IMG/VR virus record: IMGVR_UViG_3300024236_000007
Coordinates: 1 to 46,349 of that record
DNA length: 46,349 bases
Source: a virus
Strand: one strand, 5' to 3'
The notes below the pieces were generated by a model, which saw nothing but the letters and a program-made list of their open reading frames with translations, made no database searches and had not been told where the DNA came from. Shown here in pieces: positions 1 to 46,349 of the stretch (the stretch's first letter is position 1; every line of letters begins with the position of its first letter). The translations under genes were made by a program, and so were the position numbers.

Positions 1-1
1 T

Positions 2-2390
2 TCTCAAGACGAGGACGCTTTAGCTGCTGAAATAGCTGCAACTAACGCTGATGTTACTTCAATTGATGCTAGAGTTTCTGCTGACCAGGCTGCTTTAGCT
101 TCTGAGATAGCTGACACAAACCAAGATGTTACTGACTTAAATGACAGAGTTGATAATGTTCTTTCTTTAGGAGAGAATGGCAACGGAGTTGTAGAGAGTT
201 TCGTAGAAATGGTAAATGTTGTTACTTCAATTGATACTATCAATGATAACATCGTTACAGACTTAATCGCTTCAACTAATGCTTCTGTATCTTCATTAGA
301 TACTAGAGTTTCTGATTCAGAAGATGCACTAGATGCTGAGATTGCTGCTACTGATGCTGATTTCTTATCATCTGACGCAAGAATTTCTGCTGAAGAAGCT
401 GCTTTAGCTGCTGAGATTGCTGCTACTGATGCTGAAGTTTTATCTTTATCATTAAGAGTTTCTAACGACGAAGATGCTTTAGCTGCTGAAATAGCTGCTA
501 CTGACGCTGATTTTTCATCAGTTGATTCAAGAGTATCTGCTGACGAAGCTGCTTTAGCTGCTGAAATAGCTGCAACTAACGCTGACTTCAATTCTTTAGA
601 CTTAAGAGTTTCTAACGATGAAGACGCTTTAGCTGCTGAGATTGCTTCTACTGATGCTGACTTTGTATCATCTGATGCAAGAGTTTCTACTGAAGAAGCT
701 GCTAGAGCTGCTGCTGATTCTTCATTAACTTCAAGAGTTTCTGACGAAGAAGTTGCTAGAGCTGCTGCTGATTCATCTTTAACTTTTAGAGTTTCTGATG
801 AGGAAGTTTTAAGAGCACAGAAAGATGCTTCATTAGAGGCTAAAATTTCTGCTGACGTTGTTGCTTTACAAGACGAAATCGCTGCTACAAACACTGATTT
901 TACTTCAATCGATAACAGAGTTTCTCAAGACGAATTAGCGCTTTCTTCTGAAATAGCTGCTACTAACGCTGACGTTTCTTCATTAACTTTTAGAGTTTCT
1001 GACGAAGAAGTTTTAAGAGGTCAAAAAGATGGTTCATTAGAATTTAGAATCTCTAACGATGAGGTTGCTTTAGCTAATGAAATTGCTGCAACAAACGCTG
1101 ACTTTACTTCAGTTGATAACAGAGTTTCTGCTGACGAAGCTGCTTTAGCTGCTGAGATTGCTGCAACAAACGCTGACTTTACATCATTAGACTTAAGAGT
1201 TTCTCAAGACGAGGATGCTTTAGCTGCTGAGATTGCTTCAACTAACGCTGACGTTATTTCAATCGATACAGCAATTGCTGACGAAGAAGCTGCAAGAATT
1301 CTTGGAGATAATAACCTACAAGCAAACATTACAGCTGAAGCATTAGCAAGAGCTAACGCCGATACTTCATTAGAGAATAGAATTTCTACTGAAGAAGCTG
1401 CATCTGTTGCTAACAATTCATCTATTGATTTAAGAATCTCTAACGATGAAGTTGCACTTGCTGCTGAAATAGCTGCTACAAATGCTGATGTTACTTCAAT
1501 GGACTCAAGAATGTCTGCTGAAGAAGCTGCTTTAGCTGCTGAAATTTCTGCAACTAACGCTGACGTTACTTCAATTGACGCTAGAGTTTCTGCTGAAATC
1601 GCTGCTACTGATGCTGATGTTAACTCATTAGACTCAAGAGTATCTGCTGACGAAGCTGCTTTAGCTGCTGAAATCGCTGCAACTAACACTGATGTTAGTG
1701 ACTTAAACGATAGAGTTGATAACGTTCTTTCTTTAGGAGAGAATGGAAACGGTGTTGTTGAAAGTTTCGTAGAAATGGTAAACGTTGTTACGTCTATCGA
1801 TACTATCAATGATGGTATTGTTACAGACTTAATCGCGTCGACTAACGCTTCTGTATCTTCATTAGATACTAGAGTTTCTACTGAAATAGCTGACACTAAC
1901 GCTGATGTTGATTCATTAGACGTAAGAGTTTCTACTGAAGAAGCTGCTTTAGCTGCTGAAATAGCTGCTACTAACGCTGACTTTACTTCTTTAGACTTAA
2001 GAGTTTCTAACGACGAAGATGCATTAGCTGCTGAAATCGCTTCTAACGATGCTGATTTCTTATCATCTGATGCAAGAATTTCTGCTGAAGAAGCTGCTTT
2101 AGCTGCTGAAATAGCTGCAACAAATGCTGACTTTACTTCTTTAGACTTAAGAGTTTCACAAGAAGAAGATGCATTAGCTGCTGAGATTGCTGCTACTAAC
2201 GCTGATTTCTTATCATCTGACGCAAGAATTTCTGCTGAAGAAGCTGCTTTAGCTGCTGAAATCGCTGCAACTGACGCTGACTTTACGTCTTTAGACTCAA
2301 GAGTTTCTGCTGACGAAGCTGCATTAGCTGCTGAGATTGCTTCAACTGACGCTGATGTTACATCTATCGATACTAGAATTTCTGATATCG
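2..2390 (+). repeat. Tandem 75-bp (25-residue) coding repeats in the fibre gene
   Basis: About thirty units follow one another in frame with a 75-bp period. They diverge at synonymous and a few non-synonymous positions. Some units are shortened (near 1590 and 1885) or replaced by the motif LxxRVSDEEVxRAxxDxSL (about 700-870 and 980-1060). Conservation of the frame shows selection on the protein. Confidence 0.85.
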
Positions 2391-2665
2391 AAGAAGACAT
2401 TATTGTTGCTGGTGATTTTGCCATGAAAATGGTAAATGGTCCAACTGTTGACGGTGATGCTGTTACTGAAGTAGTTGTTGGAGATATCATCTCTAAATCT
2501 TTAGAGGTCTTTATTAACGGAATCCAGTATTTCGAAGGTACAGATGCTACTGGAGATATACAGGTAACTGTTGCTAACGGGAATACTACTATTAAAGTAG
2601 ACCCTGCTAGATTCGACCTAGATTCAAACGATGAAATCGTTTTCAGATACACTAAATTATCGTAA
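2..2665 (+). CDS. Repetitive phage fibre protein, 5'-truncated by the window edge
   Basis: The reading frame is open from base 2, so the ATG at 209 is internal and the true start lies upstream. The visible 887 residues are almost entirely 25-residue repeats of the type ALAAEIAATDADF followed by S-D-x-R-V/I-S-x-D/E-E-A. They are rich in Ala, Ser, Asp and Glu, with hydrophobic residues spaced as in a trimeric coiled coil or shaft. The last 85 or so residues, from about base 2410, are non-repetitive and look like a beta-rich tip (VFINGIQYFEGTD, then a V/I/T-rich stretch), typical of a phage fibre end. No receptor specificity can be read. The gene ends TAATAG and is followed by a strong terminator. 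Similar Ala/Ser/Asp repeats are common in fibres of large myoviruses. Role as long fibre or whisker is inferred. Confidence 0.85.
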   Translation, partial: SQDEDALAAEIAATNADVTSIDARVSADQAALASEIADTNQDVTDLNDRVDNVLSLGENGNGVVESFVEMVNVVTSIDTINDNIVTDLIASTNASVSSLDTRVSDSEDALDAEIAATDADFLSSDARISAEEAALAAEIAATDAEVLSLSLRVSNDEDALAAEIAATDADFSSVDSRVSADEAALAAEIAATNADFNSLDLRVSNDEDALAAEIASTDADFVSSDARVSTEEAARAAADSSLTSRVSDEEVARAAADSSLTFRVSDEEVLRAQKDASLEAKISADVVALQDEIAATNTDFTSIDNRVSQDELALSSEIAATNADVSSLTFRVSDEEVLRGQKDGSLEFRISNDEVALANEIAATNADFTSVDNRVSADEAALAAEIAATNADFTSLDLRVSQDEDALAAEIASTNADVISIDTAIADEEAARILGDNNLQANITAEALARANADTSLENRISTEEAASVANNSSIDLRISNDEVALAAEIAATNADVTSMDSRMSAEEAALAAEISATNADVTSIDARVSAEIAATDADVNSLDSRVSADEAALAAEIAATNTDVSDLNDRVDNVLSLGENGNGVVESFVEMVNVVTSIDTINDGIVTDLIASTNASVSSLDTRVSTEIADTNADVDSLDVRVSTEEAALAAEIAATNADFTSLDLRVSNDEDALAAEIASNDADFLSSDARISAEEAALAAEIAATNADFTSLDLRVSQEEDALAAEIAATNADFLSSDARISAEEAALAAEIAATDADFTSLDSRVSADEAALAAEIASTDADVTSIDTRISDIEEDIIVAGDFAMKMVNGPTVDGDAVTEVVVGDIISKSLEVFINGIQYFEGTDATGDIQVTVANGNTTIKVDPARFDLDSNDEIVFRYTKLS
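1691..1881 (+). repeat. Second copy of a non-canonical fibre module; the first copy is at 125-315
   Basis: About 190 bp encoding a spacer that starts DLNDRVDNVLSLGENG and ends ASVSSLDTRVS occurs twice, 1566 bp apart, with only a few changed bases. It breaks the 25-residue pattern at both sites. The pair implies that a block of about 1.5 kb was duplicated within the gene. Confidence 0.8.
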
Positions 2666-2688
2666 TAGATATTTAAGTTAAACTGGAG

Positions 2689-2713
2689 AAGGGGCCTTAG
2701 GGCCCCTTTTTTT
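2689..2713 (+). terminator. Strong intrinsic terminator after the fibre gene
   Basis: Stem AAGGGGCC / GGCCCCTT around loop TTAG, followed by a run of seven T. It is the most GC-rich hairpin in the window and lies 23 bp after the fibre stop codon. Confidence 0.93.
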
Positions 2714-2734
2714 ATGAACAAAAATACCATGATA

Positions 2735-2746
2735 CATATAATAATT
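2735..2746 (+). promoter_or_regulatory. Putative promoter, CATATAA-N5-ATG type
   Basis: CATATAA is followed by TAATT and then the ATG at 2747. The same element with the same 5-nt spacing precedes 7116 and 13224. The position just after a terminator supports a new transcript start. Such a short distance would give a leaderless or nearly leaderless mRNA. Inferred from sequence only. Confidence 0.5.
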
Positions 2747-3919
2747 ATGAAGATAGGAATTACAATTTCGTTCCATGAAGACTACTCGATATGGTCAAAT
2801 GGTATTCAATTAAATGCGCTAATGCTTGCAGAAACTTTTTCTAAAATAGAAGGAGTTGAAGTTTGTTTTCTAAATATAGCTAAATGTTCTGAAGAAAAGA
2901 TTCCATGGTCTACTAAAGAATTTCCAACTTATTATTTATATGATAAGTATTTAGATGTTGATTTACTTGTATTTTTGGGTGGAAGAATTCAAAAACAATA
3001 TGTAGACGCTTTTAAAAGACAAAAAGATAAAAAAGTCATTTTTTATAAATGTGGGAATGAATTTATAGTTAATCTTGAAAAAAATCTATTTGGTGAAGAT
3101 TTAGAAGAAAATGGGCAATTGGAAAGTATATATGGTTGTGATGAAATATGGTATGTTCCTCAACAACATGAAACTAATAAAAATTATTTTGAGTGTCTTT
3201 ATAGAACAGAAGCAAGACCAGTTCCTTTTGTCTATAGCCCAAGATGGTTAAATGAAGATATAGAGAAAAAAGAAAAGATTTACAAAAAAAGTATGCACTA
3301 TAGCAATACTGGGGAGCCTAAGAGAATATCTATAATGGAGCCTAATATGAATATAGTAAAATATGCAATGTATCCCCTAATGGTAGCAGAAACGTACTAT
3401 AGAAGCAATCCAGAAAAAATAAAGGAAGTTAATATTGTTGGTGGTGATAGAATAAGTAAAAAGCAGAATTTTTTATCTGTTGTAAATACATTCGATTTAA
3501 AAAGAGATAAAAAGCTGTTTGTAGAAGGAAGACAAGTTACCAGTTCATTTTTAGGTAACTATTCAGACATTTTAATATGTCACCAAATGATGAACCCTTT
3601 AAATTACATATATTTAGATGCAGCTTGGATGGGCTATCCTGTAATTCACAACGCAGAATATGTAAAAGATTTAGGATATTATTATCACGGAAATGAAGTC
3701 AAATCCGGCGCTAAAAAATTAAAAGATGTTATTGAGCATTTTGATGAAGATAAAGAATATAATAAAAGACAAGAAAAGGTATTCAAAAGATTTGATAATG
3801 TTTCTGGTGAAATGGTATCCCAATATGATAGGTTAATTAAAAATCTTTTTGATAATAAAAATTTAATGCTTGATTCTAGTTTTGATTTCATGAAAAATAA
3901 ATATGTATGGCCAAACTAA
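2747..3919 (+). CDS. DUF2827 family, glycosyltransferase-like protein
   Basis: A 390-residue protein that matches my recollection of the DUF2827 family along its whole length. The N-terminus is KIGITISFHEDYSIWSNGIQ. The middle has CDEIWYVPQ and PVPFVYSPRW, then ISIMEPNMNIVKYAMYP, and the C-terminal half has DAAWMGYPVIHNAEYVKDLG with a Gly/Tyr/His-rich tail. DUF2827 proteins look like GT-B glycosyltransferases (late-acting Asn/Glu and Gly residues in the C-terminal lobe), but I know of no established substrate. An ATG at 2714 in the same frame sits inside the T-run of the terminator, so I prefer ATG 2747, which also fits the family N-terminus. It is first in a run of three overlapping genes and follows the fibre gene. 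A role in sugar modification of the virion or host surface is inferred. Confidence 0.8.
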   Translation: MKIGITISFHEDYSIWSNGIQLNALMLAETFSKIEGVEVCFLNIAKCSEEKIPWSTKEFPTYYLYDKYLDVDLLVFLGGRIQKQYVDAFKRQKDKKVIFYKCGNEFIVNLEKNLFGEDLEENGQLESIYGCDEIWYVPQQHETNKNYFECLYRTEARPVPFVYSPRWLNEDIEKKEKIYKKSMHYSNTGEPKRISIMEPNMNIVKYAMYPLMVAETYYRSNPEKIKEVNIVGGDRISKKQNFLSVVNTFDLKRDKKLFVEGRQVTSSFLGNYSDILICHQMMNPLNYIYLDAAWMGYPVIHNAEYVKDLGYYYHGNEVKSGAKKLKDVIEHFDEDKEYNKRQEKVFKRFDNVSGEMVSQYDRLIKNLFDNKNLMLDSSFDFMKNKYVWPN

Positions 3920-4500
3920 AAATGAAAGACTATAAAGAGAACGTTATAAAGATATACGAAAAATCTAACTTGCCATTAAAGTTAGAGTTAACTTCTAAAA
4001 CAGTAAGTGAACTTATCATTAAAATAAGAAAATTAGATGCTTATAGAATTTCAATAGGTGCAAACAATTCTATATTTGATTTAAACCCACAATATGGTAA
4101 AACACTTGCTCATTTATCAAGTGCTAATAGTTTTTTTAAGAAAATAAGTTTTATTTATGAAAAAGATTTATTTGAGAATGTATCTGATCTTTTCCAAAAA
4201 ATAAAATTAGAATCTGACCAAAATTGGAGCGGCAATAGTAAAGATTTTTTTAAAATAAAAGAATTTGCAAGCGTCAATATAAGTGTAGATTCTCTTACAA
4301 ACAACAGCGAAATCATAAATCATGTTTGGAGTTGTCTAAAACCTAATCAACTTTTAATAACTACCAAAGATATATTAAACACTTACCCGATAGATACAAT
4401 AGACGCCAGCTTTATAGGTTTAAAAACTAAAGTAAAACTTCATATTTATAGAAAACCATGGGTAAATAATGGAATACCTAGTAGATTTGGGGTAGCATGA
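3907..4500 (+). CDS. Unknown protein (197 aa)
   Basis: I do not recognise this family. The start overlaps the end of the DUF2827 gene by 13 bp and the stop overlaps the next start as ATGA, so it belongs to the same operon and is probably translated by coupling. The protein is soluble, Lys/Ser/Asn-rich, with alternating helical and strand-like segments. Residues 52-66 (IGANNSIFDLNPQYG) loosely recall the first strand-loop of a Rossmann fold. This is too weak to call a methyltransferase. By context it could act with the glycosyltransferase-like neighbour. Confidence 0.75.
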   Translation: MAKLKMKDYKENVIKIYEKSNLPLKLELTSKTVSELIIKIRKLDAYRISIGANNSIFDLNPQYGKTLAHLSSANSFFKKISFIYEKDLFENVSDLFQKIKLESDQNWSGNSKDFFKIKEFASVNISVDSLTNNSEIINHVWSCLKPNQLLITTKDILNTYPIDTIDASFIGLKTKVKLHIYRKPWVNNGIPSRFGVA

Positions 4501-4787
4501 AAATTTCTATAAAGTCCATTATTGATTTTGTTCAAGGTAATTCTAGATTTTTAGGAGCCCAGTTTAATTTTCTAGCAACCCATAAAAAAGAGCAGGTTTT
4601 GTATAGAGCTGAAATTTGCAAAGAAACGTGTTTGAAAAATAGAACATGTGAGGTTTGTGGTTGTAGAGTACCAGGAAGACTATATTCTAATTCATCATGT
4701 AATGGTGGTAGTAAATTTCCGGACTTAATGTTAAAATCAGATTGGGAAAAGTTTAAAAAAGATAATGATTTAAAATTTAAACTATAA
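4497..4787 (+). CDS. Small Cys-rich, probably zinc-binding protein (96 aa)
   Basis: Residues 41-65 hold C-x3-C-x5-C-x2-C-x-C followed by a further Cys (about residue 64), a likely zinc-binding knuckle. The segment CKETCLKNRTCEVCGCRVPG resembles small phage proteins that carry a Cys cluster before a lysine-rich end. No enzymatic motif is seen. The start overlaps the preceding stop (ATGA). It ends the short operon and converges on the minus-strand gene with a 6-bp overlap of the coding ends. Function unknown. Confidence 0.75.
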   Translation: MKISIKSIIDFVQGNSRFLGAQFNFLATHKKEQVLYRAEICKETCLKNRTCEVCGCRVPGRLYSNSSCNGGSKFPDLMLKSDWEKFKKDNDLKFKL

Positions 4788-5351
4788 ATCTTCTAGATTT
4801 TTACCTTTTGTTAGCTCGACAAACTTTTTTATAAACACTTCTTTTTCTTTTTCTTCTTTTAACACAAATTCATAGTACCAAGCTGCAGTTCCCTGAATTT
4901 CATCTATCATATTCTGAATATCGATACATGATTTTTCTATTTCTTCAATATCTTCTTCGAAGTCAGAAACATCAATGTCTAATTTTACAGCACATACAAT
5001 TAATGGAGTAGGTTCTCCTAAGTCATAAGATTCGGTACATATTTCATATATTGACCTTAATTCTAGTTTTTCAGTTTCAGATAAATTTTCAGATATTTTA
5101 TCAGGATGGCATTTTAAAACAATTTTTCTAAACAATTTTTTATATTTAGAAGACATTTCAACATGTTCTTTCTCTTCATCTTCATCTTCATCATTACCAT
5201 CCGGTAAATATTGATCTGCATTATCAGAACCAGAAAGTGCTTTATTAAAACTTCTTGTTGCCTCAGATAACATTTCTTGTATATCTATAAGTTCCTCACT
5301 TAAATATTCATATTTTCTGACAAGTCTTTTGAAGTTCGATTTTTGAGCCAT
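4782..5351 (-). CDS. J-domain protein with acidic linker, the only minus-strand gene
   Basis: A 189-residue protein starting at ATG 5351 (MAQKSNF). A longer frame begins at 5429, but its extra N-terminus is low-complexity and would overlap the divergent gene at 5412. Residues 1-40 form a helix, 50-63 an Asp/Glu-rich linker, and 70-125 a J-domain-like unit with the HPD tripeptide at 82-84 in KCHPDKI, preceded by a basic helix KKLFRKIVLK. The C-terminal part is acidic and helical. J-domains stimulate DnaK-type Hsp70 ATPase, and the flanks usually select the client. It lies alone on the minus strand between convergent and divergent plus-strand genes, so it must have its own promoter in 5352-5411. 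Partner and client are unknown. Confidence 0.85.
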   Translation of the reverse strand: MAQKSNFKRLVRKYEYLSEELIDIQEMLSEATRSFNKALSGSDNADQYLPDGNDEDEDEEKEHVEMSSKYKKLFRKIVLKCHPDKISENLSETEKLELRSIYEICTESYDLGEPTPLIVCAVKLDIDVSDFEEDIEEIEKSCIDIQNMIDEIQGTAAWYYEFVLKEEKEKEVFIKKFVELTKGKNLEDL

Positions 5352-5374
5352 ATCATTATATATTAAATTAAAAA

Positions 5375-5384
5375 GATATATAAA
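5375..5384 (+). promoter_or_regulatory. Putative phage promoter, ATATATAA type
   Basis: GATATATAAA in the 60-bp divergent gap, with 28 nt between ATATATAA (5376-5383) and ATG 5412. Six other copies lie 18-28 nt before genes in this window. The A/T-rich element is partly palindromic and might also serve the minus-strand gene. Confidence 0.5.
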
Positions 5385-5411
5385 CAAATAGAATAAAGTG
5401 TACAAGTTTTC

Positions 5412-6125
5412 ATGAACAATATTAGGCAAAAACAGATTGAAGATCTGGTCTTTGATATTTCTCGCTTATATATGGCTTCTGATGTTTTTAACAGAGAAAC
5501 CACATATACATTAGGAACTCCTGGAGAAGGTGAGGCACATCTAGATAATCAAACTGCAAACTTAGCTACTACACTTATTATTCATACAAAAGATTTAATT
5601 ACCGGAAATAGGTTTACAAACCTAGAATCATTTCAAAAACACGACACTTTAATCATACAAACCTCTTCCGGTGAAATAGCAAAATACAATATAATATCAA
5701 TTCGATCAGATGTTGATTCTTCTAACGAAGGTCACTTTATTCTAACTATTCAACATTCTTTCGGTTATAGTGCAAACTTTTCTACAGAAAAGATGAGCTA
5801 TTATTTAAGAAGGTCAGCATCTGATTATTTGATACCAGACTTAAATGCAGAACTTACTTTCTTTCAAAATAGAATTGACGTTAGATTGTTAATGGAAACT
5901 ATGCTAAGATCAGATGGAGATAATTCTAAGAAAAAGGTATTTAATGAAACTTTAAGTTCTTCAGTAACTACTATAACTCATGATATGAATGATGAGGATG
6001 TTATAGTTCAAGTTGTAAACCCATCAGGCAGTGTAGTAGATGCTACTATTAACAATTTCAAATCTAATTCAGTGGACATAACAGTTGGCTCTTCTGGAAC
6101 TTATAAAATAATAATCATATCATAA
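5412..6125 (+). CDS. Probable virion structural protein (237 aa)
   Basis: No specific family is recognised. The N-terminal 150 residues alternate strands and turns with a Gly/Thr-rich start (TYTLGTPGEGEAHLDNQ). The last 60 residues form a compact beta-module (VIVQVVNPSGSVVDATI, then SVDITVGSSGTYKIIIIS). I associate this module with C-terminal domains of phage tail or fibre proteins. It starts after the divergent promoter and ends one base before the ATP-grasp gene, so the two are probably cotranscribed. Structural role is an inference from the C-terminal module. Confidence 0.65.
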   Translation: MNNIRQKQIEDLVFDISRLYMASDVFNRETTYTLGTPGEGEAHLDNQTANLATTLIIHTKDLITGNRFTNLESFQKHDTLIIQTSSGEIAKYNIISIRSDVDSSNEGHFILTIQHSFGYSANFSTEKMSYYLRRSASDYLIPDLNAELTFFQNRIDVRLLMETMLRSDGDNSKKKVFNETLSSSVTTITHDMNDEDVIVQVVNPSGSVVDATINNFKSNSVDITVGSSGTYKIIIIS

Positions 6126-6126
6126 A

Positions 6127-7086
6127 ATGAAAAAATTAAAATTATTTGAACAATATCTTAACGAAAAGAAAGACGAAGATTTATTTAAAGTATGTTTATT
6201 GTACGATCCTGATTATGGGCATAGATTTTGGTCTTATAAAGACTATTCAACTGATAAGTTTTTTGTAAAATTAACTCCAGAAGAATACAAGAAAAATAAA
6301 GATGTAGATAAGTCTCTACCTGTTTTAAATTACAATGCTGATTTTACTCAAAAATTAATTGATGATGGTAAAATAGACCCTAAAAATGTATATAATTTAC
6401 CGGATGCCGTCAAACAATCAAATAAAGATAATTTTCATAAATTAATGGATGGTACACCATGGGTTCCTAAAACATGTCACGACTCTAAAAAAGCACTCAA
6501 AGATATAGGATTTCCAATGATAGCAAAACCAAGTGAAGGTCATAGTGGAGAAGGAATTACAGTGTTAAAGAATCAAAAAGAATTCGACAGTGCAGATCAT
6601 TCTAAACTTGATGTTTATAGTGAATACGTTGATAAAACTGAAGAGCATAGATTTTTTGTATTTAAAGGTAAGATTTGGTTTTGGCAAGAAAGAACTCCAA
6701 CTAATGATAAAGCAAAAACTGGTAAAGGAGATTCAGACGAAAGAATGATGTTTGATTATAAACGTAGAAAACTAGAAAAATTACCACAAGATTATCAAAA
6801 AGTATCTGATGAGGTTTCTAAAATTTTTAAAGATTTACCTTATTTATGTTTGGACATGATGAAAGATAAATCTGGAAAAGTATATGTAATTGAAACTAAT
6901 GCAATGCCAGGAGTTCCATTTGATTCTACAGTAGAAGCATACAAACTTATCTTTAAAGACTTTTATAAAAGAGAACCCAGTAAAGAGTGCTGTGATGAAC
7001 TTCAAAAATGTGCGGACCACATGAATAAGAAAACTATAGATGGTTATAGAAAGTATGATAAAGGTAGATTTTCAGTAGAAAAATAA
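6127..7086 (+). CDS. ATP-grasp ligase-like enzyme (319 aa)
   Basis: The ATP-grasp fold is visible: residues 129-145 give GFPMIAKPSEGHSGEGI, the lysine and glycine-rich loop that binds ATP. Residues 163-167 (VYSEY) and 240-262 (LCLDMMKDKSGKVYVIE then TNAMPG) supply the acidic metal ligands, E256 and N258. Members of this superfamily make peptide or amide-like bonds through acylphosphate intermediates, as RimK or D-Ala ligase do. The acceptor cannot be predicted. The N-terminus MKKLKLFEQYLNEKK recalls the T4 capsid-targeting sequence and contains LNE, a possible prohead-protease site. The protein could therefore be packaged, which is inference. Start and stop are tightly packed with neighbours (1 bp upstream). 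Confidence 0.85.
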   Translation: MKKLKLFEQYLNEKKDEDLFKVCLLYDPDYGHRFWSYKDYSTDKFFVKLTPEEYKKNKDVDKSLPVLNYNADFTQKLIDDGKIDPKNVYNLPDAVKQSNKDNFHKLMDGTPWVPKTCHDSKKALKDIGFPMIAKPSEGHSGEGITVLKNQKEFDSADHSKLDVYSEYVDKTEEHRFFVFKGKIWFWQERTPTNDKAKTGKGDSDERMMFDYKRRKLEKLPQDYQKVSDEVSKIFKDLPYLCLDMMKDKSGKVYVIETNAMPGVPFDSTVEAYKLIFKDFYKREPSKECCDELQKCADHMNKKTIDGYRKYDKGRFSVEK

Positions 7087-7103
7087 ACTTTCATCTTTAT
7101 TCG

Positions 7104-7115
7104 CATATAAGATAT
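7104..7115 (+). promoter_or_regulatory. Putative promoter, CATATAA-N5-ATG type
   Basis: CATATAA, then GATAT, then ATG 7116. The upstream TAAACTTT (7084-7091) lies 12 nt before CATATAA, exactly as at 13192-13218. The TAA of that block is the stop codon of the preceding gene in both cases. Confidence 0.5.
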
Positions 7116-7871
7116 ATGTACACTAAAGACCAACTTAAAAGACTTATTTTTATAGACATTGAAACTTCAAGTGGATATGAAGATTATGCAACATTTTCGG
7201 CGAGACATCCAAAAGAAATAAAATTCTGGAATAGAAAGGCTGAACAGTTAAGAGATACTAAAGACCTCAAAGATAAGACAGATTCTGAATTATACGAAAC
7301 CCATGCCGCTCTCTATCCAGAATTTGGAAGAATTGTTTGTATTTCTATAGGACAAATTAGATTCGATCAGTTTGATAAACCTGAATTTTTAGCAAAATCT
7401 TTTTATGGAGAAGATGAAAGAAATAATATATTAGATTTTATTAATTTTTCTAGGGCAATTTTCAATAAAGTTCCAGATGTTAAATTTGTAGGACATAACG
7501 TTAAGAATTTTGACATGCCATATATAATGAAAAAGGCATTTATCTACAATATTAAAATACCTGCAAGATTTCATTTTCATGATGTTAAACCATGGGAAAA
7601 CTGTTTAGTAGATACTCTTAATCTCTGGAGGTCATCAGGTATAGGCTACGTATCTTTAGAACATTTGACTATATTATTAAATGTAGACAATCCAAAAGAA
7701 GCTGAAGTTTACGAAAATGAACACGGTGGTATTGCTAGAGCTTTTTGGAATGATAAACTTGAAGAACTTAAAGATTATTGCGAAGAAGACATTAAAGCAA
7801 CTGCTAATATTTTACTTAGATTGTCTCAACATGATATAATTACTGAAAAGACAGGGATAAATAAAGTATGA
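7116..7871 (+). CDS. DEDDy-type 3'-5' exonuclease (251 aa)
   Basis: A DnaQ/PolB-exonuclease fold with all three Exo motifs. Exo I is FIDIETSSG with D14 and E16. Exo II is GHNVKNFDMPYI with D133. Exo III is YCEEDIKAT with Y221 and D225, which places it in the DEDDy subgroup. It resembles the family described as predicted 3'-5' exonuclease related to the PolB exo domain. It is a stand-alone exonuclease, since no polymerase domain follows. Likely roles are proofreading in trans or host nucleic acid degradation. It has its own promoter-like element and overlaps the next gene by ATGA. Confidence 0.88.
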   Translation: MYTKDQLKRLIFIDIETSSGYEDYATFSARHPKEIKFWNRKAEQLRDTKDLKDKTDSELYETHAALYPEFGRIVCISIGQIRFDQFDKPEFLAKSFYGEDERNNILDFINFSRAIFNKVPDVKFVGHNVKNFDMPYIMKKAFIYNIKIPARFHFHDVKPWENCLVDTLNLWRSSGIGYVSLEHLTILLNVDNPKEAEVYENEHGGIARAFWNDKLEELKDYCEEDIKATANILLRLSQHDIITEKTGINKV

Positions 7872-8338
7872 CAGTACTAAAATTCGAAGATTGGCAAGTA
7901 TTAGAAAAATTAGATGATTCTAAATTCTACACGTATCTTATTCATAAAGGAGACAAATCAAAACCAGAATATATTGGTTACGGAACTGCAGCTAGAACCA
8001 AATCTTCATTGAGTAATTTCAGAAAAAAGCATGGTAAAACTGCTGAACTAGAAATTATGGGAACTTTTAATTCTAAAGAAGGAGCTCTTAAAAAAGAAGC
8101 TGAACTAACCAAAAAACATGGATTAAAATCAGAAGGTGGGAAACTTAAAAATGAAAGAATTGCAAAAGAACCGTCTGATAAACTAAAGAAAAAGCACAGT
8201 GATGGTCTAAAAGGAATAAAGAAATCTGACGACCATAAAAAGAATATCAGTAAAACTCTTTCTAAGTCTACAAAATCTAAAGATCATGCTGCTGCTATAA
8301 GTGCTGCTATGAAAGGCAATTCAAACGCTTCTAAATAG
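7868..8338 (+). CDS. GIY-YIG/NUMOD3-like protein, putative homing endonuclease relative (156 aa)
   Basis: Residues 20-80 follow a GIY-YIG layout: FYTYLIHKG, then EYIGYGTAAR, a basic F-R-K-K segment, and an acidic position in KKEAELTKKHG. The C-terminal 60 residues carry three NUMOD3-like motifs with the pattern H-S/K-D-x-x-K, G-x-K-K-S-x-x-H-K-K and K-S-K-D-H-A-A, known as DNA-binding modules of homing endonucleases. The canonical GIY tripeptide is altered, so activity is uncertain. The N-terminus MTVLKFEDW resembles the short phage N-terminal tag also seen at 6127 and 10396. It overlaps the exonuclease gene by 4 bp, so it is not a free-standing intron gene. Confidence 0.7.
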   Translation: MTVLKFEDWQVLEKLDDSKFYTYLIHKGDKSKPEYIGYGTAARTKSSLSNFRKKHGKTAELEIMGTFNSKEGALKKEAELTKKHGLKSEGGKLKNERIAKEPSDKLKKKHSDGLKGIKKSDDHKKNISKTLSKSTKSKDHAAAISAAMKGNSNASK

Positions 8339-8353
8339 CCGGTTCTATATACC

Positions 8354-8533
8354 ATGATTATACTAGACTATAGAACTTCTCCCGACTTCTTTATAAAAAC
8401 TATCATTAAGTCATTTTCAAGACATTTAGAACTTAAAAGTGAAATAAGCAAAAAGATTAAAAATACTAGAGGAGGAGAGCAGTTAATGTGGATAAGAAAA
8501 TACAATAGTTTCTTTATCAATAATTGGAAATAA
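8354..8533 (+). CDS. Small ORF, unknown (59 aa)
   Basis: ATG 8354 opens a 59-codon frame starting MIILDYRTSPDFF and ending INNWK, with basic residues throughout and no membrane segment. It fills the gap between 8338 and the hsp20 control region on the same strand as all neighbours. Codon use (AAA, ATA, AGA) fits the window. A minus-strand frame also covers the stretch but lacks any plausible context. No family recognised. Confidence 0.55.
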   Translation: MIILDYRTSPDFFIKTIIKSFSRHLELKSEISKKIKNTRGGEQLMWIRKYNSFFINNWK

Positions 8534-8556
8534 TTTATCTTGCAGTGGCATAAAGT

Positions 8557-8571
8557 ATGACATTTTGTCAT
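8557..8571. promoter_or_regulatory. Palindromic operator-like site upstream of hsp20
   Basis: ATGACATTTTGTCAT, a perfect 6-bp inverted repeat around TTT. It lies 12 bp before the -24-like element. From memory, similar TGACA-N3-TGTCA palindromes stand before heat-shock genes of Flavobacteriia. I cannot verify this here. Confidence 0.6.
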
Positions 8572-8582
8572 AAAAATAACTT

Positions 8583-8597
8583 TGGCACAGTTTTTGA
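8583..8597 (+). promoter_or_regulatory. Sigma-54-like (-24/-12) promoter of hsp20
   Basis: TGGCACAGTTTTTGA matches the sigma-54 pattern TGGCAC-N5-TTGC, with the two invariant G positions 11 bp apart (8585 and 8596) and one mismatch in the -12 GC. An overlapping TAACTTTG (8577-8584) fits the Bacteroidota -7 consensus TAnnTTTG but has no TTG at the right distance upstream. Start of transcription would fall near 8609. Confidence 0.5.
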
Positions 8598-8610
8598 CAC
8601 TATATTATAT

Positions 8611-8635
8611 GTAGCTAAAAACAAAACGGAGCTAC
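8611..8635 (+). promoter_or_regulatory. Inverted repeat in the hsp20 leader
   Basis: GTAGCT and AGCTAC separated by 13 A-rich bases, ending 26 nt before the hsp20 ATG. In the mRNA it could form a weak, heat-labile hairpin. A regulatory role is speculation. Confidence 0.4.
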
Positions 8636-8661
8636 AGTAATATAAACTAAAAACAAATAAA

Positions 8662-8988
8662 ATGATTTACACTAATTTTTTTAACACATCATTCGATAAT
8701 TTCTTTAATGATGCACATGAAAACTATCAAGCTGAAGCAACCAATTTAGAACTATCTTTACCTGGATTTTCTAAAAAAGATATTAATATCGAGGTAGAAG
8801 GCAGAACATTAACAATCTCATCTGAGGTAGAAAAAGAAAAAGAGACATATCATTATAGGTCTTTTGAAAAATCTTATATTTTACCTTTAAATGTAGATGG
8901 TAACGCTCTTACTGCAAAAATGGAAAATGGTTTATTGACTATTGATTTTGGTAATAAAGCTGAAAAAAAGAAAGTTACAATTAAATAA
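8662..8988 (+). CDS. Small heat shock protein, Hsp20/alpha-crystallin family (108 aa)
   Basis: Residues 22-108 form an alpha-crystallin domain: LELSLPGFSKKDINIEVEG, TLTISSEVEKEK, FEKSYILPLNVD and a hydrophobic MENGLLTIDF strand before a lysine-rich end. The family acts as an ATP-independent holdase that keeps unfolding proteins soluble. At 108 residues it is shorter than bacterial Hsp20 (about 140), with a reduced N-terminal arm and no I-x-I tail. Small Hsp20 genes are known in many T4-like phages, especially cyanophages. The control region is unusually elaborate for a phage gene and host-like. It is followed by a terminator, so it is monocistronic. Confidence 0.95.
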   Translation: MIYTNFFNTSFDNFFNDAHENYQAEATNLELSLPGFSKKDINIEVEGRTLTISSEVEKEKETYHYRSFEKSYILPLNVDGNALTAKMENGLLTIDFGNKAEKKKVTIK

Positions 8989-8999
8989 ATCTTAATAAG

Positions 9000-9050
9000 T
9001 CTGGGGTACTTTTTTAAAAAAAATAAAAAAAAGTCACTCCAGATTTTTTT
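9000..9050 (+). terminator. Terminator after hsp20 (cassette copy 1)
   Basis: Imperfect stem TCTGGGGTACTTTTTT / AAAAAAGTCACTCCAGA with a long A-rich loop, then seven T. The 3' arm CACTCCAGA and everything up to base 9083 recur at 9694 and 14200. Confidence 0.8.
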
Positions 9051-9083
9051 ATGTCGTTTATTTTTCTTATATTTATACTATAA
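9035..9083 (+). repeat. 49-bp terminator-promoter cassette, copy 1
   Basis: Starts with CACTCCAGA, then the T-run, ATGTCGTTTATT, and ends TTATATTTATACTATAA (9067-9083). Copies 2 (9694-9742) and 3 (14200-14248) have the same length and differ at only 2-3 positions. The end element lies 17-23 nt before an ATG in each case and is the presumed promoter. Confidence 0.85.
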
Positions 9084-9106
9084 TTAATAACTTAAAAATA
9101 ATCATT

Positions 9107-9652
9107 ATGACAAAGAAAGAATTATTAGAATTAGTAGACAAAACAGACGCTAGAACAATGTCAAGAATCATTGAAAAAGGCGGTAAGTTTGACGCGATGA
9201 AAAGCGAATTAGAAACGAAGGCTTCAGAAACATGGACTAGAAAAGCAAAAGAGAAATTTAAAACCAGATTTTATAGTATTTTTGGAGCAGTTATTGCAAT
9301 TCTACTATTGCTAGGAACATTAGTAGGCTGTCCTCAATATGGAGTCTATAAAAGTGGACTACAAGGTGAGGCTGAACTTGCAAGAGCTGAGCAAAACAAG
9401 AAGATTCAAATTGAAAATGCTAAAGCCAAATTACAATCAGCAAAAATGCTAGCAGAATCTGATAGCATTAGAGCAGTTGGTGCAAAGAACGTTGAAAAGA
9501 TTCGAGCAGAGGGTATGGCAGAGGCAATGGAGATCGAGAATGGTAAACTTACCGATAAGTATATCCAATATCTATGGGTTAGAAATATCGATAAAGGAGA
9601 TAAGATTTATATCTCAACTGAAGCTGGTCTACCAATCTTAGAGGCTAAGTAA
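9107..9652 (+). CDS. Membrane protein with SPFH/prohibitin-like C-terminal tail (181 aa)
   Basis: Residues 1-54 are charged and cytoplasmic-looking, 55-74 form one membrane helix (IFGAVIAILLLLGTLVG), and residue 75 is Cys in an LVGC setting. Because 54 residues precede the helix, a lipoprotein signal is unlikely. Residues 85-150 are a coiled coil (EAELARAEQNKKIQIENAKA, then VEKIRAEGMAEAMEIENG). The end, YIQYLWVRNIDKGD then ISTEAGLPIL, is the pattern that closes SPFH-family proteins, but the SPFH domain itself is missing. Related tail-only proteins occur in large phages. A role at the host membrane is likely, and the precise function is unknown. It has its own cassette promoter and terminator. 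Confidence 0.8.
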   Translation: MTKKELLELVDKTDARTMSRIIEKGGKFDAMKSELETKASETWTRKAKEKFKTRFYSIFGAVIAILLLLGTLVGCPQYGVYKSGLQGEAELARAEQNKKIQIENAKAKLQSAKMLAESDSIRAVGAKNVEKIRAEGMAEAMEIENGKLTDKYIQYLWVRNIDKGDKIYISTEAGLPILEAK

Positions 9653-9673
9653 AATAGTTAATAAAACTTTTTT

Positions 9674-9709
9674 AATCTGGAGTGAAAATAAATCACTCCA
9701 GATTTTTTT
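9674..9709 (+). terminator. Terminator (cassette copy 2)
   Basis: Perfect 12-bp stem AATCTGGAGTGA / TCACTCCAGATT around loop AAATAAA, followed by seven T (9703-9709). Confidence 0.93.
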
Positions 9710-9742
9710 ATGTCGTTTATTATGATTATATTTATACTATAA
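9694..9742 (+). repeat. 49-bp terminator-promoter cassette, copy 2
   Basis: Same layout as at 9035. The presumed promoter TTATATTTATACTATAA is at 9726-9742, 17 nt before ATG 9760. It shares the extension CAAATTAA with copy 3. Confidence 0.85.
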
Positions 9743-9759
9743 CAAATTAATAATAACGC

Positions 9760-9921
9760 ATGATAGAAGTAAGTAACCACTGCAAAAAAATGAGAGAACA
9801 AGATAAGGTTTTTGATGGTAAAAACTGGGTAAAAAGATCCACTCTATATAAGAGACAATCAAAATCGAATAGATTTACCAGTAAAAAGGATCTGGGAATG
9901 TATGAAAGAATGAGTTTATAA
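9760..9921 (+). CDS. Small basic ORF, unknown (53 aa)
   Basis: Starts MIEVSNHCKKMREQDKVFDG and ends MYERMSL. The protein is strongly basic in the middle (KRSTLYKRQSKSNR) and may bind nucleic acid, but has no known motif. ATG 9760 sits 17 nt after the cassette promoter, which is the best evidence that the frame is real. The minus-strand frame over the same bases is a shadow. Confidence 0.65.
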   Translation: MIEVSNHCKKMREQDKVFDGKNWVKRSTLYKRQSKSNRFTSKKDLGMYERMSL

Positions 9922-9952
9922 TAAAACAAAAATAAATAAAGATAAATAAAAT

Positions 9953-10399
9953 ATGAAAGATTACTTTGAAAATGATTTTGATGCAGAAGATTTTAACAAT
10001 GACGGCAATGAAGAATGGTTAAATAAATTTAGAGACCTTTTTAACAAAGATAATTCCGAATTTAACTGGGAAGCCGATCCTATTGATGATATAAATGAAA
10101 TTCAGAAAATGAAAGAATTTGAAGCTGAAGATTTATTAGATCCAGATAGCCAGTTTTCTGAAATTATGAGAAAACTAGAAAATATTAGATTTGAAAAATC
10201 AATGAATGATAATTTTGAAAATCTTAAAACTCATGGTATTGATATAATGGAATTGAAAACCAAGTCTAAAGAAGACAGAAGAAGGGTAGTTGAAACTATT
10301 AAAATAATGCAACACACATTTGAAGAAAGAGAAGAATACGAAAAGTGCGCGATTCTTAGACCTATATTAAATAAAATAAAATTAGAAATCAAGTTGTGA
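9953..10399 (+). CDS. Acidic protein with C-terminal UVR-like motif (148 aa)
   Basis: The N-terminal 60 residues are very acidic and aromatic (DYFENDFDAEDFNNDG). The C-terminal 30 residues contain EEYEKCAILRPILNKIK, close to the UVR motif of UvrB, UvrC and McsA (consensus-like E-x-F/Y-E-x-A/C-x-x-L-R-x-x-I-x-x-L). The same motif closes the proteins at 11681 and 12224. UVR motifs mediate protein-protein contacts, which suggests these three bind a common partner. The end overlaps the next gene (GTGA). Function unknown. Confidence 0.8.
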   Translation: MKDYFENDFDAEDFNNDGNEEWLNKFRDLFNKDNSEFNWEADPIDDINEIQKMKEFEAEDLLDPDSQFSEIMRKLENIRFEKSMNDNFENLKTHGIDIMELKTKSKEDRRRVVETIKIMQHTFEEREEYEKCAILRPILNKIKLEIKL

Positions 10400-10668
10400 A
10401 ATATTTAAAAGATTTTGAAATGTTTGAACACCAAGGTACTGGAGATTCCACTGGAGAAGACAACTCTTTATATAATATAAGAAACTTTAAAGGAAGTGTA
10501 AAAGATTTCGACGATTATTTTAAATCTAAGATTGGTGAAACAAATCCTTATAAAGATACTATAATGGTTAACGGTCCAAATAAAGGCGAAAAAGATGACA
10601 GTCTACCTTACCAAGATTTTCAAAATGGCAAATCAGACCTTGTAAATAATAGATATGGAAAACAATAA
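10396..10668 (+). CDS. Small protein with FE-type N-terminal tag (90 aa)
   Basis: Begins at GTG 10396, overlapping the previous stop by 4 bp. No ATG in frame gives the same fit. The N-terminus MKYLKDFEMFEHQG resembles the tag of the ATP-grasp protein at 6127. The rest is polar, Asp/Gly/Asn-rich and probably disordered (DSTGEDNSLYN, VNGPNKGEKDDS). I do not recognise a family. If the tag is a capsid-targeting sequence, this would be a small internal virion protein. Confidence 0.7.
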   Translation: MKYLKDFEMFEHQGTGDSTGEDNSLYNIRNFKGSVKDFDDYFKSKIGETNPYKDTIMVNGPNKGEKDDSLPYQDFQNGKSDLVNNRYGKQ

Positions 10669-10897
10669 ACTCACACAAGAACTTTTAAAAAGTTTAAAAA
10701 GAATTGCAGACGGTATTGAGCATTCTAATAAGTTAGAAGAAGCGGCTCAAAAAAGAACTGCTAAATTTGAAAAAATCCAAGAGAAAAAAGCCACTTTAGA
10801 GCTAAAAGAAATTCAAGAAAAAAGAAAGGTAACTCAAGTTACCGAATTCCTTGCTACAAAAATAGAAGAAGACTCTAAACCAAAGGACGGTGAGTAA
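10655..10897 (+). CDS. Small coiled-coil protein (80 aa)
   Basis: Nearly all helical and highly charged: [20 protein letters not shown], then a long Lys/Glu heptad stretch to residue 65. It overlaps the previous gene by 14 bp and the DnaJ gene by 8 bp, so it lies in a coupled operon. No recognised family and no membrane segment. Confidence 0.75.
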
Positions 10898-11684
10898 TTA
10901 CTACGAAGTTCTTGGTTTAAAAAAAGGAGCATCTGAATCTGAAATCAAAAAGGCTTATAGAAAATTAGCAAAGCAACATCACCCAGATGTTAATGGTAAT
11001 GCAGAAGAATTTAAAAAAGTTTCTGAAGCCTATGAGGTTTTAGGAGACCCCCAGAAAAAAGAGCAATATGATAATTTTGGAATGGGCTCAGGTAACCGAT
11101 TTAATTTTGGTGGTTTTGAAGACTTATTTGAAAAACATTTTGGTAGAGGTTTTGGGTCTAGTGCAAGCAGAAAAGGACATGATATAACTCTAATATTAAC
11201 AGTAACTTTTGATGAGGCTTATTTTGGTTGTAGAAAAAACATAGATCTGCCCGGAAATGCTGGTAAAATAGCAATGAACTTTAAACCAGGCTTGAAAAAT
11301 GGTCAAAAATTCAGAGTTGCTGAAAAAGGAGCAGAAAATCCGTATAACCCAAATGCACCTAAAGGTGATTTAATTATTAATGTTGAGGTATTACATGATA
11401 TTAGATGGATATTACAAGGCAATGATTTATGGTATGAATTAACTTTAAGCTGGTATGATATACTTCTTGGTTGTAAAAAAGAAGTAGATACTCCCGATGG
11501 AAAAGTTATCATCAAGATACCTGAAAAAAGTATACCTGAAAAAATATTAAGAATAGCAGGAAAAGGATATCCGATATATAATAGTAATAATAAAGGAAAT
11601 TTGTTAGTGAAATTAAACCCAAATTGGGATGGAATCACAGATGATGACTTAGCGTTAATTAAAAAAATAAAAGATAAAAAATGA
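10890..11684 (+). CDS. DnaJ/CbpA-type co-chaperone without zinc finger (264 aa)
   Basis: Residues 1-63 are a canonical J-domain with HPD at 31-33 ([10 protein letters not shown]). Residues 64-94 are a Gly/Phe linker. Residues 96-264 are the two beta-sandwich substrate-binding domains ([37 protein letters not shown]). The four CxxCxGxG repeats of classical DnaJ are absent, giving the type B/CbpA layout. At 264 residues it is shorter than bacterial CbpA (about 300). It should stimulate the host DnaK, as no Hsp70 is encoded in this window. The GTG start (10890) is set by the J-domain and overlaps the previous gene. Confidence 0.93.
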
Positions 11685-11932
11685 GTATATTTTTTGAAAA
11701 TGAACCAAGACATGGTGACTTACTACAAATGCTTATTGACAATACAGTAAATAGTCCAGAAGTCTATGATGAAGTATATGCCGCCATCGTTAAAAATGAA
11801 GACTATGTACTGTACGGTGATTATCCTAAAGAACTTAAAATAAAAGTAGTCGAGTCTTTAATAGAATACTTTATAAAAACAGATGAATTCGAAAAATGTC
11901 AGTTTTTAGATAAAATAAAAAATAGAATATAA
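11681..11932 (+). CDS. Small protein with C-terminal UVR-like motif (83 aa)
   Basis: Overlaps the DnaJ stop (ATGA) and its own stop overlaps the bS21 start (TAATG). The last 30 residues, [19 protein letters not shown], match the UVR-like ends of the proteins at 9953 and 12224. The N-terminal part ([18 protein letters not shown]) is helical with no known domain. Its tight coupling between a co-chaperone and a ribosomal protein suggests a role at the ribosome or in proteostasis. That is inference. Confidence 0.8.
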
Positions 11933-12129
11933 TGTTATTAGCAAGCAATAAAGATGGCAATATCGAAAAAGCTCTAAAGATTTTAAAGAGAAAAGTTATT
12001 AAAACTAAACAGAATCGTAAATTGAACGAAAGAAAACAATTTACAAAAAAGGGTGTAAAAAGAAGAGCTGAAATAGGTAAAGCAAAATATGTTCAACATA
12101 AGTTTAAAGACGAGAAATCTAGAAGATAA
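11932..12129 (+). CDS. rpsU: Ribosomal protein bS21 homologue (65 aa)
   Basis: The bS21 signature is clear. An N-terminal KDGNIEKALKILKRKVIKT helix is followed by a basic linker, then FTKKGVKRRAEIGKAKYVQ at residues 37-55, the family's most conserved segment. The length (65) matches bacterial and phage bS21. bS21 sits by the 3' end of 16S rRNA on the small subunit. In flavobacteria it helps bury the anti-Shine-Dalgarno sequence. Phage-encoded bS21 is known from many environmental phages and is thought to replace the host copy and bias translation. The start overlaps the upstream stop, so translation is coupled to the UVR-like gene. Confidence 0.93.
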   Translation: MLLASNKDGNIEKALKILKRKVIKTKQNRKLNERKQFTKKGVKRRAEIGKAKYVQHKFKDEKSRR

Positions 12130-12137
12130 ATAAGTTT

Positions 12138-12202
12138 GAGATTATTATAATCTCTTAATTTACTTCCAGGGACAACATCGCCGGCTATTGGGAAATATAT
12201 AA
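12138..12202 (+). promoter_or_regulatory. Intergenic region after bS21: perfect inverted repeat and ATATATAA promoter
   Basis: GAGATTAT-T-ATAATCTC (12138-12154) is a perfect 8-bp inverted repeat without a T-run, so it may be an operator or a weak hairpin. A locally GC-rich stretch (12164-12192, containing GCCGGC) follows and encodes nothing. ATATATAA at 12195-12202 lies 21 nt before ATG 12224 and belongs to the window-wide promoter class. Confidence 0.5.
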
Positions 12203-12223
12203 ATCATAAATAAAAAAAGATTT

Positions 12224-12484
12224 ATGTTACCTTATTTAAACAATGACGACCATGATAAATTACTATCAGACTCTTTTGTTCTTCTTACTAAGAACTTAAC
12301 AAAGAGCGTAAATAGATTTGTTGTTTATAAGGAAGGAACTCAATCTATCGAAATTCCACATGGTATAGGGCAAAGATCGAAATACATAGATTTATTAATC
12401 AAACACTTTACTGGAAAAGAAGAATATGAAAAATGTACAATTCTTCTAGAACTTAAAGAACTTGTCGAAATGGCAGGTGACTAA
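12224..12484 (+). CDS. Small protein with UVR-like motif (86 aa)
   Basis: N-terminus LPYLNNDDHDKLLSDSF, then a short beta-prone region, then the C-terminal EEYEKCTILLELKELVE that matches the UVR-like ends of 9953 and 11681. The shared part is only about 25 residues and the N-terminal halves differ, so these are either diverged paralogues or unrelated proteins with a common docking tail. It follows a promoter-like element and precedes PhoH by 14 bp. Confidence 0.75.
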   Translation: MLPYLNNDDHDKLLSDSFVLLTKNLTKSVNRFVVYKEGTQSIEIPHGIGQRSKYIDLLIKHFTGKEEYEKCTILLELKELVEMAGD

Positions 12485-12498
12485 AAATAATATAATGA

Positions 12499-13194
12499 AT
12501 GGGTAAAATAAACCGGAACGGAGGGTCTCTAAAAAGCAAAATAGCTAATTCCCTTAAAAGAGTACAACTAAGAAAATCGCAAGAAAACTACGTTAGAGAA
12601 GTAGAAGAAAATGAAATTGTTTTTTGCCATGGTCCTGCAGGAACTTCAAAAACTTTCACAGCATGTTATTTAGGTTTAAAAATGTTATCAACCGGTGAAA
12701 TAGACACAATTATATTATGTAAGCCTCTTGAAGAAAGTGGTAAAAGTTTAGGATATATTCCAGGAGGTATGGATGAAAAAATAGCACCATGGGTAAAATC
12801 ATATAAGTCTAATATAGAAAAGATAATAGGTAAAGAAGAAAGTGATATTCTTTTCGAGAAAAAGATTATTAGTTTTGAACCACTTGCTTTTATGAGAGGA
12901 GATACGTTTGACAGGTCTTTAATGATATTAGACGAAGCTCAAAATGCGCCAATGAAAGCTCTTATGTTATTCGTAACAAGAATGGGCAAAGAGAGTAAAT
13001 GTATCGTTGCTGGTGATATTAATCAATATGATATTAAAGAAAATAAAGTTAGTCTTCCTAAATTTATAGAAATCATTAAAAATGTAAAAGGCGTTGGAAT
13101 GCATACATTTACCGAAAACGATATTGTTAGAGCTAAAATCTTAAAAGATATTGTTAAGAAGTATGATAAATGGAAATATAATTCTGATAAGTAA
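12499..13194 (+). CDS. phoH: PhoH-family ATPase (231 aa)
   Basis: Walker A is GPAGTSKT (45-52), where Ser replaces the usual Gly of GPAGTGKT. Walker B is LMILDEAQN (141-149), and the PhoH signature KPLEESGKSLGYIPGGMDEK lies at 75-94. The length fits short phage PhoH proteins without extra RNA-binding domains. PhoH is widespread in marine phages. It is a putative RNA helicase/ATPase, and its link to phosphate starvation is not established in phages. The Ser change in the P-loop still leaves the catalytic Lys and Thr. It follows 12224 closely and precedes RNase HII, making an RNA-centred cluster with bS21. Confidence 0.93.
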   Translation: MGKINRNGGSLKSKIANSLKRVQLRKSQENYVREVEENEIVFCHGPAGTSKTFTACYLGLKMLSTGEIDTIILCKPLEESGKSLGYIPGGMDEKIAPWVKSYKSNIEKIIGKEESDILFEKKIISFEPLAFMRGDTFDRSLMILDEAQNAPMKALMLFVTRMGKESKCIVAGDINQYDIKENKVSLPKFIEIIKNVKGVGMHTFTENDIVRAKILKDIVKKYDKWKYNSDK

Positions 13195-13211
13195 ACTTTT
13201 TGCATTTTCTT

Positions 13212-13223
13212 CATATAATCTAT
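13212..13223 (+). promoter_or_regulatory. Putative promoter, CATATAA-N5-ATG type
   Basis: CATATAA, then TCTAT, then ATG 13224. As at 7104, TAAACTTT (13192-13199) lies 12 nt upstream and includes the stop codon of the previous gene. Confidence 0.5.
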
Positions 13224-13856
13224 ATGGAGAAACCAATACACATTAGATTAAAGACTTTTTTAAATGAAAACCTAATAGAGGTAGGTTTAGATGAAGCAGG
13301 AAGAGGAGCCTTAGCAGGTCCAGTAGTTACTTCTGCTGTTATAATGCCAAAAGACTTTAATCACCCTTTAATCAAAGATAGTAAACTCTTAAATGAATCC
13401 CAAAGACAAGAGGCTAGAGAACTTGTATTAGAAAATGCAATAGCACATCAGACTTGGGCGATTGATGTAGATAAAATAGAAGAAATGAATATTTTAAGAG
13501 CTACAATGGAAGGAATGAAGACGTGTTTAGATAACATGGCTCAATGGAACTTCCGATTTGATTTTATTCTCGTAGATGGAGATCAGTTTAAAGGATGGAA
13601 TGGAGTTCCATTTAAAACTATTCCAGGTGGAGATAACAAATATACATCAATAGCAGCGGCTTCTATTCTTGCTAAAACAGGAAGAGACTTAATTATGAAG
13701 GAGTTGAATGAGGGTAATGAACCTTATGGTTGGAATAGCAATAAAGGTTACGGTACTGCAGCTCATATCAAAGCTATTAAAGAACATGGTCCTACACCTC
13801 AACATAGACACAGCTTTATTAGTCACATGCTAACTACAACAAATAATTTATTTTGA
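13224..13856 (+). CDS. rnhB: Ribonuclease HII (210 aa)
   Basis: Catalytic DEDD set: D23 and E24 in GLDEAGRGALAGP, D118 in LVDGD, and the last Asp in KTGRD (about 155). KDSKLLNESQR and the GGDNKYTSIAAASILAK signature confirm type II rather than HI. It cleaves RNA in RNA/DNA hybrids and at single ribonucleotides, for primer removal or ribonucleotide repair. T4 uses an unrelated RNase H, so this may be a host-derived substitute. A longer frame from 13200 would place the promoter motif inside the gene. ATG 13224 fits the family start better. Confidence 0.95.
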   Translation: MEKPIHIRLKTFLNENLIEVGLDEAGRGALAGPVVTSAVIMPKDFNHPLIKDSKLLNESQRQEARELVLENAIAHQTWAIDVDKIEEMNILRATMEGMKTCLDNMAQWNFRFDFILVDGDQFKGWNGVPFKTIPGGDNKYTSIAAASILAKTGRDLIMKELNEGNEPYGWNSNKGYGTAAHIKAIKEHGPTPQHRHSFISHMLTTTNNLF

Positions 13857-14197
13857 AAGGCCTTATAATAGGCATATCACTTTACTTTTTAGCTCAAATC
13901 ATGGTTTGGTTTCAGACCAACAGTCAATTTATATGGCCATGGGCTAAAAACAATCCTTTAATAATTTCAATGGTTTTTGGAGGATTTACAACATACATAT
14001 TTATTCTTGGAACAAAATTTGTTGCTGCTCATTATGGTGGTTTAGTATGGCCAGGAAGATTCATAGGTTTTTCAGCAGGAATGTTAGTTTTTGCTGCTCT
14101 TACTTGGTTTATCTTAGGAGAAGCTATAAATTTAAAAACAATAATAAGTTTGATTTTAACGACGCTTCTGATATTAATTCAATTATTTTGGAAATAA
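13853..14197 (+). CDS. Four-helix membrane protein, unknown (114 aa)
   Basis: Four hydrophobic segments at about 3-18, 35-53, 65-88 and 92-112. The last pair (GFSAGMLVFAALTWFILGEA and a Leu/Ile-rich helix) looks like half of a small transporter of the EamA/SMR type, but no signature is convincing. The start is a TTG overlapping the RNase HII stop (TTGA). This is inferred from the hydrophobic frame, and a later ATG (13901) is possible. The stop lies inside the loop of cassette copy 3. Confidence 0.75.
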   Translation: MKGLIIGISLYFLAQIMVWFQTNSQFIWPWAKNNPLIISMVFGGFTTYIFILGTKFVAAHYGGLVWPGRFIGFSAGMLVFAALTWFILGEAINLKTIISLILTTLLILIQLFWK

Positions 14198-14199
14198 AT

Positions 14200-14248
14200 C
14201 ACTCCAGATTTTTTTATGTCGTTTTTTATTCTTATATTTATACTATAA
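14200..14248 (+). repeat. 49-bp terminator-promoter cassette, copy 3
   Basis: Same order as copies 1 and 2, ending TTATATTTATACTATAA (14232-14248), 20 nt before ATG 14269. The left stem arm is degenerate: only TTTTGGA (about 14185-14191) can pair with TCCAGAT, so the terminator is weaker here. Confidence 0.8.
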
Positions 14249-14268
14249 CAAATTAAAACTAAGAAAAA

Positions 14269-14442
14269 ATGCCAATAATTGAACCGCCAAAAACATTGAA
14301 AGATTTTGAAAAAGTATTAGAATCTATCATAGAATTACAAAACAACCCGTGGGTTGATATTACTATGTATGATAATTTACTTGAAAAAGAGTACCAAGTA
14401 AGGAAAAAGATTAAAGAATTAAAAAAAGACTTAAATTCTTAA
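14269..14442 (+). CDS. Small helical ORF, unknown (57 aa)
   Basis: Starts MPIIEPPKTLKDFEKVLESI and ends IKELKKDLNS. It is helical and charged with no membrane segment. It begins 20 nt after the cassette promoter and ends one base before the next ATG, so it heads the small-gene operon 14269-16448. No family is recognised. Homologues should share the conserved NNPWVDITMYDNLLEKEYQV middle if the frame is real. Confidence 0.7.
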   Translation: MPIIEPPKTLKDFEKVLESIIELQNNPWVDITMYDNLLEKEYQVRKKIKELKKDLNS

Positions 14443-14443
14443 T

Positions 14444-14710
14444 ATGACAGTAAAAGAACAAAGAGAAATAATGTTTCAAGAAATAGAGAAACATTTTATG
14501 GTAAAAGATTTTTTAGAATCTATAGAAGCAAACGTTAAATCTCCTGGAGAAAAAGAGTTAGACATGCTTTGGAGATGGTTCATTAAAAGAAAGCAATCTT
14601 CTCGAGTAATTTTTAAAGGACAGTCTATAACTAGAATTCATTTAGCAATGTTTATTAAACACAGATATAATGATAGTTGGTATATGGACTTTCAAAAAAC
14701 TAAAGCATAA
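14444..14710 (+). CDS. Unknown small protein (88 aa)
   Basis: A soluble, basic, mostly helical protein. Residues 40-60 (LDMLWRWFIKRKQSSRVIFK) are Trp- and Lys/Arg-rich and could contact nucleic acid. The stop overlaps the next start (TAATG). No known family. Confidence 0.7.
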   Translation: MTVKEQREIMFQEIEKHFMVKDFLESIEANVKSPGEKELDMLWRWFIKRKQSSRVIFKGQSITRIHLAMFIKHRYNDSWYMDFQKTKA

Positions 14711-14937
14711 TGGCAGAATCAAAACCACCAATTGTTGTAGTTTATAAAAAAAGCGAAAGAGCTAATAAAAAATACATGACAGTTATTTACAATAGACATG
14801 TAGATGATGTCATCACTAAAAAAAGAAAACCCTTGATAGACAACAACTTTGTAATAGAAGACGTTGGAGTAGGCACATTCTTTATTGAGGAATACATGAA
14901 ACAACATAAATTAAATAAATATAATAAAATAAAGTAA
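14710..14937 (+). CDS. Unknown small protein (75 aa)
   Basis: Beta-prone N-terminal half (PPIVVVYKKSERANKKYMTV) and a helical end (EEYMKQHKLNKYNKIK), basic overall. It is coupled to the previous gene by overlap and sits 2 bp before the next. The opposite-strand frame here is a shadow. No recognised family. Confidence 0.7.
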   Translation: MAESKPPIVVVYKKSERANKKYMTVIYNRHVDDVITKKRKPLIDNNFVIEDVGVGTFFIEEYMKQHKLNKYNKIK

Positions 14938-14939
14938 CT

Positions 14940-15248
14940 ATGACGAAAGAGAGCGATTTAAAGTATTTAAACCATTTACACCACTTATTAGAAGAAACTA
15001 TTGAAAATTTAGAATCTGTAAAAAATGCTAAAAAAGATTTTATTAAAGAACAAGAGATATCATGGACTAGAAAAGGTTCTAGAACAGAAGGTCTTGCTAG
15101 GTTTAAAACTTTTGTAGAAAAAAACCCAGATTCAGAATCTGCTAAAAGACTTAAAGACTTTGAAAAAAGACAAAGACACTTAGTTAAAGAAATAGATCGC
15201 CAAAAAAACTACATAGACGATTTTTCATCTAAAAAACAATTATCTTAA
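14940..15248 (+). CDS. Coiled-coil protein, unknown (102 aa)
   Basis: Two helical stretches (YLNHLHHLLEETIENLESVK and RLKDFEKRQRHLVKEIDRQK) around a basic segment SWTRKGSRTEGLARFK. It is likely a dimeric coiled coil. No membrane segment and no enzyme motif. Confidence 0.72.
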   Translation: MTKESDLKYLNHLHHLLEETIENLESVKNAKKDFIKEQEISWTRKGSRTEGLARFKTFVEKNPDSESAKRLKDFEKRQRHLVKEIDRQKNYIDDFSSKKQLS

Positions 15249-15250
15249 TT

Positions 15251-15484
15251 ATGATTTTCAATTCAATATTTTTATACATAACTCTAGGCATTGTGTTTAA
15301 TTTATTCATAGACGCATTGACTTGGTTTTTTTTTAAATATGGTTACCTAGACATAAAAGTCGATTCTCATGTTCCATGGGACACTCGCACAAAAATCATG
15401 GTGACTTTTACATGGCCAGCAGTTGTACTATTTCTTGTATGGACTGTATTTATTAACCCACCAAAAATAGAAGATAATGAGTAA
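15251..15484 (+). CDS. Small inner-membrane protein, two helices (77 aa)
   Basis: Two membrane helices at about 3-25 (IFLYITLGIVFNLFIDALTW) and 48-68 (IMVTFTWPAVVLFLVWTVF) with a charged loop between them. The C-terminus is acidic. It overlaps the UV endonuclease gene by 8 bp. The fold suggests a small membrane-remodelling or lysis-timing protein, but there is no specific evidence. Confidence 0.72.
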   Translation: MIFNSIFLYITLGIVFNLFIDALTWFFFKYGYLDIKVDSHVPWDTRTKIMVTFTWPAVVLFLVWTVFINPPKIEDNE

Positions 15485-16448
15485 CGTAAATTTAGGATAT
15501 TGTTGCATAAACCTTACGCTTGGAGAAAAAGGCATCAAAGTCGGTAGAAGTATGATTAAAAAGACTTTTAATGAAAAAGGACTTGAATATGCAGGCGAAC
15601 TTGCATTACATAACATCAGAGACCTTATTGAAATTATTAAATGGAATAATGCAAATGGTGTAAAGTTGTACAGAATGTCAAGCAATATGTTTCCATGGAT
15701 GTCTGAATACGAACTTAAAGACCTTCCAACTTATTACAGAATAAGAAATTTGTTGATGGGTGCCGGCCATATCGCTAAAAAAGGTGGACAAAGAATCACA
15801 TTCCATCCAGGTCATTTTTGCGTTATAGCAAGCCTGAACCCTAATGTTGTTAAAAAATCTATGAAAGAACTTAACCAACATGGTGAAATTATGGACTTAA
15901 TGGGTTTTCCTAGAACACACGCTTATCCAATAAATGTACATATTAACAGTGCACAAGGAGGAAAAGAAGATGCTATGAAAAGATTTTGCGATTCATTCAT
16001 AATGCTAGATGAATCTGTTAAAAAGCGACTAGTCGTAGAAAATGATGACAAAAAAGCACAATACAGTGTTAAAGACCTTAAAGAAGGAATTTCAGATGTT
16101 GTTGGTTGTCCAGTCATGTTTGACTATCACCATCATTGGTGCTATGAAGACCCAATGCCAGTAAAAGAAGCGTTTGAACTTGCACGTTCTACTTGGCCAG
16201 AAGGAATTAAACAATGTACTCACTACAGTTCTTGTAAAAAAATTCATGAAGATAATAGCGTTATGAATCGAGCACACGCTGATTATATTTACGAAAATAT
16301 TCCTACTTTTGGATATGATGTTGATATTGAATTGGAGGCAAAGGCAAAAGAGCTTGCATTGATAGAATATCAAAGAAATGAATTTCCAATGTCAATATCT
16401 TCAATAGACCCTATGTTAGTAGACCAATATCCTGTTGTGAGACCTTAA
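15477..16448 (+). CDS. uvsE: UV-damage endonuclease UvsE/UVDE (323 aa)
   Basis: A TIM-barrel nuclease of the UVDE family. Metal and damage-site motifs are in order: YRMSSN at 65-70, FHPG at 109-112, NVHIN at 153-157, VEND at 187-190, DYHHHW at 216-221 and HADY at 267-270. DVDIELEAKAKELAL closes the barrel. UVDE nicks 5' to UV photoproducts and starts an excision-repair route independent of UvrABC. In surface-water phages it would protect DNA from sunlight, a role T4 gives to DenV. The start overlaps the membrane-protein gene by 8 bp. The start codon is supported by the N-terminal NLGYCCIN strand. Confidence 0.93.
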   Translation: MSNVNLGYCCINLTLGEKGIKVGRSMIKKTFNEKGLEYAGELALHNIRDLIEIIKWNNANGVKLYRMSSNMFPWMSEYELKDLPTYYRIRNLLMGAGHIAKKGGQRITFHPGHFCVIASLNPNVVKKSMKELNQHGEIMDLMGFPRTHAYPINVHINSAQGGKEDAMKRFCDSFIMLDESVKKRLVVENDDKKAQYSVKDLKEGISDVVGCPVMFDYHHHWCYEDPMPVKEAFELARSTWPEGIKQCTHYSSCKKIHEDNSVMNRAHADYIYENIPTFGYDVDIELEAKAKELALIEYQRNEFPMSISSIDPMLVDQYPVVRP

Positions 16449-16470
16449 AAATATTAATATATTATAAAGG

Positions 16471-16478
16471 ATATATAA
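16471..16478 (+). promoter_or_regulatory. Putative phage promoter, ATATATAA type
   Basis: GGATATATAATATC with 27 nt to ATG 16506. It fills the 57-bp gap after the UV endonuclease gene. A run of A/T-rich repeats precedes it. Confidence 0.5.
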
Positions 16479-16505
16479 TATCTAAACGTAAAAATAAATA
16501 ATAAA

Positions 16506-17084
16506 ATGGAAGGTACTAACACAAAAGTATTATCGTTTGAAGAATATTCATCTAGAAATTCTAAAGAGACTACGGAAACTGAAGAAGTTATAGACGATGT
16601 TGAATCTGCTGAAGAAGTAGAAGAAACTGAAGAAGCGGAGGAAGAATCTGCCGAGGAGGTGATCGACGACGATGATGACAGCGATGACGATGACGACGAT
16701 GATGACGATGATGATGAAGATATTTCAGAAACTGTTGCAGAAATGATGGAATCAGTAAAAGAAATGATGAAATCTGAAGCAAAGGCTTATGAAAGCGATG
16801 ACTATGATGAGCACACTGTTGAATCTTATTTAAAAGAAAATGCGGCCTTAATTGGTGGAGTTGCAGCAAAGGCATTAGAAGAAATGAAAGAAGCTGATGA
16901 AACATACACTAAAGAAGCCTATGAAGCTACATGTAATTCTTTAAAAGAAGCTTATGCTAAAAAATTAGACGAGGCATGCGAGGCTTATAAAGCAGAAGGA
17001 ACTGAAATAAAAGAACCTCAATCTGAAGAAAATGAACCACATACAGAAGATGGAGCAAAACCTTTAGATGATACAGAAGATTAA
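16506..17084 (+). CDS. Highly acidic protein with Asp tract (192 aa)
   Basis: The N-terminus KVLSFEEYSSRNS resembles the short FE-type tag of 6127 and 10396. Residues 20-75 are almost wholly acidic, with an Asp run near 54-70 coded by GAC/GAT repeats (about 16665-16722). The C-terminal 110 residues are helical and Ala/Glu-rich (AEMMESVKEMMKSEAKAYES, EACEAYKAEGTEIKE). T4-type prohead core and scaffold proteins have this composition, as do DNA-mimic proteins. I cannot choose between these. It is flanked by its own promoter and a terminator, so it is a separate transcription unit. Confidence 0.75.
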   Translation: MEGTNTKVLSFEEYSSRNSKETTETEEVIDDVESAEEVEETEEAEEESAEEVIDDDDDSDDDDDDDDDDDEDISETVAEMMESVKEMMKSEAKAYESDDYDEHTVESYLKENAALIGGVAAKALEEMKEADETYTKEAYEATCNSLKEAYAKKLDEACEAYKAEGTEIKEPQSEENEPHTEDGAKPLDDTED

Positions 17085-17113
17085 AACTTACAACTGTCAA
17101 TAAACAAATAAAG

Positions 17114-17145
17114 AGCTAGCTATATAAATTATAGTTAGCTTTTTT
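17114..17145 (+). terminator. Terminator after the acidic-protein gene
   Basis: Stem AGCTAGCTATA / TATAGTTAGCT (11 bp, one G-T pair) around TAAAT, followed by six T. Confidence 0.9.
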
Positions 17146-17158
17146 AATGTAAAAAATT

Positions 17159-17674
17159 ATGCCAAAATTAGAAATCAATAAAGTATATATGAAAGTAGCC
17201 TATCAGTTCGCTAAATGCAGCTATGCTGAAAGGAGACAGGTTGGAGCCGTTATTGTAAAAGACGGACAGATAATTAGTTTTGGTTATAACGGTACACCAA
17301 ATGGATTCGACAATGATTGCGAAGAAATTCAAACTAGACTTGTCGATAACCCAGATCATTTACAAGTATTAATCGATAAAGGATATGAATGTAAAGATGG
17401 TTGTTGTTCTAAACAAGTAACTAAAAAAGAAGTTCTACATGCCGAATCTAATGCTATCACAAAGGTGGCCCAAACTACGATAAGTTCGACAGGGGCGGCG
17501 CTATATGTCACTACCTCTCCCTGTTTTGACTGTTCAAAACTGATAATACAATCAGGAATTACAAAGGTATATTGGACTGAAGCATATAGAGACCTATCAG
17601 GTATAGAACTATTAAAAAAAGCAAATATAGAAGTAGAAAGAATTCATCCTAAAGATTTAAACATTAATGAGTAA
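17159..17674 (+). CDS. dCMP deaminase (171 aa)
   Basis: A zinc-dependent cytidine-deaminase fold. The active-site HAE is at 94-96 (VLHAESNAI) and the second zinc motif PCFDC at 121-125. The N-terminal SYAERRQVGAVIVKDGQII and the NGTPNGFDNDCE segment are the deoxycytidylate deaminase signature. It makes dUMP from dCMP, which supplies thymidylate synthesis, and is usually allosterically controlled by dCTP/dTTP. A Cys cluster near 78-83 (CKDGCC) may hold a second zinc, as in T4 Cd. It overlaps the helicase start by 8 bp. Confidence 0.95.
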   Translation: MPKLEINKVYMKVAYQFAKCSYAERRQVGAVIVKDGQIISFGYNGTPNGFDNDCEEIQTRLVDNPDHLQVLIDKGYECKDGCCSKQVTKKEVLHAESNAITKVAQTTISSTGAALYVTTSPCFDCSKLIIQSGITKVYWTEAYRDLSGIELLKKANIEVERIHPKDLNINE

Positions 17675-19478
17675 TATAAAAGAGATAATAGACAATGCAC
17701 TAGATAAGAAACTATTTGGTAAAGACTTTAAATTTAGAACTAACCAAAGAGAAACTATAGAAGCAATATGCGATTTATATCTCAAAGACCAAGAAAGTAC
17801 TGTAATACTAGATGCTCCTACAGGTACAGGTAAATCTATAATAGCCTTATGGTCTTCATACGTATTAAAAGAATTAGGAAATTCAGGATATTTACTAACC
17901 TCCGACAAATCACTTCAAGACCAGTACGAAAAAGACATAATTGGGTTCAAAACTGGATGGGCTTCAGTACGTGGTATCGATAATTACACTTGTGACTTAA
18001 ACGGACTTTCTTATAGTATGGGAGAGTGCAAGATGAGAGGTTACAGTATGAAACAGTCTTTGGCCCTTCAGTGTTCATCCACCTGTGGATATATTATTGG
18101 TCGCCAAAAAGCAATCCATAGTCCCGTTACTTTAGCAAACTACAGTTGGTGGCTAATACAACAGAATTATGTTAATCTTAAGATTGCGCAGCATCAGGCA
18201 AGTTTAGAGAAATCCAATACTGGGCCGAAGGCCCTTGATACTAGCATAGATTTGGATGAATATGATAATTTTTTTCCGTTTCGTAAACGGGACTTTGCTT
18301 TCTTTGATGAAGCTCATAAAGTAGACGAAATAGTGCAGCAACATTTTTCTCCAATTTTGAAAAAATTTCCCCTTTTTTCAACGGTAGATTTGATTGACTT
18401 CTTGATTTCAGAGGGCATAAGAACTTCAACAGCTGGAAGGGCATACATTGAAGGTCTAATAGATGACATCTTGTTTGAGAAGACTAATGAAGGAATGTTC
18501 TTTAAATTAAATAAACTCAAGACATTCTTAAGTGGTGTTCTCTCAAAAAGAAAAGATTTGCAAAAAGTAAGTAGGCATAAATTTGGAAGAAATGTTGATA
18601 AACCACTTCCTAAAAAATGGAACAAGGCTTTTAAACATTTTGACTACATAAAAGATGTTCATTGCAAATTAGAAGACTATTTAGAAATAATAGAAAAAGA
18701 AGGGCTTCAATCAATGCTCTTTAGTAAAAATATCCAAGAAGGTGAAATAAAGTTGATGTGTCTTAGTGAGGCAGCAATGATTAGAAAACATCTACATCAG
18801 AGAGCAGGCTTTAAGGTATTTATGTCAGCAACAATTGGAGACCCTAAAACCTATATTAAAGTTATGGGTATAGAAAATGCTAACGTCATTAAACTATCAA
18901 ACGACTTTAATTATGAGAAGTCACCTATTATATTTGTTAATAGATTTAAGATGTCAATGCAACATAAAGAGAAAAGTCTTCCTGAAGCGATTAAGATACT
19001 AGATCAGATACTAAGTAAACATAAGGACCAGAGAGGACTTATCCACACAGGTAGCTACGAGTTTACGCAATATATAAAACAACACTCAAATCATATTAGA
19101 AGAATTATAGAATATAAGAATTCTTCTGAGAAAGAAGACGCATTAATAAAGTTTAAGAAGGGTGTTAATGGTATAATTATGGGGCCCTCTATTTTAGAAG
19201 GACTAGATTTTAATGATGAATCGTGTAGATTTCAAATATTCTTTAAAATACCGTTTCCTTCATTGGGAGACCCTTTAACGATTGCAAAAATGAAAGGTTC
19301 TCCAGGGTGGTATGATTGGAAAACTGGAGTTACAATAGAACAGGGCATTGGTAGATCTGTTAGGAATTCTAAAGATTGGGCAATTACCTACATATTAGAT
19401 GCCTGTTTTAATAATATAATGCATAAAACCGATTTTTTATCAGAAGATTTAAAGAATCGTATTAAAGTAATAAAGTAA
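17667..19478 (+). CDS. SF2 helicase of the XPD/DinG type, probable Fe-S helicase (603 aa)
   Basis: Motif I is APTGTGKS (50-57), motif II is DEAH (214-217) and motif VI is QGIGRSVR (559-566). Between motifs I and II lie C109, C121, C136 and C140, the arrangement (C-x11-C-x14-C-x3-C) expected for the 4Fe-4S domain of XPD/DinG helicases. These enzymes unwind DNA 5' to 3' and act in repair or at R-loops. The length is near that of archaeal XPD (about 550-620). It is cotranscribed with the deaminase by overlap. A role in phage replication or recombination is inferred. Confidence 0.9.
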   Translation: MSNIKEIIDNALDKKLFGKDFKFRTNQRETIEAICDLYLKDQESTVILDAPTGTGKSIIALWSSYVLKELGNSGYLLTSDKSLQDQYEKDIIGFKTGWASVRGIDNYTCDLNGLSYSMGECKMRGYSMKQSLALQCSSTCGYIIGRQKAIHSPVTLANYSWWLIQQNYVNLKIAQHQASLEKSNTGPKALDTSIDLDEYDNFFPFRKRDFAFFDEAHKVDEIVQQHFSPILKKFPLFSTVDLIDFLISEGIRTSTAGRAYIEGLIDDILFEKTNEGMFFKLNKLKTFLSGVLSKRKDLQKVSRHKFGRNVDKPLPKKWNKAFKHFDYIKDVHCKLEDYLEIIEKEGLQSMLFSKNIQEGEIKLMCLSEAAMIRKHLHQRAGFKVFMSATIGDPKTYIKVMGIENANVIKLSNDFNYEKSPIIFVNRFKMSMQHKEKSLPEAIKILDQILSKHKDQRGLIHTGSYEFTQYIKQHSNHIRRIIEYKNSSEKEDALIKFKKGVNGIIMGPSILEGLDFNDESCRFQIFFKIPFPSLGDPLTIAKMKGSPGWYDWKTGVTIEQGIGRSVRNSKDWAITYILDACFNNIMHKTDFLSEDLKNRIKVIK

Positions 19479-19495
19479 TAATATAATATAGTAAT

Positions 19496-19693
19496 ATGAG
19501 TATAAGAAGATACAGAGTAGAAAGTCTTGATTTTGTTAAAAAACAATATGAAAAATGGGGTAGAGAGAAATTCTTTAACCATTATGTAAAAGGAGATGCT
19601 TTTATAGGCAATAAAGAAGGAATAGACTTTATTGACGAGGTTTTAAAAGAAAACATCGAAGGTTGGATAGTTAGAGATGAAAACGAAGACTAA
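19496..19693 (+). CDS. Unknown small protein (65 aa)
   Basis: A helical, charged protein (SLDFVKKQYEKWGREKFFNH then DEVLKENIEGWIV). It follows the helicase by 17 bp, and the AT-rich gap there carries no clear promoter motif. No family recognised. Confidence 0.7.
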   Translation: MSIRRYRVESLDFVKKQYEKWGREKFFNHYVKGDAFIGNKEGIDFIDEVLKENIEGWIVRDENED

Positions 19694-19704
19694 ATAAATG
19701 TGAT

Positions 19705-20352
19705 ATGGGTTTCCTAAAGAAACTTTTTGGAAAAACTAAATATAAAGTTAAAAATAGAACAATGACAGAACAAGTTGAAGAACAAGTCGATAGTAAAATA
19801 TATGTTTGGACAAAATCTGAGCGTGCTGGTAAAATAGTAGTAGAAGATTCTACACGAGACGGCTGGTTATATTTTACAGATGGGTCTAGAATAAACCCTA
19901 AATTAGTTAATGAGTTTTTACAATTATGTGAAAATATGGATGAAGCTGAAGAGAATTCAAGCATATTAAGTGCAAGCGCTACAGAACCTCAAAAACCAAC
20001 ATCACCTCCAAGTCAAATGATAAAAGAAGTTGAAAGCCCAAATAAAATCAGTAGGCAGGTCCATGTAACCGGTGATAACCCGCAATATGTAAACGAAGAA
20101 GAGACTGCTGCTAGTAGTAGCTCTATTATATCGAGTATAGTTTCCAAGCTAAGTAAAAAGAAAAAGACAAATTTTGAAATTAAAATAGGAGTTAACGTTC
20201 CTGGAAAAACAGTGTTTAATGCTTTAAAAGAAGAATTAGGAGAAGAAGAACTTTTAGAAGGACTAGACTATCATGTAGAAAATCAAATAAATAATATAAT
20301 CGAAGATATTAAAAATCAAGTAAAAACCCAAATATCAAAAACTTATGAGTAA
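19705..20352 (+). CDS. Unknown protein with folded ends and disordered middle (215 aa)
   Basis: Starts MGFLKKLFGKTKYKVKN, a Lys- and Phe-rich amphipathic helix such as those that bind membranes. Residues 30-75 are a compact domain (YVWTKSERAGKIVVED, then LYFTDGSRINPKLVNEF). Residues 85-155 are low-complexity Ser/Pro/Glu. Residues 160-215 form a second helical domain. It overlaps the next gene by 8 bp. No family recognised. Its place before the tail module suggests a virion or assembly role, but this is not shown. Confidence 0.75.
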   Translation: MGFLKKLFGKTKYKVKNRTMTEQVEEQVDSKIYVWTKSERAGKIVVEDSTRDGWLYFTDGSRINPKLVNEFLQLCENMDEAEENSSILSASATEPQKPTSPPSQMIKEVESPNKISRQVHVTGDNPQYVNEEETAASSSSIISSIVSKLSKKKKTNFEIKIGVNVPGKTVFNALKEELGEEELLEGLDYHVENQINNIIEDIKNQVKTQISKTYE

Positions 20353-20713
20353 TAGAAGAGAAAAGAGAAGAATGTTTAAGCAATTAGGGATACTTAAAAA
20401 ATTAAGTAAACTACAATTCATGGACCCTACTAAAGTTGAGTTTAGAAAAAGAAATAGAGCTGAGGGAAAAGCAAAACATGAGAAAATGGTTGAAGAATTA
20501 GAAAATGCAAGATATGAAAGATTAGAGCATTTGTCAGCAGCATATTTGGCTAAAATGAAAGAAGAAGGTTATAATACTAAAGAGCTTACATTATTAGAGG
20601 AAGCATTCGCTTTAAAGTCTGTAAAAACTGAAACTTATAGAGCAGATAGAAAAAAAGCAAAAGAATTAGAAACTGAAGCTTTAGCTTCTATGGAAAATAG
20701 AAATAAAAAGTAA
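20345..20713 (+). CDS. Basic helical protein, unknown (122 aa)
   Basis: Strongly basic N-terminus (RREKRRMFKQLGILKKLSKL), then an almost continuous charged helix to the end. Coupled by overlap with both neighbours (shared A of TAATG with the next gene). A nucleic-acid or scaffold role is possible, with no direct evidence. Confidence 0.75.
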   Translation: MSNRREKRRMFKQLGILKKLSKLQFMDPTKVEFRKRNRAEGKAKHEKMVEELENARYERLEHLSAAYLAKMKEEGYNTKELTLLEEAFALKSVKTETYRADRKKAKELETEALASMENRNKK

Positions 20714-21057
20714 TGATTAACATCAACATAGAATTAGCAAATAACGGAGTTATTAAAATTGTTGAAGACGATAATATTAACGGTGCTGGTGAAGTATTTA
20801 CTACCAGCACTGTATATCCTTTTGAAGATGATCCGGAATTTAAAAATAGATTAAAATTCATAAATGATATTTGTTTAGATGTTGGTTTAGAAAAAGGTAG
20901 TGATTTAGACCCTAAAAAATTAGAAGTTAAAGTTACTCCAAAACCTAAAAAAATAGAAGAATTAACGGCAGTAGAATTAAAAGCTAGAATAACTAGCGCT
21001 GAAAGACTTCTTGATAGGTATAAAAAACAACTTACCAAATATGAAGTTAAAAGTTGA
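20713..21057 (+). CDS. Unknown protein with C-terminal helix (114 aa)
   Basis: Beta-prone N-terminal half (NIELANNGVIKIVEDDNING, then a Thr-rich strand), a Pro-rich hinge (KVTPKPKKIEEL) and a C-terminal coiled coil (VELKARITSAERLLDRYKK). It overlaps the next gene. No recognised family. Confidence 0.75.
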   Translation: MININIELANNGVIKIVEDDNINGAGEVFTTSTVYPFEDDPEFKNRLKFINDICLDVGLEKGSDLDPKKLEVKVTPKPKKIEELTAVELKARITSAERLLDRYKKQLTKYEVKS

Positions 21058-21487
21058 TTGCATCTGGTGCAAAAATAAAACACAGTTCAATAAACTTGCT
21101 AAAGAAATAAGAAAGCAAGATGATTTTGACAAAACAAAAACCCAAATAATTTCTTATAACGAAGTCTGTGATAGGTTATCTAAAAGTGACCCATTTGGAC
21201 ACGTTCCTTCTGATACTTTGATTTCTTTACAAATACAGAAGATGATAAGAAACTTAATTGAAAAAAACAAAAAATCAGAAACTTATCAAGAGGAAGACAC
21301 TGCGTCTATCACGTATCTCTTAAAAAACTTAGATAAAGATAATGTATTAAATTTTAAAAACTTTCTATCTGATATCTCAGGTGGTTTAGAATTTGATTTA
21401 GTAGTTATTAGTAGAGAAGATAATTTAGACCCTTCTGTATTAAGTAAGTTTGATAACGTTAAGTTTTTAGATAATGATCAGGCATAA
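21041..21487 (+). CDS. Unknown protein (148 aa)
   Basis: I take ATG 21041 (MKLKVDCIWCKNKTQFNK) rather than the TTG ten codons upstream, because the first residues are a hydrophobic strand ending in CxxC. The CxxC is the only notable motif. The rest is helical with an Asp-rich end (FDLVVISREDNLDPS). It overlaps the gene before by 17 bp and the next by 14 bp. It may be a small assembly factor, as it leads into the tail module. Confidence 0.72.
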   Translation: MKLKVDCIWCKNKTQFNKLAKEIRKQDDFDKTKTQIISYNEVCDRLSKSDPFGHVPSDTLISLQIQKMIRNLIEKNKKSETYQEEDTASITYLLKNLDKDNVLNFKNFLSDISGGLEFDLVVISREDNLDPSVLSKFDNVKFLDNDQA

Positions 21488-22067
21488 ACTCTTTTCTAAA
21501 GGAGATTCAATACATGCTTTAATCTCTACCACAACACACCCTAATATTTTATTCGCGGTTAGAGGAGTTATTTATGACATCAAGTTTGATGAATACAATC
21601 CACAATACCAAATTAAAATAGACAAAATGTACGAAGATGTTGCATTTGTAAAAAGGTTTTTGATTAAAGGTAGAACTATTAGAGATTTTGAAGGTGCTGA
21701 CACTAGATACAAGTTAGTTAGAAAAAACATCAAGACCATAGATGAATTTGTAGAAAAAACATATAATGGTGATAATTGGGAAAAGTATCTAGTTGTTGTA
21801 GATAGTGTATATTGTTGTAAAACAAGAAAAGAGCAAAGAGACTTCTTTAATAATATACAAACATTCCTTATAGAACAAAATCTTAAAGAATTATATGATA
21901 TGAGTACCAGAAGCCAATATAGCAAAGGAGAACTCTATTTTCATACTAGATTTGATTTCATTAATTCCCTTAAAAAATTCTTAGGAGAAAGGGCTCCAAA
22001 TAATAAAGCATGGTTTGATAATTTAACTGAAAAACCCAATGTAGAAGATTTAGACAAACATATCTAA
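21474..22067 (+). CDS. Unknown protein preceding the tail module (197 aa)
   Basis: A mixed alpha/beta protein. The first 60 residues hold a beta-barrel-like region (SIHALISTTTHPNILFAVRG, VIYDIKFDEYNPQYQIKID). The middle has VVDSVYCCKTRKEQRDFF, with two Cys, and the end is helical. I see no catalytic motif. It is the last gene of the overlapping run 19705-22067 and ends 9 bp before the promoter-like element that leads into the tail module. Confidence 0.75.
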   Translation: MIRHKLFSKGDSIHALISTTTHPNILFAVRGVIYDIKFDEYNPQYQIKIDKMYEDVAFVKRFLIKGRTIRDFEGADTRYKLVRKNIKTIDEFVEKTYNGDNWEKYLVVVDSVYCCKTRKEQRDFFNNIQTFLIEQNLKELYDMSTRSQYSKGELYFHTRFDFINSLKKFLGERAPNNKAWFDNLTEKPNVEDLDKHI

Positions 22068-22076
22068 ATTTATTAG

Positions 22077-22084
22077 ATATATAA
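22077..22084 (+). promoter_or_regulatory. Putative promoter of the tail module, ATATATAA type
   Basis: GATATATAATAAA with 22 nt to ATG 22107, the first gene of the long baseplate run. Confidence 0.55.
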
Positions 22085-22106
22085 TAAAAAAATCTTTTAT
22101 AATTTT

Positions 22107-23843
22107 ATGGGTTTCTTTGACGATTTAGTATACAAGGCACAGGAAGCAGGAGAATGGATATACACGAATGTTAAAACCGGAGTAGATGAAGCTAAATCTG
22201 GAAGAGTTGAAGGTGCTAAAGGAAATCCTGCAAAAAGTAAAGCTGAAAGAGAACGTGCTGCTAATGCTGAATTATTAGGAAACACATCTGAGCTTGCAGA
22301 TAGTCCATCAGAAAAAGGAGATATTCCTCCTGCTTTTGACCAACTTAAAAGACCTGCAAAATATAATATCAGTGGTAAAACAAACAAAATAGAGATTTTT
22401 CAAGAAAAAGGAACTTCGCCAAGGTCTATAGCTAATAAATGGAGTTTATTTAGATACAGAGGTACTCCAATGCAGGGTATAGGAAATGATGAAGGTATAC
22501 CAAAAGTTGGTTACACAAAGGCTCAAGTTTTTAGAATAGGAAACTCCGGTTCTCCTAAAAACCCAACTGCTAAAGTAATTATTGAAGAATGCGGAAAACT
22601 TACAGGTTCTCCAGGATATCAATATCGATATGAGGATTTTATTTACACAAAATATTATGGAAAAATACCTAATAACCAGTTGCTTACTCTTAGGAGATTT
22701 GCATTTCCAGTTATGGATAATATTATAAGACCTGTTCAATTTAATGCAGATGGTAAACCATTTAAAAATTTACAGCCAGCACTTGCACAAGCTGTAACTT
22801 TTATGGGTGAAAAGCCTGGAAATAACATGAAAGAAATACTTAAATTTACAGTTGGTTTTAAATGGAAAGAAGCTACTTCAGAATTACAAACTATTAATAG
22901 TCAACCTAGAGATAGAGGTAAACTTGGCGGTTTTATAGATTCCATGCCTTTTTCACAAAATATACAAGGAGGTCTTGCGGGAGAAAGTGCTTCGCAAACT
23001 AGAATAAGACAGCAACAAGGTGACGGTTATGACCCTGTAAAACAAACATATCCTAATCATGAATTTTCACCTTTAAATATAATAAAGAAAGTTAATATGA
23101 GAGAGGCTGGTTTAAATTTTAGCCAAGAATTCTCTTTAAAATTTCAATATGATTTAAAGGGTATTCCTGGTGTAAGTCCTAAACTTGCATTTTTAGATGT
23201 TCTTGCAAACCTTTTAATTTTAACATACAATGAAGCGCCGTTTTGGGGTGGAGCTGTAAGATATACAGGTGGTGGTAAAAAAGGTAAACCTTTTGGAGAC
23301 CTTAAAAAACTACAAAGCGGAGATATTAAAGGATTTATGGGTAGTGTTGTTAAAGATTTAGCAGGAACTATTACAAAGGGTGTTAAAGATATTATGAAAG
23401 GTGGAGATAGTAAAATATTAAATAATATTTTGGGTGGAGCTATGATGGACTTATTAGGAGGACCTCAAGGTGGTACAGTAGCGGCAGCATTCTTAACTGG
23501 AGACCCTACAGGACCATGGCACCTTACAGTAGGAAATCCTCTTAACCCAATCGCTGTTATAGGAAATTTAGCATGTACTGATACTACATTTGAATTTGAA
23601 GGGCCGTTGGGTTACGAAGATTTTCCAACTACACTTAATGTAACTATTAAATTAAAACCAGGTATGCCAAGAGATAAAGGTGCTATTGAATCAATGTTTA
23701 ACGCTGGTAGAGGTAGATTATATTTGGCAGAAGATGGAGTATTAGATCCTGGTGTAACTTATGATGTAGATGCGTATGGTAAAGTACAGGGAGACAAAAA
23801 CGGAAACTTAGCTAGAGCTGCGGCAAAATTTGCAAACGGATAA
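22107..23843 (+). CDS. Tail or baseplate structural protein (578 aa)
   Basis: The N-terminal 60 residues are helical and charged. The middle has membrane-free Gly/Ala-rich helices (GGAMMDLLGGPQGGTVAAAF), and the C-terminal third has a conserved-looking block GPWHLTVGNPLNPIAVIGN followed by EGPLGYEDFPTTLNVTIKLK. I associate that block with tail or baseplate proteins of large myoviruses, possibly the tube initiator or hub cap (gp48/gp54 role). The exact T4 equivalent is not provable by eye. It starts the run of overlapping baseplate genes and its stop touches the LysM-type gene (TAATG). Confidence 0.75.
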   Translation: MGFFDDLVYKAQEAGEWIYTNVKTGVDEAKSGRVEGAKGNPAKSKAERERAANAELLGNTSELADSPSEKGDIPPAFDQLKRPAKYNISGKTNKIEIFQEKGTSPRSIANKWSLFRYRGTPMQGIGNDEGIPKVGYTKAQVFRIGNSGSPKNPTAKVIIEECGKLTGSPGYQYRYEDFIYTKYYGKIPNNQLLTLRRFAFPVMDNIIRPVQFNADGKPFKNLQPALAQAVTFMGEKPGNNMKEILKFTVGFKWKEATSELQTINSQPRDRGKLGGFIDSMPFSQNIQGGLAGESASQTRIRQQQGDGYDPVKQTYPNHEFSPLNIIKKVNMREAGLNFSQEFSLKFQYDLKGIPGVSPKLAFLDVLANLLILTYNEAPFWGGAVRYTGGGKKGKPFGDLKKLQSGDIKGFMGSVVKDLAGTITKGVKDIMKGGDSKILNNILGGAMMDLLGGPQGGTVAAAFLTGDPTGPWHLTVGNPLNPIAVIGNLACTDTTFEFEGPLGYEDFPTTLNVTIKLKPGMPRDKGAIESMFNAGRGRLYLAEDGVLDPGVTYDVDAYGKVQGDKNGNLARAAAKFANG

Positions 23844-24901
23844 TGGAACTTAGAAGTATATTAGATAAAATAGTTGAGGCTGGTAGATTGATTCTTACTC
23901 AGCCTACAATGTTGTTTATAAACAAGGGAAATATTAAGGTTATAAAAGAACACTATGTTACCAGCGATGAACAAGGTAGAATAGATTTAATTTGTTTAGA
24001 TTATTATAACACTGATGAACACATGGACTATCTTTTAAAATTTAATGGAATATCTGACCCTTTTTCTATAAAAGAAGGTGACATTCTAAAAATACCAGTT
24101 ATTGGTAATAATTTTAAAGCATTAGAAAGACCTGAAGAATCTAAAGATAATATAGTTAGGCAAGAATTTTTAGATACTAAAAGATTGACGCCAAAAGACC
24201 AAAAAAGAGTAGAATTTCTTAAGAAGAAACATAAACTTAAAGAGGTATTACCACCTAATGTTCTTAAAACAGGATATAAAACTTTTAAATTTACAGAAAG
24301 AGATGGCGAAAAAGCAACTGAGTTTGGAATGGGCGCTATGTTACCTGAACCAGTAAAACCTAAAAAAGATAAAATTAGAGTTTCCAAAGGTTTAGGTAAT
24401 GTTGCTGATGAAAATTGGAAAAAAGTAGATCCTGCAATATTTGATAAAGGTATGAAAGATTTAACTTTAAAAGAAGTAGATATACTTAAAAATGCAGGAA
24501 TACCACTAGAAGAATTTGAAAAAGCAAAAGCTGCTAAATTAGAAGGTGATAAAAGTATTTCTGGAAAGGCAGATGTTAAAGATGTACTTGATGATAAAGG
24601 TAAAGTAATTGGTAAAGAATCTACTAAAAAATCTATAGTATACGATGCTGGTAAAAAGACTACAACTACTACTAAAACTACGGTAAAATATGATGGTACT
24701 ATAGAAACAAGTCAGCAAACTACGTTTTCACTAGCAGGTGATAAGTCTAATAATTTAGATATTGAAAAGCAAAAGAAAAAGTCTAAGAATACTGAAAAAG
24801 GACTAGACGAAAAACTTAAGAATAAAAAGATTCTTAAGAAAAAAGATATTCTTAAGAAAAAAGAGAGCGATAGAAGGAGTAAACGTAATAAGAAGAGATA
24901 A
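23843..24901 (+). CDS. Baseplate wedge protein, gp53/LysM-like, with Lys-rich tail (352 aa)
   Basis: Residues 43-87 match the gp53/LysM pattern of contractile tails: ICLDYYNTDEHMDYLLKFNG then SIKEGDILKIPVIG. In T4, gp53 joins wedges to the hub, and in T6SS-like systems the LysM protein sits next to the hub. The rest of the chain (about 90-352) is unusual: a long Lys/Glu/Thr-rich, probably disordered region, including a Thr cluster (KKTTTTTKTTVKYDGTIETS) and a C-terminal Lys tract with repeated KKKDILKKK. T4 gp53 has 196 residues, so this is an extended version. It lies immediately before the gp27-like hub, as expected. Confidence 0.8.
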   Translation: MELRSILDKIVEAGRLILTQPTMLFINKGNIKVIKEHYVTSDEQGRIDLICLDYYNTDEHMDYLLKFNGISDPFSIKEGDILKIPVIGNNFKALERPEESKDNIVRQEFLDTKRLTPKDQKRVEFLKKKHKLKEVLPPNVLKTGYKTFKFTERDGEKATEFGMGAMLPEPVKPKKDKIRVSKGLGNVADENWKKVDPAIFDKGMKDLTLKEVDILKNAGIPLEEFEKAKAAKLEGDKSISGKADVKDVLDDKGKVIGKESTKKSIVYDAGKKTTTTTKTTVKYDGTIETSQQTTFSLAGDKSNNLDIEKQKKKSKNTEKGLDEKLKNKKILKKKDILKKKESDRRSKRNKKR

Positions 24902-26403
24902 TGGCAGAATTAGATAATAATATATTAGTAGTATCTGAACCTTCTATTAGACCTTATAAAATCGAGGTACCTAGATTAGATGAAGATGAAGGTGGAGATA
25001 AGCAAACAAAAACTTTTGGAATTGATGTTCCTACTGTAACAATAAACGGTTATGATTTTCAAGACCATGATATTATGTCTTTTAGACTTTCAATAACTGA
25101 TGAAATACCTGAACTTACTGTAAGATTAAAAGATTCTCAAGGAACATTTGATACTTCTCAATATCCAAGAGATGGAGACGCTATTACAATATACATTGGT
25201 TCAAAAAATGAGGATACATTTAAAAGTATTCACATGGATTTTGATATAGTTTCTATAACTTCTCCTAGAAAAGGTTTACCTCATAGTGAAAGAACTTATG
25301 GGTTTACTGGAATTGCAAAAATACCTGGACTTTTTACAGAAGAATGTAGAGCATTTGATGAAGGTAATAGTTTAGAGCATATTCAGCAGGTTTCTTCTAA
25401 TTTAGGTTTGGGAATGGCTACAAATATTAATTCAGCAAACGATTCGCAAGTAAGAATTCAGGCTTATGAAAGAACTGTTGATTTCGTGAAAGGGGTTGTA
25501 AACGCTTCATATATAAAAGAAGAAGCATTTCAGACTTTTTATATAGACCAGTATTATTATTTGAATTTTATAGAAGTAAACAAAATTTTTAATTCTAAAA
25601 ATGTTAAAGGAGAAGATGGTCAAGATTTTATAACTTCATTTAGTAGGTCAGTTTCTCAAGAAAGTACAAATGAAGATAATGACCAAATAACTTCAAAACT
25701 ATATTTGACTAACAACCACTCAGCAGACGGCACTGGTAATAAAATATCTCAATGGGCTTTAAGTAATGATTCTAGCAAAATATCATTAAAGAATGGATAT
25801 AAAAGAATCCTACAGATGTACGATGAACTTGAGGGAGAAAAGCTGATAGAATTCGATATTGAATCATATACAAGCACTAATTTAAGAGATACTGAAGAAC
25901 CTCTTAAAGGTAGAAGAGATGAATTTCACTACGAAAGTCACATAAAACATAAATATATCGGTAGACAGCAAGACTATTCTTTAAATGGTAATGTGCATTC
26001 TAACCACAAATATTCGATGCTTAATAACTATCAAAATTTAAGAGAGTTAGAAAAAATACAATTAACAGTAGAGCTAGAAGCTTTTAATCCTGGACTTTAT
26101 AGATATCAAAAAATTCCAGTTATAATGTACAATGTTGAGCCAACTAAGGTTGCAATGAATAAAGAGACTGATAAAGTATTAAAAGAAAAAGGGGCAAAGG
26201 CAGAAGAAAAAGCCTTTGATTTTAAGGATGAAGGAGAATCAGATGAAGGTCAAGAAGTTACACTTGATGATTTTGTTTCTGGTCACTACATCATAGGTGG
26301 TATAGAATATATATACAGGACTGGAGAACCATCGATTAGGCAAAAATTAACTCTTTTAAGAAGAGAATGGCCAGTTTTAGCAAATAGTATTAAATATAAA
26401 TAA
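24901..26403 (+). CDS. Baseplate hub protein, gp27-like (500 aa)
   Basis: The first 150 residues form beta-barrel strands (PTVTINGYDFQDHDIMSFRL, PELTVRLKDSQGTFD) followed by a second barrel with VVNASYIKEEAFQTFYID. This is the layout of gp27/VgrG/gpD hub proteins. Residues 330-400 contain the late barrel strands, and an acidic insert (EEKAFDFKDEGESDEGQE) precedes the last domain, which ends RREWPVLANS. The family forms the trimeric hub that adapts the sixfold tube to the threefold spike. Its position between the LysM protein and the spike supports the call. Confidence 0.8.
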   Translation: MAELDNNILVVSEPSIRPYKIEVPRLDEDEGGDKQTKTFGIDVPTVTINGYDFQDHDIMSFRLSITDEIPELTVRLKDSQGTFDTSQYPRDGDAITIYIGSKNEDTFKSIHMDFDIVSITSPRKGLPHSERTYGFTGIAKIPGLFTEECRAFDEGNSLEHIQQVSSNLGLGMATNINSANDSQVRIQAYERTVDFVKGVVNASYIKEEAFQTFYIDQYYYLNFIEVNKIFNSKNVKGEDGQDFITSFSRSVSQESTNEDNDQITSKLYLTNNHSADGTGNKISQWALSNDSSKISLKNGYKRILQMYDELEGEKLIEFDIESYTSTNLRDTEEPLKGRRDEFHYESHIKHKYIGRQQDYSLNGNVHSNHKYSMLNNYQNLRELEKIQLTVELEAFNPGLYRYQKIPVIMYNVEPTKVAMNKETDKVLKEKGAKAEEKAFDFKDEGESDEGQEVTLDDFVSGHYIIGGIEYIYRTGEPSIRQKLTLLRREWPVLANSIKYK

Positions 26404-26404
26404 C

Positions 26405-27832
26405 ATGGATAAATTTACTAGAAATAAATGGCAAAAGGGCTACAGATCACACCAATACGGTGACCCAACATATATTAGCTTCTTTTTAATGTTTGATTGG
26501 GGAGAATCTCCTCTTTTTAACGGAGTAGCCGAAGATTTTTTAAGAAATGTTTTATTCGAACCGGAAAGAGCTGATAAACTTGTAAGGTTTACAAAACTTC
26601 TACAAAAATTGAATAGAGAAATGCCTTGGTATTTTTATGAAATAGAGGGTTTTGAAAATGTTTATAAATTTGAAAATTTAAAAGAAGCATATAGAGGTAC
26701 TGACGACGGTATAAAAATAAAAACCATAGAAACTTTAGATTTAATGGTTGCTGGTTTAATGGATATGTATAGAGATGTTGCATTTGATATGGATAGGTGG
26801 TGCGAAGTTTTACCACATAATATGACTTATTTTAGTCTTACCATAATTGTTTCAGAATGTAGAACTATTGCTAATAGAAAGTTAAATACTAATAAAAATC
26901 AAACTAATGATTTTCAAAATGAAGAAAGAGAGTATACTGTAATAAATCAAGATATTGCATATAGTGCAAAATCACATTTTGCTGTTAAATTAGGAAAATG
27001 TTCTTTTCATACAGATTCAGGAGTTGGTATATTTGGAGGATTATCGACTTCAGAGCCTAAAATTGCAGAAAATCAAATTCAAATTAAGTATCAAACAGTA
27101 AAGTATTACAGTAAACAATACTTGAATGAATTTGAGGGTACTTTAGCTGAAAATAAACTATCTGAAGTTGGAAGTAATACTCCTAATACTGCAGGAAATG
27201 ATGAAAATACTACAACGCCTTCAAGTGAGGGTGATAAAAGAAGTGGCAAAGAAGAATCTAATACTAAATCTAATAATGATACGACCAATGTTACTTTTAC
27301 CGGTAAAACTGTAGAAAAGGTTGAAGGTTTTGAACAGCAGCCGCTTGAAGAAGTTTTAAGTACCGAAAGAATAGACGGTTTTGAACAGCAGCCACTTGAA
27401 GAAGTTTTAAGTACCGAAAGAATAGACGGTTTTGGAGAAAATCAAAACACAGAAAACCCCATTGAATTTGGTAGTCCAGGAAGATTAGGAGAAAACTTAC
27501 TTGCTGATGCATTAGCAGAACTTGAAGGTGCTGGACAGCGTTTAAAACAAGATACTTTAGCAAAACTTCTTTTAGGAAACGTATATGGTTTAAATGCTGC
27601 TTCTAATATACAAGATGCTCTTGCTGCTGGAAGTTTAAACGGACTTAGAAATTTAGCAGTAAAAACTGCACAGGCATTAACAGACGATTCATCTCAAAAT
27701 TCTAATATCGGTGCAAGTGTTGGAGATAATGTATTTCCGGAATCAATTCCTGAAGTTCCACTTAAACCTACTAACAATATTCAATCACCTCCACCTGAAA
27801 AGGATTCTAATTTAGGAAACATACATGGATAA
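26405..27832 (+). CDS. Tail/baseplate structural protein with repeat segment (475 aa)
   Basis: The first 190 residues are a folded helical domain (PTYISFFLMFDWGESPLFNG, then DLMVAGLMDMYRDVAFDMDR), which I have seen in virion proteins of large phages. Residues 240-300 are Asn/Thr/Ser-rich linker, followed by a duplicated 17-residue block and an Ala/Leu-rich C-terminal helix (LLADALAELEGAGQRLKQDT). It may be a hub accessory or initiator, lying between hub and spike genes. The start is 1 bp after the hub stop. No T4 equivalent is recognised. Confidence 0.75.
   Translation: MDKFTRNKWQKGYRSHQYGDPTYISFFLMFDWGESPLFNGVAEDFLRNVLFEPERADKLVRFTKLLQKLNREMPWYFYEIEGFENVYKFENLKEAYRGTDDGIKIKTIETLDLMVAGLMDMYRDVAFDMDRWCEVLPHNMTYFSLTIIVSECRTIANRKLNTNKNQTNDFQNEEREYTVINQDIAYSAKSHFAVKLGKCSFHTDSGVGIFGGLSTSEPKIAENQIQIKYQTVKYYSKQYLNEFEGTLAENKLSEVGSNTPNTAGNDENTTTPSSEGDKRSGKEESNTKSNNDTTNVTFTGKTVEKVEGFEQQPLEEVLSTERIDGFEQQPLEEVLSTERIDGFGENQNTENPIEFGSPGRLGENLLADALAELEGAGQRLKQDTLAKLLLGNVYGLNAASNIQDALAAGSLNGLRNLAVKTAQALTDDSSQNSNIGASVGDNVFPESIPEVPLKPTNNIQSPPPEKDSNLGNIHG
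27326..27427 (+). repeat. Perfectly phased 51-bp tandem duplication inside the structural gene
   Basis: Two adjacent 51-bp units (27326-27376 and 27377-27427) encode GFEQQPLEEVLSTERID twice and differ by a single synonymous base (CCG or CCA). This recent expansion lies in the flexible region. Confidence 0.9.
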
Positions 27833-27977
27833 AGACACTGAAGCAAGAATAAAAGAAATTTGCGAACATATCATAAATGGTGAATTTGAAAGACTCCGTG
27901 AACCTGAATATTTACAATTTTATTTAAACTATAGTACTGAGATAGAAGATGCTCTCAAGAATTGGTCTAAAAAATAA
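27825..27977 (+). CDS. Small ORF, unknown (50 aa)
   Basis: ATG 27825 overlaps the previous gene by 8 bp and opens a helical acidic protein (MDKDTEARIKEICEHIINGE, FERLREPEYLQFYLNY). Its coupled start and the tight fit before the spike gene suggest a real small gene. No family recognised. Confidence 0.65.
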   Translation: MDKDTEARIKEICEHIINGEFERLREPEYLQFYLNYSTEIEDALKNWSKK

Positions 27978-27989
27978 GATAAATATAAT

Positions 27990-28673
27990 ATGGATTCTAA
28001 AGAATTAAATATAGATAATTTAAGAGATAGTCACTGGATAGGTGAGGTTGTAGATAATTCTGACCCTTTATTAGATGGTAGATGTAGAGTAAGGGTATTT
28101 GGAAAATTTGATAATATTCCTACAAGCTCTATTCCTTGGGCAACGCCTTCAAATAGAAATACACCAGGAGCCCATGCAGTTCCTAGAGTTGGTGATATTG
28201 TTGCTATTAATTTTGATAATGGAGATATTTACCACCCTGAATATATTTACCATGTTAATCAAAATTCTGATTTTAAATCTGATATTTTATCAGAAAGTGG
28301 AGCTCCTCAAAATTGTATATCTTTAGTATATGATGCTGTCAGAAATTTAAGAGCGTACTACAGTCCTGAAAAAGGATTCATAGTAACTACAGGGGCCGGT
28401 GCTGAAGAATCTCCTTTAATTCAACTAGACTCTGAAAATAGAATTTATCTTTTTACGGAAAATGAAGTTGAAGTAAAAGCCCCAAGGGTATATGTAAACA
28501 GTCCTAATATAGAATTAGGAGAAGCTGCTGCAGAACAAGTAATTAAAGGAAATACATTCCAAGCGCTGTTTAATGCACATACACATGGTAGTGCATCACC
28601 AGGAACGCCAACAACACCTCCAATTGTATTATTAAATGGAGCAGAATTAAGTCAAGTCACTAAAACACAATAG
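27990..28673 (+). CDS. Tail spike, gp5 OB-fold type without lysozyme (227 aa)
   Basis: Residues 12-95 form an OB-fold as in gp5/VgrG/gpV (DGRCRVRVFGKFDN, then HAVPRVGDIVAINFDNGDIY). Residues 100-170 are a short beta-region with repeated strands, ending in ENEVEVKAPRVYVNSPN, the triple beta-helix needle. The last 40 residues contain FNAHTHGSASPGTPT, typical of the spike end in short gp45/gpV-type proteins. T4 gp5 has a lysozyme domain between OB-fold and needle, and this one does not, so any peptidoglycan hydrolase must be elsewhere. The promoter-like ATAAATATAA lies just before the ATG. Confidence 0.88.
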   Translation: MDSKELNIDNLRDSHWIGEVVDNSDPLLDGRCRVRVFGKFDNIPTSSIPWATPSNRNTPGAHAVPRVGDIVAINFDNGDIYHPEYIYHVNQNSDFKSDILSESGAPQNCISLVYDAVRNLRAYYSPEKGFIVTTGAGAEESPLIQLDSENRIYLFTENEVEVKAPRVYVNSPNIELGEAAAEQVIKGNTFQALFNAHTHGSASPGTPTTPPIVLLNGAELSQVTKTQ

Positions 28674-28674
28674 T

Positions 28675-29154
28675 ATGTTAAATAAAAACGGATTAAAATC
28701 TAAAATAGAAAAAAGAATTAAAGAGTTAGAAGAGCCACTTGCTAAAAAGCTTGCAGGTGGAGATAGTAAAGTAAGAGTATCTAACTTTGTAACAGATGCA
28801 TTCGATACTGAAGATTTAGTTATGCCACCTGCTGGTTTATACAAAGCTCAGAAAAATATTGATAAATGGTATCAAGATAATTTAGAGCCTCCAGGAATAG
28901 ATCAGAACAGTTTTAAAAAGAAGCAGTGGAAAAACTTTGCAGATGAAGTATCGGGACAAATATCAAAAGAGTTAATTGATGTCTTATCAAAAGAACTTTC
29001 TAAAATTATAGCCGAAGAGATAGATGCTTATGTAAAAGATGCAGATATAAAATTGACAATACCTCCAGGGTTTTTACAATTGCAGAGTCCAGCAGGTCCA
29101 GCTACAAATGCAGCACCAATTACACTTAACCCATTGAACTTTTCGTTTAAATAA
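28675..29154 (+). CDS. Baseplate-associated protein, unknown (159 aa)
   Basis: N-terminal coiled-coil (NGLKSKIEKRIKELEEPLAK), a basic middle with a Pro-rich VMPPAGLYKAQ loop, an amphipathic helix (FADEVSGQISKELIDVLSKE), and a C-terminal region with IPPGFLQLQSPAGPATNAA. The end resembles spike-tip or spike-adjacent phage proteins, but the PAAR fold is not evident. It sits 1 bp after the spike gene. Confidence 0.75.
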   Translation: MLNKNGLKSKIEKRIKELEEPLAKKLAGGDSKVRVSNFVTDAFDTEDLVMPPAGLYKAQKNIDKWYQDNLEPPGIDQNSFKKKQWKNFADEVSGQISKELIDVLSKELSKIIAEEIDAYVKDADIKLTIPPGFLQLQSPAGPATNAAPITLNPLNFSFK

Positions 29155-29162
29155 TTAAAAGA

Positions 29163-29170
29163 ATATATAA
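29163..29170 (+). promoter_or_regulatory. Putative promoter of the S1-domain gene, ATATATAA type
   Basis: GAATATATAATTAAA with 22 nt to ATG 29193, in the 38-bp gap after the spike-associated gene. Confidence 0.5.
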
Positions 29171-29192
29171 TTAAACCTTAAAAATATAACAA

Positions 29193-30398
29193 ATGATTAA
29201 CAAATCTGACGCCGATTGGTTTGATGCCGACGGTAACTTTGATTGGGATGGCTATGAAGCCACTTGCCCATCAGCAATTAGGAAGGGAAATCCTCACATT
29301 AAAACAAACGATCCAAAACACAAAGTATTTTGTAGAGAAAGCTACGCACAGGAGCTTTATGATAAGTACAACAAACATGATGAAGACTCAAATACTTTGT
29401 CAAAAGTTGAACACGGCGTTCAATACACCGGTACTGTTTATTCTACTAAAGGCAGTACATCTACTGTCGATATTGGATATAGACAACTTGTCTTTATTAA
29501 TCTACAAAAAGAAGACCCTGCATTTAGAGAATTAGGAAAAACAATAGGCTCTGAAGTAGACGTTACAATTACTTCTGACCCTTTTGATGATTCAGTATCT
29601 CTATACGGTTCATTAACTGAAGGAGCTAGAAAAAAGACATTCACTGAAATGCAAGCTGCTATCGAAACACAAGATACGGCATGGAGTGGTAATGTTACTA
29701 AAATGATGCAAGAAGCAGGATATATTGTTCGTGTAAATGGAATTGACTGCTTTATGCCGGGTAGTTTAGCTGGTATTAATAAACTACATGATTTCTCTAG
29801 TATTATAGACACTGACATGTATGTTGTTCCAGTAAGTTTTTCTAAAGAAAAAGGAACTATTGTAGTTTCACATAGAGCTTATTTAAAGACTATGATTCCA
29901 GGTACTATTGATAAACTTAAAGAAAATTTAACTCAAGAAATTACTGGTACCGTTACAGGTTCAGCCAAGTATGGAGTATTCTGTGAATTTAATGAATGCT
30001 TAACTGGTATGATTCATGTAAATGATTTAGATTCTGATTTGTTAGTAAGACATAAGAATAGAGAAATAGTTCCAGGAGAAGAGATTACATTTAGAATCAA
30101 AGATATTATTTCAAATGATAAAATAACTCTTACTCAAAAAGATGAGGTTGCTGCAAATCCTTGGTTAAAAATCAATGAGAAGTTTAAACCTAATTCTGAT
30201 GTTTTAGCAACTGTAAAATCATGTAAAGATTATGGATTGTTTATTGAAATAGCGGAAGGTATTGTTGGCTTATTACATGTAAGTGAATTTGAAAATACAG
30301 AAGCTTTAAAATCGTATAAACCTAAGCATAAAATAAACGTTACAATAACTAGAATAGAGGAAGATACAAAGAAAGTTTTCTTAAAACTTGCTGAGTAA
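29193..30398 (+). CDS. S1-domain RNA-binding protein, bS1-like (401 aa)
   Basis: Four S1-type OB-folds are seen at about 75-142, 165-232, 246-316 and 332-399. The last two are canonical (TGTVTGSAKYGVFCEF and ECLTGMIHVNDLDSD; ATVKSCKDYGLFIEI and GIVGLLHVSEFEN). The first two are diverged. The first 70 residues are an extra charged domain (DADWFDADGNFDWDGYEATC) with three Cys. Ribosomal protein S1 binds mRNA leaders and recruits them to the 30S subunit. This protein is shorter than host bS1 (about 550-600 residues). It has its own promoter-like element and interrupts the baseplate gene order. It may compete with host S1, act as a translation factor, or enter with the virion. Confidence 0.9.
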   Translation: MINKSDADWFDADGNFDWDGYEATCPSAIRKGNPHIKTNDPKHKVFCRESYAQELYDKYNKHDEDSNTLSKVEHGVQYTGTVYSTKGSTSTVDIGYRQLVFINLQKEDPAFRELGKTIGSEVDVTITSDPFDDSVSLYGSLTEGARKKTFTEMQAAIETQDTAWSGNVTKMMQEAGYIVRVNGIDCFMPGSLAGINKLHDFSSIIDTDMYVVPVSFSKEKGTIVVSHRAYLKTMIPGTIDKLKENLTQEITGTVTGSAKYGVFCEFNECLTGMIHVNDLDSDLLVRHKNREIVPGEEITFRIKDIISNDKITLTQKDEVAANPWLKINEKFKPNSDVLATVKSCKDYGLFIEIAEGIVGLLHVSEFENTEALKSYKPKHKINVTITRIEEDTKKVFLKLAE

Positions 30399-30429
30399 AA
30401 TCTATTTTTAGATTATTAGATTATACGTG

Positions 30430-30437
30430 ATATATAA
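30430..30437 (+). promoter_or_regulatory. Putative promoter of the amidoligase-like gene, ATATATAA type
   Basis: GTGATATATAAAGAA with 18 nt to ATG 30456, in the 57-bp gap after the S1-domain gene. Confidence 0.5.
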
Positions 30438-30455
30438 AGAAAGTAAATTTATCAC

Positions 30456-31769
30456 ATGCTCACGTATCAAATTATTAATGACGATAGAAAAGAAGACATT
30501 CTAGAAATGGGGCTAGTTGGAGTAGAATTCGAATTTTACTCCAACAAGTCTTTAGAAGATACTAGAAAAGAAATAGCATCTCTTTTAGGTAAAAAGGTTA
30601 GGTTAGAAGATAAAGCGCATAGTGACTTCCAACCAACTAAAAAAGAGTTTAAATTAGAACCTGACATGTCAGGTGGTAAAGGCTTGGTCGAATTAGTTAC
30701 TGGAGCCATACCTTATAACGATGCTAGAAAGATGATTATCGACATGTTAGCATGGATCGATAAGAATGGATATACTACTGAAAAGTCATCAATACACTTA
30801 AATGTAAGTTTTGATTCTGACAAAGTAGAGTACCCTGAATTTATTCAAAGAATGGATGCTTTAAAGTTTATATTAGACTTTAACGAGGCTGAAGTTTACA
30901 AAATGTTTCCAAATAGAGAAAATAGTGTATACGCAAAATCAATTAAGTGGGTAGTACCTAAATTAGAATCTACTTATTTTAATGGACAGCATATTAACCC
31001 AATGTCATTTGACTTTCCTAATGAAAAGTATTATGGAGTAAACTTTGAAAAATTACAAAAAGGATATTTAGAGTTTAGATATATTGGCGGTAAAGATTAT
31101 CAAAAGAAGACTTCAAATATTCTTTATTTATTAGAAAGATTTTTATTTCAATTATGGAATACTGCAAAAAGTAAATCATACACTCAATTAAATCTTTTAG
31201 AATTAAAGAGAATATTGAATAAAAACAATCCATATATTTCAGTACTTAAAGACCATACAAGGTTTAAAGAGTTTTTTCCAGAAATAGAGTTAACCGTTGA
31301 TTTAAAGAAATCTGATAAAATCATATCTCTTTATTGGGACAAGATTAAGTTTAGTGTAGTTAAGTTAATCAGCCATGGCTCTTTGTCGAAAGGTTATATT
31401 AACTATGATAGCGACATTGGAAGAGTTCAGGTTAAAGAAGGTGAACTATCGAATTGTTTCGATTTGAATAATTACGACTTTATAGACTGCAAGATATCTG
31501 GAACTTTTTCTTTTTGTGATATATTTAGATCTGAAATAAAAGATGCTAATATGTTAAGGTGTAACCTTTATCAAAACACTATGGTTTCAGGTTCTAAAGT
31601 AGAATCTTGTTATGTTAGTAGAGAATGTGAACTTACAAACTGTTATGTTTTCCAATGGGATTCAATATTTAAAGGAAGAATGATTGGTGGTATATTTAGA
31701 CATGGCAAAATAAGCAAGTCTGCAGAGTTTGATAAAACTGAAATAATAAATAGTAAAAAAATAGATTAA
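30456..31769 (+). CDS. Amidoligase-like enzyme with pentapeptide-type C-terminal repeats (437 aa)
   Basis: Residues 1-260 match the putative amidoligase family (glutamine-synthetase-like fold). GVEFEF is at 22-27. KLEPDMSGGKGLVELVTG lies around 66-83 with an acidic residue before the Gly-rich loop. IHLNVS at 113-118 carries the conserved His, and YLEFRYIGG lies near 205-213. Members form amide bonds with ATP and are often encoded beside ATP-grasp enzymes. Residues 340-437 (ELSNCFDLNNYDFIDCKISG, then ANMLRCNLYQNTMVSGSKVE) look like pentapeptide-repeat coils. Substrate is unknown. It lies between the S1-domain gene and a structural gene and is preceded by a promoter-like element. Confidence 0.8.
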   Translation: MLTYQIINDDRKEDILEMGLVGVEFEFYSNKSLEDTRKEIASLLGKKVRLEDKAHSDFQPTKKEFKLEPDMSGGKGLVELVTGAIPYNDARKMIIDMLAWIDKNGYTTEKSSIHLNVSFDSDKVEYPEFIQRMDALKFILDFNEAEVYKMFPNRENSVYAKSIKWVVPKLESTYFNGQHINPMSFDFPNEKYYGVNFEKLQKGYLEFRYIGGKDYQKKTSNILYLLERFLFQLWNTAKSKSYTQLNLLELKRILNKNNPYISVLKDHTRFKEFFPEIELTVDLKKSDKIISLYWDKIKFSVVKLISHGSLSKGYINYDSDIGRVQVKEGELSNCFDLNNYDFIDCKISGTFSFCDIFRSEIKDANMLRCNLYQNTMVSGSKVESCYVSRECELTNCYVFQWDSIFKGRMIGGIFRHGKISKSAEFDKTEIINSKKID

Positions 31770-31771
31770 AA

Positions 31772-32614
31772 ATGGCAAAAATAAGAACAGGAGAACCCTT
31801 AGATTTTCAAAATGAAAGAGACTATGGTGCAGAATGTCTAGCTGCTTTTTTAGCAGAAATTGGTTCAGAAATTACAGGTGCATGTATGGTACCTTTAAAT
31901 TTACCAGAGCCTGAAGTTAAAAATATAACTAAAAGGGCTATTAAGTGGTTTAGAAAAAATTACGAATATAGTTTAAGACAAAACTATTATCATGTTCCTT
32001 CTGAAGTTTTTTCATCTGATTATTTTAAAGATAACAGATCAGTAAATTTTGGACCACAGGAACTTGATGGTTCTGGTGAAGTTTTTTCTATTTATGGAGT
32101 TTACGATTTAGCATCTGGTTGGAATTCAGGAGCGTCTGGTTTTGACTTAAGATTTACTGAAGGGAATGACTTCGCTATTGATAAAATGTTATTTAGAAAT
32201 GCATTTGAAGGTTCAGGTGCTTCAGAGTCTGCTGAAGAGTTACAATACTATGTAATTAACCAAAGTTACTTTGATATGGCTAGACAAATATTAGAGAATC
32301 CTTTAAGTTTCCATTATTCACAATTAACTGGTGAATTGAAATTTATGGGAGATACTCCTAAAGGTGATGTTATTTTAGAGCTTTACGAAAGTATTCCTGA
32401 TTGTGCATTGTATAATGATGAAATCTTTTTTAGATATGTTGCAGCTAAAGTAAAAGTTGCAATTGGTTCTAAATTATCAGTGTTTAAGTTTTCTCTACCA
32501 GGTGGAGTTGAAATAGACTATGATGGTATTTTATCAATGGGACAAGAAGAACTGGAAGGTGTTAAAGAAGAAATAAAAGGAGATGAAGGAGTAGATTGGA
32601 TGTTTCACTCCTAA
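31772..32614 (+). CDS. Virion structural protein, unknown (280 aa)
   Basis: A soluble alpha/beta protein with a Trp/Tyr-rich helix (AIKWFRKNYEYSLRQNYYH), an internal Gly/Ser-rich loop (GWNSGASGFDLRF) and an acidic C-terminus ending EGVDWMFHS. The segment RYVAAKVKVAIGSKLSVFKF with LPGGVEIDYDGILSMGQEEL looks like a neck or connector protein from T4-like phages, but I could not assign it. The start lies 2 bp after the amidoligase stop, and the spacing fits cotranscription with gp25. Confidence 0.65.
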   Translation: MAKIRTGEPLDFQNERDYGAECLAAFLAEIGSEITGACMVPLNLPEPEVKNITKRAIKWFRKNYEYSLRQNYYHVPSEVFSSDYFKDNRSVNFGPQELDGSGEVFSIYGVYDLASGWNSGASGFDLRFTEGNDFAIDKMLFRNAFEGSGASESAEELQYYVINQSYFDMARQILENPLSFHYSQLTGELKFMGDTPKGDVILELYESIPDCALYNDEIFFRYVAAKVKVAIGSKLSVFKFSLPGGVEIDYDGILSMGQEELEGVKEEIKGDEGVDWMFHS

Positions 32615-32633
32615 AAAATAAGATAAATAATCT

Positions 32634-32990
32634 ATGGAATTATATGTTAAAACGATAGAAGACCCAAATCACAATGTAAATACGGTTCATATTGAGAATG
32701 AGATATCACAACTTATTACTCAAATTGAGACTATGCTTTTTACAGATAAGGGTACCGTTTTAGGAGAACCTGGATTTGGTGCAAGTTTAGAAACTTTAAT
32801 ATATGAACTGAATGCAAATGAAGAGCAAGTTAAAGGACTTGTTAAGGAGCAAATAGACATGTATATCCCTTTAGCACAAAAGTATGATACTAGAGTAGAT
32901 ATTACTTTTCAAAGAGGAGAAATAAGAGATATTGCAAACTTAAATGTAATAATTGACTCTCAATATTTAGTTGGGGTCAGGATAGAATAA
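32634..32990 (+). CDS. Baseplate wedge protein, gp25-like (118 aa)
   Basis: The gp25/lysozyme-like fold of contractile tails is clear. ISQLITQIETMLFTDKGT and the strongly conserved LGEPGFGASLETLIYEL core at about 42-56 are followed by the alpha/beta end (RVDITFQRGEIRDIANLNVI). gp25 is needed for sheath attachment to the baseplate and has counterparts in T6SS (TssE) and R-type tailocins. The length of 118 matches T4 gp25 (132). It is followed closely by the gp6-like gene, the standard order in contractile systems. Confidence 0.93.
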   Translation: MELYVKTIEDPNHNVNTVHIENEISQLITQIETMLFTDKGTVLGEPGFGASLETLIYELNANEEQVKGLVKEQIDMYIPLAQKYDTRVDITFQRGEIRDIANLNVIIDSQYLVGVRIE

Positions 32991-33001
32991 TAAATAAAAA
33001 A

Positions 33002-34858
33002 ATGGCTGAATTAAAATTTTTAGAAAAAGCAAGAGTTAATGCTAAGCAAATATATGGCGATGCTTCTAATTATATTGGAAGAGTCTATGGAAGAGCTGGT
33101 GACTTTTTTACAACAGCTTCACCATTTGCTCAAATATTAGAAGTAATGTCTGAGATGAATGAAATGCTTATGTTCTATATAGAAGACTCTACAGTAGAGC
33201 AAAACATTTACACTGCACAGCAGCCTGAATCTATATATGGACTTGCTAGACTTGCCGGTCATGACCCAACAAGAGGGTTTGCAGCAACTGGAGAAATTAG
33301 GTTTAGATGGAAACCAGGTGCTAAAGATGATATTGCTGGAAACAATTTAATTATACCTGTAAATACTAAAATTACATTTGAAAATAATGGTCTTACTTAT
33401 TTCTTAAGAACGCAAAAAGATGAGTTTCTTTTACCTAAATCTTCAAATGGCTGGGTTCAAGCAAGTATAATGCAGGGCGAATTAGAATCTCAAACAGTTA
33501 CTGGAACTGGAGAAAAGATGCAAAGTTTTAATATTAAAGTACCCGGAACAACAGACCACAACTATGTTAAAGTATCTGTAAATGGCGAATTATGGACTAA
33601 ATTTGATAGTCTATATGAAATGAGACCTACAGATAAAGGAGTTTTGATTAAAAGCGGAATTAGTGGTGGAATTGATATTTACTTTGGAACTGGTAATTTT
33701 GGTTCTATACCTCAAAATGGAGCAGCAATAGAAATACAATATTTAAAATGTGATGGAGCTGCAGGAAACTTAAATCAATCAGGTGATTTAAGTTTTAACT
33801 GGATTGAAGAGGGTTCTGATTCAACAGGAGAAGATTATGACTTAAATGAACTACTAGATTCTGAAGTATTGATTACTCCTTTTATGGGAGCAGATCCAGA
33901 GTCTACTGAATTTACAAAAATGCTAACACCAATGGCTAGCAAAAGTTATGTTTTGTCAAATCCTGACAACTATGAATATTTCTTATCTAAATACGGTCAA
34001 TTTAGTTATTTAGATGCATATAATACAACAGAAGACGGCTATTTAGATGATGACAACGTTATTTATATTTTTGCTATTCCAGATTTAGAAAAAAGATTAT
34101 TGTCTGGTACTGATTATTTTTCAGTTCCGCAAGAAGAATTCTTTTTCAGCAAAGAAGAAACTGATAGATTTATTGGTGTTATAGAGGATAGTGGTCAACA
34201 AATGGTTACAAGTGAAGCTGTATTCGTAGAGCCTAAAGCTATTAAATATAGAATGGATATATCTATAAGATGGTTTGAAGGATTTAAGCAAGAAGATATT
34301 TTTAATGACATCAGAGCTGCGGTTAGTAATTACCTTATAAAAATTACAAGAAGGGATAAACTTCCTAAAAGTGATATCGTTGCCTTAATCGAGGATGTTG
34401 AAGGTGTTGATGCCGTAAATGTTCAATTTGTTTCGAGTGTTGAAGAAGAGGCTAGAAGAAATGGATACTACACTTATAAAAAGATTACAGTTACCCCCAC
34501 AACGCCTGAACTCCTCGGCAACGACGGAGACCAAAAAAGATTAGTGTTCTTTAAAAGAACAGAAGAAATTAAAAAAATAACGCTTGACCAGCCAGACATG
34601 TTAATTCCTGTTTCAGGAGGAGATAAGGCTATAGAAGATTGGTACAATAAAATAGGTTTAGATAAGTATGGTGACATTATTTTAGATAAAGATGAAGTTG
34701 CTGTATTTAGAGGAAATTGGGAAGATAGAGATGGGAATCTTGTAAAAGATACTCCAGCTATTGGTGAAATGAGTTCACTTTCAATTTATTTTGATAATCC
34801 ACCAGTTCCTAGAACTATTTATAGTAGAATTCAAGCAGGAAATAGAAGAGCATTGTAA
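33002..34858 (+). CDS. Baseplate wedge protein, gp6/baseplate-J-like (618 aa)
   Basis: Starts AELKFLEKARVNAKQIYGDA, a helical start, followed by the baseplate-J core (YGLARLAGHDPTRGFAATGE, with IPVNTKITFENNGLTYFLRT) in residues 80-150. The late domain (residues 410-500) has the TADIR-like strand set RMDISIRWFEGFKQEDIFND and VNVQFVSSVEEEARRNGY. gp6 dimers link neighbouring wedges in the T4 baseplate. Length (618) is close to T4 gp6 (660). It is coupled with the next gene by TAATG. Confidence 0.88.
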   Translation: MAELKFLEKARVNAKQIYGDASNYIGRVYGRAGDFFTTASPFAQILEVMSEMNEMLMFYIEDSTVEQNIYTAQQPESIYGLARLAGHDPTRGFAATGEIRFRWKPGAKDDIAGNNLIIPVNTKITFENNGLTYFLRTQKDEFLLPKSSNGWVQASIMQGELESQTVTGTGEKMQSFNIKVPGTTDHNYVKVSVNGELWTKFDSLYEMRPTDKGVLIKSGISGGIDIYFGTGNFGSIPQNGAAIEIQYLKCDGAAGNLNQSGDLSFNWIEEGSDSTGEDYDLNELLDSEVLITPFMGADPESTEFTKMLTPMASKSYVLSNPDNYEYFLSKYGQFSYLDAYNTTEDGYLDDDNVIYIFAIPDLEKRLLSGTDYFSVPQEEFFFSKEETDRFIGVIEDSGQQMVTSEAVFVEPKAIKYRMDISIRWFEGFKQEDIFNDIRAAVSNYLIKITRRDKLPKSDIVALIEDVEGVDAVNVQFVSSVEEEARRNGYYTYKKITVTPTTPELLGNDGDQKRLVFFKRTEEIKKITLDQPDMLIPVSGGDKAIEDWYNKIGLDKYGDIILDKDEVAVFRGNWEDRDGNLVKDTPAIGEMSSLSIYFDNPPVPRTIYSRIQAGNRRAL

Positions 34859-35127
34859 TGGGACTATACGACGATTTATATAGATATAAAAGAGAAAAAA
34901 GATATAATTACCAGAAGGTACGAAAAGACAATAGACTTAATTTAGGTTATGACTATTCTGATGACCTTATTAGGAATAATATCTCTAGTCATATTTTTAG
35001 AAATGACACTATTCGAGATTTTATAGGTTTTTGTACAGATTATTATATGAATACAATAAAACAAATCCGTAAAATGAAAAATTGGAAAAACTTTACGGTC
35101 GATAAAGATGATAAAAACGTAAGATAA
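34858..35127 (+). CDS. Small basic tail protein, unknown (89 aa)
   Basis: Very rich in Tyr, Arg, Lys and Asp (LYDDLYRYKREKRYNYQKVR), helical after residue 40. It is tightly coupled to both neighbours by TAATG overlaps. Location between gp6 and the large wedge protein suggests a small wedge partner. No family recognised. Confidence 0.75.
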   Translation: MGLYDDLYRYKREKRYNYQKVRKDNRLNLGYDYSDDLIRNNISSHIFRNDTIRDFIGFCTDYYMNTIKQIRKMKNWKNFTVDKDDKNVR

Positions 35128-37916
35128 TGGCAGAATATCCTTATTTAAGATTTTTTAATGGTGTAGAAAATGAACTAAATTTAAAAGAAGATTTAGTTTC
35201 TGGAGTTTTAAAAGGTTCAATCTTTTTACCAGAAGTTTCTACAGGTTTATATGAATCTGCAAACCTTTTTATTCTTGAAGAGCAAAAAGATGCTCAAGGA
35301 AACCCAGTATGGGGTACTCCAATTGGGGAATCCGGATCAACTCAATTTAAAGTTGAATGGGTTGATGATGTTTATTCAAGCAATGACTTGTTTTTCTATG
35401 GTACTAGAATAGAAGATGAAACTGTAAAAATTCAAGAATTAGATACTTTAACTTTAGATACTTTAGACCATACAAACCTAGTATCTACTGACGTTACAGG
35501 TCTTAAAGAAGTTTCTGATTATATTAATAGTGCTATGCAAATTAATATTGGTTTATCTTCTGCAAATGAAGGTAGACATGATAAAGTTTTAAGAATATCT
35601 GATACCTTTGATGATACTGTTTTGGCTGAAATATTAGTGTATGGCGAAACTATCGGCGAAGATGAAAGATTAAGAGACCTTTTACAAAATTTAGGAGGCA
35701 CATTAGATGATGGTGATTTTATTATGTTTAAAGAGCATGATATTAATGAGTATGGAATTGATTGGAAATTAATGAACCAAAAAAGAAGAGAACTTCTTTT
35801 AGAATTACATAATATAAAACCATTTGTAGGAACATATAAAGCAGTGTTGAATGCAATTGACTTTTTTGGATATAACAATATCACATTAAAAGAATATTGG
35901 TTAAATATAAATCAAGAGAGCGGAGCTTTTGGAAAATTACAAGCAGTTCCAGTACCTGATACAAATAGTGGTTTTTCATATAAGAAACGAAAAAAGTTTA
36001 ATTTACCAAATTCTAATTTAAAGAAGACTTCTAGATTTTCTTTAGTTTACAAATTAAATAACCCAACTGGTGGGTTTGATAATTGGGATATTCCAGAAGT
36101 GGAAGAGGCTTTTGATTTTACACCTGAAGAAGTATTAATAAAATTATATGGTCTAAAGAGTAAATTACAAAGAGACTATTTACCATTACAGGCAAAGATT
36201 GTAGATATTACCGGAGAAGGAGACTTTTTTGACCAAAAAAACATAAACACTTGGAATAATCAAGAGCCTATTGCTCTTTTTAATGAAGGAAAAGATGTTG
36301 ATTTTAAAGTTTTTCCGGAAAATAAACAATTGTACATAGAAGACTATAAACTATTAACAGACTCTAATATACTTATTGGAACTTCTCCTGGTTCTATTAT
36401 AGGACTGGAAGAATTTGATGACATATCTCAATCAGATAGAGAATTACTTCTTTCTGACTTTGAAAATTTCTATTTAAAATATTACGAAGAAGATAAAGAT
36501 AGTTTCAACAATAGTGTTCTTGGGTACTATGACGTACCTGTTGGTTCTCCATTAATTTTAGAATGTACTTCATTACCACAAACTTGGGAAGATGCTGATT
36601 TTCCATGGGCAGATGCAATAGACCCTCAAATTACATGGAATAACTGGTGGAAAAGAAATGTTTATGAAATTGAATGGAAAGTAACTGGTCCTAGAGGATA
36701 TTCTCAATCTTTTAAAGGAGACATTGGATATTGGGAAACTAATGGTCTTACTTCACCTGATGAAATTTTGACATGGCATCCAGAAATGCTAAAACTTGCA
36801 ATTATAGTACCATATACTGGAGATTATGCAGTTGAATTAAGACTTACTGACTTAAATGGTTTTACAAGTTTCCATAAAAAACAAGATGTATTTAACGTTA
36901 AAGTTAAACCTATTGAATTGTATGGAATTTATCAATGGAAAGAAAATACTGATTGGAGAAAATGGAAAACTTCATGGGATAATACTGGAGGATATTGGGA
37001 TTTGCCTACTGAAAATTTAGAAAAAGTTAGAGATAGTTTTCAAAGTTTATATCTTACAATGGATAGAAATAATTATCTATATGATGAATCTCAAGGAAAG
37101 CAATTTTCAACGGTTAGAAGATTTATAGACAATGACCCTTCTAATTTAACAGGTTATGGAGAAACTACAGGACCATATACATGGGATGCAATTGATGAAG
37201 TAAGGTGGAATGATTTTAAACATGCTTGGTGGAATTCAACTAGAATAGGTTCAGATTTAGCAGCTAGTTTTAAAATATCAGATGCTTATCAAGGTAATGT
37301 TTTAACAATAAAGCATTTCGATCCTATTACAAAAGAAAATAAAATTGGATATCATACTATTGTTTCTTCCACACCAACCGGTACTGGAGACATTGCTGGA
37401 TGGCAAGCAATTGCTGATGAATTAAACGCATCAACAGATGAAATAATTTCTAAATTTAATTACAATCCAGTATTTGAAGATACTAATAACGACGGTGCGG
37501 TAGATACTTTTAATTTTATGTTAGGTGTAGGTAAAAACTATTCTTATTCATATGACTTTGATAGTGTATATTTCAGCATAGGTTCTGGTACGGCAAATGG
37601 TCTAATTATAGGTGAAGTTCATTTTACTTCTTATAACCCAACATTTGATAGTGTTCGTATTATAAATGGCAGCGCTGATATTGAAAGGTCTACACATGTA
37701 ACTATTTCAGTTGATAAAACTCAGATGCCTGGTATTAAAAATCCAGTATGGAAAATATATAAAGATACTAACGCAGATTACAGTGATATATATTATGATA
37801 ATATGTGGTTACCATACTTATTTCAAAAACAAGGTTCTTATAGAATATCCTTAGAATTGGAAGACAGTAACGGTAATAAGAATAGTATCGAAAGAAATAT
37901 GATAAACGTAAAATAA
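35127..37916 (+). CDS. Large baseplate wedge/structural protein, gp7-like position (929 aa)
   Basis: A 929-residue protein directly after gp6, the place of gp7 in T4 (1032 aa). The N-terminal 250 residues are beta-rich with Ser/Asp loops. The middle (about 200-420) holds a helical part (RRELLLELHNIKPFVGTYKA). Residues 480-600 and 820-920 contain Ig- or PKD-like beta sheets (EWKVTGPRGYSQSFKGDIGY; SYRISLELEDSNGNKNSIER). Many Trp-containing strands are typical of carbohydrate-contacting or wedge proteins. The gp7 equivalence is positional inference. Confidence 0.72.
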   Translation: MAEYPYLRFFNGVENELNLKEDLVSGVLKGSIFLPEVSTGLYESANLFILEEQKDAQGNPVWGTPIGESGSTQFKVEWVDDVYSSNDLFFYGTRIEDETVKIQELDTLTLDTLDHTNLVSTDVTGLKEVSDYINSAMQINIGLSSANEGRHDKVLRISDTFDDTVLAEILVYGETIGEDERLRDLLQNLGGTLDDGDFIMFKEHDINEYGIDWKLMNQKRRELLLELHNIKPFVGTYKAVLNAIDFFGYNNITLKEYWLNINQESGAFGKLQAVPVPDTNSGFSYKKRKKFNLPNSNLKKTSRFSLVYKLNNPTGGFDNWDIPEVEEAFDFTPEEVLIKLYGLKSKLQRDYLPLQAKIVDITGEGDFFDQKNINTWNNQEPIALFNEGKDVDFKVFPENKQLYIEDYKLLTDSNILIGTSPGSIIGLEEFDDISQSDRELLLSDFENFYLKYYEEDKDSFNNSVLGYYDVPVGSPLILECTSLPQTWEDADFPWADAIDPQITWNNWWKRNVYEIEWKVTGPRGYSQSFKGDIGYWETNGLTSPDEILTWHPEMLKLAIIVPYTGDYAVELRLTDLNGFTSFHKKQDVFNVKVKPIELYGIYQWKENTDWRKWKTSWDNTGGYWDLPTENLEKVRDSFQSLYLTMDRNNYLYDESQGKQFSTVRRFIDNDPSNLTGYGETTGPYTWDAIDEVRWNDFKHAWWNSTRIGSDLAASFKISDAYQGNVLTIKHFDPITKENKIGYHTIVSSTPTGTGDIAGWQAIADELNASTDEIISKFNYNPVFEDTNNDGAVDTFNFMLGVGKNYSYSYDFDSVYFSIGSGTANGLIIGEVHFTSYNPTFDSVRIINGSADIERSTHVTISVDKTQMPGIKNPVWKIYKDTNADYSDIYYDNMWLPYLFQKQGSYRISLELEDSNGNKNSIERNMINVK

Positions 37917-37930
37917 AAAAACAATAAAAA

Positions 37931-38461
37931 ATGGCAGTTATAGAAATTTTAGGAACAGATTCATTATCTTCGTCAAGAACGACACTTAATGATAACTTTA
38001 ATGCTTTACAAGATGAGATAGTAGACATCAAAGCATTATTAGATCCGACAACAAACACATTAACGGGAGTTAATGCAAATTTACTTTCATTAGTTGTATC
38101 TGGTGCTACTACTCTAGCAACATTAAGTTCAACTTCACTTGACAATACTGGCGAAAGTAATTTGGGAGGAAGCGTAATAAAGTCTGGTTCTTATCAGGAT
38201 ATCGCAACACCTTCAGCAACCTTACCAGCTACATTAACAGATTATAACTATTTTGTTGATTGTACAGTCGCATTAACATTAGTTGCAGGTTCAGAAGGTC
38301 AAGAAATTACATTAATAGCAGGAGTTGCAGGAGATGTAGATGCAACAAGCGTCGCAGCAGCTACTAATATTACATTAAACAGCGTAGGGAGTACATTATC
38401 ACTAAGATACTTAGGTTCTAGTTGGTATGTTGTAGGTTCTCATGGCGTTACAATATCTTAA
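37931..38461 (+). CDS. Fibre/baseplate appendage protein (176 aa)
   Basis: The N-terminus SSSRTTLNDNFNALQDEIVD is the trimerising helix found at the start of many phage tail or head fibre proteins. The rest is Thr/Ala/Val-rich beta with repeated strands (TLTGVNANLLSLVVSGATTL, SLRYLGSSWYVVGSHGVTIS). No chaperone or lysozyme motif. It follows the large wedge protein by 14 bp and is probably a tip or short fibre subunit. Confidence 0.7.
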   Translation: MAVIEILGTDSLSSSRTTLNDNFNALQDEIVDIKALLDPTTNTLTGVNANLLSLVVSGATTLATLSSTSLDNTGESNLGGSVIKSGSYQDIATPSATLPATLTDYNYFVDCTVALTLVAGSEGQEITLIAGVAGDVDATSVAAATNITLNSVGSTLSLRYLGSSWYVVGSHGVTIS

Positions 38462-38477
38462 TAAAAACAATAAGTAA

Positions 38478-40397
38478 ATGGCTACACCGTTAGTAAGAAT
38501 ACCACAAGTACAAGGAGGCACAATGTATGCCTTCGCAAATGGAACAAGAGATTTAACAAGGGCATTTAATAATGCAGACCTTGAATTTGACTTTTCAAAG
38601 TATGCTCTTTTAGATTTGCCTAATTTTCAAGCACCTTCGAGTGGAGAAAATACAATTCAGTTTGATTCATTAATAGATTATTCAGGAGCGGCTTACGTTC
38701 CTTCTTCTAACGCTGCTGTAGAATTTGCTAAAACTTTTCAAAATTATGCACTTAACTTGGAAGATTTACTTTTACAAGATGATGATTTTGATTCTACTCT
38801 TTTTAGTTCAGATGCAGAAAAGATATTTTTTAAATGGATGGAAAAAACCGGAGCAATTAGATTCAAAACTGCCGATTCTAATGAAGCTGCAAATGTTGGT
38901 TTTTCTACAGAAGAATTTAATGCTTCTGGAACTGGGACAGATTATGAAAGAGTAGTAAAATATTTAGGTACTATTGATGTTGGAAATGATATCAACTATA
39001 AAGGACAAGCATATCAAGAAGTTTTTATAAATGTACCATCTAGCATAGGTTACACACCAACTATTTTATTCAATAATACAAACTATAATACTACACAAAC
39101 TTCTATTCTAGGAGAGGCTGATATTAATGGTAGAGCTGGAACAACGCATCCAGATATAAACTTAGATACTGAAACTCTTGCTGATGTCGCTTCTGGTGAA
39201 TATTTAGTAGGACCAACATCTTCTAATTATGGAATTGATTGGGAGGCTGATAACTATGCTAATATTGTAAATTCTTCAACATTACAAACTTTAGAAGATT
39301 TTGCAAAAACTGGTCAAGATTTTAGATTTAATGCTGTATTAATTTATTATGACCTTTATAGCAAATCAGTACCTTCTAACAGGTCAACAAATCTTTATGG
39401 TATCTTAATACTAGATAACCCACAAGATAATCCAGGTGCAGCAAGTAGTTCATATATTCCTGAAATTGTAAAATACAAACCTAATGAAATTACTGGTTTA
39501 AATGGTAATGCATTTGGTCTTAAATTAAATCTTAAATTTAATTCATCTTTAGATAATGTTGGGGTTGAAGTAAACGTAAATGACTTTACGACATTCTCAA
39601 TGGACTTATTTATGGATACGACAAGTTCATTAGAGCAAGCAACTAAGATTTTAAGAGATGCTAATATTAGATATAACACAATTTCTTCAAGAGTTGATGA
39701 GGTTGAAAACTTAATAGCAACAACAGAAGGAACTGATTTAATAATTAGCAGGTTAAACGAATTAGAATCTTCTTTAGAAAATGCTTCACTAAACCTTGCT
39801 GATGCAGACAGTTTACTCAGCTTAATCACAAGCGCTAATAATAGAATCAATCAGATAGTTGATGGAACTATTCCTACAGAGGTTCAATATAACACTGATG
39901 TATTGGCTGCTGGAAATGGAATTCTTTTAGATAAAAGTATACCAAATAAAATAAAAGTCAATAATAATTTAAAAGGATATTCTTTAAATAGACCTTATAG
40001 ATTTAACGAAAACACATTGACAAGATATACTGAAATTTCAGCGGCGTCTCAATACGATCCGACACAATCTTCAACTTATGGTATTTGGACTCAAATTAAA
40101 GATTTTTCAAATCAGTTAAGATTAGCAGGAAAAGTTACTTCCGGAAGTGCTGATACAAATATCAATATATACTTAGACGATAAACTTATTAAATGGTCAG
40201 ATGGTCAAAGTTTTAAAGTTGTTTTTGAAAATTTAGATTTGAATGGATATTCAATAAATATTTGGACAAATTACTTAAACAATTATAATACACAAATTGG
40301 AAGTTTATCAGATGCTCAATTGAGCGATAACCCTTATTTTGAAATAGTATGCGTAAATGCTGCTAGTTATGATTTCGAAATTGATATAATAAGATAA
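38478..40397 (+). CDS. Large structural protein, tail appendage (639 aa)
   Basis: Beta-rich with repeated Asn/Thr/Ser loops and a coiled-coil region at about 385-470 (SRVDEVENLIATTEGTDLII, ELESSLENASLNLADADSLL). The C-terminal part contains a compact beta domain. The N-terminus begins TPLVRIPQVQGGTMYAFANG, a pattern I have seen in phage virion proteins. A fibre or baseplate-peripheral role is likely. It is cotranscribed with 37931 and 40404. Confidence 0.72.
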   Translation: MATPLVRIPQVQGGTMYAFANGTRDLTRAFNNADLEFDFSKYALLDLPNFQAPSSGENTIQFDSLIDYSGAAYVPSSNAAVEFAKTFQNYALNLEDLLLQDDDFDSTLFSSDAEKIFFKWMEKTGAIRFKTADSNEAANVGFSTEEFNASGTGTDYERVVKYLGTIDVGNDINYKGQAYQEVFINVPSSIGYTPTILFNNTNYNTTQTSILGEADINGRAGTTHPDINLDTETLADVASGEYLVGPTSSNYGIDWEADNYANIVNSSTLQTLEDFAKTGQDFRFNAVLIYYDLYSKSVPSNRSTNLYGILILDNPQDNPGAASSSYIPEIVKYKPNEITGLNGNAFGLKLNLKFNSSLDNVGVEVNVNDFTTFSMDLFMDTTSSLEQATKILRDANIRYNTISSRVDEVENLIATTEGTDLIISRLNELESSLENASLNLADADSLLSLITSANNRINQIVDGTIPTEVQYNTDVLAAGNGILLDKSIPNKIKVNNNLKGYSLNRPYRFNENTLTRYTEISAASQYDPTQSSTYGIWTQIKDFSNQLRLAGKVTSGSADTNINIYLDDKLIKWSDGQSFKVVFENLDLNGYSINIWTNYLNNYNTQIGSLSDAQLSDNPYFEIVCVNAASYDFEIDIIR

Positions 40398-40403
40398 GAA
40401 TAA

Positions 40404-43400
40404 ATGGACACACAAAACTCATTAAATAGCGTTATTAGACAGTTCACTCAAATGAACACAAATGCTTTAGAAACTTTTGAAAGAATTAATCAAGCAGTAA
40501 CAACTCAAGATGAATCAATAACAGTTTCCATAGATTTATTTGGTACTCCAGACGAGGATGGTAATACTACAATAAAGACTTATCAAATACCTTCTTTTGG
40601 TTTCTTAAATAAAGAAATGAAAAGACTTGAAAACAATATCAAAGCGCTTAGTGGTGTTGGTACTTCAAATGCAACAGTTCAATTACCTGATGGCAGCTTT
40701 CAAAGAGTTATCACTAAAAAACTAAAGACACCTGCAAATGATTTAGAGGTTATTGATTTACCAACTTCTTTTGAAACTACAGATAATGACTTTTTTGAAG
40801 ATTTTCTTAACCCTTTATTAACTGTAAAATTTAATGTTAGTGGTCAAATTGACACTGATACTGAAAGGGTTTTAGTTAAAAGATTTATATTTCCAGCTGA
40901 AGATGATTTTGCACCTTCTTATTTTGATGACAATTACAAAAATTTAGAAGAGTTAGATTATGAAACTGCTCTTGGTGATATTATTTCAGATGGTGTAAAT
41001 ATAACAATTGATGAGCAAGTAAGAGATTTACCTTTTAAATCTACTCAATATTATGGTGGGTTTGATGTTATCAATGTAGAAAATGTATCTAGAACTTTTC
41101 AAGTTGATGGAGAAGATGTTACAAGAACCGTAAAACTATTTACACTTAATAAATTAACATATAGTGATGGGGAAAAGTCACTAAAAGATACCGAGCTTTT
41201 AAGTATAGGAGATAATCTTCTGGTTAATTCTGGTAACAATAGCACAAGGTATGAGATAACTAACATTTATTCAGGTACAAGTCAACTGGAGTTAAAGCTG
41301 ATAGAAGGATTTGACTCTGTATCTATTGGTGCTGATGTTTTAAAAATTTATAAAAATTTAGAAGATTCAGTAAGCCTAAGTATTAATGTAGGTTTTAATG
41401 AAAGACAAATTGTGTTCTTTAAAGCAATTGACCCTTCTTCTAAAATTATAGCAGAAAACTGGTCACCTGGTGTTGGGTTCTATTCAAACGAATTAACAAT
41501 TGAAGAGGTTGATGGAAGTACTTCAACTTTAGCAGCATATTATAGAAATAATGTAGCTGATTTCGGACAATTTATTAAATCACTTAAAGAAGATTTCATT
41601 CCACCTGCAACTGTAGGAATTGTTCCAGATCCAGTTGAATTATTACCAGGTAATTTTTCAGTAGTTCAAGTAAATACTCACTTAACATCTAATGATGCAT
41701 TCGATTCTATCAAAAAACTATCAAGTGATAAAGTTACTGTTTTAGAATCAATTAAAAAATTAGATGATACTATTTCAAATAAAAGATCCGAGATAGCAAC
41801 TAAGAAATACACTTCTAAAATAGAGCAAAATAAAGATAAAAATAATCTTAACTCTCTAATTGAAAAAAGAAGTGGAGAAGCAAAACTTTATACTTCAATA
41901 GTAAATCAAATTCAAAGTATTAGTACTGACCAAGGTATAGCTGATATCAGTGCAAAATATAGAGTTAGAGGTTTTTGGGCTATTCCAGAAGCAAAAGATA
42001 ACGAAGATACTTTACCACAAGAAATAGTTCAATTTAAGATTCAATATAGATATGTTTCATCTAGCGGAAAAACTTCTAACATAGAGCAAATTCCTTTTGA
42101 AACAAATGGACAAACTACAACAGCAAGTTTTTCTAATTGGAATCAATATGAAACCCCTGTTAGAAAAAGACTTAGAGATTCTGTAACAGGTAAATATGTT
42201 TGGGTTTCTGAATCAGTTGAAGATGGACAAGAAATAAACTTTAACCAATTAGATATTCCAATTAATTTAGGAGAAAGTGTAGAAATAAGAATAAAATCTA
42301 TTTCTGAAGCAGGATATCCTTCTAACCCTTTAGAATCTGATTGGAGTGAAATTACTAAAATTGATTTTCCAGAAGGTCTTTTAGATACTACAAATATAGT
42401 TAATTTAATTGAAGAAAATTCTAAAGAAACTACATTTGTAAAATTATTAGATGAATTAGAATCTAAAGGTTTTTATGAGCATATTGCACAATCTGTTATT
42501 GCTAACGAAAAATACTTTGCACATGGCGCCAAAGATATTAATTCTGGATTCTTATCTGGAGAGCAAACACCAATAACATTATTTGATAAATTAATAGACC
42601 TTCAAAAAGAAATAGAAACTCTTAGAGGAGTTATAGAAAATGCAGAAGGAGAATTAACAGTTACTTTAGTTGATGAAGAAGGAGCTACTACTCAGATAGA
42701 AGCTAACCAAACAGCAAAAGTATTTGCTGGATATTATGTTGATGAGGTTGCAGACTTAAATATTAAAAAAGGTCATATTGTTACTAAGACTTTTAAACTT
42801 TTATTAGAAAATACAAAAGCGACAGATTTAGAATTAGTTGCTAGAGTTATTGGTAAAAGATCCGATGCAGTTTATCATTCTTCTTCTACTGGAACTGAAG
42901 TTGATTTTGAAATGGGAACAAATGATTTTGCTGTTACACCATCACCAACATTAGCATCAAGAGTTGAAAATGATACTTATTATACAGTAGAGGCTAAATA
43001 TGACTTAGTGCCAATACAATATCAAAATATGTCAAGTGCCGAGGCAGCTGCTGAAATTTTCAATAATGCATCGCCTTTTCAATCAGCACAGAGAAAAGGT
43101 CAATTTATTTATAGCAGATATATGGATGTTTCTGGTGAAAACCCACTTTATGCAGTTGCTCCTTTAGATTATCTTAATGGAACAGACCTTACTTTAACTA
43201 ATAACTCAAATAGATTCGAATACTTTGGTATTGCAGGAGCTGGTTCTGTAGGAGCACCAAGTTCTGACTTTATATGGGACGGTTCAACTGGAGTTGTAAC
43301 ACTTGGGTCACTAACATCCGGGGATTATGATGATAGTCTTTATGTTCATATAGACCATCCTCAAATAGGAACTCCAGGTTTCGCTCCAGGAAATACTAAT

Positions 43401-43946
43401 ATGAGTCAATTAGCGACTTTACAAGAAAGTGAAGCATTCTCTAATTTACAGAACGCATATAGATATGATAATGACTCATCATACCAAAGAAGTATGAAAA
43501 TGTCTTTTAGTGACAATGACCAATATCTTCTAGGAGGTAAATCGTGCGGTGCATATCTTTTTGTATCTCCAACTAGAATTGGAAGTTTAGAAGTAGATGG
43601 TGATAATAAATTCGGTAAAAGAAAAATAGGTAAATTAGATGAGAAGCAAGTAAATTCTACAACTGCTAAAGCTCCTAATCTAACTTTAGATGTCGTCTTT
43701 CAATATAGAATGACAGATTATTTTGGTACTACATCTGCAGGAGGAGTTGATACTTCAAGTGGTAGAATTGGTGGTTTAAATACTTCTCAAATAAATAACT
43801 TGACGTATTCAAAAACAATTGGTATAGATTTATTTGATTCGAATGAAAACCAATTTTCTTTCGATGTTGAAGTTTTTGCTAAGTACAAACCTAAAGGATT
43901 TAATCTTAATAATATCAAAGCTGTAACTCTTAATAAGACTATATAA
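40404..43946 (+). CDS. Very large structural protein, baseplate or tail appendage (1180 aa)
   Basis: Multi-domain and beta-rich. The N-terminal helix (LNSVIRQFTQMNTNALETFE) is followed by strands to about 450. Residues 455-530 are a Lys/Asp-rich coiled coil (KLDDTISNKRSEIATKKYTS). Residues 540-640 contain a fibronectin-III-like sheet (EIVQFKIQYRYVSSSGKTSN, with WSEITKIDFPEG). The C-terminal 300 residues are again beta with many Gly/Ser/Asp loops. No enzymatic motif is seen. It ends 65 bp before the last gene, where a new promoter lies. Confidence 0.72.
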   Translation: MDTQNSLNSVIRQFTQMNTNALETFERINQAVTTQDESITVSIDLFGTPDEDGNTTIKTYQIPSFGFLNKEMKRLENNIKALSGVGTSNATVQLPDGSFQRVITKKLKTPANDLEVIDLPTSFETTDNDFFEDFLNPLLTVKFNVSGQIDTDTERVLVKRFIFPAEDDFAPSYFDDNYKNLEELDYETALGDIISDGVNITIDEQVRDLPFKSTQYYGGFDVINVENVSRTFQVDGEDVTRTVKLFTLNKLTYSDGEKSLKDTELLSIGDNLLVNSGNNSTRYEITNIYSGTSQLELKLIEGFDSVSIGADVLKIYKNLEDSVSLSINVGFNERQIVFFKAIDPSSKIIAENWSPGVGFYSNELTIEEVDGSTSTLAAYYRNNVADFGQFIKSLKEDFIPPATVGIVPDPVELLPGNFSVVQVNTHLTSNDAFDSIKKLSSDKVTVLESIKKLDDTISNKRSEIATKKYTSKIEQNKDKNNLNSLIEKRSGEAKLYTSIVNQIQSISTDQGIADISAKYRVRGFWAIPEAKDNEDTLPQEIVQFKIQYRYVSSSGKTSNIEQIPFETNGQTTTASFSNWNQYETPVRKRLRDSVTGKYVWVSESVEDGQEINFNQLDIPINLGESVEIRIKSISEAGYPSNPLESDWSEITKIDFPEGLLDTTNIVNLIEENSKETTFVKLLDELESKGFYEHIAQSVIANEKYFAHGAKDINSGFLSGEQTPITLFDKLIDLQKEIETLRGVIENAEGELTVTLVDEEGATTQIEANQTAKVFAGYYVDEVADLNIKKGHIVTKTFKLLLENTKATDLELVARVIGKRSDAVYHSSSTGTEVDFEMGTNDFAVTPSPTLASRVENDTYYTVEAKYDLVPIQYQNMSSAEAAAEIFNNASPFQSAQRKGQFIYSRYMDVSGENPLYAVAPLDYLNGTDLTLTNNSNRFEYFGIAGAGSVGAPSSDFIWDGSTGVVTLGSLTSGDYDDSLYVHIDHPQIGTPGFAPGNTNMSQLATLQESEAFSNLQNAYRYDNDSSYQRSMKMSFSDNDQYLLGGKSCGAYLFVSPTRIGSLEVDGDNKFGKRKIGKLDEKQVNSTTAKAPNLTLDVVFQYRMTDYFGTTSAGGVDTSSGRIGGLNTSQINNLTYSKTIGIDLFDSNENQFSFDVEVFAKYKPKGFNLNNIKAVTLNKTI

Positions 43947-43975
43947 TTTCTGAACTTAAGGCGTATATTAAAGAG

Positions 43976-43983
43976 ATATATAA
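43976..43983 (+). promoter_or_regulatory. Putative promoter, ATATATAA type
   Basis: GAGATATATAATTAG with 28 nt to ATG 44012. The TATAAATA at 44000-44007 also resembles the T4 late -10 box but lies only 4 nt before the ATG, so I favour the upstream site. Confidence 0.5.
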
Positions 43984-44011
43984 TTAGTAAAACTAAAAAT
44001 ATAAATAGTTA

Positions 44012-46349
44012 ATGCCTAGAAGTATTCGAACGGATATTGAAGTTAATAATGGATCTGATTTTATATCTAGACCCATTCTAAGAACAAACCCAAAACTTTC
44101 TACTAATGTTAAGATTGTAGTAGAGGATGATGAATTATTCTTAGAAAGCTTTGATGCATCTGAACAGCTATCTGATTTTAAATATAAGAAGAAGAGAGTC
44201 AGCAAAAATGGCAAGTATTCTTATGACCTTTCTAGATTTTGGATAAAAAACTCAACACCTTTAGAGTTAGCATTTAATGTAAAAAGAGAGTACAGTGATT
44301 TTTCTATACTTGATGATTTTTCTAAGCAGTTTGAAGAAACTTATAATTATGGAACTAGTTCTAACTTTTCTAAACTATATGATTCAGAGTTTAAAATATT
44401 TGCACCTATATGGTTAGATAAAAAAGTACCTTCTAAGTTTTTAATTTTTAGAATAAAAGACCCTTTAGATGCAGACTCCATAAATTATTCTAATAATGCA
44501 GATAGAATAAATGACATCATGACTAATGCTACTCTAATAAAAACTATAGATTTATCAGAAGACAGTAACATAGGTACATACGTAAGAAATCACGTTAATT
44601 CCGAAGATTTTCCAAAATCGCCATTAACAGTTTCGTTTGAACAAGATGAAAAAACTTTATATAATGGAATTGATTTAGAGAAAGGTGGGTTTGTAAGTAA
44701 GGGTGAATATCAATATAGAGATACTTTAGATACTGATAAACCAGTTATAGAATACAATGATTTCATTACTTCAGGTTTTTCTAGAAATGGTATTGCATGT
44801 GCAAATCTACTCAATCTTGAGTTTATGTTTAATGATGACGAAGCTGAAGAGTATTCTATCAATAGATATTTTGGTTTATATGTCGACTCTCATGATATAG
44901 GAGAAGGTAAAGTAAAAAGATTAATAAATGATACTGTTACTTTTTCAGAAATAAGCCATAACTTAGACTTTACAACTAATGCAGATTATTGGTCACTTCC
45001 TTATTCTGAATTTTTTAAAGATAAAGCAATGTTGGGCTGGGTAAAAACAGCAAGAGGATATCATAATGTTAAAAATGGAGTTGATTGGGATATATCTAAA
45101 CTAGAAATAAAAATAGACTCTAACAATCAAGATTATTCTGACTTTTTTGGAATCAAGAGAACTGATAGAAATGTAGAGTCTTTTATAAATGATTCAGCAG
45201 AAGGAGATTTCCTAAAATTAAAAGTTGTTGGAACTCCAAATCACAACGATAATTTTACTCTTGTAAATTTAAAGAAACAGTCTTTTTCTATATTTATAAA
45301 TAAAAATACAGCTGGAGAAATAATAACAATTGAAGATAATCTTTCAAATTCTTTTACAGCAGTTTCAGGAGCTACTTCTGAAGAGACTTCTCTTAATATT
45401 ATAGCAGCATGGCCTTCAATAGGAACTTTTGCAAAATATTCTTTATTGCAAAAATATAATTCTAAAGATAATATATGGTATATAGATGTATTTGAAGATG
45501 TTGTTAGTATGGAGGAAGACCATAGTTTTATAAGTTTAAATAATACTCCTACATTTTTATCGATACAAAGAAATGTTTATCCAGTAAATACTGCAGCAAA
45601 TACATTTTACGCAGATAACACGATATTAAAGGCTAGAACAAATGTTAAGTCTTTTTCTAATTTAGGAACTAATAAGAATATTGCTAATGCTATTTCAGAA
45701 GTTATAACTGAAAATACTAGATTTGAAACTTTAATAGATGGTGAAACAATATACGTTAAGTCACCTATAAAAGGATATAAATTAAATAATTTTGGATTCT
45801 TTTTTACAGATTCAAATGCTCCATTCTTAGAAATAGAATTTGGAGAAGACACTTCTAATATTTTAAATATTGGTTCTAGCTTTTTAAGTACCAAGACTGC
45901 ATATTATTTACAGGGTGGAAACGAAAAAAACAAATCTATTTATATTAATTTAGATGATGAAGACCAAGTTTCAATCGGAGAGTATTTCATAGATGGTTCA
46001 GGAAACTACAATAAAGTTATAGACAAAGTAACAGATTCTAGAACGATTAATTCCGAATATAAGAAGATTATTTTAGAACATAAGATTAAAAATAAACTTT
46101 CTGGTGTTTTAAGCATTTATTCGGAATTTAAACTTTCTTGGGGTTATTTTAGTGGATATGATATCTATGATTTTAACTTTGACTTCTTTGATAATTCAAA
46201 TTCTGACTTGAAAGAATTAAATAGAGATAGAACTTCTGGATATCCTGGTAGTATACCTTCTCCTAAAACTGCATTCTCAGAAGAGAATTTAGAAGACTTA
46301 TATTTAGATCCAGAAAAATATTATGCAAATCTTATACCTTTATTAAAAC
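44012..46349 (+). CDS. Large structural protein, 3'-truncated by the window edge
   Basis: ATG 44012 opens 779 codons with no stop before the window end. The N-terminus is MPRSIRTDIEVNNGSDFISR. The chain is beta- and Asn/Ser/Asp-rich, with a Trp-containing core (IFAPIWLDKKVPSKFLIFRI, and LGWVKTARGYHNVKNGVDWD). The pattern fits a large baseplate or fibre-network protein of phages with a Bacteroidota host. No catalytic motif. Equivalence to a T4 gene product such as gp10 or gp12 cannot be decided. It begins a new transcription unit after its own promoter-like element. Confidence 0.75.
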   Translation, partial: MPRSIRTDIEVNNGSDFISRPILRTNPKLSTNVKIVVEDDELFLESFDASEQLSDFKYKKKRVSKNGKYSYDLSRFWIKNSTPLELAFNVKREYSDFSILDDFSKQFEETYNYGTSSNFSKLYDSEFKIFAPIWLDKKVPSKFLIFRIKDPLDADSINYSNNADRINDIMTNATLIKTIDLSEDSNIGTYVRNHVNSEDFPKSPLTVSFEQDEKTLYNGIDLEKGGFVSKGEYQYRDTLDTDKPVIEYNDFITSGFSRNGIACANLLNLEFMFNDDEAEEYSINRYFGLYVDSHDIGEGKVKRLINDTVTFSEISHNLDFTTNADYWSLPYSEFFKDKAMLGWVKTARGYHNVKNGVDWDISKLEIKIDSNNQDYSDFFGIKRTDRNVESFINDSAEGDFLKLKVVGTPNHNDNFTLVNLKKQSFSIFINKNTAGEIITIEDNLSNSFTAVSGATSEETSLNIIAAWPSIGTFAKYSLLQKYNSKDNIWYIDVFEDVVSMEEDHSFISLNNTPTFLSIQRNVYPVNTAANTFYADNTILKARTNVKSFSNLGTNKNIANAISEVITENTRFETLIDGETIYVKSPIKGYKLNNFGFFFTDSNAPFLEIEFGEDTSNILNIGSSFLSTKTAYYLQGGNEKNKSIYINLDDEDQVSIGEYFIDGSGNYNKVIDKVTDSRTINSEYKKIILEHKIKNKLSGVLSIYSEFKLSWGYFSGYDIYDFNFDFFDNSNSDLKELNRDRTSGYPGSIPSPKTAFSEENLEDLYLDPEKYYANLIPLLK

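Follow-up and report, generated by a model that had tools for sequence, protein, structure and literature searches.

The closest described systems are sets of host genes. In Flavobacterium psychrophilum, mapping of 5' ends placed a sigma-54 -24/-12 motif, SM4, at groESL, lon, dnaK, grpE-dnaJ and htpG (PMC9723704), and a 2025 in-silico study predicted a Bacteroidota regulon in which sigma-54 promoters are enriched at chaperone genes (PMC12316311). The gene set common to these two systems comprises groESL, dnaK, grpE, htpG, clpB and lon, with an enrichment of IbpA-type small Hsps. F. psychrophilum reportedly possesses no sigma factors beyond sigma-A, one sigma-54 and seven ECF factors, and its three enhancer-binding proteins (EBPs) were left unassigned (PMC9723704). 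In the portions of both papers available to us, neither a palindrome nor phased spacing, the identity of the activator or phages are described.

Phage genes wired to a host stress regulon are of a kind already known, the cyanophage pho boxes under host PhoBR being one example (PMC10976474), and cyanophages likewise encode Hsp20 in the form of small heat-shock protein genes (PMC3827213, PMC5028025). Here we describe IMG/VR virus record IMGVR_UViG_3300024236_000007, a sequence of 46,349 nt (hereafter the window), in which the -24/-12 element common to the host systems lies upstream of a phage hsp20 gene. We consider it likely that the phage employs positions 8558-8636 as a sigma-54 proteostasis promoter of the Bacteroidota type. 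In that case it would probably make Hsp20 when the stress system of its host is switched on. The cyanophage pho boxes differ from this arrangement in stress, regulator, sigma factor and host phylum, and PhoBR control of cyanophage genes was tested experimentally, whereas here control is read from sequence (PMC10976474). The cyanophage-type hsp20 loci that we examined, unlike the window, have neither the palindrome nor the -24/-12 box.

The putative promoter starts with the palindrome TGACA-TTT-TGTCA (TGACATTTTGTCA, 8558-8570, plus strand), the predicted activator-binding site. Eleven bp downstream, on the same strand, lies a sigma-54-type -24/-12 element, TTGGCAC-N5-TTGA (8582-8597), with TTGGCAC at 8582-8588 and the core TGGCAC-N5-TTGA at 8583-8597, in agreement with the TTGGCAY-N5-TTG element of Bacteroidota sigma-54 proteostasis promoters. 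Also as in that class, the palindrome TGACA-N3-TGTCA is found 11-12 bp (or this distance plus a whole helical turn) 5' of the -24 box, and the promoter precedes a chaperone or protease gene, here hsp20. At the -12 box the phage has GA where the consensus is GC, and two relatives have TC. Sigma-54 numbering from the position of the element predicts a start at 8609 (plus strand), placing the centre of the palindrome at -45; classical sigma-54 enhancers lie farther upstream.

The composite of palindrome, gap and -24/-12 element scores 21 out of 21, compared with best scores of 15-18 per window in 60 shuffled windows, and the second-best independent site within the window reaches 15. Either half-motif alone occurs in the window at about chance level once one mismatch is permitted. 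The initial annotation had listed the palindrome, the -24/-12 element, a leader inverted repeat and a predicted start at 8609 as a layout without equal among the promoters of the window, and this description of the layout holds, with the palindrome starting one base to the right of where it had been placed. The other recurrent intergenic motif, TTATATTTATACTATAA, is exact at 9067-9083, 9726-9742 and 14232-14248; the segment 9035-9133, which contains the first copy, matches Chryseobacterium phages MA9V-1 and MA9V-2 and resembles a promoter of the phage itself. A promoter scan found no sigma-70-type promoter near hsp20.

The gene itself (8662-8988, plus strand) encodes a 108-aa small heat-shock protein (Pfam PF00011, 3.8e-16; phrog_432, 3.2e-12), with the alpha-crystallin domain spanning residues 24-104. 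Its leader would open, at about +2 relative to the predicted start, with a 5'-terminal hairpin (8610-8636, plus strand; stem 8610-8616 with 8630-8636; -7.2 kcal/mol, z -3.4). This hairpin folds in all five phages of the lineage, with stems TGTAGCT/AGCTACA (the window), TGTAAC/GTTGCA and TGTGC/GCACA, and thus appears to be maintained through changes in both sides of the stem. As a general part of the promoter unit the hairpin was rejected: the leaders of host and other viral units fold about as well as shuffled sequences, so it is peculiar to this phage clade. Downstream of the gene, a terminator-like hairpin with a T run (8997-9050, plus strand; -18.8 kcal/mol, z -5.6), left unflagged by a simple terminator scan, suggests that hsp20 is a one-gene unit. 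A DnaJ-family co-chaperone gene lies at 10890-11684 without the stress element, and is present near hsp20 in the related contigs L002 and L004 as well.

To place the unit among cellular genomes, we scanned prokaryotes for the exact pattern, taking a single genome from each of 84,980 species, and recovered at least 117 matching stretches. Of the 80 listed matches with a titled record, 76 come from Bacteroidota. Gaps between palindrome and box in the matches listed peak at 11-12 bp, with a second peak at 20-24 bp (1-9 bp, 3 matches; 10-12, 82; 13-19, 10; 20-24, 21; 25-30, 1). Where the gap is 10-13 bp, an ORF follows 83 of the listed matches, and in 81 of these it is a chaperone or protease gene: dnaK (44), htpG (16), groES (14), hsp20 (3), grpE (2), clpB (1) and lon (1), with L158 assigned to HtpG by eye and L202 and L238 read as GrpE. 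Within the matches listed, the unit of palindrome, 11-bp gap and -24 box is therefore found almost only in Bacteroidota, before heat-shock genes.

The strict pattern was present in 5 of 296 genomes; host palindromes are degenerate in many genomes, which makes this pattern too strict, and a relaxed score was therefore applied instead, on an hsp20 sample picked independently of the pattern. Ten of the 28 Bacteroidia hsp20 upstream regions in this sample carry the relaxed unit, compared with none of 840 shuffles and none of 27 downstream regions, and testing each gap separately gave peaks at 11, 22 and 32 bp. The relaxed consensus was shaped after part of the 28 loci had been seen, so that the case rests chiefly on the shuffled, downstream and gap controls. 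Additional peaks displaced from the first by one and by two turns of the helix are consistent with an activator acting from one face of the DNA, and at several sites another palindrome lies roughly two turns farther 5'. In all seven further genomes, dnaK is preceded by TGGCAY or CGGCAC, with TTG following at the distance typical of sigma-54 promoters. The search of host genomes for the palindrome and -24/-12 pair thus bears out the resemblance to flavobacterial heat-shock upstream regions that the initial annotation had suggested.

Its further suggestion, that the whole unit had been acquired from a host, finds no support as a recent event. In a tree of phage and host Hsp20 sequences (moderate support, bootstrap not settled), the proteins of the window, L002, L004-L006, L034 and L066 (on a long branch) form one clade outside the sampled hosts, and the members of this clade share 26-37% identity with the closest sampled host sequence; among annotated phage records no close Hsp20 relative was found. 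The phage protein thus appears to belong to an old, deep phage clade, and this position together with the low identity makes a recent transfer of gene and promoter from host to phage unlikely. An old joint capture of both is possible, as is a later recruitment of the promoter by the phage hsp20.

Relatives with Hsp20 only 42-53% identical retain the palindrome, the gap and the -24 box. Compared with L002, the promoter block is identical at 53 of 56 positions and begins exactly at the palindrome; just 5' of it, identity is about 30%, with 2-4 matches in each stretch of 10 positions. This block is the only conserved intergenic segment 5' of hsp20. In L004 the proximal palindrome is imperfect and a clean one lies further upstream. 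At up to 3 mismatches, three of the four related contigs hold the unit as a single copy sited at hsp20, the exception being the contig of L004, and at this threshold it is absent from ten other large phage records (mostly Bacteroidota phages) and one faecal phage contig. The window also carries phage replication and tail genes. Its protein encoded at 22107-23843 has relatives in phages of Tenacibaculum, Chryseobacterium, Flavobacterium and Prevotella, which makes a Bacteroidota host very probable.

Sigma-54 requires an EBP. The sigma-54 gene, rpoN, is present in all 296 sampled Bacteroidota genomes, and the search for the activator is helped by a 2-Mb genome (G132) with exactly one EBP. This protein has AAA+ and Fis-type HTH domains without a receiver, and its gene lies in the order miaB-EBP-lptE-X-secG (neighbour names by eye). 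At up to 3 mismatches the genome has a single match to the element, before htpG; a reversed control pattern also gave one match, so the argument from G132 rests on gene context. Orthologues of this EBP, mostly matching over the full length, occur in 58 of 60 Bacteroidia. In flavobacteria the gene lies near groESL, and in G001 it ends about 1.9 kb ahead of the groES element. In a 0.49-Mb genome where the miaB-lptE-type EBP is the only EBP match, dnaK retains the -24/-12 box, with no clear palindrome. Genomic context makes the receiver-less AAA+/Fis-type EBP of the miaB-EBP-lptE operon the most likely candidate activator.

Mechanistically, host RNA polymerase with sigma-54 (RpoN) would occupy the -24/-12 element, while the host EBP encoded between miaB and lptE would contact the palindrome from the same side of the helix, about 45 bp 5' of the start. 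On sensing protein-folding stress, the EBP would drive open-complex formation; since it has no sensor domain, the signal is perhaps chaperone titration. The product would be a one-gene hsp20 mRNA that its 5'-terminal hairpin may protect. Such a circuit would govern the induction and timing of hsp20 in infection or heat, and might benefit the phage. If true, this would mean that viruses infecting a major phylum of gut and marine bacteria have connected a chaperone gene to the protein-stress circuit of their host. It would also offer a testable answer to heat-shock control in Bacteroidota, in that the phased palindrome and the near-universal EBP suggest what the missing activator could be.

The same sigma-54 promoter could instead carry the palindrome as a repressor operator, a functional analogue of HrcA/CIRCE that is released when chaperones are occupied. 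Palindromes at chaperone genes are commonly operators, and a site immediately 5' of the -24 box would also suit a blocker. The palindrome of the window, TGACA-N3-TGTCA, is not a CIRCE/HrcA-type operator, whose inverted repeat is TTAGCACTC-N9-GAGTGCTAA. The gap recurs at 11, at some 21-23 and at some 32 bp; this periodicity and the second palindromes are easier to reconcile with an array of activators than with steric blocking, and sigma-54 would need an activator anyway. We regard the operator as unlikely.

Activation through sigma-54 also has to be weighed against transcription of hsp20 from TAACTTTG (8577-8584) by sigma-A, the primary sigma factor, with the -24/-12 likeness inherited or decorative. 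This octamer matches the TAnnTTTG -7 box consensus given for F. psychrophilum sigma-A (PMC9723704). However, in the relatives, which have CAACTTTG, CAACTCTG or CAGCTTTG, the TA varies whereas GGCA and the T tract are retained, and a sigma-A origin of the transcript seems highly improbable. Host hsp20 genes do have the palindrome and -24/-12 unit upstream, as expected if the promoter had been captured along with a host gene and were now an unused relic, but a relic should hardly be the only conserved intergenic block 5' of hsp20 nor persist throughout a deep phage clade, and we give this explanation very little credence.

The sigma-54-type unit is not confined to hsp20 loci. The pattern occurs in 101 stretches of viral contigs, with a gap of 11 in 71 of them. 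Many of these matches are dnaK on contigs whose DnaK resembles that of bacteria, and part of them may therefore be host sequence classified as viral; the phage-like genes behind the unit encode Hsp20, divergent DnaK and UVR-motif proteins. The 136-kb phage record G004 (IMGVR_UViG_3300012920_000022), which encodes a head maturation protease, a clamp loader and a DNA polymerase, holds eight near-identical units, all at gap 11 (loci L422-L428), before non-chaperone genes that include those for leucine-rich-repeat proteins and a predicted RNA polymerase sigma factor. Its eight copies suggest that the system can act as a general phage promoter. Tentatively, Bacteroidota phages in general might take their timing from the sigma-54/EBP proteostasis system of the host, in which case the stress activator of the host would trigger a phage gene cascade.

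Seven members of the scanned set (L036, L039, L048, L065, L099, L102 and L117) have UVR-motif proteins behind the element on viral contigs, possibly a second stress-linked phage gene. The 372,793-bp viral record G009 carries the unit twice (L247 and L256), before a divergent DnaK-like gene and before the gene of a 163-aa protein. In L046 (177-7447, minus strand), which has 23 tRNA genes, and in L073 (10721-10853), the unit lies directly 5' of a tRNA-His that heads a same-strand array.
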